NCBI GenBank assembly: GCA_030602565.1
Contig: JAUVZL010000022.1
Coordinates: 1 to 40,549, forward strand
Source: Candidatus Stahliibacteriota bacterium
GTDB lineage: Bacteria; Hydrothermota; Tepidihabitantia; SM23-42
Length of the DNA: 40,549 bases
Direction: 5' to 3'
Shown: in pieces, positions 1 to 40,549 of the stretch
Layout of the letters: each line of letters opens with the position of its first letter
Numbering within the stretch: position 1 is the first letter of the stretch
The notes under the pieces: generated by a model
Database searches by the model: none
Told to the model about the DNA's origin: nothing
The model's input: only the letters and a program-made list of their open reading frames with translations
Made by a program: the position numbers and the translations under genes

Positions 1-1129
<1,129 letters not shown>

Positions 1130-1204
1130 CAAAGAGAAAAAACCGACCTGATGCTCTGGACCTTTTTTTGTCCAAACGTACTCGTGCATCTACGATATCA
1201 GCTA

Positions 1205-1232
1205 TTGACAACGAGAGCAATGTATATATAAT
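1205..1232 (+). promoter_or_regulatory. Promoter of rpsP operon (leaderless type)
   Basis: TTGACA at 1205-1210, 16 bp spacer, TATAAT at 1227-1232. The rpsP ATG is at 1241, only 8 nt beyond the -10 box, so transcription should begin at or next to the start codon. Confidence 0.8.
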
Positions 1233-1240
1233 CGTAATGT

Positions 1241-1474
1241 ATGGTTAAGATAAGATTATCAAGAAAAGGAAAGAAGAAGGTTCCCTTTTATAGAATTGTT
1301 GTAATAGATTCGGAAAAGGCAAGAGATGGTAAATTCATAGAAAGAGTGGGCCATTACGATCCCAGGAGTAAAGAATTAGCCCTGAAACGGGATCGCATTG
1401 AGTATTGGATTTCGAAAGGAGCACAACCGACCAATACTGTGGCTAAGTTGATTGCAAAAGAAGGAGGTCAATAA
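1241..1474 (+). CDS. rpsP: 30S ribosomal protein S16
   Basis: S16 binds 16S rRNA in the 5' domain and stabilises early 30S assembly. The 77-residue product has the family N-terminus ([20 protein letters not shown]) and the VGHYDPR block, and is about the usual length of 80. The ATG directly follows a consensus promoter with no room for a Shine-Dalgarno site, so the first gene of this operon is probably translated from a leaderless mRNA. Its stop codon shares one base with the next gene's ATG. It leads the classic rpsP-khpA-(rimM)-trmD-rplS-rnhB cluster. It sits directly downstream of 16S but has its own promoter. Confidence 0.97.
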
Positions 1475-1704
1475 TGAAAGAGCTTATCGAACACATTGTC
1501 AAAGCATTAGTAGACAATCCGGATAAAGTGGCTGTTAATGAAATCGATGGCGAAAAGAGCATTATATTTGAACTTAGAGTCGGTGAAGGTGACTTGGGTA
1601 AAGTGATTGGTAAAGAGGGTAGAACAGCAAAAGCGATTAGAACGATTATCACCGCGGCGGCTATGAAACAGGGAAAACGTACGGTATTAGAGATCATCGA
1701 ATAA
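1474..1704 (+). CDS. khpA: KhpA-type KH-domain RNA-binding protein
   Basis: This small RNA-binding protein of 76 residues forms a dimer with KhpB in many bacteria and influences sRNA function, cell elongation and ribosome maturation. Nearly the whole protein is one KH domain with the GxxG loop in GKVIGKEGR (around residues 46-54). The start overlaps the rpsP stop (TAATG), and AGGAGGT just upstream gives a strong Shine-Dalgarno site. In most genomes rimM follows. Here 221 bp of repeat-bearing, apparently non-coding DNA separates it from trmD. Confidence 0.93.
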
Positions 1705-1812
1705 TGCCAACGGACATTTCTTGCCTTTTTCTCTTTGCTTGATACACACAAGGATCATATAAGGAAAGAATTAAGGAAAGAATCCGTGTAATCTGTGTGT
1801 TAATTTGTGTTC

Positions 1813-1914
1813 ACCCCGTTAAATATGAGCATAATAAATGATGATCAAGAAAATTATGGTGATGATTGCCCAAATTGTGTGGGGATACTAAAAAGATGTA
1901 TTATTTAACAGGGT
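1813..1914. repeat. Inverted-repeat element A, upstream of trmD
   Basis: Arms ACCCCGTTAAAT (1813-1824) and ATTTAACAGGGT (1903-1914) pair with one mismatch across a 78 nt loop. Elements with the same arm sequence and a loop of 70-78 nt occur at 9822-9917, 11845-11943 and 11956-12057, and a lone right arm lies at 4498-4511. The loop holds a possible 27-codon ORF starting at 1825 that resembles nothing I know. The right arm ends 12 nt before the trmD start. The space between khpA and trmD, where rimM is normally found, contains only this element and the AT-rich stretch before it. Confidence 0.6.
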
Positions 1915-1925
1915 AGATCTGTGTT

Positions 1926-2651
1926 ATGAAGTTTGATGTCATCTCAATATTCCCAGATTTTTTTTATAGCCCCCTATCCGTTGGTATTCTAAAGATCGCC
2001 CAAGAAAAGAGTATCATTAAGATCAGAATAACTAATCCAAGGGATTTTACCAAAAATGGCGTTGTTGATGATTACCAATTCGGGGGTGGAGCCGGTATGG
2101 TGATGAAACCAGAACCATTAGTCAAAGCGATTAATCAGGTTAAAACTAAAAGTTCATTAGTCATTATGCTCACACCCCAGGGGAAAAGGTTGGATCAAAA
2201 TCTCGTTAAAGAATTAATCAAAAAAGACCACGTAATCATCATCTGTGGTCGGTATAAGGGGATTGACGAAAGGGTAAATAGAGTTTTCGACCCGATGCAA
2301 ATTTCAGTCGGCGATTATATCCTCTCAGGTGGTGAAATCGGCGCCTTGGTTATCATCGAGTCAATAACAAGATTGCTTCCAGGGAGCTTGGGAAATATCG
2401 ATTCCGCAGATACTGATTCTTTTCAGCAATATTTACTGGAAGCACCTATCTATACCAGACCAAAATCCTTTCGGAACCTTGCAGTACCCCCGATATTGAG
2501 AAGCGGCCATCACAAAATGGTTGCGCGTTGGCGCCGAGGAAAATCTTTTGAGAGAACCTTGGAGTATAAACCAGAACTCATGGGTCTTGAAAAATTCTCG
2601 AAAACTGACTTAGAAATTCTGCTGGAGGTGCTTGATGGCAAAAATTCCTGA
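1926..2651 (+). CDS. trmD: tRNA (guanine(37)-N1)-methyltransferase TrmD
   Basis: TrmD uses S-adenosylmethionine to methylate G37 next to the anticodon, which prevents +1 frameshifting. The 241-residue product has the full SPOUT set: MKFDVISIFPDFF at the N-terminus, FGGGAGMVMKPEP near residue 53, ICGRYKGIDERV near 110 and VGDYILSGGE near 131. These form the trefoil knot and cofactor pocket. The length is normal for the family. No clear Shine-Dalgarno site precedes the ATG, whose nearest upstream feature is the right arm of repeat A. The end overlaps rplS by 17 nt, indicating translational coupling. No rimM, its usual upstream partner, is present in the window. Confidence 0.97.
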   Translation: MKFDVISIFPDFFYSPLSVGILKIAQEKSIIKIRITNPRDFTKNGVVDDYQFGGGAGMVMKPEPLVKAINQVKTKSSLVIMLTPQGKRLDQNLVKELIKKDHVIIICGRYKGIDERVNRVFDPMQISVGDYILSGGEIGALVIIESITRLLPGSLGNIDSADTDSFQQYLLEAPIYTRPKSFRNLAVPPILRSGHHKMVARWRRGKSFERTLEYKPELMGLEKFSKTDLEILLEVLDGKNS

Positions 2652-3141
2652 TATTAAACCAGGTGATTTAGTCAAAGTTTATTTCAAAATCAGAGAAGGT
2701 GAAAAAGAACGCGTCACCCTTTTCCAAGGGATTGTCATGCAACTAAGAGGAGCTGCTCAATCAAAAACATTCACCGTAAGAAAAATCTCGGCAGGCATTG
2801 GGGTTGAACGCATCTTTCCGTTTCATTCACCAATGATTACAAAAATCGAAATCAAGAAAAAAGGGAAGGTAAGAAGGGCTAAATTGAATTACCTTAGGCA
2901 GCGTAAAGGCAGGAAAATGAAAATTAAAGAAGCAATACCGAGATCCCTACAAACAAACAAGGAAAAAACAGACACGTCAACCAAAACCGAAACCACTGAA
3001 CCGCTTGTCAAAGCAACTGAAAAAGGTGTCGCGGAAAAGGCGACCACGTCAAGCGATAAGAAAAAACAGAAAGAGCCAAAGAAACCCAAGGCGCCAAAGA
3101 GTGAAAGCGCTCCTGGACAAAAAACTGTGGAAAAAACATAG
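2635..3141 (+). CDS. rplS: 50S ribosomal protein L19 with lysine-rich C-terminal tail
   Basis: L19 sits at the 30S-50S interface. Residues 1 to about 113 match the family (KIPDIKPGDLVKVYFKIREG, the GVERIFPFHSP block, then the basic KVRRAKLNYLRQRKGR). I chose ATG 2635 because GGAGG at 2624-2628 lies 6 nt upstream; the in-frame TTG at 2632 would be too close. The protein is 168 residues, about 50 longer than typical L19. The extra tail is low-complexity Lys/Thr/Glu/Pro sequence, probably disordered, and its coding sequence runs into the start of rnhB. Confidence 0.95.
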   Translation: MAKIPDIKPGDLVKVYFKIREGEKERVTLFQGIVMQLRGAAQSKTFTVRKISAGIGVERIFPFHSPMITKIEIKKKGKVRRAKLNYLRQRKGRKMKIKEAIPRSLQTNKEKTDTSTKTETTEPLVKATEKGVAEKATTSSDKKKQKEPKKPKAPKSESAPGQKTVEKT

Positions 3142-3700
3142 TTACCTCGCCGGGGTTGATGAAGCAGGAAGGGGACCTCTTGCCGGGCCTGTAGTTGCTG
3201 CTGCGGTTATTTTAGAAAGAAATTTTTACAATTCTGAAATAGACGATTCAAAAAAACTTTCGCCAGCGAAAAGAGAAAAGCTATACGTACTCATTACGAA
3301 TATTGCATTAAGTTATTCTTTTGGAATCGTCGAGCCTGAAATCATCGATGAGATCAACATACTCAATGCAACAAAACGAGCAATGCGTCAAGCTATCAAC
3401 GGCTTGAAGATTCTTCCAAACTTAGTCCTGATCGATGCGGTGACCATCACTGATTTACCTTTCCGGCAAATCTCGATCATCAAAGGCGACACATTGAGTC
3501 TCTCAATTGCTGCAGCCTCAATTTTAGCCAAAGTCAAGCGAGATACGATAATGCAAAAATATCATAAGATATACCCGATGTATCAGTTCAATAAACACAA
3601 AGGCTATCCAACTAAATTGCATCGGCAATGTATTAAAGAACACGGGCCATGTCCGATCCACCGCAAGACCTTCCGCCTGTTGGGGTCAAATTGTCAATAG
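3101..3700 (+). CDS. rnhB: Ribonuclease HII
   Basis: RNase HII cleaves RNA in RNA-DNA hybrids and excises misincorporated ribonucleotides. The motifs are complete: VDEAGRGPLAGPV (with the first catalytic acidic pair), DDSKKLS, a LIDA acidic site, KGDTLSLSIAAASILAKV and HKGYPT. The frame is open back to 3005, but residues encoded there are arginine-rich and non-homologous. GTG 3101 gives a normal family N-terminus, a length of 199 residues and a 41 nt overlap with rplS. The last few codons (GSNCQ) and the TAG stop are supplied by the left end of the MITE-like element at 3681-3840. Confidence 0.93.
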   Translation: MKALLDKKLWKKHSYLAGVDEAGRGPLAGPVVAAAVILERNFYNSEIDDSKKLSPAKREKLYVLITNIALSYSFGIVEPEIIDEINILNATKRAMRQAINGLKILPNLVLIDAVTITDLPFRQISIIKGDTLSLSIAAASILAKVKRDTIMQKYHKIYPMYQFNKHKGYPTKLHRQCIKEHGPCPIHRKTFRLLGSNCQ

Positions 3701-3840
3701 TCAACAGGGTGACCGAGAATAAGGAGTAGGGCGTTTACGCCCGTCAAAAACTGCCGAAATTTCATGAAATTTAACGAGCCTGAAGACTCTACTCCCATAA
3801 ATTTCGGCATTCTCGGTCAACCTGTCAAGATTTGACCCCA
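3681..3840. mobile_element. MITE-like element, copy 1 (160 bp)
   Basis: Terminal inverted repeats TGGGGTCAAAT / ATTTGACCCCA bound the element exactly. Further inside, GGTGACCGAGAAT pairs with ATTCTCGGTCAACC, and two shorter hairpins lie between. The interior is the reverse complement of that in the copy at 13098-13350: both share ATTCTCGGTCAACCTGTC, GGCTCGTTAA and CTACTCC blocks. There is no ORF of its own and no convincing target-site duplication. It begins inside the rnhB coding region and ends 5 bp before yraN. Confidence 0.8.
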
Positions 3841-3845
3841 TAGAC

Positions 3846-4202
3846 ATGAGTAAGACCTCGATCGGCAGGAAAGGTGAGCGCTTGGCGCGTGCATTCTTGG
3901 AGAAAAAAGGATCCACTATCGTCGCCCATAACTTTCGTTGTCGGTTTGGTGAAATCGACCTCATATTAAGAAAAAACAAAGCCTTCAGATTCGTGGAAGT
4001 AAAGTATCGCAGGAGTGAAGAATATGGTTTACCCCAAGAATCAGTGGTAAAAAGAAAACAGGCGAGAATTCGAAGGACCGCAACTTTATGGTTAAGGCTC
4101 AGACATCTGCCCATGGATAGCGAAATCCATTTTGACGTCCTGGCGATCAGCCGAGATGTCTTCGGCAAAATCACCTATAACTATATAGAAGATGCATTCT
4201 GA
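3846..4202 (+). CDS. yraN: UPF0102 (YraN) endonuclease-fold protein
   Basis: Members have a PD-(D/E)XK-like nuclease fold and usually sit beside rnhB. They are thought to act in DNA or RNA processing, but the function is not established. The 118-residue protein shows the family start GRKGERLARAFLEKKG, then FRCRFGEIDLILR and FRFVEVKYRR; Glu-Asp of GEIDLI and Glu-Lys of VEVKYR are the predicted metal-binding residues. Its ATG lies 5 bp after the MITE-like element, without a Shine-Dalgarno site, so expression could depend on read-through from rnhB or on the element. Confidence 0.92.
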   Translation: MSKTSIGRKGERLARAFLEKKGSTIVAHNFRCRFGEIDLILRKNKAFRFVEVKYRRSEEYGLPQESVVKRKQARIRRTATLWLRLRHLPMDSEIHFDVLAISRDVFGKITYNYIEDAF

Positions 4203-4510
4203 GTGCCTTGCGGCACTTCGATTACGGTGATTATTGGCTGATTACACAGATTTCTATCGTTTTCAGCACCCAAACCCAATTTCCGAATCATACAGAAACT
4301 TGGACAGATTGTTTAATAGATATTTTAGGAAACCCTCTCCGTGTCATTATCCAACTTGATTGGATAATCCAGAGAAAAAGAAAGATTTTATTTCCGTTTT
4401 GGAATTTCAATTTATTGAAATTCCAACAGCCCCTTTCGTGAAAGAGCCGGGTGAACGAAGCGAGTGCTTATCTGACTAATTAAATTGAACACGTGTATTA
4501 TCTAACGGGG
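4201..4510. other. Non-coding stretch with serial hairpins after yraN
   Basis: There is no credible gene between yraN and the EamA promoter. The hairpins are AGTGCC/GGCACT at the yraN stop (about 4201-4215, possible terminator), ATTATCCAA/TTGGATAAT (4346-4354/4360-4368) and a perfect 11 bp stem TGGAATTTCAA/TTGAAATTCCA (4400-4410/4415-4425, loop TTTA). A right arm of the ACCCCGTTAGATAA repeat family (TTATCTAACGGGGT, 4498-4511) abuts the next promoter. Confidence 0.6.
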
Positions 4511-4539
4511 TTGACACAATAACTGATTGTATGTACTGT
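4511..4539 (+). promoter_or_regulatory. Promoter of EamA transporter gene (leaderless type)
   Basis: TTGACA at 4511-4516, 17 bp spacer, TACTGT at 4534-4539, then 5 nt to the ATG at 4545. The -35 box overlaps the last base of a repeat arm (TCTAACGGGG-T), so the repeat may have delivered or may modulate this promoter. Confidence 0.65.
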
Positions 4540-4544
4540 AGACT

Positions 4545-5447
4545 ATGTCCGACCAGAGAAAAGCTTATCTTTACGCGATTGTAGTGGTCTTAATCTGGTC
4601 AACGGTTGCCTCGGTGTTCAAGATTTCGTTGCGATATTTAGATTTTATTCAACTTCTGTTCTTCGCATCTCTGGTTTCACTCTTTGTGCTTTTTATTGTA
4701 TTGGTATTTCAAGGTAAATTGACGCTGTTAAGAACGTATTCGAAGAAAGATTATCTCCTTTCTGGACTGCTCGGTTTTCTCAACCCATGTCTTTACTACG
4801 CTGTTTTGTTCAAGGCTTATTCCCTGCTGCCAGCCCAAGAAGCGCAGCCCCTTAATCAAACATGGGCGATCGTACTTGCCCTGCTGTCCATCATTGTTCT
4901 ACGTCAAAGGATTAAGTTGCAAAGTATTATTGCATTAGTCATAAGCTTTGTCGGCGTGGTCATCATATCAACGCGTGGGCACATCTTTGAATTGGCGTTC
5001 TCAAACGCGTCGGGTGCAATACTTGCCTTGTTTAGTGCTTTCATCTGGGCTTTCTTTTGGCTGTATAATTTAAAAGACCAACGCGATGTGGTTGCGAAAT
5101 TATTCTTGAATTTCCTATTTGGAACACTCTTCATTATCATTATTGTATTAGTAACAAAGGTATCACTGAAACCAACTCTTGCCGGTTTCGCCGGCGCGGC
5201 TTACGTTGGCATATTTGAAATGGGTATAACCTTTGTGCTCTGGCTCAACGCACTGAGACTATCAAAAACAACTGCCCAGGTGAGTAATATGATCTATCTT
5301 GTACCGTTTTTATCGCTGCTCATCATTCACTTTGCAGTTGGTGAGAAAATACTGACCTCAACGATTATTGGATTGATCTTCATCATCACTGGTATACTAC
5401 TGCAGCAAAACAAATCAAACCGTACCCTATTGAAAAGTATAAACTAA
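4545..5447 (+). CDS. EamA/DMT-family transporter
   Basis: This inner-membrane protein of 300 residues has about ten hydrophobic helices arranged as two EamA repeats (roughly residues 7-137 and 150-288), the hallmark of the drug/metabolite transporter superfamily (RhaT/YdcZ/SAM-type exporters). Substrate cannot be read from sequence. It is a single-gene unit, convergent with lpxC 6 bp downstream. The start codon follows a good promoter by only 5 nt and lacks a Shine-Dalgarno site, so a leaderless message is likely. Length and helix pattern are normal for the family. Confidence 0.9.
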   Translation: MSDQRKAYLYAIVVVLIWSTVASVFKISLRYLDFIQLLFFASLVSLFVLFIVLVFQGKLTLLRTYSKKDYLLSGLLGFLNPCLYYAVLFKAYSLLPAQEAQPLNQTWAIVLALLSIIVLRQRIKLQSIIALVISFVGVVIISTRGHIFELAFSNASGAILALFSAFIWAFFWLYNLKDQRDVVAKLFLNFLFGTLFIIIIVLVTKVSLKPTLAGFAGAAYVGIFEMGITFVLWLNALRLSKTTAQVSNMIYLVPFLSLLIIHFAVGEKILTSTIIGLIFIITGILLQQNKSNRTLLKSIN

Positions 5448-5453
5448 CGTTTG

Positions 5454-6341
5454 CTAATGTTTCTGAAGCGAGCAGCCCACAATCTTACTGACAAACTCCA
5501 GGTTCAAAAGGTGTGAGGTATTTCTGCTGGTGATTTTACCAACCAGTCTTTTTTGCAAAACATAAAGGTCACCGAGCAGATCTAAAAGCTTATGCCGTAC
5601 CAATTCATTCTGGAATCTTAAAGGTTTTTTAGAATAAATATTATTTTTAGTAATACCAATGCCATAGGGCGGAAGATTCTTTATTCTCGGATCATTTTCA
5701 TTTACAAAGGCAAAGGTGCGTGCTGGTGCAATTTCTTTTAAATAATTTTCTTTATTGATCTTCAGACAAATGCTCTGCGACTTTATATATGGATGAAATA
5801 ATTCCATTTCAATAATGAGTGTATCTTTTTCTAAAGGTTCATAGAGAATAAATGAAGTCCCTTCTGCAACCAAGATATTATTATCTAATCTCAATACTCC
5901 AGATAAATTCTGTTCTCTTAATTGCCCCAGCATCTCAACAAACTTCTGGCTCGAACCATCAAAAAAGGGGATTTCATTACCAAACACATCAATCTTTACA
6001 TTGAATAAATTCATACCATATAATGCAGAAAAAAGATGTTCCACGATCTGTATACCCGGCTCCTGTCCGACCGACACAAAACTCCCCCTCCTTAATCCTC
6101 CCCCTGTATAATACCCCCTTCTTTGTCCTCCCCCACTTGTGGGGGAGGATATGGTGGGGGACTGAGAAGAAGGAAGGTAGGGGACCAAATGATTTTCAAC
6201 TGCGATATTATCGACATCTAAAGGTATGCTGGTTGGTGGTCGAGAGTCAGCATGATGCAAAAGTTTAAAACGGTCACTAGTTGAAACCTCTACTTTACTA
6301 TGACCACCACTCAAACAAGATCCTTGCAGCACTGCTTTCAT
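5454..6341 (-). CDS. lpxC: UDP-3-O-acyl-N-acetylglucosamine deacetylase with in-frame repeat insertion
   Basis: LpxC is the zinc enzyme that deacetylates UDP-3-O-acyl-GlcNAc, the committed step of lipid A synthesis. Catalytic and zinc residues are all present in family context: Glu101-His102 (VEHLFSALYG), His250 and Asp254 (ELVRHKLLDLLGDL) and His277 (RNTSHLL). The start is fixed by a 4 nt overlap with lpxD. Residues of about 54-88 (…PTSGGGQRRGYYTGGGLRR…) have no family counterpart. They are encoded by a GC-rich palindromic repeat (6082-6163) between the first strand region and the EHL motif. The frame is kept, so the enzyme may well be active. The protein lacks a FabZ fusion. Confidence 0.9.
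   Translation of the reverse strand: MKAVLQGSCLSGGHSKVEVSTSDRFKLLHHADSRPPTSIPLDVDNIAVENHLVPYLPSSQSPTISSPTSGGGQRRGYYTGGGLRRGSFVSVGQEPGIQIVEHLFSALYGMNLFNVKIDVFGNEIPFFDGSSQKFVEMLGQLREQNLSGVLRLDNNILVAEGTSFILYEPLEKDTLIIEMELFHPYIKSQSICLKINKENYLKEIAPARTFAFVNENDPRIKNLPPYGIGITKNNIYSKKPLRFQNELVRHKLLDLLGDLYVLQKRLVGKITSRNTSHLLNLEFVSKIVGCSLQKH
6082..6163. repeat. GGGGGAGG palindromic repeat inserted inside lpxC
   Basis: CTCCCCCTCCTTAATCCTCC and CCCCCACTTGTGGGGG blocks are the same family as the copies at 9747-9790, 22738-22785, 25664-25712 and 30824-30875. Here two partial units sit side by side and are translated in lpxC as a Gly/Arg/Ser/Pro-rich loop of about 35 residues. All other complete copies lie between genes or at gene ends. 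Confidence 0.85.
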
Positions 6342-7270
6342 ATACCTTTGTATAAACGAGCAAGTGCACGCAATACTGTTCTGTGTTCGCGCGCGGGTAT
6401 ACCTGAATATTCTTTGTCTGAAGTCACTGATTTCAAAACTGCAGATTTCGCATAGACGACAACATTATCACCAATTTGCAAATGGTCACCGACCCCAACC
6501 TGACCGCATAGCGTCACATTATCACCGATCTTTGTTGAACCTGCTATGCCGACTTGACCCATGAGTATACAGTCTCTACCGATTTTCACATTGTGTGCTA
6601 TTTGCACCAAATTATCTACTTTTGTCCCCTTGCCAATCACTGTATCACCAATCGTCCCCCGATCAATCGTCACATTTGCACCAATCTCCACAAAGTCGCT
6701 GATAACCACACCACCGATGTGCTTGATTCTCTTGTAACCTCGGCTCCTTATAAAACCGAAACCCTGTTCCCCGATCACGGTATTTGCGTGAATCTCAACA
6801 TAGTTACCGATTTTTGTGCTGGAAAAAATTGTGGTGTGCGGGTGGATGCGACAACCGCATCCAATGATGACGTTTGCATCAATATAGCAATGTGCACCAA
6901 TGCAAGTACCAATACCAATCTTTACATCATCACCGATTATAGCAAATGGCTCAATTCTGCATTGCCGGGGTAAAACCACGTCCCGTCCAATTAGCGACCG
7001 TAAAGAAACACCTGATCTGATTTTTGTATTGGTCAGGTGTTTGAGCAGTCTGTACATGGCTCGCTTTGGATTTTTGACCACGACCCCGCTTTTTTCTTTC
7101 ACCTTGCCAGTAGTGATAACCATATTGGCGTTTGTTTTTTGTCCCGGGTCATACAAAAAAGTGAGATCGCCTTTACCTGCCTCTTCAGGGGGGAGAATGT
7201 TCTTGATTCTTAAGTTTTTCTTGCCAAAAACGGTTCCTTTAACAACCAGCGCCACCTCAGTTAATTTCAC
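6338..7270 (-). CDS. lpxD: UDP-3-O-acylglucosamine N-acyltransferase
   Basis: LpxD adds the second primary acyl chain in lipid A synthesis, the step after LpxC. The 310-residue protein has the N-terminal uridine-binding domain (about 1-95) followed by a left-handed beta-helix of hexapeptide repeats (about 96-285). The catalytic histidine lies in VDNLVQIAHNV (His226). It starts at GTG 7270, five nt after a consensus promoter, so it is probably leaderless. Its stop overlaps the lpxC start (ATGA), giving an lpxD-lpxC operon. lpxA and the rest of the pathway are not in the window. Confidence 0.96.
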   Translation of the reverse strand: MKLTEVALVVKGTVFGKKNLRIKNILPPEEAGKGDLTFLYDPGQKTNANMVITTGKVKEKSGVVVKNPKRAMYRLLKHLTNTKIRSGVSLRSLIGRDVVLPRQCRIEPFAIIGDDVKIGIGTCIGAHCYIDANVIIGCGCRIHPHTTIFSSTKIGNYVEIHANTVIGEQGFGFIRSRGYKRIKHIGGVVISDFVEIGANVTIDRGTIGDTVIGKGTKVDNLVQIAHNVKIGRDCILMGQVGIAGSTKIGDNVTLCGQVGVGDHLQIGDNVVVYAKSAVLKSVTSDKEYSGIPAREHRTVLRALARLYKGI

Positions 7271-7275
7271 GACCT

Positions 7276-7304
7276 ATCCTAATTCACAATCAACCTTTTG
7301 TCAA
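7276..7304 (-). promoter_or_regulatory. Promoter of lpxD-lpxC (leaderless type)
   Basis: Read on the minus strand: TTGACA at 7304-7299, 17 bp spacer, TAGGAT at 7281-7276, then 5 nt to the GTG start at 7270. Confidence 0.75.
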
Positions 7305-7585
7305 GTCCGCCTTGTTCAAGGTGAAGTGTGGAATCTGTGGAGAATAGGGTATATGCTACAAATATTGACTTTGTGAAAAAAAAATGTAGAATAAATAATG
7401 TCAAATCAATGTCAACCCGTCCCGACACGGAACGGGTCGGGAAATCCAAATATTAAATTCAACATTTGATCATTGGGATTTTCCCATTTTTATTACGTGG
7501 ATTCTCGTTCCTATGGAACGGAACAATTGGCATTTGGGTTTTGAAATTTGTAATTAGAGACACTTTCTTTGTGAAAGGAGGCATT
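7305..7585. other. Divergent intergenic region before bioY
   Basis: A plus-strand promoter candidate is TTGACT (7365-7370) with TAGAAT (7387-7392), 16 bp apart, giving a leader of about 185 nt before bioY. Inside the leader is a GC-rich imperfect palindrome (about 7407-7443) made of ACCCGTCCCGAC and GAACGGGTCGGG. The frame of bioY is open through 7466-7585, but those codons do not resemble BioY. I could not identify a biotin-specific riboswitch or a BirA operator. Confidence 0.45.
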
Positions 7586-8182
7586 TTGAACATAACAGAC
7601 ACATTGGGTAACTTGGAGGAGAAAAAAGAGAATTATTATGAATGGCTTCATGATTTAGCATGGGCTAAAAGACTCTTCTTAGCTCTGTTAGTTGCCGTGG
7701 TCACCGGGATTGCTGCACAAATACGTATCCCTCTGGGGTTCACACCGGTCCCGATCACTGGTCAGGTTTTCACCGTGCTTTTATGCGGTGTTATCCTGGG
7801 TAATATCTATGGCGGATTGTCTATGATATTGTACATGGTAATTGGCTTTGCTGGTGTGCCCTGGTTTTCCGGAGCGGCATCTGGTTTACCAATAGGTCCC
7901 ACTACTGGTTATATCATTGGCTTTGTTCCCGCTGCATTTTTCATCGGTTTAGTCACACAACGATATAAACAAACTCATTCATTCCTCTTTTTGCTTGGCT
8001 TAATGACGGTTGCTATTTCAATCATCTACATATGCGGCGCCGCCCATTTCTCGCTTTTCATGAAAACAAACTTGAAAACCACCCTGTATATGGCAGTCCT
8101 ACCGTTCTTACCGATCGATTTGATTAAAGCACTCTTTGCCGCTTGCACTGCAAGAATATTACTACCTAACAATCAGGTCTAA
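7586..8182 (+). CDS. bioY: Biotin ECF transporter S component BioY
   Basis: This membrane protein captures biotin and works alone or with EcfT-EcfA energising subunits, none of which are in the window. From TTG 7586, preceded by AAAGGAGG, it has 198 residues; the family core begins at AKRLFLALLVAVVTGIAAQI. Diagnostic stretches are GFTPVPITGQVFTVLL and GVILGNIYGGLSMILYM, followed by GVPWFSG and GPTTGYIIGF. About six membrane segments are visible. The upstream in-frame codons (from 7466) look non-homologous. An unlinked bioY suggests biotin uptake rather than synthesis, but that needs the rest of the genome. Confidence 0.92.
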   Translation: MNITDTLGNLEEKKENYYEWLHDLAWAKRLFLALLVAVVTGIAAQIRIPLGFTPVPITGQVFTVLLCGVILGNIYGGLSMILYMVIGFAGVPWFSGAASGLPIGPTTGYIIGFVPAAFFIGLVTQRYKQTHSFLFLLGLMTVAISIIYICGAAHFSLFMKTNLKTTLYMAVLPFLPIDLIKALFAACTARILLPNNQV

Positions 8183-8193
8183 GAGGAAAAATA

Positions 8194-8219
8194 TTGACAC
8201 ATGTTTATTTATCTATAAT
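8194..8219 (+). promoter_or_regulatory. Promoter of MEMO-AMMECR1 fusion gene
   Basis: TTGACA at 8194-8199 and TATAAT at 8214-8219. The spacer is short (14 bp), which weakens the call. A naive gene call starts at TTG 8194, which is in fact the -35 box. Confidence 0.5.
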
Positions 8220-8268
8220 ATATCAAATGAACATGTTCGCCAAGTTACTTTTATTAGGAGTGATTATT

Positions 8269-9669
8269 ATGGCACAAAATTGTGAAAGCAAGGGATACCG
8301 GGGATCTCCACATACGGGCACCTGGTATCCGGGCACTGAAAAGGAATTGAATGCAAAACTCGAGGAATATTTAGGCAATGCCCGGTCCAAGGCGCACGGT
8401 GAGATCCTGGCGTTGATATCCCCGCATGCCGGTTATATGTATTCAGGTCCAGTGGCTGCCTTTGCCTACAAAACCGTGGAACATGAGGAATTCGACGATG
8501 TCATTGTCATAGGACCGAGTCATTATTACGGATTCCTGGGTGCTTCAGTCGACACCATGGTTGGCCGCACGACCCCCTTGGGAAAAGTAGAGTTTGATTT
8601 ACCCTTGGCGCGAAAAATAATAAAATACAATGGAAAGATTACTAATGATCCAAAGGCACATCTTGAGGAACATTCAGTAGAACTTCAAATCCCCTTTTTA
8701 CAGAAGGTCCTGAAAAAATTCAAGGTAGTTGAAATCGTCATGGGTAGCCACGACTACGAGATATGTGAAATTCTAAGTGATGCAATCGTTGCGGCAACTA
8801 GTGGCAAAAGGATTTTAGTCGTTGCCAGTTCAGATCTATCCCATTTCCACACCCAAGAAGAAGCTGAGATGTTGGACAATATTCTCATTGAATCCGTATC
8901 AAAGTATGACCCAGAATTGCTCTATAAAAGACTTGCCCAGGATAGTTGTGAAGCATGTGGCGGCGCGCCAATCATCACTGCCATGCTTACCGCAAAAAAG
9001 AAAGGCGCCACAACTGCCAAACAGTTAATGTATGCAACAAGCGGTACTATTACCGGTGAGTATTCGCGCGGCGTTGTTGGCTATCTCGCGGCTGCGTTCT
9101 TTAAGGGAAAAAAAATCCGTGTCGGTGTTGATTTGGGGTTATCTGAAAAAGAAAAGAAAAAACTAAAAGAAATCGCACGTAAGTCCATCGAAGCAGCGGT
9201 TCTTGGTAAAGACCTTCCAGAAGTCAAAAATATAACTGCCAAGCTAAAAGAGCATTATGGTATCTTCGTTACTTTAAATAAACACGGTAATCTCCGAGGT
9301 TGTATTGGCCGTATTATTGGCGATCAACCACTCTATATTTCATGCCAGCAAATGGCTCAGGCTGCAGCCCTTGAAGACCCAAGATTTCCAAAGGTAAATG
9401 AAAAAGAACTGCTTGATCTGGATATTGAAATTTCGGTGCTGACTCCCTTGGAGCGTGTAAAGGATTTTAAAGACATTATTATCGGTCGCGACGGCCTCCT
9501 GATTCGCCAGGGCTATTACCAGGGTCTGCTCCTCCCTCAGGTTGCCACTGAATACGGCTGGACTGTCGAGCAGTTTCTCGAACAAACCTGTCATAAAGCA
9601 GGACTGCTTGGTGATGCCTATAAAGAAAAAAATACTGAAATATATAAATTTTCTGCAGAGGTGTTCTAA
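8269..9669 (+). CDS. AmmeMemoRadiSam system protein B-A fusion (MEMO1 + AMMECR1)
   Basis: Residues of about 9-278 form a MEMO1-like domain (class III extradiol dioxygenase fold) with putative metal ligands His53 (SPHAGYMYSG), His85 (GPSHYYG), His192 (SSDLSHFH) and cysteines in SCEACGG (227-230). Residues of about 292-466 form an AMMECR1 domain with the LRGCIG signature at 342-347. The two are usually separate genes next to a radical-SAM gene; here they are one 466-residue protein and the radical-SAM partner is absent from the window. Function is unsettled. ATG 8269 with AGGAG 8 nt upstream is preferred over ATG 8227, which would add a short hydrophobic leader. Confidence 0.93.
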   Translation: MAQNCESKGYRGSPHTGTWYPGTEKELNAKLEEYLGNARSKAHGEILALISPHAGYMYSGPVAAFAYKTVEHEEFDDVIVIGPSHYYGFLGASVDTMVGRTTPLGKVEFDLPLARKIIKYNGKITNDPKAHLEEHSVELQIPFLQKVLKKFKVVEIVMGSHDYEICEILSDAIVAATSGKRILVVASSDLSHFHTQEEAEMLDNILIESVSKYDPELLYKRLAQDSCEACGGAPIITAMLTAKKKGATTAKQLMYATSGTITGEYSRGVVGYLAAAFFKGKKIRVGVDLGLSEKEKKKLKEIARKSIEAAVLGKDLPEVKNITAKLKEHYGIFVTLNKHGNLRGCIGRIIGDQPLYISCQQMAQAAALEDPRFPKVNEKELLDLDIEISVLTPLERVKDFKDIIIGRDGLLIRQGYYQGLLLPQVATEYGWTVEQFLEQTCHKAGLLGDAYKEKNTEIYKFSAEVF

Positions 9670-9698
9670 TGTATAGAAATTGTACCAATTTCTATACA
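9670..9698 (+). terminator. Perfect 13 bp hairpin directly after the MEMO-AMMECR1 stop
   Basis: TGTATAGAAATTG (9670-9682), loop TAC, CAATTTCTATACA (9686-9698). It starts at the base after the stop codon. There is no poly-T tract, so it is either a factor-dependent terminator or an mRNA 3'-end stabiliser. Confidence 0.5.
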
Positions 9699-9742
9699 AA
9701 TGCTAAATCCGAATCTCTAAATCCTAAACAAATCCGAAATTC

Positions 9743-9818
9743 GAACACCCCCACCTTCCTCCCCCTTCAAGGGGGAGGATTAAGGAGGGGGTCATTTAAT
9801 AGTGGTGTTTTGATATTG
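9743..9818. repeat. GGGGGAGG palindromic repeat with conserved flank
   Basis: The core is CCTCCCCCTTCAAGGGGGAGG (about 9757-9777) followed by ATTAAGGAGGGGGTCATTT. The flanking sequence (GAACACCCCC on one side, TGGTGTTTTGATATT-like on the other) is shared with the inverted copy at about 25650-25720, so the mobile unit is near 80 bp, larger than the palindrome. Confidence 0.75.
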
Positions 9819-9821
9819 TCC

Positions 9822-9917
9822 ACCCCGTGAAATAGGAGTAACCTTATTATGGGAAAAGAAAAACAATCAAAGTTAATGAAGATAGAATCCTTCAAGGAAG
9901 GCTGTATTTCACACGGT
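9822..9917. repeat. Inverted-repeat element B upstream of larB
   Basis: Arms ACCCCGTGAAATA (9822-9834) and TATTTCACACGGT (9905-9917) pair at 11 of 13 positions with a 70 nt loop, the same design as the elements near trmD and the sigma-factor gene. Confidence 0.55.
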
Positions 9918-9980
9918 AAAGGATTTAGGATTTCGATATTAGAATTTATGAAAAAGCTTTTCACGATGGTTTTGATTTGA
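9849..9980 (+). CDS. Possible 43-residue small ORF overlapping repeat B
   Basis: It starts at ATG 9849 with AGGAG at 9834-9838 (10 nt spacing). The peptide is lysine-rich, MGKEKQSKLMKIES… ending in FTMVLI, and its stop lies 1 nt before the larB start, so it could serve translational coupling. It matches no family I know and does not resemble the LarB N-terminal helix. Its coding sequence overlaps a repeat, so it may simply be an accident. Confidence 0.25.
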   Translation: MGKEKQSKLMKIESFKEGCISHGKGFRISILEFMKKLFTMVLI

Positions 9981-9981
9981 A

Positions 9982-10659
9982 ATGACCAAAGAGAGAGTAT
10001 TTATAGATCCTTACGACGACCTCGGTTATGCCAAGGTTGATCTGCATAGAGAAAAAAGGAAAGGTTTCCCCGAAGTCGTCTTTAGCCAGGGGAAAACACC
10101 TAAACAAGTCTGTGGTATCGCCTCGAGCATCTTAAAAGTAAATCGAAAAGTCCTCCTGACCAAAGTCAGCCCAAAGCTCGCCAAAGTCCTCAAAGCAAAA
10201 TTCAAGAAAGGCAAATATTATAAGGACGGACACATATATTTCATTGGAAAGGCACCTAAACAGCAGGGTATGATCACGATTCTAACCGGTGGTACTGCTG
10301 ATATCCCGGTTGCTGAAGAAGCTGCCATAACCGCTGAGATTATGGGCAGCAGGGTCAAAAGAATCTACGATGTCGGAGTAGCCGGTCTCCACCGCATACT
10401 CTCATTCCGCAAGGATATCAAACAAGCCCGGGTTCTTATTGTCGTTGCTGGCATGGATGGCGTACTTGCCTCGGTTACAGGTGGGCTATTTGCCAAACCA
10501 ATCATTGCGGTACCAACGAGTATCGGCTATGGCCTCAACCTGCAGGGCATAACACCTTTGCTAACCATGCTCAACTCCTGCGCACCGGGTATTGCCGTAG
10601 TCAATATTGACAATGGATTCGGTGCTGGTTACATAGCCGCAATCATAAACAAACTATGA
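9982..10659 (+). CDS. larB: LarB, pyridinium-3,5-biscarboxylate mononucleotide synthase
   Basis: LarB carboxylates and hydrolyses nicotinic acid adenine dinucleotide in the first step of the nickel-pincer (NPN) cofactor of lactate racemase. The C-terminal PurE-like domain is intact: ILTGGTADIPVAEEA, DVGVAGLHRIL, VVAGMDGVLASVTGGL and VPTSIGYG. The N-terminal region has LGYAKVDLHREKRKGFPEVVF as in the family. At 225 residues it is about 25 shorter than usual, because the N-terminal helix that normally precedes LGYAKVD is missing. It overlaps larC by 4 nt. larE is not in the window. Confidence 0.95.
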   Translation: MTKERVFIDPYDDLGYAKVDLHREKRKGFPEVVFSQGKTPKQVCGIASSILKVNRKVLLTKVSPKLAKVLKAKFKKGKYYKDGHIYFIGKAPKQQGMITILTGGTADIPVAEEAAITAEIMGSRVKRIYDVGVAGLHRILSFRKDIKQARVLIVVAGMDGVLASVTGGLFAKPIIAVPTSIGYGLNLQGITPLLTMLNSCAPGIAVVNIDNGFGAGYIAAIINKL

Positions 10660-11810
10660 AAATTCTGTATTTTGATCCGATACTGGGCGCGAGCGGCGAT
10701 ATGATTTTGGCAAGTTTAATTGACCTCGGTGTGCCAAAGAGCTATCTTGCAGACAAACTAAAATTCGTACCAGGTTTTGAGCTCAAGGTTACACAGGTAA
10801 CCAGAAACGGCGTCAGCGCAAAACACGTACACTTTAAGATAAAAAGAAATATCACGGAAAAACGATTTATCCCTTTGGTTAAAAGAAGCAAGCTACCTGA
10901 TACGATCAAAACCCAAGCTATTAAAATAATCAACCGTATTTTCAAGGTTGAAAAAAAAGTCCACCACACACGTGATATTCACCTGCACGAAATTGCTGAT
11001 GCTGATACTCTGCTCGACATCACGGGTGCCCTTATCGCCATGGATTATTTCAAGGTTGACCGAGTATATACCAAATCCCTAAAAGCTGGCAAAGGTTTTA
11101 TCAAAACCGTGGAAGGCAATATGCCTGCCTTCAACTTTGCGACCGCTGAGTTATTAAAGGGCTTCCCAGTCGAATTCATGCTGGTTCCAGCAGAGTTAAC
11201 AACGCCAACGGGTGCAGCAATACTCAGCACTATTGCCCAACCTAATGAACATCTTGTTCTATCAAAAATCACCCGTGTGGGGCTTGGTGCCGGCACTATG
11301 AAAATTCAAGATTATCCAAACCTCTTGCGTGTTTTCCTGGGTGAACTGGACAATACATTGGTTGGTGAATGTACGGTCATTGAAACAAATATTGACGACA
11401 TGAACCCACAGCACTTTGACGTGGTTTTCGAGAAACTATACGAAGCTGGCGCTCTGGAAGTTTTTCTGACAACAACGATGATGAAAAATACCAGACCGGG
11501 TATCCAGTTGACAGTTCTATGTAATAAAAACATTGAACCTATCCTCGATATTCTCTTTGAAGAAACAACCACTTTGGGCATAAGAATTAGGTATACAAAA
11601 AGGGTGATTTTGCCGCGCAAGATACTGAAAATCTTGTCACCCTATGGTCTAATACGCGTTAAGGTTTCAAAACATCAGAATAAAACGAGATTTTCCCTGG
11701 AATATCGAGATATAAAAAAACTTGCCAGCAAACATAACCTGTCCATGCTTGAAATGCGAGCCAAACTCACTAGGTTTGTGGAAAAACAGAGGCTAAAGCT
11801 TAAAACATGA
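10656..11810 (+). CDS. larC: LarC, nickel insertion protein for the pincer cofactor
   Basis: LarC is a CTP-dependent cyclometallase that inserts nickel into the sulfurised pyridinium cofactor. The 384-residue protein has the N-terminal LarC1 part (FDPILGASGDMILASLIDLG, the histidine-rich VHHTRDIHLHEIADADTLLD, and ELTTPTGAAIL) and the C-terminal LarC2 part (ETNIDDMNPQHFDVV, MMKNTRPGIQLTVLC) in one uninterrupted frame. In Lactobacillus plantarum the two halves are joined by programmed frameshifting; here none is needed. It is translationally coupled to larB. Target enzymes may include racemases of the LarA superfamily elsewhere in the genome. Confidence 0.96.
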   Translation: MKILYFDPILGASGDMILASLIDLGVPKSYLADKLKFVPGFELKVTQVTRNGVSAKHVHFKIKRNITEKRFIPLVKRSKLPDTIKTQAIKIINRIFKVEKKVHHTRDIHLHEIADADTLLDITGALIAMDYFKVDRVYTKSLKAGKGFIKTVEGNMPAFNFATAELLKGFPVEFMLVPAELTTPTGAAILSTIAQPNEHLVLSKITRVGLGAGTMKIQDYPNLLRVFLGELDNTLVGECTVIETNIDDMNPQHFDVVFEKLYEAGALEVFLTTTMMKNTRPGIQLTVLCNKNIEPILDILFEETTTLGIRIRYTKRVILPRKILKILSPYGLIRVKVSKHQNKTRFSLEYRDIKKLASKHNLSMLEMRAKLTRFVEKQRLKLKT

Positions 11811-11844
11811 AGGGTTCACCCTGTGAAATAAGAGTGCTGGGTAA

Positions 11845-12057
11845 ACCCCGTTAGATACCACATACTTAAACATGACTGATAATAAAAAAGATCGAACGAT
11901 AATGCGAAATATGAAAAAGCACAAAGGAGAGCTCTATCTAACGAAAAGAGGGTAAACCCCGTTAGACAATATAATTAAATATGAAACGAAATATAGTAAA
12001 GCCAACTTCAATCCAACGCAGGAAAAATAAGAAAAAGAATGCTTTGTCTAACGGGGT
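11845..12057. repeat. Inverted-repeat elements C1 and C2 before and inside the sigma-factor gene
   Basis: C1: ACCCCGTTAGATA (11845-11857) pairs with TATCTAACG (11935-11943). C2: ACCCCGTTAGACAA (11956-11969) and TTGTCTAACGGGGT (12044-12057) form a perfect 14 bp inverted repeat with a 74 nt loop. A partial left arm (ACCCTGTGAAATA) lies at 11818-11830. The C1 loop carries a possible 27-codon ORF beginning at about 11872. The C2 right arm is translated within the sigma-factor N-terminus. The three arms are spaced like tandem copies of one element. Confidence 0.65.
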
Positions 12058-12622
12058 AAACGAATTCACCGGGGGACTGTCTAAATATCAGAAACTGAAT
12101 GATTATGAACTTGTTAAACTCGTTAAGGCCGGTGAGGTTGCGCCTTTTGATGAACTGGTGCGCCGACACCAGATCAAAATTCACGATCTTTGCTATAAGA
12201 TCCTGAGAAACTATGATGACGCTAAAGATATGGCACAAATAACGTTTTTAAAAGCATACCGTAAAATCAATAAATTCAGGGAAAGGTCAAAATTCTCAAC
12301 CTGGTTATACAGAATTGCGGTCAATAATTGCCTGAACTACATAAAGAAACGCCGGCCTACTGAAGAACTCTTTGAAGAAATCACTGGTTCCAAACGTGAT
12401 GACCCAGTGCAAATCTATAAAAGCAAAAAGTTCCGGGAAATGATTCACGCCGCCGTAGCTAAATTGCCCAAGGTTCAGAAAGCTGTTTTCACGCTCCGTA
12501 CGCTCGAGGACTTTTCCTACCAAGAGATCAGCGACATCCTCAATAAACCTATCAGCACGATCAAAGTTAACCATCATCTGGCAGTAAAAAATCTCAGGAA
12601 TCACTTAAAGGATCGAGCATGA
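11981..12622 (+). CDS. ECF-type RNA polymerase sigma factor
   Basis: This group 4 (ECF) sigma factor of 213 residues should direct RNA polymerase to stress or envelope genes. Region 2 is clear (FDELVRRHQIKIHDLCYKIL, then DDAKDMAQITFLKAYRKI and FSTWLYRIAVNNCLNYIKKRR), and so is region 4 (LPKVQKAVFTLR, then FSYQEISDILNKPISTIKVNHH). The first 38 or so residues are a basic extension with no family match, partly encoded by repeat C2 (LSNGVN comes from its right arm). TATAAT at 11970-11975 lies 5 nt before the ATG, without a recognisable -35 box. The stop overlaps the next gene (ATGA), which encodes its likely anti-sigma factor. Confidence 0.93.
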   Translation: MKRNIVKPTSIQRRKNKKKNALSNGVNEFTGGLSKYQKLNDYELVKLVKAGEVAPFDELVRRHQIKIHDLCYKILRNYDDAKDMAQITFLKAYRKINKFRERSKFSTWLYRIAVNNCLNYIKKRRPTEELFEEITGSKRDDPVQIYKSKKFREMIHAAVAKLPKVQKAVFTLRTLEDFSYQEISDILNKPISTIKVNHHLAVKNLRNHLKDRA

Positions 12623-13089
12623 ATTGCTTTGATGTTCAGGAAAAAATGATCGACTTAGTCCTTGGCGAACTAACCCCGAGCGAAGAGGCAAAAATACGCG
12701 AGCACGCAGAACAGTGTCCGATGTGCAGTGAAGAATTACAGCTTTTGAGTGGGTGCATGAAAACCTGCTTGTTAGAGGAAACGGAAACTTGTGAATGCCA
12801 TTTCCAGGAAACATATTGGGAAAATTTTGTGGTGACTATACATGAGAAGATAATCCATGAAAAAACGGAATGTAAATTCCCATTTCGAGTCGTCATCCCG
12901 ATAGCAGCGTCAGCGCTCCTTGCCGCAGCTCTCGGCTATTTTATCTTTTTCCGACCCTCACCCAAACAGACAGTCCAGGAAGAAACGCCACCATACTATA
13001 AATATGATCCGTATGATGAAATGGATGAACTCTCGCCAGAAGAAACCGAGGAATTCATAAGAATCATCGACCAAAAATACGGTAAATAA
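12619..13089 (+). CDS. Membrane-anchored zinc-finger anti-sigma factor
   Basis: It probably sequesters the sigma factor encoded immediately upstream (4 nt overlap). The N-terminal 45 residues resemble the zf-HC2/ZAS domain, with the ligand pattern His-x3-Cys-x2-Cys in EHAEQCPMCSEEL (His29, Cys33, Cys36). Extra cysteines follow (Cys46, Cys50, Cys58, Cys60). A single membrane helix lies at about 91-110 (VVIPIAASALLAAALGYFIF), and the short acidic tail ends in EEFIRIIDQKYGK. Either regulated proteolysis or redox change at the cysteines could release the sigma factor. The signal sensed is unknown. Length is 156 residues. Confidence 0.85.
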   Translation: MNCFDVQEKMIDLVLGELTPSEEAKIREHAEQCPMCSEELQLLSGCMKTCLLEETETCECHFQETYWENFVVTIHEKIIHEKTECKFPFRVVIPIAASALLAAALGYFIFFRPSPKQTVQEETPPYYKYDPYDEMDELSPEETEEFIRIIDQKYGK

Positions 13090-13097
13090 AGGTCTGC

Positions 13098-13350
13098 TGG
13101 GGTCAAATCTCGAAATTGGACAAGCCGGCATATTTTCTGTAATAATCCATCATTTTAACTATTAAGGATTCAGTTTCTAGATGTATTTTTTTTTAATCTG
13201 TTGTCCAATGTCGACAGGGGGACCGAGAATGTCGAAATTTCTTGGAGTAGAGCCTTTAGGCTCGTTAATTCGATTGATATTTCGACAATTTTTGACGGGG
13301 CTAAAGCCCCTACTCCTTATTCTCGGTCAACCTGTCGAGATTTGACCCCA
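13098..13350. mobile_element. MITE-like element, copy 2 (253 bp)
   Basis: It has the same terminal repeats as copy 1 (TGGGGTCAAAT at 13098-13108, ATTTGACCCCA at 13340-13350), but the interior is in reverse orientation. It is about 95 bp longer because of an AT-rich segment near its left end bounded by ATTGGACAA and TTGTCCAAT (about 13115-13211), which looks like a nested insertion. No ORF inside is credible. It fills almost the whole space between the anti-sigma gene and the next promoter. Confidence 0.8.
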
Positions 13351-13360
13351 GCAATTCCCA

Positions 13361-13388
13361 TTGACTTACATGAAATCTTATCTATAAT
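13361..13388 (+). promoter_or_regulatory. Promoter of MBL-fold gene (leaderless type)
   Basis: TTGACT at 13361-13366, 16 bp spacer, TATAAT at 13383-13388, then 5 nt to GTG 13394. It lies 10 bp after the MITE-like element. Confidence 0.75.
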
Positions 13389-13393
13389 AGTAT

Positions 13394-14773
13394 GTGGATA
13401 TCACATTCATCGGGGCGACAAGAACCGTAACCGGGTCCCTCCATCTCTTTGAATACGACAACCAGAAATTTTTGCTCGAATGTGGCTTGTACCAGGGACA
13501 CCGCGAAGAAGCTGAACGCATAAACCGAACCTTTCCTTTTAAACCAAAGGATATAAAAGCAGTAATCCTTTCCCACGCGCATATTGATCATTCTGGAAAC
13601 TTGCCGAATTTGACAAAACGTGGTTTCTCAGGACCGATTTACTGCACGCCCGCGACCAAAGATATTGCTTCACTTTTACTTCTTGATTCAGCTAAAATTC
13701 AAGAATACGATATCGAGTATTTAAACAAAAAACACAAAAGAAAGGGACTGCCTTTGAAAGAACCTCTATATACAGTTAAGGATGCTGAACAAACCATCAA
13801 ACATTTCTCAGCGGTCAATTATGAAGAGACTTTTGAACCGGTAAAGGGTGTAAAAACAACCCTTTATGATGCTGGCCACATTTTGGGTTCCTCAATAATC
13901 CTGCTCGAGGCAGACGGTAAAAAACTCCTTTTCAGCGGTGACCTTGGAAGAAAGAATATACCAATTATAAAAGATCCAACAGTTATAGAAAATATCGACT
14001 ACATGATCCTTGAATCTACCTATGGGGGCAGAACCCACAAATCTTCCGAAGGACTAACTGATGAATTTAGGGGCATTATAAAAAAAGGCAGACAGAAAAA
14101 CGGCAAAATAATCATCCCCGCTTTTGCCGTAGAGAGAACCCAGATTTTAGTAACCATGCTTAAGAACCTTTATGAAGACGGTAGTCTTAAGGACTTACCC
14201 GTCTATGTTGACAGCCCGTTAGCAACTAATGTCACTAATGTATTCAGAGACCACCCAGAATGTTTTGATAAAGAAACGTACCAGATTTTTGTTGATGGTG
14301 ACCCATTCAATTTCGCAGGCCTGTACTATGTTAAAGATTCAGAAGAATCCAAGAGCCTAAACAGTCAAAGCGGACCAATGGTAATAGTGTCAGCTTCTGG
14401 GATGTGTGAAGGTGGTCGTGTCACGCACCATCTTATTCACTCTATTGAAAAAGATAGCACCATCATCGTCATGACTGGCTTTCAGGCACGCGGTACCCTG
14501 GGCAGAAAGATTCTGGAAGGTGCGGACAAAATCTGGATATTCAATGAGGATTACAAAGTGCGCGCCAAAGTCTATTTTATGGGTGGTCTATCAGCCCACG
14601 CCGATGGTGGTGACCTGCTCGAGTATGTAAAAAGTTGTAATAACGGTCGGCTAAAGAAAATCTTCCTGATCCATGGTGACATCGAAGAAGCCCTTGTTCT
14701 GCAAAGAGCTATCCAAACAGCAGAGAATGTTGATGTCGATATCCCGCAAAGCATGACGCAGGTAAATGTTTGA
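13394..14773 (+). CDS. MBL-fold / beta-CASP RNA-processing exonuclease-like protein
   Basis: This is a metallo-beta-lactamase-fold hydrolase of the CPSF/Ysh1-like beta-CASP group, expected to act on RNA. The zinc motif is HAHIDH (residues 61-66). Further metal or active-site blocks are DAGHILGSS, FSGDLGRKNIPI, PAFAVERTQ, SASGMCEGGRVTHHL and the C-terminal GGLSAHADGGDLLEY and LIHGD of the RNA-specificity domain. Its 459 residues are normal for the family. The start is GTG, 5 nt past the -10 box, giving a predicted leaderless mRNA. It is monocistronic; a hairpin overlaps its stop codon. It is not RNase J, which is longer. Confidence 0.93.
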   Translation: MDITFIGATRTVTGSLHLFEYDNQKFLLECGLYQGHREEAERINRTFPFKPKDIKAVILSHAHIDHSGNLPNLTKRGFSGPIYCTPATKDIASLLLLDSAKIQEYDIEYLNKKHKRKGLPLKEPLYTVKDAEQTIKHFSAVNYEETFEPVKGVKTTLYDAGHILGSSIILLEADGKKLLFSGDLGRKNIPIIKDPTVIENIDYMILESTYGGRTHKSSEGLTDEFRGIIKKGRQKNGKIIIPAFAVERTQILVTMLKNLYEDGSLKDLPVYVDSPLATNVTNVFRDHPECFDKETYQIFVDGDPFNFAGLYYVKDSEESKSLNSQSGPMVIVSASGMCEGGRVTHHLIHSIEKDSTIIVMTGFQARGTLGRKILEGADKIWIFNEDYKVRAKVYFMGGLSAHADGGDLLEYVKSCNNGRLKKIFLIHGDIEEALVLQRAIQTAENVDVDIPQSMTQVNV

Positions 14774-14795
14774 ATTTAGTATAGCTAAATTCAAA
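14769..14795 (+). terminator. Hairpin overlapping the MBL gene stop codon
   Basis: TTTGAATTTAG (14769-14779), loop TATAG, CTAAATTCAAA (14785-14795): 11 bp perfect stem that includes the TGA stop. There is no T-tract. Confidence 0.45.
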
Positions 14796-14821
14796 AGTAA
14801 ATAGTAGGCAGTAAGCACATT

Positions 14822-15000
14822 TCGTACTCGTGTCTCGTAAATCGTATTCGTTATTATATGACTTTACGAGCACGAAAAACGAATTACGAATACGGTTCCA
14901 ATCTTTGGCTTTTGTCCCGATTTATCATTTTGGATTATAATATATAGAAAAATCGTGGATCCCGCAAAGCGGGAGAGCTTGGAACTTGTGATTTGCAATA
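14822..15000. repeat. Intergenic repeats between MBL and DUF2520 genes
   Basis: Two repeats lie in tandem. First is an imperfect inverted repeat (about 14825-14897) built from TACTCGTG/CGAGCACGA and CGTATTCG/CGAATACG words. Second is a segment at about 14909-15000 (TTGTCCCGATTTATCATTT … ATCGTGGATCCCGCAAAGCG) that recurs in direct orientation at about 25740-25815. No coding potential was seen. Confidence 0.65.
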
Positions 15001-15007
15001 TGTTGCC

Positions 15008-15035
15008 TTGACGTGATTTCTATTCAGATTATAAT
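15008..15035 (+). promoter_or_regulatory. Promoter of DUF2520 gene (leaderless type)
   Basis: TTGACG at 15008-15013, 16 bp spacer, TATAAT at 15030-15035, then 6 nt to ATG 15042. Confidence 0.75.
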
Positions 15036-15041
15036 AACGGT

Positions 15042-15869
15042 ATGAATATTGGGCTCATCGGCTGCGGCAAAGTGGGCACGACACTTTTTTACATGCTTAA
15101 GAACAACAATAAGATTATCGGCGCATACGATATAAAAAAGAGCAATCAACACCGGGCAGCAAAGCACCTCGGTATTAGAAAAAATCCTGGTCTTGCTGAA
15201 CTGTGTGCAAAGAGTCAGGCATTATTCTTTGCCACACCTGATGACCAAATTTTACGAGCCTATAAAATAGCAAAACCTTTTATTAAAGATAAGAAATATA
15301 TCTTCCACTTCAGCGGTTTATTACCCGCCGCGATTTTTCCAAGAGCGCGCAACATATACTGCGCTTCAGTACATCCTTTTGCCACGTTCCCCATAATATC
15401 TGTGCCGCCCAAGCAGACGAAGTATTTCATGTTCATTGAAGGAAACCACCAAGCAATAAACGCTGCAAGAAAAATTTTCAGTAGGAAGCATTTTGTCATT
15501 AGAAAAATCGACCGTCGATACAAGGTAAAACACCATTTACTCGGTGTTTTTTCATCAAACTTGCTGGTTGGCTTGATCTCGGCTGTCTGCGGACTCGCCA
15601 AAGACATCGGCTGGACCAGGAAAGATGTTAATGACGTTATCATCCCTATTATTCAAGAAACAATCAGCAATATACGCGAAAAAGGCTTGAACAAGGCATT
15701 GAGCGGCCCGCTGGAGCGTGGTGATATCGAGGTTATAAAAAAACATCTGAGCACTTTGAAGGAAAATAAATATCTATTGAATCTTTACAGAATATTATCA
15801 CTGGCGGTCCTTAAAAACGTAGTAAAAAACGGGAAAAGGAAAGAGATAGAAAAGTTATTAAGTCAATAA
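15042..15869 (+). CDS. Rossmann-like / DUF2520 domain protein
   Basis: This is a putative NAD(P)-dependent oxidoreductase of unknown substrate. The N-terminal Rossmann domain (residues 1 to about 130) begins with MNIGLIGCGKVGTTL, a GxGxxG dinucleotide site. The C-terminal all-helical DUF2520 domain carries the family signature LSGPLERGD (around residues 226-234). The architecture resembles ketopantoate reductase or 6-phosphogluconate dehydrogenase relatives, and some family members lie near pantothenate genes, but no such neighbours are seen here. The 275-residue length is normal. It is single-gene, with a predicted leaderless mRNA. Confidence 0.9.
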   Translation: MNIGLIGCGKVGTTLFYMLKNNNKIIGAYDIKKSNQHRAAKHLGIRKNPGLAELCAKSQALFFATPDDQILRAYKIAKPFIKDKKYIFHFSGLLPAAIFPRARNIYCASVHPFATFPIISVPPKQTKYFMFIEGNHQAINAARKIFSRKHFVIRKIDRRYKVKHHLLGVFSSNLLVGLISAVCGLAKDIGWTRKDVNDVIIPIIQETISNIREKGLNKALSGPLERGDIEVIKKHLSTLKENKYLLNLYRILSLAVLKNVVKNGKRKEIEKLLSQ

Positions 15870-15965
15870 AATCCAGCATCCTGATTTCTATACAAAATTA
15901 ATGGCCACTATCAAGTGTGCAGATTTGACGCTATTTCGTTCTCAGTTAAGTGATTTTATTCTCTA

Positions 15966-17183
15966 TTAACTTATGAGCAAAGAAATTGGTACTGCCCATA
16001 TTTTATCGGCGAGTCTTAGTGTATTGGTACCATTGTAGGCGAGTATTGCCGCGCGACAGTTCCTTGTGCTGTTTATGAATGCCTTCAAGCCAACTAAATC
16101 GTTTTCTCGCCAACGACTACTATTCTTGACTTCGATGGCGATAATATCCCTACCGACTTCCAGAATGAAGTCTACTTCGTATCGTCCCTGAATGTTCCAA
16201 TAGCGCGTGTTGATATCAGGTGCATTGGTCGAAATAATACCATCTAAGTTTTGAGCAACGTAACTCTCAAGGAGAATACCGCGCAATGGTTCAGGAATAG
16301 TCAAACCCTTAATTCCCATGAGATAGGCGGCTAAACCCGTATCGGTCATATATAATTTTGGCGATTTTATTAGACGACTCGATGGATTACCAAGATAGGG
16401 ATGAATACGTCGTATAACATAGGATGTCTCCATCAATCCAAGGTATCGTGCAGTTGTTACCGCATTTAATTTCGCATCGCGTGCTAATTCACTTTGCTTC
16501 AAAACCTGTGTGTTCCTGTATGCTACCAACTGCATGAGATATCGAAAAGTAACCAAATCCGCAACCTGACTCAAAGAACGAATATCACGCTCTAAATATG
16601 TTTGTTCATAACCACGAAACCAAATGTCCGATTTTCTCACTTCACCAAGACATACTGAAGGCATGCCACCTTTTAAAATCTCTTGCCAGGTAAGATGTTT
16701 TGAAGTACATTCAGGGAAAACACCTTTTTTTATGAACTGAATAAGAACCGGAGTCTTATCTGTTATACCCAATGTTTCTCTTCTTGTAAAGGGGGATAAA
16801 GTTAGATAAACAGCCCGACCCGCCAGAGTGTCAGCAACTTTTCTTAAAAGCAAAAAATTCGCCGAGCCGCTCAAAATAAATCGTCCTGGTCTACGATCTC
16901 TATCAACCTCGCGCTTAATAATAGCCAAAATCTCGGGAAGCTTATGCGCCTCATCAATAGTAATGGGTTTATTGCCTTCAAAAATACCTTCAGGATTTCG
17001 TCGAGTTGATTCAAGGATATTATAGTCATCAAAACTCAAATATTTTCTATTTCTCAATTGAGATTGATTAAGCAGCAGGGTGCTTTTACCGGTTTGCCTC
17101 ATTCCCGAGAGAACAACTACGGGCATTTCGGCTAATGCTTCAAGTAATGACTTTGATATTTCTCGCTCTCTATACTTTGTCAT
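15966..17183 (-). CDS. AAA ATPase with DUF4143 and nuclease-like C-terminus
   Basis: The 405-residue product has Walker A GMRQTGKST (27-35), Walker B ITIDEAH (74-80), the sensor-like ILSGSANF and the family phrase GRAVYLTLSPF. A winged-helix/DUF4143 part follows, ending in YEVDFILEVGRDIIAIEVKNS, which matches a PD-(D/E)XK-like core (Asp, Glu-x-Lys). Such ATPases are common, patchy and mobile in Bacteria and Archaea; their role is unknown, though toxin-antitoxin or defence roles are sometimes proposed. It stands alone, with long repeat-rich DNA upstream. It is predicted leaderless. Confidence 0.93.
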   Translation of the reverse strand: MTKYREREISKSLLEALAEMPVVVLSGMRQTGKSTLLLNQSQLRNRKYLSFDDYNILESTRRNPEGIFEGNKPITIDEAHKLPEILAIIKREVDRDRRPGRFILSGSANFLLLRKVADTLAGRAVYLTLSPFTRRETLGITDKTPVLIQFIKKGVFPECTSKHLTWQEILKGGMPSVCLGEVRKSDIWFRGYEQTYLERDIRSLSQVADLVTFRYLMQLVAYRNTQVLKQSELARDAKLNAVTTARYLGLMETSYVIRRIHPYLGNPSSRLIKSPKLYMTDTGLAAYLMGIKGLTIPEPLRGILLESYVAQNLDGIISTNAPDINTRYWNIQGRYEVDFILEVGRDIIAIEVKNSSRWRENDLVGLKAFINSTRNCRAAILAYNGTNTLRLADKIWAVPISLLIS

Positions 17184-17191
17184 AGTATAAC

Positions 17192-17220
17192 ATTATATAT
17201 TGTCTTTTGACATCTGTCAA
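17192..17220 (-). promoter_or_regulatory. Promoter of AAA ATPase gene (leaderless type)
   Basis: Minus strand: TTGACA at 17220-17215, 17 bp spacer, TATAAT at 17197-17192, 8 nt to the ATG at 17183. A second TATACT overlaps the gap. Confidence 0.75.
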
Positions 17221-17919
17221 GGGAAAAATGGATTGATTTAGTCAGTCATCAGATTTGATTCAAATAGATCCCTTCTAAAAATACATCAAATACTTCGCCT
17301 TTATTGCACCAATGCGGTTTTGTAGTTGTAATCTACCTTCTTCACTGTAGATTCTCACCTAAAATTGACCCCCTTTTCTCACGAAAATTGACCCCTTTGA
17401 AAAAGTAGCTATACTCCGATTATGTTCTGTGTTAAGCATAAAATGCACCTAGCCAAAGCCTTATTTTACAAGGGTTTACGCGGACTTGTCAGTTTTAAAA
17501 TAACTAAATTTTATTCCTGATATGCAAAAATTGCTAGAGAAGGACAAAGCGATAAAAAATTGAAGTTTACGCCGTTTTTAATTGTGCGAATTGTTAAATC
17601 GATTTATTTATAACTGCTCAATTGTTCAGCGGAAACTTGTAGTTGCGCCTGTCTGCGTCTACCTGTGCCGTTGGCACGCCTGCCTGTCGCGTTGGCGACG
17701 CAGACAGGGCAGACAGGTGCGACGCACAGGCAGGCCCATTTATGCCTGTCCTGAATTTATTGAAGGGGCGTATACGACAACACATTAGCAAGCTAATGAA
17801 CTCCTATATTCTGCACGATGAACCTGTCCTGCCTGTCCCGAGTATATCGAGAAGAGCGCAGTTGAAGGATCGTGCGACTACATTTTTTCACAAGGTTTTG
17901 AACAATTACAGATATAATA
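17221..17919. other. Repeat-rich intergenic region, about 700 bp, no gene seen
   Basis: It contains: two closely spaced AAATTGACCCC words (about 17360-17396), vaguely like IS-end repeats; a GC-rich palindromic block (about 17646-17735) built from CCTGTCTGCGTC and GACGCAGACAGG words; and a 60 bp segment (about 17762-17822, core ACACATTAGCAAGCTAATGA) that recurs in inverse orientation at about 40402-40455. The open frames here are made of these repeats and have no family resemblance. Confidence 0.6.
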
Positions 17920-17947
17920 TTGACTTCTTCTTTAAAGAATATACAAT
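17920..17947 (+). promoter_or_regulatory. Promoter of lipoprotein-VWA operon (leaderless type)
   Basis: TTGACT at 17920-17925, 16 bp spacer, TACAAT at 17942-17947, then 5 nt to ATG 17953. Confidence 0.7.
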
Positions 17948-17952
17948 TGGGC

Positions 17953-18882
17953 ATGTTAAAAGCATTAAGGAGTTTCCTGCCTTTGGCAATTTTAGTAATC
18001 GCCGCTTGTGCTCATAAGGCGCCGCCCTTGGTCAAAGATCGTCTGAAGCCAAAACTCCAAAATGTTGTTGCCTTGAACAACCGACAAATACAATTCACCT
18101 TTTCAGAAAACATTGATACCCTGAACCTTAAACCGGACCATTTTAACATAACGCTCGGTGACGACACGCTCCAAATAGATGGACTTTACCCTTCTCTATC
18201 AGCCGCCGAGATTGTCGCCATAACCGAAATGCAGATTGATTCGGTATACCAGGTAACCGGGTATGTTTTTGATACGGCTCAGAACAAAGGTGCTTTTGAA
18301 GCACAATTCACTGGCACTCTGGCACCCGATACTATTCGTCCCTGGATCATCAAATTCTCCGAAGGCCCAAGACAAAAAGAGTTCTTCTTCCACTTCTCTG
18401 AAGCTATGGACACAACCTTTTTCAGCTATTCAATGATCCCCAAAAAGGAACTCATTTCTGAATGGCGCAACCTGCGCGTCTGTTTTCTCGTACCGGCAGA
18501 TACGGCTGATGCATTAGCCTTTGATACAACCTATTATGTCTATATCAACCAGGGCTGCCGCGATTTAAGCGGCAACCTGCTGGGAACCCTGGTGACCAGC
18601 ATCACGCCAGACACTGCGTACAAGCCGTTTATCCTGAAGGGCAGTGCCCAAATCAATGACAGTTTAATGATCACTGGTATTGCTCTACTCAAAAGAGAAA
18701 CCGCTTTAGGCATTGCTCTTATCAAAGCCGGTGATTTCCAGTTCGAAGTAAGAGATTCTTTGCCGTATACGGTCGAAGTCTTCAGTGGTAAGTACTGGGG
18801 CAGTGCAACAGTATTAATCGACAGTGCAAATATAATTTATCTCAAACTGGAAGACAGGGATATTGATAATCTTTTTAATTAG
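17953..18882 (+). CDS. Ig-like (Big_5/SbsA-type) lipoprotein
   Basis: The start at ATG 17953 gives a clean lipoprotein signal MLKALRSFLPLAILVIAAC with the lipidated Cys at residue 19. Longer calls from 17920 read through the promoter. Two Ig-like units of the Big_5 kind follow, marked by QIQFTFSENIDTLNLKPDHF and EFFFHFSEAMDTTFFSYSM. The last 60 residues form another beta-rich piece ending in LEDRDIDNLFN. It is presumably anchored facing the periplasm. Its stop overlaps the next gene by 20 nt, so it forms an operon with the VWA membrane protein. Exact function is unknown. Confidence 0.82.
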   Translation: MLKALRSFLPLAILVIAACAHKAPPLVKDRLKPKLQNVVALNNRQIQFTFSENIDTLNLKPDHFNITLGDDTLQIDGLYPSLSAAEIVAITEMQIDSVYQVTGYVFDTAQNKGAFEAQFTGTLAPDTIRPWIIKFSEGPRQKEFFFHFSEAMDTTFFSYSMIPKKELISEWRNLRVCFLVPADTADALAFDTTYYVYINQGCRDLSGNLLGTLVTSITPDTAYKPFILKGSAQINDSLMITGIALLKRETALGIALIKAGDFQFEVRDSLPYTVEVFSGKYWGSATVLIDSANIIYLKLEDRDIDNLFN

Positions 18883-20794
18883 TCTTGGCGCAATAGGACT
18901 AACCATTTTTCTGTACTACAAGACTTTAGCCCTGGCGCCGATACGTATTATAGCAATAATCCTGCTTTATGTATTGATAACTGGTTTCATCTTTTCTTAC
19001 CAAGTTAAAAGGAGAACAAATCCCCCTGTCGTACTAATTGACTACTCAGCAAGTATGGCAAGATACCTCAATGACATCAAACATGCAACAAGTAAGATAG
19101 CATTTACACACACGCAATTCTATTTTGGTGAAACCCTTTTTACCAATGTGCCGGAAGAGTCTCTGGTGTCGAGCCGTTTTACCAACATTGCTCAGGCGCT
19201 TATGAAAGTTGGTCAGACACAACCTGGGGTCATTGTCTTAATCTCTGATGGCAATCATAATTATGGCAATTTCCCGTTTCCCGAAATAAAAGACCTGAAC
19301 ATACCTATTTATTGCTATGGCGTTGGTTCTGAAAAGCCGCGCGACATAGTGATTGCTGATGTAAGGTATCCGGCGTACACTTTTGTTGACGATTCAATAA
19401 AAATCGAGGTGGTCATCGAATCGCAAGGTTTTGCCGGGGGTAGAGCACAAGTTGTTCTCCAGTACAACAAAAAGGAACAGAAGAAATCATTCTTGCTTAA
19501 TGCCATTAAAGCAAAAACCAACCTTGAATTCTGGGTCAATGTACACCAACCTGAACAGGTAAAAGTCTTGATTGATGTTGCGCGACAACCCGACGAACTG
19601 AGCTATGAGAACAATAGACTTGAATTCCCTTTGCGTGTATTACAGAAAAAAACCAAAGTCGTTTATTATACGGACCACTTATCATTCAATACAAAGTTCA
19701 TGCTGAGAACCCTGACCAAAGATGACTATATAGATTTTATCCCATTAGCTAAAATAGACAAAAGTGCGGTCTTGAACTTGATGACCAACGTGAAGCTAAC
19801 AAGCCTACCCGGTCTCGATGACATCGATGTCATCATATTAGATAACGTTAACCTCGGAAAAGTACCATGGAAAAATGTTGAAGAATCGCTAAAAAAAGGG
19901 ATGGGCGTGCTGTGTATTGGGTCCATGCAAGGGCACACTGCGCTATGGAATGATATGTTACCCATTAACACCACTGAAGTAATTGTCAAAGGTGATTTCC
20001 CCTTGAGAATAAATGAATCCTTTTCCTGTCTTGTGCCAGGTGATGATTACCCACCGCTCTCGGCAATCAACCGTGTGCTTGGGGTCAAAGACAAGGCGAT
20101 AATTATTGCTCAGGCAAACAATGTACCGGTTATTGCGTATCATAATTATGGCACGGGCACGGTCTTCCAAATTAATAGCATTGATATCGGTACCTGGCAA
20201 TTTCTCCAACTCGGCATGAAACAAAAAAACCTTTTTGCGCATTTAGTCAGCGACGTAATCAGATTCTTGTCACCGATTGGTAAGAACAAACGACTCTTTT
20301 TAAGCACCTTACGCAGAATCTATAATGTTGGCGAGACCATTACATTAAAACTCCAGAGTTATGATCAAAACTACCGGCTTGCAAGCGGCGGCGATTTCCT
20401 TTTTGAATTCAATAATACCAAAATCCCTTTTTTTGAAACTAACAAAGGTACGTACCAGGCTTCCCTTATCCCCAAAAAAGCTGGTGATATTCTTTTGAAA
20501 GCATCCGGCAAGCTCAAAGATGAAAACCTTACCAGTAACACTTTAGAACTCACCGTGTCCGGAGCAACAACCGAGATCGATCAGGGACTTAACAAGGATT
20601 TTCTGGAAACCCTTGCTTCTGGGACCGGGGGTGAGTATTTTAGCTTTAATGAACTCGCCAGCTTTGAGGTCCCCCAGCTTGAGAATGTCCATCGTCAAAA
20701 GAAAATAGATTTTGATTCACCGATAACTTATATTTTAATTTTCGTACTCCTTGCTCTTGATTGGATAATAAGAAGAAGGAGAGGTATTATATGA
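18863..20794 (+). CDS. Membrane protein with von Willebrand factor A domain
   Basis: The 643-residue protein has two N-terminal membrane helices (about 1-19 and 26-48), a VWA-like domain with a MIDAS DxSxS (Asp60-Tyr-Ser-Ala-Ser64) and a VIVLISDGN strand. Further on are a glutamine-amidotransferase-like middle region (DIDVIILDNVN, YGTGTVFQINS) and a final helix (ITYILIFVLLALDWIIRR). This layout is seen in BatA/aerotolerance-type and CARDB-like surface complexes often found in FCB bacteria. The start is TTG 18863, inside the lipoprotein gene with AGGGA nearby. The end overlaps the next ATG (ATGA). Confidence 0.8.
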   Translation: MIIFLISLGAIGLTIFLYYKTLALAPIRIIAIILLYVLITGFIFSYQVKRRTNPPVVLIDYSASMARYLNDIKHATSKIAFTHTQFYFGETLFTNVPEESLVSSRFTNIAQALMKVGQTQPGVIVLISDGNHNYGNFPFPEIKDLNIPIYCYGVGSEKPRDIVIADVRYPAYTFVDDSIKIEVVIESQGFAGGRAQVVLQYNKKEQKKSFLLNAIKAKTNLEFWVNVHQPEQVKVLIDVARQPDELSYENNRLEFPLRVLQKKTKVVYYTDHLSFNTKFMLRTLTKDDYIDFIPLAKIDKSAVLNLMTNVKLTSLPGLDDIDVIILDNVNLGKVPWKNVEESLKKGMGVLCIGSMQGHTALWNDMLPINTTEVIVKGDFPLRINESFSCLVPGDDYPPLSAINRVLGVKDKAIIIAQANNVPVIAYHNYGTGTVFQINSIDIGTWQFLQLGMKQKNLFAHLVSDVIRFLSPIGKNKRLFLSTLRRIYNVGETITLKLQSYDQNYRLASGGDFLFEFNNTKIPFFETNKGTYQASLIPKKAGDILLKASGKLKDENLTSNTLELTVSGATTEIDQGLNKDFLETLASGTGGEYFSFNELASFEVPQLENVHRQKKIDFDSPITYILIFVLLALDWIIRRRRGII

Positions 20795-21330
20795 CACCCC
20801 AGGACCTGGTCAGCAGAGGTATGAGTCCGGAACTCGCCGTCTTTATAACCTCAATGTTACCGATCATTGAATTAAGAGGTGCTTTACCAATGGCCATCAA
20901 CCTCTTCAAAATACCCTGGCTCAAAGCATTCCTGATTGCATACATTGGCAACCTGGTTCCCGTACCCTTTATACTCTGGTTGTTAAAACCCATCGTAGGA
21001 ATTCTTTCCAAGGTGAAATTCCTCGACACATTTTTTAAATGGCTCTTTGAAAAAACCCGACGTAAAGGCAATAAGGTAATTGAAAAATACGAGGAGATCG
21101 GACTCCTGGCTTTTGTTGCAATCCCTTTACCAGGCACAGGAGCCTGGACTGGTGCGCTCATCGCATTTTTATTCGGGCTCGAATTCAAGAAATCATTTCT
21201 CGTAATCAGCCTGGGCGTGTTGATTGCCGGAGTAATTGTTACATGTTTGTGCCTTTTGGGATGGCTCGGCGCAATAATCGCCGGTGCCGCGCTTATTCTT
21301 CTTGCTATTTTAGGGTTCTGGAAATTATAA
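20791..21330 (+). CDS. Small multidrug-export family protein (PF06695 type)
   Basis: This inner-membrane protein of 179 residues has four to five helices. The family phrase ITSMLPIIELRGALPMAI near the N-terminus and IPLPGTGAWTGALIAFLFG in the middle (two re-entrant-like loops) are clear. The drug-export label comes from the family name; no substrate is established. ATG 20791 with AAGGAGAGG upstream is the start, overlapping the VWA stop by 4 nt. Third gene of the operon; a perfect 13 bp hairpin follows its stop. Confidence 0.88.
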   Translation: MTPQDLVSRGMSPELAVFITSMLPIIELRGALPMAINLFKIPWLKAFLIAYIGNLVPVPFILWLLKPIVGILSKVKFLDTFFKWLFEKTRRKGNKVIEKYEEIGLLAFVAIPLPGTGAWTGALIAFLFGLEFKKSFLVISLGVLIAGVIVTCLCLLGWLGAIIAGAALILLAILGFWKL

Positions 21331-21331
21331 A

Positions 21332-21359
21332 GTAGGGACACGCCATGGCGTGTCCCTAC
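21332..21359. terminator. Perfect 13 bp palindrome after the VWA operon
   Basis: GTAGGGACACGCC / GGCGTGTCCCTAC with AT between the arms, 1 bp after the stop codon. It lies between convergent operons and could end both. Such palindromes also occur as dispersed repeats, so origin as a repeat is possible. Confidence 0.5.
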
Positions 21360-21389
21360 AAAAATTTTGTCCAATATCCTTCAAAACAA

Positions 21390-21448
21390 TGTAGTGGTCG
21401 AGCTTGCTCGACTTTTTACAATTAAGCAGACCAAGGTCTGCCACTACA
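21390..21448. repeat. TGTAGTGG double-hairpin repeat
   Basis: Outer arms TGTAGTGG (21390-21397) and CCACTACA (21441-21448) enclose two perfect small hairpins, TCGAGCTTGCTCGA and GCAGACCAAGGTCTGC. The design mirrors the element at about 30694-30763, where CCGCTACA/TGTAGCGG lie inside two hairpins. Confidence 0.6.
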
Positions 21449-21461
21449 ATTATTATAAAAC

Positions 21462-22016
21462 TCAAGCGCCCCCTAATCTATTCAGCGGTACGTTTTCTTT
21501 GCAGAGTGGACATTCTGCCGGCTCGAAATTCTCGACAACTTTTCGGTAGGTGGCAAAATATTCAAACGGTAACTCTATGCTACAGCGATCAATAAGAATT
21601 GCGATACCCACAATCTCGCCGCCCTTCTCATTGATGGCATCAATCGTTTCTTTAACTGATTTACCAGTCGTCATTACATCATCAACAATCAGAACGTTTT
21701 TATCTTTGATATCAAACCCTCGACCAACAACTCTCTTACCTTCCCGTACTTCAGCAAACCCGGCAAGTTTACCCATTTGGCGGGCAACCTCAAAGGCGAT
21801 TATAATCCCTCCCGTAGTCGGTCCGATCACCCAATCGATCTTTTTATCTTTGAATTTGTCGACAATCATGCTGCATAATTTAACGGCTGCATCAGGGTTT
21901 TCAAGGATACGGAATTTCTCGAAATAAAATTGGCTGTGTAACCCCGAATTCAACACAAAATGCCCTGCCTGTAAAACTCTTAAGGTTTTAAGCAATTTCT
22001 CTAAGTCCATCTTCAA
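21462..22016 (-). CDS. pyrE: Orotate phosphoribosyltransferase
   Basis: PyrE joins orotate to PRPP to make orotidine 5'-phosphate. The PRPP-binding signature VLIVDDVMTTGKSV lies near residue 108, with GPTTGGIIIAFEVA upstream. At 184 residues it is the short form ending in a CPLC motif, as in many archaeal and thermophile enzymes, where the Cys pair is conserved. Its start overlaps the pyrF end by 29 nt, making it the last gene of the pyrK-pyrD-pyrF-pyrE run. ATG 22010 is an equally possible start. Confidence 0.94.
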   Translation of the reverse strand: MKMDLEKLLKTLRVLQAGHFVLNSGLHSQFYFEKFRILENPDAAVKLCSMIVDKFKDKKIDWVIGPTTGGIIIAFEVARQMGKLAGFAEVREGKRVVGRGFDIKDKNVLIVDDVMTTGKSVKETIDAINEKGGEIVGIAILIDRCSIELPFEYFATYRKVVENFEPAECPLCKENVPLNRLGGA

Positions 22017-22725
22017 TTTCCTTGATAATACTTTCTGCTGCTTGTCTGGGCTGAGCAGCTTTGACTATGGGTCGACCAATCACCATGTAATCAACGCCGG
22101 CAATGATGGCATCCTTTGGGGACATGGTGCGTGCCTGGTCATCACCATCTATTGTCTCGCCCCGGGGTCTGATACCAGGCGTTACAATAAGCAAATCCTT
22201 ACCGCATTCTTTTCGTATAAGCTTTATTTCTTTAGGCGATGCAACAACACCATCCATGCCTGCGCTGCGCGCTAACTGGGCAAGAAAAATTACCTGTTCA
22301 TCAAGACTTCGCTTCAAATCACCAAATAAGTCTTTGAAATATGCCTCATCAATGGACGTCAATACAGTAATACCCAAGAGTTTTGGTTTGTCTATTTTCT
22401 TAAGCTCTGATGCTATGAATGTTGCCTTTGCTGCCTCCTCAAGCATGGAAAACCCACCGCTCGTATGGACCGTTATGAAATCAACCTCCATTTGTACCGC
22501 GCCTTCACATGCCCGGGCAACAGTATTGGGTATATCATGATATTTGAGGTCTAGCATAACCTTGGATCCTGCATCCTTTAGGAACTTGATGAGGTCCAAA
22601 CCAAAATAGGTAAAGGGGATCGCACCAACCTTGTAAAAACCAACCAAGCCTTTTAATTGATTTACAATATTTTTTATTTTCTCAAAATCATTCAAGTCAA
22701 GTGAAACGATTAAAGGTTCTTTCAT
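21988..22725 (-). CDS. pyrF: Orotidine 5'-phosphate decarboxylase
   Basis: PyrF decarboxylates OMP to UMP, the final step of de novo pyrimidine synthesis. The catalytic Asp-x-Lys-x-x-Asp array is present as LDLKYHDIPNTV, and the phosphate-binding loop as VTPGIRPRG. The 245-residue length is normal. An AAGGAG site precedes ATG 22725. The gap to pyrD holds a GGGGGAGG palindromic repeat that supplies the pyrD stop codon, so this operon tolerated an insertion between its cistrons. Confidence 0.96.
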   Translation of the reverse strand: MKEPLIVSLDLNDFEKIKNIVNQLKGLVGFYKVGAIPFTYFGLDLIKFLKDAGSKVMLDLKYHDIPNTVARACEGAVQMEVDFITVHTSGGFSMLEEAAKATFIASELKKIDKPKLLGITVLTSIDEAYFKDLFGDLKRSLDEQVIFLAQLARSAGMDGVVASPKEIKLIRKECGKDLLIVTPGIRPRGETIDGDDQARTMSPKDAIIAGVDYMVIGRPIVKAAQPRQAAESIIKEIEDGLREIA

Positions 22726-22737
22726 TTAAGCTCCTTT

Positions 22738-22785
22738 TTCTCCCCCTCCTTAATCCTCCCCCTTAAAGGGGGAGGAAGGTGGGGG
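22738..22785. repeat. GGGGGAGG palindromic repeat forming the pyrD 3' end
   Basis: TCCCCCTCCTTAATCCTCCC … GGGGGAGGAAGGTGGGGG. It encodes the last residues of PyrD (PPPPSSPFKGED) and its stop codon. Same family as the copies in lpxC and at 9743, 25664 and 30824. Confidence 0.85.
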
Positions 22786-23607
22786 TGGATATTTCTTAAG
22801 CTCTTTGATTATCTCCAGCGGTGCATAAGGGTCGCGTAAAATCGCTGAGCCAATTGCCACGGCTGAGGCACCAGCCAAAAGAAATTCATAGGCATCTTGT
22901 CCAGTCATAATACCACCCATACCAATAATCGGTACGTCAAGCCCGCGCAGCCGATTCACGCAATAGAGAGCAAAAGGTTTTATCGCTGGCCCTGATAGCC
23001 CTCCAGTAATCAGAGGTTTTTTTTTCTTGATATCATAAACCATCCCATACAATGTATTTATCAACGATATACCGTCAGCACCAGCTCCAATACACGCTTT
23101 GGCAATTCTCAAAGGATCGCAAAAGTTCGGGGTCAACTTAACAATGAGCGGCAGTTTGGTTTTTGTCCGAGCACGCGCAACCACCGATGCCGCGATCTTC
23201 GGGTCCTGACCAAATGCCACACCACCTTTTTTAACATTAGGACAGGAAATATTCAACTCAAAACCATCTACTTGTCCACCAATCCTCTCAACGATGCGCT
23301 CATAATGTATTACTTCAGAACCAGCTACATTAACGAAAATCTTTGTGCGTAGTTTCTTCATCTTGGGTAGGATATCTTTGCAGAATTTTTCAACGCCAGG
23401 GTTTTCCAAACCAACCCAATTTATAAGACCACCCGCGGTTTCAAAAACTCTCGGCGGTGCATTACCTTTTCTCGGTTCGAGTGTAATACCCTTTGTGAAA
23501 ATGGCGCCAACTCGGTTGGATACCTTTTTGTATTTGAGACCAAAACCAAATACGCCCGAGGCAATGAAGACCCTATTTTTGAATGTAATGCCGAATATCC
23601 TACACAT
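22750..23607 (-). CDS. pyrD: Dihydroorotate dehydrogenase B, catalytic subunit
   Basis: The class 1B FMN enzyme oxidises dihydroorotate to orotate and passes electrons through PyrK. Family blocks are FKNRVFIASGVFGFG, the active-site loop ELNISCPNVKKGG (with the catalytic-type Cys), PLIVKLTPNFCD, GLSGPAIKPFALYCV and IGMGGIMTG. ATG 23607 is chosen because it overlaps the pyrK stop (ATGTGTAG) and removes a non-homologous 20-residue extension. The last 12 residues are encoded by the palindromic repeat at 22738-22785, replacing or extending the original C-terminus without touching catalytic parts. Length 285 residues. Confidence 0.95.
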   Translation of the reverse strand: MCRIFGITFKNRVFIASGVFGFGLKYKKVSNRVGAIFTKGITLEPRKGNAPPRVFETAGGLINWVGLENPGVEKFCKDILPKMKKLRTKIFVNVAGSEVIHYERIVERIGGQVDGFELNISCPNVKKGGVAFGQDPKIAASVVARARTKTKLPLIVKLTPNFCDPLRIAKACIGAGADGISLINTLYGMVYDIKKKKPLITGGLSGPAIKPFALYCVNRLRGLDVPIIGMGGIMTGQDAYEFLLAGASAVAIGSAILRDPYAPLEIIKELKKYPPPPSSPFKGED

Positions 23608-24340
23608 TGAACTCAATGTACTCCAACTCAAACACTGGTCCGTCCTCACAAATCCGTTTGTACTCACCTTTGTACATTATTGCGCAACCAAGGCACAAAC
23701 CACAACCGCAGCCAAGGAAATCCTCGCAAAAAGCATAAACTGGTATTGGCAAATTCAGCTTCTGTAACTCAATAAGCATTGTCTTGGGACCACATGCATA
23801 GGCAATATCATATGATTCAACATCAAGCATATCGAGTGCACCAAGTACGGTCATCTTGCTTCTACCCTGTTCAGTTACGAATATTGCGTGCTTGGCGATC
23901 TGTAATATATGGCTTTTCTTAATCAAATCCTTTTCTCTTTTTGCGCCATAGACAAAATCGAACTCTATCCGCTTACCATGCATTTTCTGGGCAAGAAAAA
24001 GCAGCGGCGCAACTCCAATACCACCGGCGATGAGAAGACTCTTCTTCTTTTTCACTCTCAAAGCTTTACCAAAAGGTCCGAGCACCTGCAAATCTTCACC
24101 TACTTCTTTCTGACTGAGCATTTTCGTACCACGTCCAAGGACCCTGATTATCATAAGCAATGTTCCGCCTTTATATGAAACAACACTTATTGGTCGGTTG
24201 AGAAAAGGATCGTAAGTCGTACTCACCCTGACCTGAAAGAACTGACCAGGCTGCGGATCAATATCTGGCAGATAGATTTCTAAGCCAAAAATATCATCGG
24301 TGAACCATTGTTTCTTTTTAATGGTTACTCTTCTAACCAC
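23600..24340 (-). CDS. pyrK: Dihydroorotate dehydrogenase B, electron-transfer subunit
   Basis: PyrK carries FAD and a [2Fe-2S] cluster and lets PyrD use NAD+. The 246-residue protein has the FAD-binding barrel (PGQFFQVRVS, FLNRPISVVS), a nucleotide-binding part (LLIAGGIGVAPLLFLA, YACGPKTML) and the C-terminal cluster motif CEDFLGCGCGLCLGC … C. The GTG start at 24340 lies 16 nt inside the preceding lipoprotein gene. The pyrK-pyrD-pyrF-pyrE order gives UMP synthesis from dihydroorotate onward; carA/carB, pyrB and pyrC are not here. Confidence 0.95.
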   Translation of the reverse strand: MVRRVTIKKKQWFTDDIFGLEIYLPDIDPQPGQFFQVRVSTTYDPFLNRPISVVSYKGGTLLMIIRVLGRGTKMLSQKEVGEDLQVLGPFGKALRVKKKKSLLIAGGIGVAPLLFLAQKMHGKRIEFDFVYGAKREKDLIKKSHILQIAKHAIFVTEQGRSKMTVLGALDMLDVESYDIAYACGPKTMLIELQKLNLPIPVYAFCEDFLGCGCGLCLGCAIMYKGEYKRICEDGPVFELEYIEFNV

Positions 24341-25629
24341 CCCTCGTCATCCTCATTTTGTGGTAAGAAAATGCTGGCACTCTGGGCGTATTCAGAATTT
24401 GGATATCTTTTCAGCAAATCTCTTGCCAACGATTGCGCCAGGCTGTCATTCTTAAAAATATCCTTGGCTATCCAAAATTGAGCGTACATTGCTTTGGGCG
24501 CCCATTCACTTTGCGGGAAATCCGTATATACCTTGACATATTCGGTTACGGCTCGTTCTGGGTTTTCAAAATCAACAAAGTATATCTCGGCGAGCAGAAA
24601 CTGTGCGTGGTCAATATTCTCAGTTTCCTTTGAGTATATGTCGACCTTGCTCAAGATATCCGCCATCTTTTTTGATTTGATGCCATACTCACTCGCTCGT
24701 GCTCGATTCACTGAAGAATCATAGTAGGCTATTGCTTGCTCAAGACTGTCGTCGGTCTTATATAGTTCGGCCAATTTATAAAACATTTCCGATGAAAAAT
24801 CAAAGTTGCTGTTGATCGCAATATCAAAATATAATTCCTTGGCTTTAGCAATGTTGCCGAGTTTTACATTGAGGTCAGCGAGTATGTTCTTGAACTCAAC
24901 GTCGGCCTGACCTCTAAGGAATTCCTGGCACCTATCATACTCACCCATCTCAAGGTAGGTTTCAGCGATCTTGAGTGTTATCTCGCGCTTGTCTTCTTTG
25001 ACCCGGGTTATGAAAAGCAGCTCCTGGAAAGTCACGAGGGCATCTTCATAAAACTCTTGCTTGAACTGAGCCTCGCCAAGCAAATGAAGTACCCATCGTT
25101 TTTCTTTCTTATCAATGCCTTCTTTAAGTAAGTTTGTGGCTACCTCGGTGAGGGTTAAGTAGTTGTGGTCATTGAAGTAAACATAGCACAAGGCTATCAT
25201 TGCCTTAACCCGATACTGGTTTGACTTTTCTGTTTGTTTAAGGGCGATGATTGCCTGGGCAAATTTCTCTTGTTTGTAATGTGCTAACCCTTTGTAATAC
25301 AGAGCATCATCGTGGAATTTGGAATCCGTGTAATTCAGGACCACAAAATCAAGTTTTTCCAACGCCCTACGGTAATCACCTTTGTAATAGTATGACGCGC
25401 CCATCATAAACAGTGCATCATCGACATACCGAGAATCTGGGTACTTGATTATGACCGCGGTGGTCTTTTCAATCGTTTTGTCAAAGGGCTCTGAACTAAT
25501 GACTTTGAGCGTATCATGGACGACCAGTTTCTTGCCCTGCCGAAAATATTTTTGCGCATTGTAAAAAGTATTAAAATAAGCACAATTTGCTGCAAGTACA
25601 AGCGATAATAACCACGGTACTCTCCACAT
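24325..25629 (-). CDS. TPR-rich lipoprotein (outer-membrane-assembly-like)
   Basis: From ATG 25629 the product is 434 residues with a signal MWRVPWLLSLVLAANCAYFN; Cys16 is the likely lipidation site. About ten helical repeats follow, with tetratricopeptide or Sel1/BamD-like spacing (for example YPDSRYVDDALFMMGASYY, YKGDYRRALEKL, YPNSEYAQSASIF). This suggests a periplasmic scaffold on the outer membrane. The reading frame is open upstream to 25821 only because it crosses two dispersed repeats. The end overlaps pyrK, an unexpected partner for a pyrimidine operon. Its role is not known. Confidence 0.8.
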   Translation of the reverse strand: MWRVPWLLSLVLAANCAYFNTFYNAQKYFRQGKKLVVHDTLKVISSEPFDKTIEKTTAVIIKYPDSRYVDDALFMMGASYYYKGDYRRALEKLDFVVLNYTDSKFHDDALYYKGLAHYKQEKFAQAIIALKQTEKSNQYRVKAMIALCYVYFNDHNYLTLTEVATNLLKEGIDKKEKRWVLHLLGEAQFKQEFYEDALVTFQELLFITRVKEDKREITLKIAETYLEMGEYDRCQEFLRGQADVEFKNILADLNVKLGNIAKAKELYFDIAINSNFDFSSEMFYKLAELYKTDDSLEQAIAYYDSSVNRARASEYGIKSKKMADILSKVDIYSKETENIDHAQFLLAEIYFVDFENPERAVTEYVKVYTDFPQSEWAPKAMYAQFWIAKDIFKNDSLAQSLARDLLKRYPNSEYAQSASIFLPQNEDDEGWLEE

Positions 25630-25649
25630 CCTAAATAATATTAAAACAC

Positions 25650-25815
25650 CAATATCAAATGACCCCCTCCTTAATCCTCCCCCTTGAAGGGGGAGGAAGG
25701 TGGGGGTGTTCGAATTTTGGATTTGTTTGTGATTTGGTGCTTGTCCCGATTTATCATTTCGGATTATATTATGTAGGAAAATCGTGGATCCCGCAAAGCG
25801 GGAGGGCTTGAAATT
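25650..25815. repeat. Two dispersed repeats between TPR-lipoprotein and tldD genes
   Basis: 25664-25712 is a GGGGGAGG palindromic copy with the same flanks as 9743-9818 but inverted. 25740-25815 repeats the CCCGATTTATCATTT … ATCGTGGATCCCGCAAAGCG segment found at about 14909-15000, same orientation. Confidence 0.75.
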
Positions 25816-25822
25816 TGTCATC

Positions 25823-27250
25823 CTATTTCACGATTCCTATCTGAATATTTCTGAAGCGTGCGGGTACTGTACCGTGCCCAACAAAAGCAATTTGACCAGG
25901 TTCTCCTTTGCCACAATTCGGCACGCCAAAAAGCTTCCAGGTTTTCTTATTGCCCAAGGCATCACAGCTGCGCCAGAACTGTGGTGTTATACCAGCATAG
26001 GTCGGATTTTTGTAAACTTCAGTAAGCTTTCCCTTTTCTATTTTTCGAGCCAGTTCACAGGCAAACTGGAAATTCAATCTTTTGTCATCGATCGACCATG
26101 ATTTGTTTGTTGTCATAAACACACCTTTGTTTGTATCACTGATCATGTCTTCAATGCGCCACTTGCCCGGAACCAAGTTGATATTGGTCATACGGATTAA
26201 GGGGATCCTGTTCCAACCATCAGCCCTCATCGCACCGCTTGATTTGTCATTGACAACCGGGGCGGTTTCGCGTGAAGTAAGATAACCAACAAATATACCA
26301 TTTTTAACGAGATAGATTCTTTGTGCTGGAATTCCTTCATCATCCCAGCCAAAAGTACCTAGCCCACCTGGCGTTGTCGCATCCGCCACGATACTCACTA
26401 TCTCTGAACCGTACTGTAATTTGTTCAGTTTGTCCGGCGTCATGAAACTCGTACCCGCATAGGATGCTTCAGTACCCAATACCCTGTCCAGCTCAGTCGG
26501 ATGGCCACAAGATTCATGGGTCTGAAGAACCATTTGTTCAGCGTCGAGGATTAGTGTCGTCTTCAGCTGCGGGCATGGTTTCGCACTGAGTAACATCACT
26601 GCTTCATCGCGCACGCGCGCCGCGTTATCACAAAACTTCAGTGACTCAATAAATTCAAAACCCGCTTGATTGGTGTTGCCGTAAGAACGCGACTGGACCT
26701 CACCCTTATCCATGGCAAAAGCTCGGAGACTGCCACCAGAGAAAACCATTTCCTGGGTGGTTAACGAGCCATCGGTTGAGGCAAAATGAGTTTTGACCTT
26801 ATGGAATATGAGACGTGCCATTCGAGCTTTTACTTTCTTGTTTTTGCTAAGTATCTTATCGCACGACAATAACAACTCAATTTTTTTATCGAGTGAGACC
26901 TTCATTGGATCGATCTTGAACTTCGTAACATAGGTTCCTTTTTGCGGAACCAGGGCAGAAAGCGTTATTGCTGACGATTTTACCATTGCTGACGCCCGAG
27001 CCGTACTCAGGGCATCTCGGGTTATTTTGTCGGCTTCACTCTTTTGCAGCAAGTTAGATGAAGAAAACCCCCACGCTGAATTCTTAAGAAGCCTCACGCC
27101 AAAACCAATATCTGTAGTGCGGGTCAAGGCTTCGATGACGCCGTTTTTCAAGACGATCATTTCCATTTCTCGCTCGACAACCCGAACATCTCCATAGTCT
27201 ACTTTTCTTCCCTTTAAATTACTTGTAATTCTTTTCATAAATTGCTTCAT
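25823..27250 (-). CDS. TldD/PmbA family metalloprotease
   Basis: TldD-type proteins act with PmbA/TldE partners as cytoplasmic zinc proteases that degrade unfolded peptides or mature modified peptides such as microcin B17. The HExxxH site is HESCGH (His245, Glu246, His250), and the C-terminal Cys of the NCGKGEPGQ motif, a known third ligand region, is present. GGLGTFGWDDEGIPAQ is the other conserved block. The 475-residue length is typical. No partner gene is adjacent. Promoter candidate TTGATT-16-TATAGT lies upstream. ATG 27238 is an alternative start. Confidence 0.93.
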   Translation of the reverse strand: MKQFMKRITSNLKGRKVDYGDVRVVEREMEMIVLKNGVIEALTRTTDIGFGVRLLKNSAWGFSSSNLLQKSEADKITRDALSTARASAMVKSSAITLSALVPQKGTYVTKFKIDPMKVSLDKKIELLLSCDKILSKNKKVKARMARLIFHKVKTHFASTDGSLTTQEMVFSGGSLRAFAMDKGEVQSRSYGNTNQAGFEFIESLKFCDNAARVRDEAVMLLSAKPCPQLKTTLILDAEQMVLQTHESCGHPTELDRVLGTEASYAGTSFMTPDKLNKLQYGSEIVSIVADATTPGGLGTFGWDDEGIPAQRIYLVKNGIFVGYLTSRETAPVVNDKSSGAMRADGWNRIPLIRMTNINLVPGKWRIEDMISDTNKGVFMTTNKSWSIDDKRLNFQFACELARKIEKGKLTEVYKNPTYAGITPQFWRSCDALGNKKTWKLFGVPNCGKGEPGQIAFVGHGTVPARFRNIQIGIVK

Positions 27251-27314
27251 AAATACCCCTTGTTTTTAACTATAGCCGATTTTTTATAAAAATCAAGCTT
27301 GGCTTCATTACTGA

Positions 27315-27604
27315 GGAGAACATGAAATAGTTCTCATATCATCCACGAAATGTATGTTCTCGACAAAGCTCGCCTGTCTCGAACAAGGTGAGAGGAACAG
27401 TAACTCTTTATTCTTCGAGTAAGTCCTGAGTTTATCAAAGGACGCATCGAGAAGTACCTCAATGTGTGTTCTCGACTTCGCTCGAACAGTAATTATGATA
27501 GTCTGATGGGCTTTCCGGGTAAATTGGACAACTACAATTATTAATGCCCGATTCCTGCAGTTCCTATATCCATTACCCAAAATGAGAACTATTTCATGTT
27601 CTCC
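27315..27604. mobile_element. MITE-like element with perfect 23 bp terminal repeats (290 bp)
   Basis: Ends at 27315-27337 and 27582-27604 are perfect inverted copies (start GGAGAACATGAAATAG…). A further ATTAC word lies just outside both ends in inverse orientation. The left 140 bp reappears at about 40187-40330 with only a partial terminal repeat. It contains TTCTCGACAAAGCTCGCCTG-like words but no credible ORF and no transposase. It ends 8 bp before the stop of the histidine kinase gene. Confidence 0.8.
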
Positions 27605-27611
27605 GTAATAT

Positions 27612-28898
27612 CTATGCTCTTATTGGAAACTTCAGGGTGAACTCTGTGCCCTCGTCCTTTTTGCTCTCAACACTTATTCTGCCATTGTGTATCTCGACAA
27701 CCTTGTTTACATACGCAAGACCTAAACCCATACCTTTGTCAGTCGCTGAGTAAAAAGGTTTGAATATTTTGTCCATGGCTGATTCATCCATACCTTGACC
27801 ATTGTCGCGGACCTTGATGAACACAAAATCATCCTCTTTGCCAGATTCAATCTCAATGAAACCCTTACGTGCAATTGCCGCCACGCTATTCTGTACTAAG
27901 TTTGAAAGAACAACGGAAAGCAATTCGTGATCACCCATTAGTTCAGGGACGTCGTCACTCAATTTCAACTTGACCTTAATCCTTGCCGGTATCTTGGCTC
28001 TTTTAATCGCTTCGTTAATTAGCTGGCTTATCTGGACCGGCGTCAGTATTGCTTTTAATGGCTGAGCGTATTCTAAGAGCCGTTTGATGAGGTTCTCCAT
28101 GAGCCGACATTCAACGACAATATCAGCGGCTGGTTTTTTCCCCTTTTCAACCAAACGTGCCAGACCGATAATCGCGCCGATCGAGTTCCTGAATTCATGA
28201 GCGACATAAGAAGAAAATTCAATGAGCGTTTCTTCCTTGGCTTTCATCTTTTTGTATATCTGGTTAAATGTTGCCGGCACAAAATCCTCTTTCTTCATCT
28301 CGACACCCATATCATGAGCGAGTCTGGCTACATAGCGCATCGGTAAAAAGAGGTTACGTATCAAGAAAATACCAAGAAAGCCGAGAAAGAAAAGTGAAAT
28401 CGTTATGTAAAAAATATACCACTTGAAAAACCTATCAAAGATAGAGGTATATGAAAATGATAGCACAGTATATAAATAAAAAGGAGGATCTCCATTCAGG
28501 AAAATAAATCTGTCATGCTCCTGGATGAGTTGATCAAATAATGGTAGTTTTTTAAAATCCCTCCTGAGGTCGATTTTCTTCACACCCAAATCGAATTCCA
28601 AAGGCAGTGCCCTGGAATCATATAGCTTATTACCCAGCGTATCGATGATAATCATGTGACCCAAATTGAATGCATCGTTGACTTCTTTTAGCGCATAACG
28701 AAGCGTTACCGGATCATGATATTGATTCATATATCCAGCACATAGGTTTGCCACGGAAATCACTTTTTCTCTATCGTAATTAATGAATTCACTTCTCAGC
28801 TGGATGCTAACGTAGAAGTTGACTATCGCCAGGAATAATATAAGGCAAATAAAAACCGTGGCAATAATGCTTATATTTCTTGGATAAGAGCCTTTCAT
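27612..28898 (-). CDS. Membrane sensor histidine kinase (orphan)
   Basis: The 428-residue protein has two membrane helices (about 9-31 and 159-181) flanking a 125-residue periplasmic sensor. Cytoplasmic HisKA follows, with His234 in YVAHEFRNSIGAI, then HATPase_c with N-box NLVQNSVAAI, G1 DNGQGM and G2 GMGLGLAYV. The kinase core resembles NtrB/PilS-type kinases that act with sigma-54 activators. No response regulator gene lies in the window, so its partner is unlinked. The start lies 25 nt after the M6 protease gene, which suggests co-transcription with it; there is no strong Shine-Dalgarno site. Confidence 0.9.
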   Translation of the reverse strand: MKGSYPRNISIIATVFICLILFLAIVNFYVSIQLRSEFINYDREKVISVANLCAGYMNQYHDPVTLRYALKEVNDAFNLGHMIIIDTLGNKLYDSRALPLEFDLGVKKIDLRRDFKKLPLFDQLIQEHDRFIFLNGDPPFYLYTVLSFSYTSIFDRFFKWYIFYITISLFFLGFLGIFLIRNLFLPMRYVARLAHDMGVEMKKEDFVPATFNQIYKKMKAKEETLIEFSSYVAHEFRNSIGAIIGLARLVEKGKKPAADIVVECRLMENLIKRLLEYAQPLKAILTPVQISQLINEAIKRAKIPARIKVKLKLSDDVPELMGDHELLSVVLSNLVQNSVAAIARKGFIEIESGKEDDFVFIKVRDNGQGMDESAMDKIFKPFYSATDKGMGLGLAYVNKVVEIHNGRISVESKKDEGTEFTLKFPIRA

Positions 28899-28923
28899 GT
28901 GATCTCTGTGTTAATAATAACCC

Positions 28924-30588
28924 TCACCTGATAATGGTCAGGCGCCCTTTATTCCTTTCAACCTTTTCCCCGTGGGTTTCAATCACGTACAAATACATAC
29001 CGCTGACAATATCTGCTCCCTTGTCATTCTTTAAATCCCAGAAAGCCTGTCTGGTAAAGCGGTTAATCTCGCGCGGTTCGGCATCAAGGACTCTAATCCG
29101 TTCTCCTGCAATATTATAGAGGGTTACTTTGAATTGAGGATGTTGATTCCCTAATTCAACCGTATCTGACGGCACATAGGTAATGATAACCTTGGTACCC
29201 CAGGATGGCTCATTATCAACACGGTATGGATTCGGGTACGAATATACTCTGCCTAAGAAAACCGGGGTGACCCAGAATGATGCGATCATTGTTGAACCTG
29301 CTTCACCTATATCATATATCCGTACACCGGTAGGGTTTCCGTCATAGTCAAGACTGGCGGGCTTTGAAGTATCTCCAAAACCATAGGTCGCATTCTTCCA
29401 CAGGTCTTCACCCACACCCCAGTCAGGTAAGAGAAAATCACCATCTCCATCACCCTGCATAATTCCGACCAATGGATGATTATCATTATCATTATGGGTC
29501 TGGGAATCATCACAGTGCAGGATGAGCAAACCGTCGCCTGGAAGACTTTTATCAAACCCAGTGCGGAACCTGTTTTCCACAAGAAAATACTCACCCGTGC
29601 CCCCAGACCAATCCCAGTCTGGACCATTCGGGTCATCCAGGAGACAGTACGCGTCGTCATTATTAGCTGCATTAGTGACCCATTCGTGTTCAAGTTTGGA
29701 AATACCGTGTCTACCTATTTCAACCGGTGATACAAAACCAAGCTGATATTTGGACCACACGCAAAAGTGGGTTGGATACTCTCCCGGCAGACCCTGACCA
29801 TTCGCATCACCCCAGGACCCAGCTGCCATTATGCCAAACCATCCAATCCCGTATGTAGAATGGTCACGGTCATAAAGGTCTGGCAAACCCAAGACATGAC
29901 CGAATTCATGGGCAAAAACACCGACTGTTATCCGACCAGTCACGGTCTCAAACCGCTCTGGTTCCATTGAATATTGGTCAATATCAACACCATCGTCTGT
30001 ATGATATGGACCTGGACACCCGCTGCCAGTGTTTGACAACTGCCACTGGTGGGACCACACATAATGAATATTGCCGGTTTCTTCAGCGCCGGGTCCCGCG
30101 TGGACAATGAAAATGGCATCGACAATGCCATCTCCATCCTCATCGTACTGAGAAAAATCAATAACTGAATCAACCAGATTACATGCTGCAATAACAATAC
30201 CCTGCACATTATTTGGATAATTACCCGGGTAAATACCGAAACTATCGCCAATATAATATGAATAATCATTTGGCGCTCTGAGCCACTGCGAAATATCGCT
30301 GTCTTTACTGATTGTGAATTTCCCATAAGAAACCTCAGTATAGTAATCCCGCAGCGAATTCTGATTATCGCCATAAATCAAGGAATCGAATTCATTTGCT
30401 GGATAAGTCTGGGTGTTGTCATTAAAGTCAATCAATAAAACCAGGGCTTTTCTTTCACCAATAGGCTGCTCAACCCGCTTCATGGGCGCATTCATTAATG
30501 CCGGGAATAGTGGTCGCCTGACTGGATGGTCAATGTCTGTATAGGGATTAGGCGGCATAGAAAACAGAATAGCAAGAAACAACAGCAT
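28924..30588 (-). CDS. Secreted M6-family metalloprotease with C-terminal FlgD/T9SS-like module
   Basis: The 554-residue protein has a signal peptide (MLLFLAILFSMPPNP), an immune-inhibitor-A-type M6 catalytic domain with zinc site HEFGH (His227, Glu228, His231) and calcium-binding-like acidic loops (DEDGDGIVDAIF, DGDGDF). A C-terminal beta-sandwich starts near YSYPNPYRV and contains FKVTLYNIAGERIRVLD and SGMYLYVIET, as in FlgD-Ig or type-A sorting domains. It is probably exported and outer-surface or secreted. Promoter and start are 6 nt apart, so the mRNA is predicted leaderless. First gene of a two-gene unit with the histidine kinase. Confidence 0.92.
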   Translation of the reverse strand: MLLFLAILFSMPPNPYTDIDHPVRRPLFPALMNAPMKRVEQPIGERKALVLLIDFNDNTQTYPANEFDSLIYGDNQNSLRDYYTEVSYGKFTISKDSDISQWLRAPNDYSYYIGDSFGIYPGNYPNNVQGIVIAACNLVDSVIDFSQYDEDGDGIVDAIFIVHAGPGAEETGNIHYVWSHQWQLSNTGSGCPGPYHTDDGVDIDQYSMEPERFETVTGRITVGVFAHEFGHVLGLPDLYDRDHSTYGIGWFGIMAAGSWGDANGQGLPGEYPTHFCVWSKYQLGFVSPVEIGRHGISKLEHEWVTNAANNDDAYCLLDDPNGPDWDWSGGTGEYFLVENRFRTGFDKSLPGDGLLILHCDDSQTHNDNDNHPLVGIMQGDGDGDFLLPDWGVGEDLWKNATYGFGDTSKPASLDYDGNPTGVRIYDIGEAGSTMIASFWVTPVFLGRVYSYPNPYRVDNEPSWGTKVIITYVPSDTVELGNQHPQFKVTLYNIAGERIRVLDAEPREINRFTRQAFWDLKNDKGADIVSGMYLYVIETHGEKVERNKGRLTIIR

Positions 30589-30594
30589 ATGGTA

Positions 30595-30622
30595 ATTATA
30601 TTTAGCTGAATTACTATGTCAA
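30595..30622 (-). promoter_or_regulatory. Promoter of M6 protease gene (leaderless type)
   Basis: Minus strand: TTGACA at 30622-30617, 16 bp spacer, TATAAT at 30600-30595, 6 nt to the ATG at 30588. Confidence 0.8.
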
Positions 30623-30630
30623 TGCACAAT

Positions 30631-30935
30631 ATCAGAAACTTGGACACATCCTAACAATAGGAAATAATTTCTATATTGAAAAATTTGAAAGAGTCGGATA
30701 AATCCGACCGCTACAAAATCTAACAAAAAATAAATGTAGCGGTTTGATTTATCAAACATAATATCTCTGAGGAAAGGAAAGTGACCAATTAATACACCCT
30801 CTTCCTTCCAGGGAGAGCCTACACAAACAACTTCCTCCCCCTCGAAGGGGGAGGATAAAGGTGGGGGTGAAGGAAAGGTCTGTCCTGAGCGAAGCCGAAG
30901 GGGTGAGGGTTTCCAAGTTTCTGACAATATCCCAT
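30631..30935. repeat. Repeat cluster between M6 protease and pilus operon
   Basis: In order: GAAACTTGGACACATC (30631-30646), also at 40131-40146; a 58 bp segment (30671-30728, start CTATATTGAAAAATTTGAAA) identical to the window's last 58 bp; hairpins GTCGGATAAATCCGAC and GTTTGATTTATCAAAC bridged by CGCTACA/TGTAGCG (about 30694-30763); and a GGGGGAGG palindrome (about 30824-30875). No gene is visible. Confidence 0.8.
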
Positions 30936-30976
30936 AACCTTATTTTACTGACTAAACGCATGATTGTGTACAGTTC

Positions 30977-30991
30977 TACCCGATATGGGTA
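30977..30991. promoter_or_regulatory. Palindrome upstream of sigma-54 promoter, possible activator site
   Basis: TACCC-GATAT-GGGTA, about 95-110 bp before the predicted transcription start, a usual distance for an enhancer-binding protein. A related half-site (GCCCGATATTGC) lies at 31028-31039. Only position and symmetry support this. Confidence 0.35.
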
Positions 30992-31059
30992 AATTTTTCC
31001 ATAATTCATGTGTTTCATTGGAAAAACGCCCGATATTGCATAAGGTTTTTCAGGAATCT

Positions 31060-31075
31060 GGGCACAAATCTTGCA
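31060..31075 (+). promoter_or_regulatory. Sigma-54 (-24/-12) promoter of the pilus operon
   Basis: GGGCACAAATCTTGCA matches the TGGCAC-N5-TTGCA consensus at every position but the first T. The invariant GG (31061-31062) and GC (31073-31074) are 10 nt apart. A start near 31086 would give a leader of about 18 nt containing GGAGGTG before ATG 31104. A TATAAT (31079-31084) also occurs but has no -35 partner. Confidence 0.7.
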
Positions 31076-31103
31076 TATTATAATACTGAGATTGGAGGTG
31101 TAT

Positions 31104-31670
31104 ATGCCCGTAAAACAAAAAAGGCTTATAATGCCGAATGCGCAGATACGCATTAGAAAAACTAAAGGTTTTACAATGATTGAATTAATGGTTGTCGTGG
31201 CGATTATCGGTATTCTTATGGTTATCGCGGTCCCGAATTTTGCCCGTATGCAGAGTCAAGCACGCGTTCGTGCCGGTGCCCAGGAAATCGCACAGGACTT
31301 CAGGCAAACAAGGGAACGTGCACTCGGACTGAGTGGAAGGTTTACCATTACTTCACCAGATAATCGGCACTACCAGGTATTGCATCCAGATGGACAGACC
31401 AGACTTTATCGACTCGGCCAAGCGACTGGTGGTAACGTCTCTTTTGGCAAGAGCGGTGTCGTGGTAGGCACACCACCTGAAGCCAATGGTCCTATACCAG
31501 GTAATGGTTGGGATTTTAATCTGGGTTCTTTAATCATGGAATCAAGGGGTGCTTCGTCTAAAGGCGTCGCCTATATTACTGATAATAGAGAAAACTACGC
31601 TATCGGGGTTAATCCACTCGGCAAAGTACAGGTTTACCAATTTATAAATGGTGTGTGGACGACCAAGTAA
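31104..31670 (+). CDS. GspH/FimT-type prepilin-like protein
   Basis: This is a minor pseudopilin of a type IV pilus or type II secretion-like system. The class III signal is cut after Gly22 (KTKG|FTMIELMVVVAIIGIL) with Glu at position +5 and a hydrophobic helix to about residue 42. A beta-rich C-terminal domain of GspH/FimT size follows. The start ATG 31104 has GGAGGTG 5 nt upstream; TTG 31071 lies within the -12 element. Total 188 residues. It is first in a co-directional set of six closely spaced genes. Likely primes pilus assembly together with the other minor pilins. Confidence 0.88.
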   Translation: MPVKQKRLIMPNAQIRIRKTKGFTMIELMVVVAIIGILMVIAVPNFARMQSQARVRAGAQEIAQDFRQTRERALGLSGRFTITSPDNRHYQVLHPDGQTRLYRLGQATGGNVSFGKSGVVVGTPPEANGPIPGNGWDFNLGSLIMESRGASSKGVAYITDNRENYAIGVNPLGKVQVYQFINGVWTTK

Positions 31671-31685
31671 TATCAAGGAGGCATC

Positions 31686-32177
31686 ATGAAAAAAATTCCA
31701 AAATACCCAAAGTCCAAAATGCCTAAAAAAACGAATACGACTAACGAATCACGAATACGAAATTCCCCTGGGTTCACGCTTGTGGAAGTCCTTGTTGCCA
31801 TATCCATTTTAAGTATCGGTATTCTCGCGGTGAGTCAAATGACGGTAATGGGTATCAGGGTCAATACCGTGGTAAATCAACGCATGTACGCGCGCGTTGT
31901 CATGGCTAAGGTATTTGAAAACCTCAATACCCTGCCGAGTAACCATGCATGGTTATTTAATACTGATGGCACAGACCTGTTGGACTACCTACCTGATTCC
32001 TCTCTGAATGACCACTTCTGGCGCGTGACTGATACTAATGCACCATACAGTTATATGACCTGGTGGCGCGTCGCGGAAAATACCCCTGAAACAGACATGA
32101 AGACTATTCGAATCTGGGTTGTGTGGGGACAAACCATGAACCATAAAATCTCCACTGACCTTATCAAGAGAATGTAG
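31686..32177 (+). CDS. PilV-type prepilin with unusually long leader
   Basis: This 163-residue minor pilin has the cleavage site SPG|FTLVEVLVAISILSIGILA (Gly29, Glu at +5), as in PilV/GspI. The leader of 29 residues is long for this class. It begins MKKIPKYPKSKMPKK and continues TNTTNESRIRN, encoded by DNA that reads like two intergenic repeat types (AAATTCCAAAATACC- and ACGAATCACGAATACG-like). The mature part is small, with Trp-rich segments (WLFN, MTWWRV, IRIWVVWG). AGGAGG lies at 31677-31682. Confidence 0.85.
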   Translation: MKKIPKYPKSKMPKKTNTTNESRIRNSPGFTLVEVLVAISILSIGILAVSQMTVMGIRVNTVVNQRMYARVVMAKVFENLNTLPSNHAWLFNTDGTDLLDYLPDSSLNDHFWRVTDTNAPYSYMTWWRVAENTPETDMKTIRIWVVWGQTMNHKISTDLIKRM

Positions 32178-32189
32178 CAAGGAGGAATC

Positions 32190-33116
32190 ATGAAAAAAGG
32201 TATGACTCTGGTTGAGATTTTGGTTTCACTTTTAATTCTCTCGTTCATACTCGCAGCAATCTTTACAATACTCAATCTTCAAATGGTCAGGTCTATCCAG
32301 GTTCAAAAAACTGCAATCCTCCAGACTGATGCTCAAGTCGTGCTAACACTTCTGAAATGGGATTTAGGCGCGGCTGGTCTTGGCTATCCAAAGCAAGATG
32401 ATGCAGTGCAATCCCAGGATAATGTTGGTGCAAATGGATCCGACGCAATTACGTTAAGAGCTGTAGGACTTGGTTTTGAATCGGCAAATATTAAATGGTC
32501 CTGGCTCCTGACAAAATCCAGCACCAACGTCATGCAGCTACGCAAGCACGATAATGATGAACTCAATTTTGTGCCCGGCGAATGGTTGGTTGTCCTGGAT
32601 GTGAATCGTAAAATAATGAACCCCCCAGGCGATATCCAAGTGACTGATACTGCGAGCTTTGTTTTTATTGACCAATGGGGCAATGCTATCCCTGGTCAAT
32701 TAGTTACGGTTGACAATCCAGTCGGTGCTATTGGTGGCTTGGTGGTGATTTGTAAATACGACCCTATATACACCCCTGGAATTACTCTCAGTTTAAACGC
32801 TAATAATCAACTGATAAGAGGCAATGATGTCCTGCTTGAAAACGTTGAAGACCTGCAATTTGCCTATGGTATTGATAGTGATGGTGATGGTGTTATAGAT
32901 GCATGGTTCAATAATGTGCCCCAATTTGCAACGGCGGGCCAAAAGTGGGCGATTCGCTATTCCATGGTTGTAACTTCAAGAACAATGGGTGGGTATGAAT
33001 ACCCGCTCAATACAATCAATCTCGAAAACAATCCCTATGCACTCTCAACTACTGATAGAATGCGCAAGCGAGCAATCCTTACTGGAATCATCGCACCGGC
33101 TAATTTGCAGCCATAG
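32190..33116 (+). CDS. PilW-type prepilin
   Basis: The 308-residue minor pilin has a very short leader, MKKG|MTLVEILVSLLILSFILAA, with Glu at +5. The mature domain is typical of PilW: long, with conserved-type phrases VLTLLKWDLGAAGLGYP, GSDAITLRAVG, LLENVEDLQFAYGID and SDGDGVIDAW. Unlike its neighbours, it has no KIPKY-type leader. AAGGAGG lies 7 nt upstream. It should form part of the minor pilin complex with the GspH-, PilV- and PilX-like proteins and PilY1. Confidence 0.88.
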   Translation: MKKGMTLVEILVSLLILSFILAAIFTILNLQMVRSIQVQKTAILQTDAQVVLTLLKWDLGAAGLGYPKQDDAVQSQDNVGANGSDAITLRAVGLGFESANIKWSWLLTKSSTNVMQLRKHDNDELNFVPGEWLVVLDVNRKIMNPPGDIQVTDTASFVFIDQWGNAIPGQLVTVDNPVGAIGGLVVICKYDPIYTPGITLSLNANNQLIRGNDVLLENVEDLQFAYGIDSDGDGVIDAWFNNVPQFATAGQKWAIRYSMVVTSRTMGGYEYPLNTINLENNPYALSTTDRMRKRAILTGIIAPANLQP

Positions 33117-33125
33117 GAGGATATG

Positions 33126-33623
33126 ATGAATAAAATTCCTAAATACCTAAATTCCGAAATACCTAAAATTAAAGCAAAAAAAGGAATTGCCATGCTCGTT
33201 GCCCTCGGCACAATGATTCTAATTCTTATCATCGCTTCTTTAAGCATCTATATTATAACGCGCGGCTTAAAAGTCACGGCTGGTCAAACACGGTATGAAA
33301 CTGTTTATGAAGCCGGGGTAGCTTCATTAGAAATAGGTCTGGCAAGAGCTGTTTATCTCAATCAAAACCTCCAGCTCCCGGACACCTCAGAAGTAATACA
33401 GGTAGGCAGTTATGAATGCTCTCTTCATGTTGAAAGAACATCCGCCACGGCGATTACGCTTTCTGGTACCGCGTTGAAGTTTGCCCGCGCCATATCAGGT
33501 CCGGGCTCAACACCTTCGACCGGGAGTTACCGTACTTATTATATTAGCACGCGCGCTAAAGGAAAAGCCGGCGAGCAGGTAATGCTCGAAGTCTTACAGC
33601 GCTATACAATCTTAGCACAATAG
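33126..33623 (+). CDS. PilX-type minor pilin
   Basis: Starting at ATG 33126 (AGGAGG at 33115-33120), the product has 165 residues. The N-terminus MNKIPKYLNSEIPKIKAKKG precedes the PilX-like hydrophobic helix IAMLVALGTMILILIIASL. PilX proteins lack the Glu at +5, as here. The small soluble domain contains NLQLPDTSEVIQVGSYECS. The leader KIPKYLNSEIPK strongly resembles those of the upstream PilV-like protein and the downstream PilY1. Confidence 0.82.
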   Translation: MNKIPKYLNSEIPKIKAKKGIAMLVALGTMILILIIASLSIYIITRGLKVTAGQTRYETVYEAGVASLEIGLARAVYLNQNLQLPDTSEVIQVGSYECSLHVERTSATAITLSGTALKFARAISGPGSTPSTGSYRTYYISTRAKGKAGEQVMLEVLQRYTILAQ

Positions 33624-33632
33624 GAGGATAAG

Positions 33633-36600
33633 ATGTACAAAAATCCAAAATACCTAAAATCCAAAATACCTAAAATTATAGGAGGTAAAACTGCGACATT
33701 TGTTTTGCTGCTTTTCGTTTCATTTGGTTTTGCTCAGGAGATGGCGCCTTATTGCTGTGCGCCACCGTTTGTCACAACTGTGGTGCCACCAAATATCCTT
33801 ATTTCACTCGATAATTCAGGGAGTATGTTTGACCGCGCCTATGCCACCGATACAATCTATATGACTGATACAACGAGTTATTATGGTTATTTTAAACCGG
33901 AAAGCAATTATGTCTGGGCAGCCAACCACTTTGAATCAAACCCTGCAGGTCCCTGGCCTGGTAATATCCTTAACTGGGCTACGCATTCCCGTGCTGATAT
34001 CATCAAAAAAGTATTGACCGGCGGTAAAGGAAATCTCCTTGGCAGTGTGGCACGTTTGCTCAGTGAAGGAAGGAGTTCATGGCGAAAATACTATCGCCGA
34101 GATTTGACAAATTATAATGAATTCTATGTTTATCACTCAGCTAACCTGACCTATGTTACCGTGACCACCCACGGCAGCAACCCGCCGATCAATGCCACGA
34201 TGAGCGGCCGGTACATCGCGGTCGATATACCGGCAGAAGAGTATCGCGGGGTGCTCGACCAGATCGGCGATAAAGATGATGACGACCACTGGGATGACGA
34301 TGCGCCGATTTTCGGTCTATGGCATTATAATTATGGGTATGGCGCATATCCATTAGAGTGGCAACCGGGGGAACCGACCAATCCCGCATTTGCTGATAAT
34401 GGCGGGTATATTAGAGATTATCTTGGCGACCCGGATATCATCGATCTTAGAAATCATATAAATGATATGGTCTGTGATACCTGGACACCTCTTGCTGAAA
34501 GCTATTTCGAGATTCTCCACTACTTTTCGCAGGCTGCTCCTTATTATTCTAATAGCGCCTACTCTGTAAACCCGGGCGGTCTGCATGACCCTTATTATGA
34601 CAAGCATTTACATGACATGGTTGTGTGCCGCAGGTCCTTTGTCTTGATGCTTACTGATGGTGAATCAACCAAGGATTTAGTGATTCCCGATTCTGATGCA
34701 AGTATGCCCCATTGCTCAAATTTACGCGATTATGATAATGATGGCAACGACCCCGGTTCATATTCATCAAAAGGTAGTGATTATCTAGATGATATTTGTT
34801 TATATGGTCATGTCAATGACCTGCGTCCAGATACTGGCACTGGCTGGGGTAACCGGGAATTGATAGATAACCAATCCATTGATGTTTTTGTTATTTATGC
34901 CTTTGGTACATCTGGTTCACAACTTTTAATGGATGCAGCAAAGAATGGTGGATTCAAGGACTTGAACGGTGACAGTATGCCTGGTCCAGATCCAGCTGAA
35001 TGGGATGAAGACGGCGATGGTATTCCAGACAATTACTTTGAAGCAGAAAGTGGTTATGAGATCGAAGAAGCAATAATGAAAGCGATTATGGCTATGCTCG
35101 AAAGGATATCTTCATCTTCTGGTGTGGGTGTTGTTTCTGCGGGTTCTAAGTCTGGCGGTGCTACGGCTCAATCCCAGTTCTACCCGAGAAGAACATTCCC
35201 TACTGGTGAGGTCTTGACCTGGATAGGTACTTGTCAAAGCCTCTGGCTCGACCCTTATGGTTGGTTAAGAGAAGACACTCAACAGGATGCAATCCTTCAC
35301 TTGCAAAATGATCATGTAATAACCATGACATTTGACCCAAGCGCTGGAGGTACTGGTAATGTCGTGATTCATAGATATCGGGATGTCAATGGCAGCGGCG
35401 ATCCTGCACAATTTGATTCTACTATCGCATCAGTGGAAATCGAGCAACTCATACCAATCTGGGATGCTGGAAAACGGCTCTGGGATCGTTTAGCGAACGA
35501 TCGGACCATAACAACCTTTGTTGATCTCGATGGCAACGGTGAAGTTAACCCGGCCACTGAACTCAAGGACTTTGTACCAGCTCAAGCGCCATTCTTAAGA
35601 CCCTATCTGGGAGTTACCACTGATGCTGACGCTGACACGCTAATCCAGTACATAAGGGGTATTGACTTTGATAATCTCAGAACCCGTACTGCAGACAATA
35701 AGGTCTGGAAATTGGGTGATATAATCAATTCTAATGCGGTTGCGGTCCAGGGTGCAATAGAACGGTACGACTTCATATATGGAGACAATAGTTATTTTGA
35801 CTATTATGAAGGGTATAAAGACCGCAAACAGGTTGTCTATACCGGTGCTAATGACGGCATGTTTCACTGTTTCAATGCGGGCAAATTAATTGACATGTCT
35901 ATGATGAGCCCTATGACACCAATCAAGTATGTGCCTGATGGTGATTCTCTCGGTGCTGAACTCTGGGCTTATATACCCTATAATCTCATCCCCCACCTCA
36001 AATGGCTAAAAGAACTTGCTTATTGCCATGTCTATTACAATGACATGAAGACCTATGTCACTGACGCTCAGATCTTCCCATCTGATCCGCCCGGTGGACT
36101 CCATCCCAATGGCTGGGGAACCATCCTTGTCGGCGGTATGCGCCTCGGCGGCATGCCGATTGATAATGATATCGACACCCGCACCTCGGCTTACTTTGCG
36201 ATCGATGTAACTGATCCGGAAAACCCGGTACCGATGTGGGAATTCACCCACCCTGACCTTGCTTTGACTACTTGCTATTCGGTCGTGGTAAAAGTCGACT
36301 CTACCTGGTTCCTGGTTTTCGGCTCGGGACCTGTAACCTGCAGCGGAGAAAGTAATCAACGCGCTAAAATCTTTGTACTTGACCTTAAGACCGGTACCTG
36401 GCTCAGAGATTTCACGATCGCCGAAGACGCATCCTTTATAACCAATATCTTCGGGGTTGACTGGGGTCTGGACTACATAGTTGACCGGATATATTGCGGC
36501 ACCTGCCATGAGGATGGTTCACTGCCTGGTGATTGGGGCGGTAAGATCTATGAGATTCTGACCCATGATAAGATTGACCCGAATGCCTGGACCATGACCG

Positions 36601-37262
36601 AGCTCTTTGATATGGAACGACCGATAACTGGCGAAGGGAGTGTTACAACTGATGACTATAATCACCTCTGGGTTTATTTCGGCAGCGGCAGGTTCTTCTC
36701 AGATATTGATGAAGCGGACATGACGTACCACCGTTATATTGGCATGAGGGTTGACTCGACGTGGCATGCAGCCACAGTAGCCGATCTGTATGATGTTACG
36801 AATGTCTGGATTGATACGTTACAACAAGTGCACGGCGCACCTGGTATCACAGCTTTTGACGATCTCATCGATTCGGTAAACGTAGCAACTGGTTGGTGGC
36901 GAGAATTCGATGAAGAGGGTGAACGAATTATTGCAACGTCTCTTGTCTTTGGCGGCGCAGTTTTATTCACCGCTTTTGTGCCAACCGGCGACATCTGCTC
37001 TTACGGTGGAGAAGGTAATCTGTGGGCACTTTTCTACAGAACCGGCACGGCATATATCCAACCATTTCTCACGCCGGATTCTCTGGATATACGTCACCCA
37101 GAAAAAATTTCGCTCGGACCGGGTATGCCATCAGAACCAAGCTTGTATGTAAGTGCCGATCAGACCAAGGTCTTTATTCAGGCCGGCGGTGGTATTGTCT
37201 CACCAGAAACCGGTATCCCTGGCTTACCTGAATCAGGTGTTATTATCTGGAAGGGTAGATAA
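33633..37262 (+). CDS. pilY1: PilY1-like pilus tip adhesin
   Basis: PilY1 sits at the tip of type IV pili and is needed for assembly, adhesion and mechanosensing. The 1209-residue protein has a leader with KNPKYLKSKIPK, a signal helix (TATFVLLLFVSFGFAQ), a VWA-like N-terminal region with MIDAS LDNSGSM (Asp60, Ser62, Ser64) and VLMLTDGES, and a C-terminal beta-propeller with VYTGANDGMFHCFNAG and WGTILVGGMRLGG. Calcium-binding loops appear repeatedly (DYDNDGNDPG, DEDGDGIPDNYF, DLDGNGEVNP). The pair CC at 41-42 may form a disulfide. AGGAGG is 6 nt upstream. The family match is strong; the ligand is unknown. Confidence 0.92.
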   Translation: MYKNPKYLKSKIPKIIGGKTATFVLLLFVSFGFAQEMAPYCCAPPFVTTVVPPNILISLDNSGSMFDRAYATDTIYMTDTTSYYGYFKPESNYVWAANHFESNPAGPWPGNILNWATHSRADIIKKVLTGGKGNLLGSVARLLSEGRSSWRKYYRRDLTNYNEFYVYHSANLTYVTVTTHGSNPPINATMSGRYIAVDIPAEEYRGVLDQIGDKDDDDHWDDDAPIFGLWHYNYGYGAYPLEWQPGEPTNPAFADNGGYIRDYLGDPDIIDLRNHINDMVCDTWTPLAESYFEILHYFSQAAPYYSNSAYSVNPGGLHDPYYDKHLHDMVVCRRSFVLMLTDGESTKDLVIPDSDASMPHCSNLRDYDNDGNDPGSYSSKGSDYLDDICLYGHVNDLRPDTGTGWGNRELIDNQSIDVFVIYAFGTSGSQLLMDAAKNGGFKDLNGDSMPGPDPAEWDEDGDGIPDNYFEAESGYEIEEAIMKAIMAMLERISSSSGVGVVSAGSKSGGATAQSQFYPRRTFPTGEVLTWIGTCQSLWLDPYGWLREDTQQDAILHLQNDHVITMTFDPSAGGTGNVVIHRYRDVNGSGDPAQFDSTIASVEIEQLIPIWDAGKRLWDRLANDRTITTFVDLDGNGEVNPATELKDFVPAQAPFLRPYLGVTTDADADTLIQYIRGIDFDNLRTRTADNKVWKLGDIINSNAVAVQGAIERYDFIYGDNSYFDYYEGYKDRKQVVYTGANDGMFHCFNAGKLIDMSMMSPMTPIKYVPDGDSLGAELWAYIPYNLIPHLKWLKELAYCHVYYNDMKTYVTDAQIFPSDPPGGLHPNGWGTILVGGMRLGGMPIDNDIDTRTSAYFAIDVTDPENPVPMWEFTHPDLALTTCYSVVVKVDSTWFLVFGSGPVTCSGESNQRAKIFVLDLKTGTWLRDFTIAEDASFITNIFGVDWGLDYIVDRIYCGTCHEDGSLPGDWGGKIYEILTHDKIDPNAWTMTELFDMERPITGEGSVTTDDYNHLWVYFGSGRFFSDIDEADMTYHRYIGMRVDSTWHAATVADLYDVTNVWIDTLQQVHGAPGITAFDDLIDSVNVATGWWREFDEEGERIIATSLVFGGAVLFTAFVPTGDICSYGGEGNLWALFYRTGTAYIQPFLTPDSLDIRHPEKISLGPGMPSEPSLYVSADQTKVFIQAGGGIVSPETGIPGLPESGVIIWKGR

Positions 37263-37272
37263 GGAGGCTGAC

Positions 37273-37611
37273 ATGAAAAAACTTTTACTTTGCTTGATAA
37301 TAGTTGCCCTGCCGCTAATGGCAGAAGAAATCTGGCTCGGCATGGTCAGCGGCGCGCAAGGTGATTCATTGATTCTCGTCGACGGTTTAAAAATATATGT
37401 CCCGAACCTAACTTTTGCCCAGTACCTCTCTGAAGACGATCATTTATTAGATAATATAGAAATCACTTACCCGTTCACTGCATCTCTGGTTGTTAACGAT
37501 CTATCAGACCCAGAATCACGTGCTGTTAGTAGTGCCAGTATCCCAACCATAAAGATCTACGAATTCTATGAGGTAAAAGAAGGTAGACTGGTAGAACGAA
37601 CATTCGATTAA
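37273..37611 (+). CDS. Small exported protein at end of pilus operon
   Basis: It has 112 residues and a signal peptide MKKLLLCLIIVALPLMAEE. The mature part is short, beta-rich (IWLGMVSGAQGDSLILVDG, then IEITYPFTASLVV) and acidic. AGGAGG at 37262-37267, 5 nt before the ATG, and 10 bp spacing to pilY1 put it in the same operon. Similar small exported proteins after pilY1 are sometimes PilE/TfpZ-like chaperones, but I see no direct match, so function is unassigned. Confidence 0.75.
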   Translation: MKKLLLCLIIVALPLMAEEIWLGMVSGAQGDSLILVDGLKIYVPNLTFAQYLSEDDHLLDNIEITYPFTASLVVNDLSDPESRAVSSASIPTIKIYEFYEVKEGRLVERTFD

Positions 37612-37620
37612 CGAAAAGAG

Positions 37621-37658
37621 TGGGTGTAGGCTTTGCCAATCGGTAAAGCCTACACCCA
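37621..37658 (+). terminator. Strong hairpin after pilus operon
   Basis: TGGGTGTAGGCTTT (37621-37634) and AAAGCCTACACCCA (37645-37658), perfect 14 bp stem extended by GCC/GGT. No T-tract. It sits 9 bp past the last stop codon, so terminator or mRNA-end protection is plausible; it may also be a repeat. Confidence 0.55.
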
Positions 37659-37690
37659 GCTAATCCCCACAAAACAATCCGTCCTACCTT

Positions 37691-38440
37691 ATGGCGACAA
37701 TCCTAAAAGTAATAATGCGACGTCTCAGCAGAGTATTCATTACTCAAGGTTTATTTATCGCCAATGTACTCGTATTTCAGCAAGGCGATACTCTAAAATT
37801 CTTCGAAGGCAACGAGGTTATTGACCAATGGCTACTCTTTGAAGATCCTCAAAATCAATCATCTCGCCACGTTGTCTATACCAAGAAATCCAAGGTTTCT
37901 GCAGATAGCAGTTATTTCTTCATATACGAAGAAAAACGTCATACACTAACCGATAGTGTTTTCACAAAGATCACGCTATATAATGCTGGACAGGGAAAAC
38001 TATGGGAAAAATCTGCTAATAATGAAAGAAAAATCTCTTTTTATCTAACCTCCATATACAAAGACACCATTGTCCTGGTGACGACTAATACTGGCTACAC
38101 CAACCCGAGTCTTGAAATCATTGCAAATAACAAAAAGACAACGATCATAAAACCAAACCAATGGCATCGGATTATCCGGTATGCTATTTCACCAAATATG
38201 CAGTATTTTATTTTGCACGTCAAGAACCTCTATAACAAGAGGATGTGGGACTACATATATTTCATTGATACTGACACCTATGATGACTGGACCTATCTGT
38301 TCCCGATTTGCGTTTCGTGCAAAAGGAAAAAAATTGAATTGGCTGTTTATAATAATGGGAAGTCAGAAGTCATTTATAAAGGTGAACACCGGGTATTTTC
38401 CAAAAAGGGAAAATTGATCGATATCTACAGGAAATTATGA
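37691..38440 (+). CDS. Exported protein of unknown function, possible beta-propeller-like
   Basis: The 249-residue protein has an N-terminal hydrophobic stretch after a basic start (MATILKVIMRRLSRVFITQG…) compatible with a signal or anchor. The rest is rich in beta strands and aromatic residues (WLLFEDPQNQ, YFFIYEEKRH, YFILHVKNLY, IYFIDTDTYDDWTYLFP) with repeats of about 45 residues, reminiscent of WD-like/TolB-like repeats. No Shine-Dalgarno site or clear promoter is seen before ATG 37691, so the start is uncertain. I recognise no family. Confidence 0.6.
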   Translation: MATILKVIMRRLSRVFITQGLFIANVLVFQQGDTLKFFEGNEVIDQWLLFEDPQNQSSRHVVYTKKSKVSADSSYFFIYEEKRHTLTDSVFTKITLYNAGQGKLWEKSANNERKISFYLTSIYKDTIVLVTTNTGYTNPSLEIIANNKKTTIIKPNQWHRIIRYAISPNMQYFILHVKNLYNKRMWDYIYFIDTDTYDDWTYLFPICVSCKRKKIELAVYNNGKSEVIYKGEHRVFSKKGKLIDIYRKL

Positions 38441-38470
38441 TCGCGCACCATAGAAGTAATACCTACTTTA

Positions 38471-38498
38471 TTGACATTTCCTTCTTTTTGTTTATATT
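38471..38498 (+). promoter_or_regulatory. Promoter of the He_PIG-like protein gene
   Basis: TTGACA at 38471-38476, 16 bp spacer, TATATT at 38493-38498. Start near 38505 leaves a 13 nt leader with GGAGGTGA before TTG 38518, so this unit is leadered. Confidence 0.7.
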
Positions 38499-38517
38499 TA
38501 ATCAATGGAGGTGAAAT

Positions 38518-39432
38518 TTGAAATTTTTTGCAAAACAGTTTTTTTTTATATTGCTCGTTAGTCTATTTGTCGTTCATTGTGGCAATGGGAAAAAGCAGGA
38601 TCAGGGTAAAGAAAAAACCAATACCCCGCCGGTGATAAATGAAGTTAGCCTATTACCGCTAAACCCCACGGTCCAATCGCGTATCCAGGCACAAATCCTG
38701 AGCACTGACAAAGAAGCCGACCCGATCACTTATACGGTGAAGTGGTTCCTCAACGGAGAAAAAATCGGTGAAGGTATGTCACTGACCTATGACGAAGTAC
38801 GAAAAGGTGATAAGATCTTTGCTGAAGTTACGCCTTACGATGGCAAGGCATATGGCAAATCAGTGATGTCTAATGAAATTATTATAGGTGGTTCACCGCC
38901 GAGGATAATCTCCTTGCAGGTCGCGCCCGAGTCTTTATTCGTCACCACTCCACGAGTTGTGGTAAGTGCCCTGGCTGAAGATCCAGATAAGGATTCAATA
39001 AGGATCATCATCCATTGGGTCGTAAAAAATGAAGTCATCCCGGATACGACAAATGCTCTCGACCTAAAAAGGTTCGGTTTGAAAAAGAACGATGTGATCA
39101 CTGGTTCAGCCTTTGTTGATGATGGTGAGTTCAGATCTGAGGGATTTCTTTTTGAGTTGATCATTGCCAATGCACCGCCAGTCTTTACCAGAGAAGTAGA
39201 CTCTGTAAAATGTGCACCCGACAGTATCTATTACAAACTGCCTATTTTTGACCCTGATGAAGATGCGATAACCTATGAAATTCTGGATGCGCCGACCGGG
39301 ATAATGATCGACCAAAATACCGGTACAATTTACGGTAGTGCTGGAGAAGTTACATCATTTGAGATAACGATACGCGCCACAGATACAGATGGCGCCTATA
39401 TGGAAGCTCAGTTTACCTTAACCTCGCCGTAA
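38518..39432 (+). CDS. Exported protein with Ig/cadherin-like repeats (possible lipoprotein)
   Basis: The 304-residue protein begins with a signal segment KFFAKQFFFILLVSLFVVHC. Cys20 followed by GNGKKQ may be lipidated, although His at -1 is not canonical. Three beta-sandwich-like units follow: PPVINEVSLLPLNP… with a WFLNGEKIGEG strand; PPRIISLQVAPESL… with IIHWVVKNEV; and a final He_PIG-like unit, PPVFTREVDSV… with GIMIDQNTGTIYGSAG. The linker prolines mark the unit borders. The start is TTG 38518 behind GGAGGTGA. It is probably a cell-surface or periplasmic structural protein. No enzymatic motif seen. Confidence 0.75.
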   Translation: MKFFAKQFFFILLVSLFVVHCGNGKKQDQGKEKTNTPPVINEVSLLPLNPTVQSRIQAQILSTDKEADPITYTVKWFLNGEKIGEGMSLTYDEVRKGDKIFAEVTPYDGKAYGKSVMSNEIIIGGSPPRIISLQVAPESLFVTTPRVVVSALAEDPDKDSIRIIIHWVVKNEVIPDTTNALDLKRFGLKKNDVITGSAFVDDGEFRSEGFLFELIIANAPPVFTREVDSVKCAPDSIYYKLPIFDPDEDAITYEILDAPTGIMIDQNTGTIYGSAGEVTSFEITIRATDTDGAYMEAQFTLTSP

Positions 39433-39458
39433 TAGTTTATATTCACAATAATGAACCT

Positions 39459-39478
39459 CCCCGCCCCAAGGGGCGGGG
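39459..39478 (+). terminator. GC-rich hairpin after the He_PIG-like gene
   Basis: CCCCGCCCC (39459-39467) AA GGGGCGGGG (39470-39478) followed by TATCTTACTTTC, 27 bp after the stop. Good intrinsic-terminator candidate, weak T-tract. A second hairpin (CCCTCTCCC/GGGAGAGGG) lies at about 39512-39530. Confidence 0.6.
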
Positions 39479-39654
39479 TATCTTACTTTCAATTTCACCC
39501 TCACCCCTACCCTCTCCCGTCAAGGGAGAGGGAGTATTATATTTCACCCACGCCATAATTTATTAGCAGGGCATAATCTTCTTATCCCGTTTTTGCTCAA
39601 ATCTTTGATTTGACCGTAAAAACGAGGATCCCGCATTTTTCTTTATAAAGTGCG

Positions 39655-39745
39655 GGACTTCTTGCTTCTTGTCTTTTACTTCTTGCCTCTTGCTTCTTGT
39701 CTTTTACTTCTTACTTCTTTCTTCTTACTTCTTGCTTCTTCGGGT
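39655..39745. repeat. ACTTCTTGCTT microsatellite-like tract
   Basis: Imperfect repeats of TTCTTGCTTCTTG/TTTTACTTCTT. On the minus strand the tract encodes the last residues of the ferredoxin (KKQEVRRKK) and its stop codon. Confidence 0.8.
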
Positions 39746-39938
39746 GGTCCGGATCAGACACTGCTGCGCCTACTGGACAAACCTCTGCGCACTGCGCCTC
39801 ATCAAAATGTCCTGCACACTCAACACATTTGTTAAAATCAATCACATAAATAGGGTCACCTTCACTAATTGCCTCAACTGGACATTCAGGTTCACAAAGT
39901 CCACAGCCAGTGCATTCATCAGTAATCTTATATGCCAT
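39711..39938 (-). CDS. 2[4Fe-4S] ferredoxin
   Basis: This low-potential electron carrier of 75 residues has the first cluster motif [12 protein letters not shown] and the second [18 protein letters not shown]. The second has eight residues between the second and third Cys, as in Allochromatium/Thauera-type (Alvin) ferredoxins. ATG 39938 follows AAGGAGGT by a good spacing. The C-terminal KKQEVRRKK comes from the adjacent low-complexity tract, so the original end was probably near SDPDHP. It is monocistronic and leadered. Could serve oxidoreductases elsewhere. Confidence 0.95.
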
Positions 39939-39961
39939 TTTACCTCCTTATTAAACGGATT

Positions 39962-39989
39962 ATTATATTGACTTTCTATTAAATGTCAA
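39962..39989 (-). promoter_or_regulatory. Promoter of ferredoxin gene
   Basis: Minus strand: TTGACA at 39989-39984, 16 bp spacer, TATAAT at 39967-39962; a leader of about 16-20 nt carries AAGGAGGT (39949-39942). Confidence 0.8.
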
Positions 39990-40549
39990 GACTGGCAATG
40001 ACCCCGTAAAACGAAGGGGGTCATTCCCTGGCTTGCCTGTCCTCTGACTAGATCAGGGGGACCAGGGAATCCAAATTCCTGGATCATCCGGTTAAACCGG
40101 ATGATGACACGAGAGTAAGTCGGATGATTAGAAACTTGGACACATCTTTATCCCTTGATTTTGAATTTATCAAATGAACTCCTCACATCAAATAGTTCTC
40201 ATATCATTTACGAAATGTATGTTCTCGACAAGGCTCGCCTGTCTCGAACAAGGTGAGAGGAACAGTAACTCTTTACTCTTCGAGTAAGTCCCACAGAAGG
40301 GGGGCGCATCGAGAAGTTCCTTTATGATGTAGTCGCACAATTCATCCACGCCCCTTATGAAGGAGCGGGATTCATCCACGCCCCTTATGAAGGAGCGGGA
40401 TTCATCGTGCAGAATATAGGAGTTCATTAGCTTGCTAATGTGTTGTCGCATGCGCCATTCCTTCACACAACTTGGCGGACAGGAAATGTCGCTATATTGA
40501 AAAATTTGAAAGAGTCGGATAAATCCGACCGCTACAAAATCTAACAAAA
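39990..40549. repeat. Terminal repeat cluster, no gene seen
   Basis: In order: hairpins ATGACCCC/GGGGTCAT and CATCCGGTT/AACCGGATG; the GAAACTTGGACACATC word (40131-40146); a copy of the left half of the 290 bp MITE-like element (about 40187-40330); two exact 30 bp tandem units (40341-40370, 40371-40400); a 60 bp segment inverse to about 17762-17822; and the 58 bp repeat of 30671-30728 (40492-40549), cut by the window end. Confidence 0.8.

Follow-up and report, generated by a model that had tools for sequence, protein, structure and literature searches.

The closely similar Lys/Pro-rich peptides of the KIPKYxxSxxPK type that open the PilV-like, PilX-like and PilY1 proteins of a type IV pilus operon are very probably translated from a short tandem repeat that is dispersed between genes, the degenerate octamer AAANNCCN, placed here downstream of the start codon and upstream of the first conserved residue. 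The operon lies in the window, i.e. the whole stretch of 40,549 nucleotides that was analysed, in the genome of a candidate-division WOR-3 bacterium referred to here as G000. Judged from its sequence, the shared leader looks like repeat DNA tolerated in a disposable stretch and not like a common export tag, and no tag function would be needed to account for it.

Results

The sequence-only reading had recognised that three proteins of the operon, all encoded on the forward strand, start almost alike, and this observation stands: their first residues are MKKIPKYPKSKMPKK (31686), MNKIPKYLNSEIPKI (33126) and MYKNPKYLKSKIPKI (33633). The operon is of the type IV minor pilin kind, with N_methyl, PilW and PilY1 domains in series: Pfam recognises N_methyl in the PilV-like protein, N_methyl and PilW in PilW, and PF05567 (PilY1) in the last gene. 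The PilX-like product has no Pfam match, and its name rests on its position and its G|IAMLVA start. Each of the pilV-like, pilX-like and pilY1 ATG codons is preceded by a GGAGG motif (31677..31688 for the pilV-like Shine-Dalgarno and ATG), and the octamer array begins 7 nt past the start codon in all three genes.

The pilV-like leader comprises 29 codons (31686..31772) up to the predicted prepilin-peptidase site G|FTLVEV. It contains the octamer array AAATTCCAAAATACCCAAAGTCCAAAATGCCTAAA (31693..31727) and runs into a second repeat-like stretch detected by TRF, ACGAATACGACTAACGAATCACGAATACG (ACGAAT-like, 31730..31761); strings of this second kind were found by eye between genes in stretch L050 and in N-terminal extensions of an outer-membrane-type protein (OMP) of G016 and a radical-SAM protein of G002. 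The pilX-like gene starts in an ATGATG at 33123 (start taken, 33126), and its 20-codon leader (33126..33185), with the array AAATTCCTAAATACCTAAATTCCGAAATACCTAAA (33133..33167), extends to the predicted cleavage site G|IAMLV, so that in both prepilins the cleavage motif lies downstream of the repeat stretch. In PilY1, the repeat peptide, encoded by AAAATCCAAAATACCTAAAATCCAAAATACCTAAA (33640..33674), would form the n-region of a signal sequence (33633..33737, read by eye) and be followed by the hydrophobic core TATFVLLLFVSFGFA. The two other prepilin genes carry no repeat leader: the pilE-like gene (31104..31670, N_methyl by Pfam, ATG at 31104 picked by eye), none of whose 16 orthologue leaders is repeat-like, and the pilW-like gene (32190..33116), with its four-residue leader MKKG. 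The earlier remark that PilW is exempt thus holds for this operon; it fails for the genomes G005 and g10, whose PilW leaders are of the repeat type.

A direct repeat of 62 nt, ribosome site included, is common to the three starts (31673-31734, 33113-33174 and 33620-33681). Over this length the pilX and pilY1 copies are 87% identical and share the tail AAAATTA, and these two leaders resemble each other in the sister genome G003 as well. Their likeness may have arisen, with a likelihood a little short of even, by copying inside the operon, through duplication or gene conversion, and not by two independent arrivals, a possibility compatible with the translation of a repeat; however, part of the identity is to be expected from a widely shared consensus, and pilV reaches only 69% with pilX.

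The leader DNA is a degenerate octamer array with periods of 8 and 16 (TRF), three units of which make 24 nt and an eight-residue peptide repeat (e.g. K-I-P-K-Y-L-K-S). The three-unit pattern matches the 2.74 Mb genome at 86 places, its reversed control at none. The claim that the leader DNA resembles repeats found between genes proved right at the scale of the genome, nearly all of the 47 array sites inspected outside the window being intergenic, and not within the window, where the strict pattern occurs in the three leaders only (loose matches: 8 versus 0.92 expected). The intergenic arrays, of 2 to >10 units, lie in both orientations between many unrelated genes, often directly upstream of a ribosome site or directly 3' of a stop codon. 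With head-to-tail units of about 7-8 nt at many sites, far above chance and mainly intergenic, they have the properties of the short tandem intergenic repeats. The octamer was found in 24 of 120 relatives, mostly of the same family and order. A pure AAATACCT array gives TAA in every frame; owing to variant units, 27 of 42 arrays outside the window contain an open frame, and in unit 3 of the pilX array a G (G000) or a C (G001) stands exactly where a T would create an in-frame TAA stop.

The dispersal of the arrays, the existence of several families and their position at gene ends, together with the hairpins such as CCCCGTTAGAT...ATCTAAACGGGG that some of them flank, could be those of small, MITE-like mobile elements inserting beside start codons. 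This is improbable and we reject it: the array sites inspected displayed neither constant ends nor target duplications, and no copies that were near-identical; the number of units is variable, and the genome of G003 contains no other close copy of the 99-nt leader described below.

Orthologous operons were compared in related genomes of the family and the order, all of them metagenome assemblies. Three members of the genus, G000, G001 and G003, possess the operon. Sister operons agree in their gene order and differ in their leaders, the distribution being another one for each gene: the octamer opens PilV in G000 and G003 and not in G001, PilX in G000 and G001 and not in G003, and PilY1 in G000 only. 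The PilX leader of G003, MKKNRKSEVERLRSYEKNFFPNLVTSKLPKFNSSKRG, and the PilY1 start of G001 and G003, MKSRNSEVKKLRG..., are the translation of a different 8-nt dispersed repeat, the GAAGTT-type GAAGTTAN (and its complement); copies of this GAAGTT-type repeat lie between genes, too, in G000, G002 and G025. The mature parts of PilX are 90-95% identical within the genus; between G000 and G003 the mature part is 95% identical versus 40% for the leader, which is built from the other repeat type. Between G000 and G001, the changes in PilX are nonsynonymous in 3/3 cases in the leader and in 13/44 in the mature part (Fisher p=0.03). The suggestion that a repeat had colonised the leader region is thus borne out by the intergenic dispersal of the same octamer, by the other dispersed repeats that occupy this place in other species and by the passage of the PilV leader into a second repeat-like stretch.

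The DNA of the G003 PilX leader (L101:2355-2475) has near-identical counterparts in G016 and G012 (L112/L110), which belong to a different genus. In blocks of 40 alignment columns, identity is 95-100% in the leader and mostly 50-80% in the flanks; between G003 and G016, codons differ at 2 of 37 positions in the leader (0 synonymous) and at 103 of 145 in the mature part (57 synonymous). The identity at silent sites suggests recombination, recent and confined to the leader, and not selection at the protein level. These comparisons point to a leader shared across genera by such an exchange, unless the assemblies are in error at this place.

Other genes have repeat leaders too. A search for a ribosome site and ATG followed by the octamer retrieved a radical-SAM/SPASM protein in four genomes, and the dUTPase of G000 also starts with an octamer leader; both proteins, identified by Pfam, are cytoplasmic, and their orthologues have other repeats or none at the N-terminus. 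In-frame repeats, as open frames, thus stand at the start of the unrelated pilV, pilX, pilY1, dUTPase and radical-SAM genes. When heptamer (CTACTG) leaders immediately downstream of a Shine-Dalgarno sequence were sought, the PilV of G016 was the only match. In an OMP of G000 (G000:C38:2152, L224), the predicted signal-peptide core FLLLTAYCLLPTVVEAQ / LLLTAYCLLPTVVEAQ is encoded by CTTACTGC-like heptamers, and among its orthologues (L234-L250) the N-terminus varies between sister species with a mature part up to 98% identical. The gene start MIYPCLLTTVCCLLTTASDLNPP (L042:2549-3100), made of CTACTGA-type heptamers, is apparently another repeat-built signal peptide.

The sequence-only reading had offered, as its second option, that the peptide is an export or coordination tag recognised at the protein level by the pilus or secretion machinery. 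Its presence on three exported proteins of one operon and the common leader type of PilX and PilY1 in G003 would suit such a role. Nevertheless, the same proteins carry unrelated leaders in sister genomes, the leader changes between the PilX of G000 and of G001 all alter the peptide, and the occurrence of octamer leaders on cytoplasmic dUTPase and radical-SAM proteins argues against an export tag. A peptide that is neither conserved in orthologues nor, as had been proposed, confined to prepilin-peptidase or Sec substrates does not pass either of the two checks set by the sequence-only reading; it is most unlikely to be a tag, and we reject this explanation.

A cis-acting DNA or RNA signal near gene starts (e.g. 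for a cold-shock, S1 or Csr-type protein), co-regulating the translation of pilV, pilX and pilY1 with the peptide as a side effect, has more in its favour and is still unlikely. The constant distance of 7 nt from the ATG, the extension of the 62-nt likeness over the Shine-Dalgarno region and the several arrays lying immediately upstream of the ribosome sites of other genes would agree with it, as would the weak folding near the three starts (-4.5 to -6.4 kcal/mol, versus -9.6 for pilW) and the translational role proposed for TAACTGA repeats in the passages of PMC4679880 that concern them. On the other hand, orthologues have unrelated repeats or none, the G003 leaders fold into strong hairpins instead, the arrays occur in both orientations between many unrelated genes, and pilE and pilW of the same operon are devoid of the octamer. 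No Rfam match was obtained between positions 27000 and 40549 of the window.

To estimate how frequent repeat leaders are, the self-similarity of N-terminal extensions at a period of 7 or 8 nt was scored (threshold 14/20); segments of the same length inside the same genes served as controls. In eight families, 41 of 144 extensions are periodic versus 0.35% of 8640 control segments. The pilus families contribute 9/24 (PilX), 3/18 (PilV), 2/15 (PilW), 3/26 (PilY1) and 0/16 (PilE), and the others 11/16 (OMP), 9/17 (radical-SAM) and 4/12 (dUTPase), these last three having been chosen after one member matched, which inflates their rates with respect to genes at large. Among random G000 genes (cutoff 16/24), periodic N-termini are not enriched (1/403 versus 12/3838 interiors), and periodic stretches are found upstream of 35.7 per 1000 genes versus 3.1 per 1000 interior segments. 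The N-terminal signal emerges only when the leaders of orthologues are compared, and the absence of enrichment in random genes indicates that repeat leaders concern a minority of genes; they are frequent in certain genes and not universal.

Several other repeats were noticed. Octamer arrays in L031, L052, L054, L057 and L065 flank hairpins such as CCCCGTTAGATGTGTGCTATCTAAACGGGG or CCCAGCCCGTTTACAACGGGCTTGGG, and further degenerate intergenic tandem families with units of 7 or 8 nt are of the AACATGTT, ATCAGG, CGACTATT and CCGTTACT types (L181:17836, L182:12742, L184:18510, L186:12545, L189:13943). In the window itself, a 46-nt hairpin repeat with the core CCTCCCCCTTxAAGGGGGAGG recurs between genes five times (6114, 9745, 22742, 25663 and 30821), and there are two longer dispersed pairs, 27320-27426 with 40185-40291, and 30671-30728 with 40492-40549, the latter a perfect match of 58 nt that extends to the contig end.

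Discussion

The model we propose is that intergenic short tandem repeats enter a tolerant stretch located directly 3' of start codons. This stretch would accept them because it is removed by the prepilin peptidase or the signal peptidase: the repeats of PilV and PilX precede the predicted prepilin-peptidase site, that of PilY1 would be the n-region of a signal peptide, and all three would be cleaved off. In cytoplasmic proteins the repeat stretch would form a loose tail at the N-terminus. Being A-rich and read as a Lys-rich peptide, the octamer would suit both a signal n-region and an unstructured mRNA start. As a guess, slippage, copying from one site to another and recombination would bring in the repeats and alter them; the recombination would use the conserved Shine-Dalgarno/ATG on one side and, on the other, the conserved beginning of the mature protein. 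Our analysis brought to light no enzyme and no process by which the repeats spread, and the equal distance of the three arrays from the ATG is more orderly than random entry would lead one to expect.

Could translated intergenic repeats be a recurring raw material for targeting peptides in this WOR-3 lineage, and could the leaders pass from one species to another as small cassettes of DNA? We put this forward tentatively and hold it somewhat less probable than its contrary; it would be based on the core FLLLTAYCLLPTVVEAQ, encoded by CTTACTGC-like heptamers, and on the PilX leader block of about 120 nt that G003 has in common with another genus. In this operon one can follow how non-coding repeats come to encode the beginning of proteins, and sister species still display intermediate states. 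Cleaved leaders would seem to be sites where repeat sequence can land safely and persist, and comparisons of close relatives offer a direct test of how signal peptides arise and are replaced. The case is also a warning that, in such genomes, the similarity of N-terminal peptides can reflect repeat DNA and not function.

Among the papers covered by our literature search, none deals with repeats of Stahlbacteria or WOR-3; the comparison below is with other groups. In gene order, N_methyl motif and PilW and PilY1 domains, the operon is like those of other type IV minor prepilins and PilY1; it differs from them in the repeat-built leaders, 20-29 residues long, that precede the predicted cleavage site. 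The short tandemly repeated repetitive (STRR) sequences of heterocystous cyanobacteria are degenerate arrays of about 7 nt that fill intergenic space, with several families per genome; the present repeats differ in sequence and phylum, in their 8-nt units and in their position at N-termini. Nor is AAANNCCN the same unit as TAACTGA, and it is not known to match any of the cyanobacterial ones.

The nearest case described is that of the TAACTGA direct repeats of Beggiatoaceae, Cyanobacteria and Bacteroidetes, as presented in passages of MacGregor 2015 (PMC4679880): they too are short tandem units, mainly intergenic and near start codons, which when intragenic mostly lie at the very beginning or end of proteins. 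They differ in being a heptamer of one fixed sequence, and the passages dealing with them describe neither a swapping of repeat types between orthologues nor a link to cleaved leaders. For repeats translated in unrelated genes, the nearest are the Rickettsia palindromic elements, of about 150 bp and inserted within genes (reviewed in PMC10969869), which are likewise dispersed families found in frame in unrelated genes; the arrays described here are made of 8-nt units over 25-100 bp directly past the start codon, and with 2 to >10 units they show neither the palindromic structure and constant ends nor the length of about 100-150 bp of such elements or of MITEs. What is new here is therefore the repeat sequence, the phylum and the swapping of leaders; the kind of phenomenon is already known.
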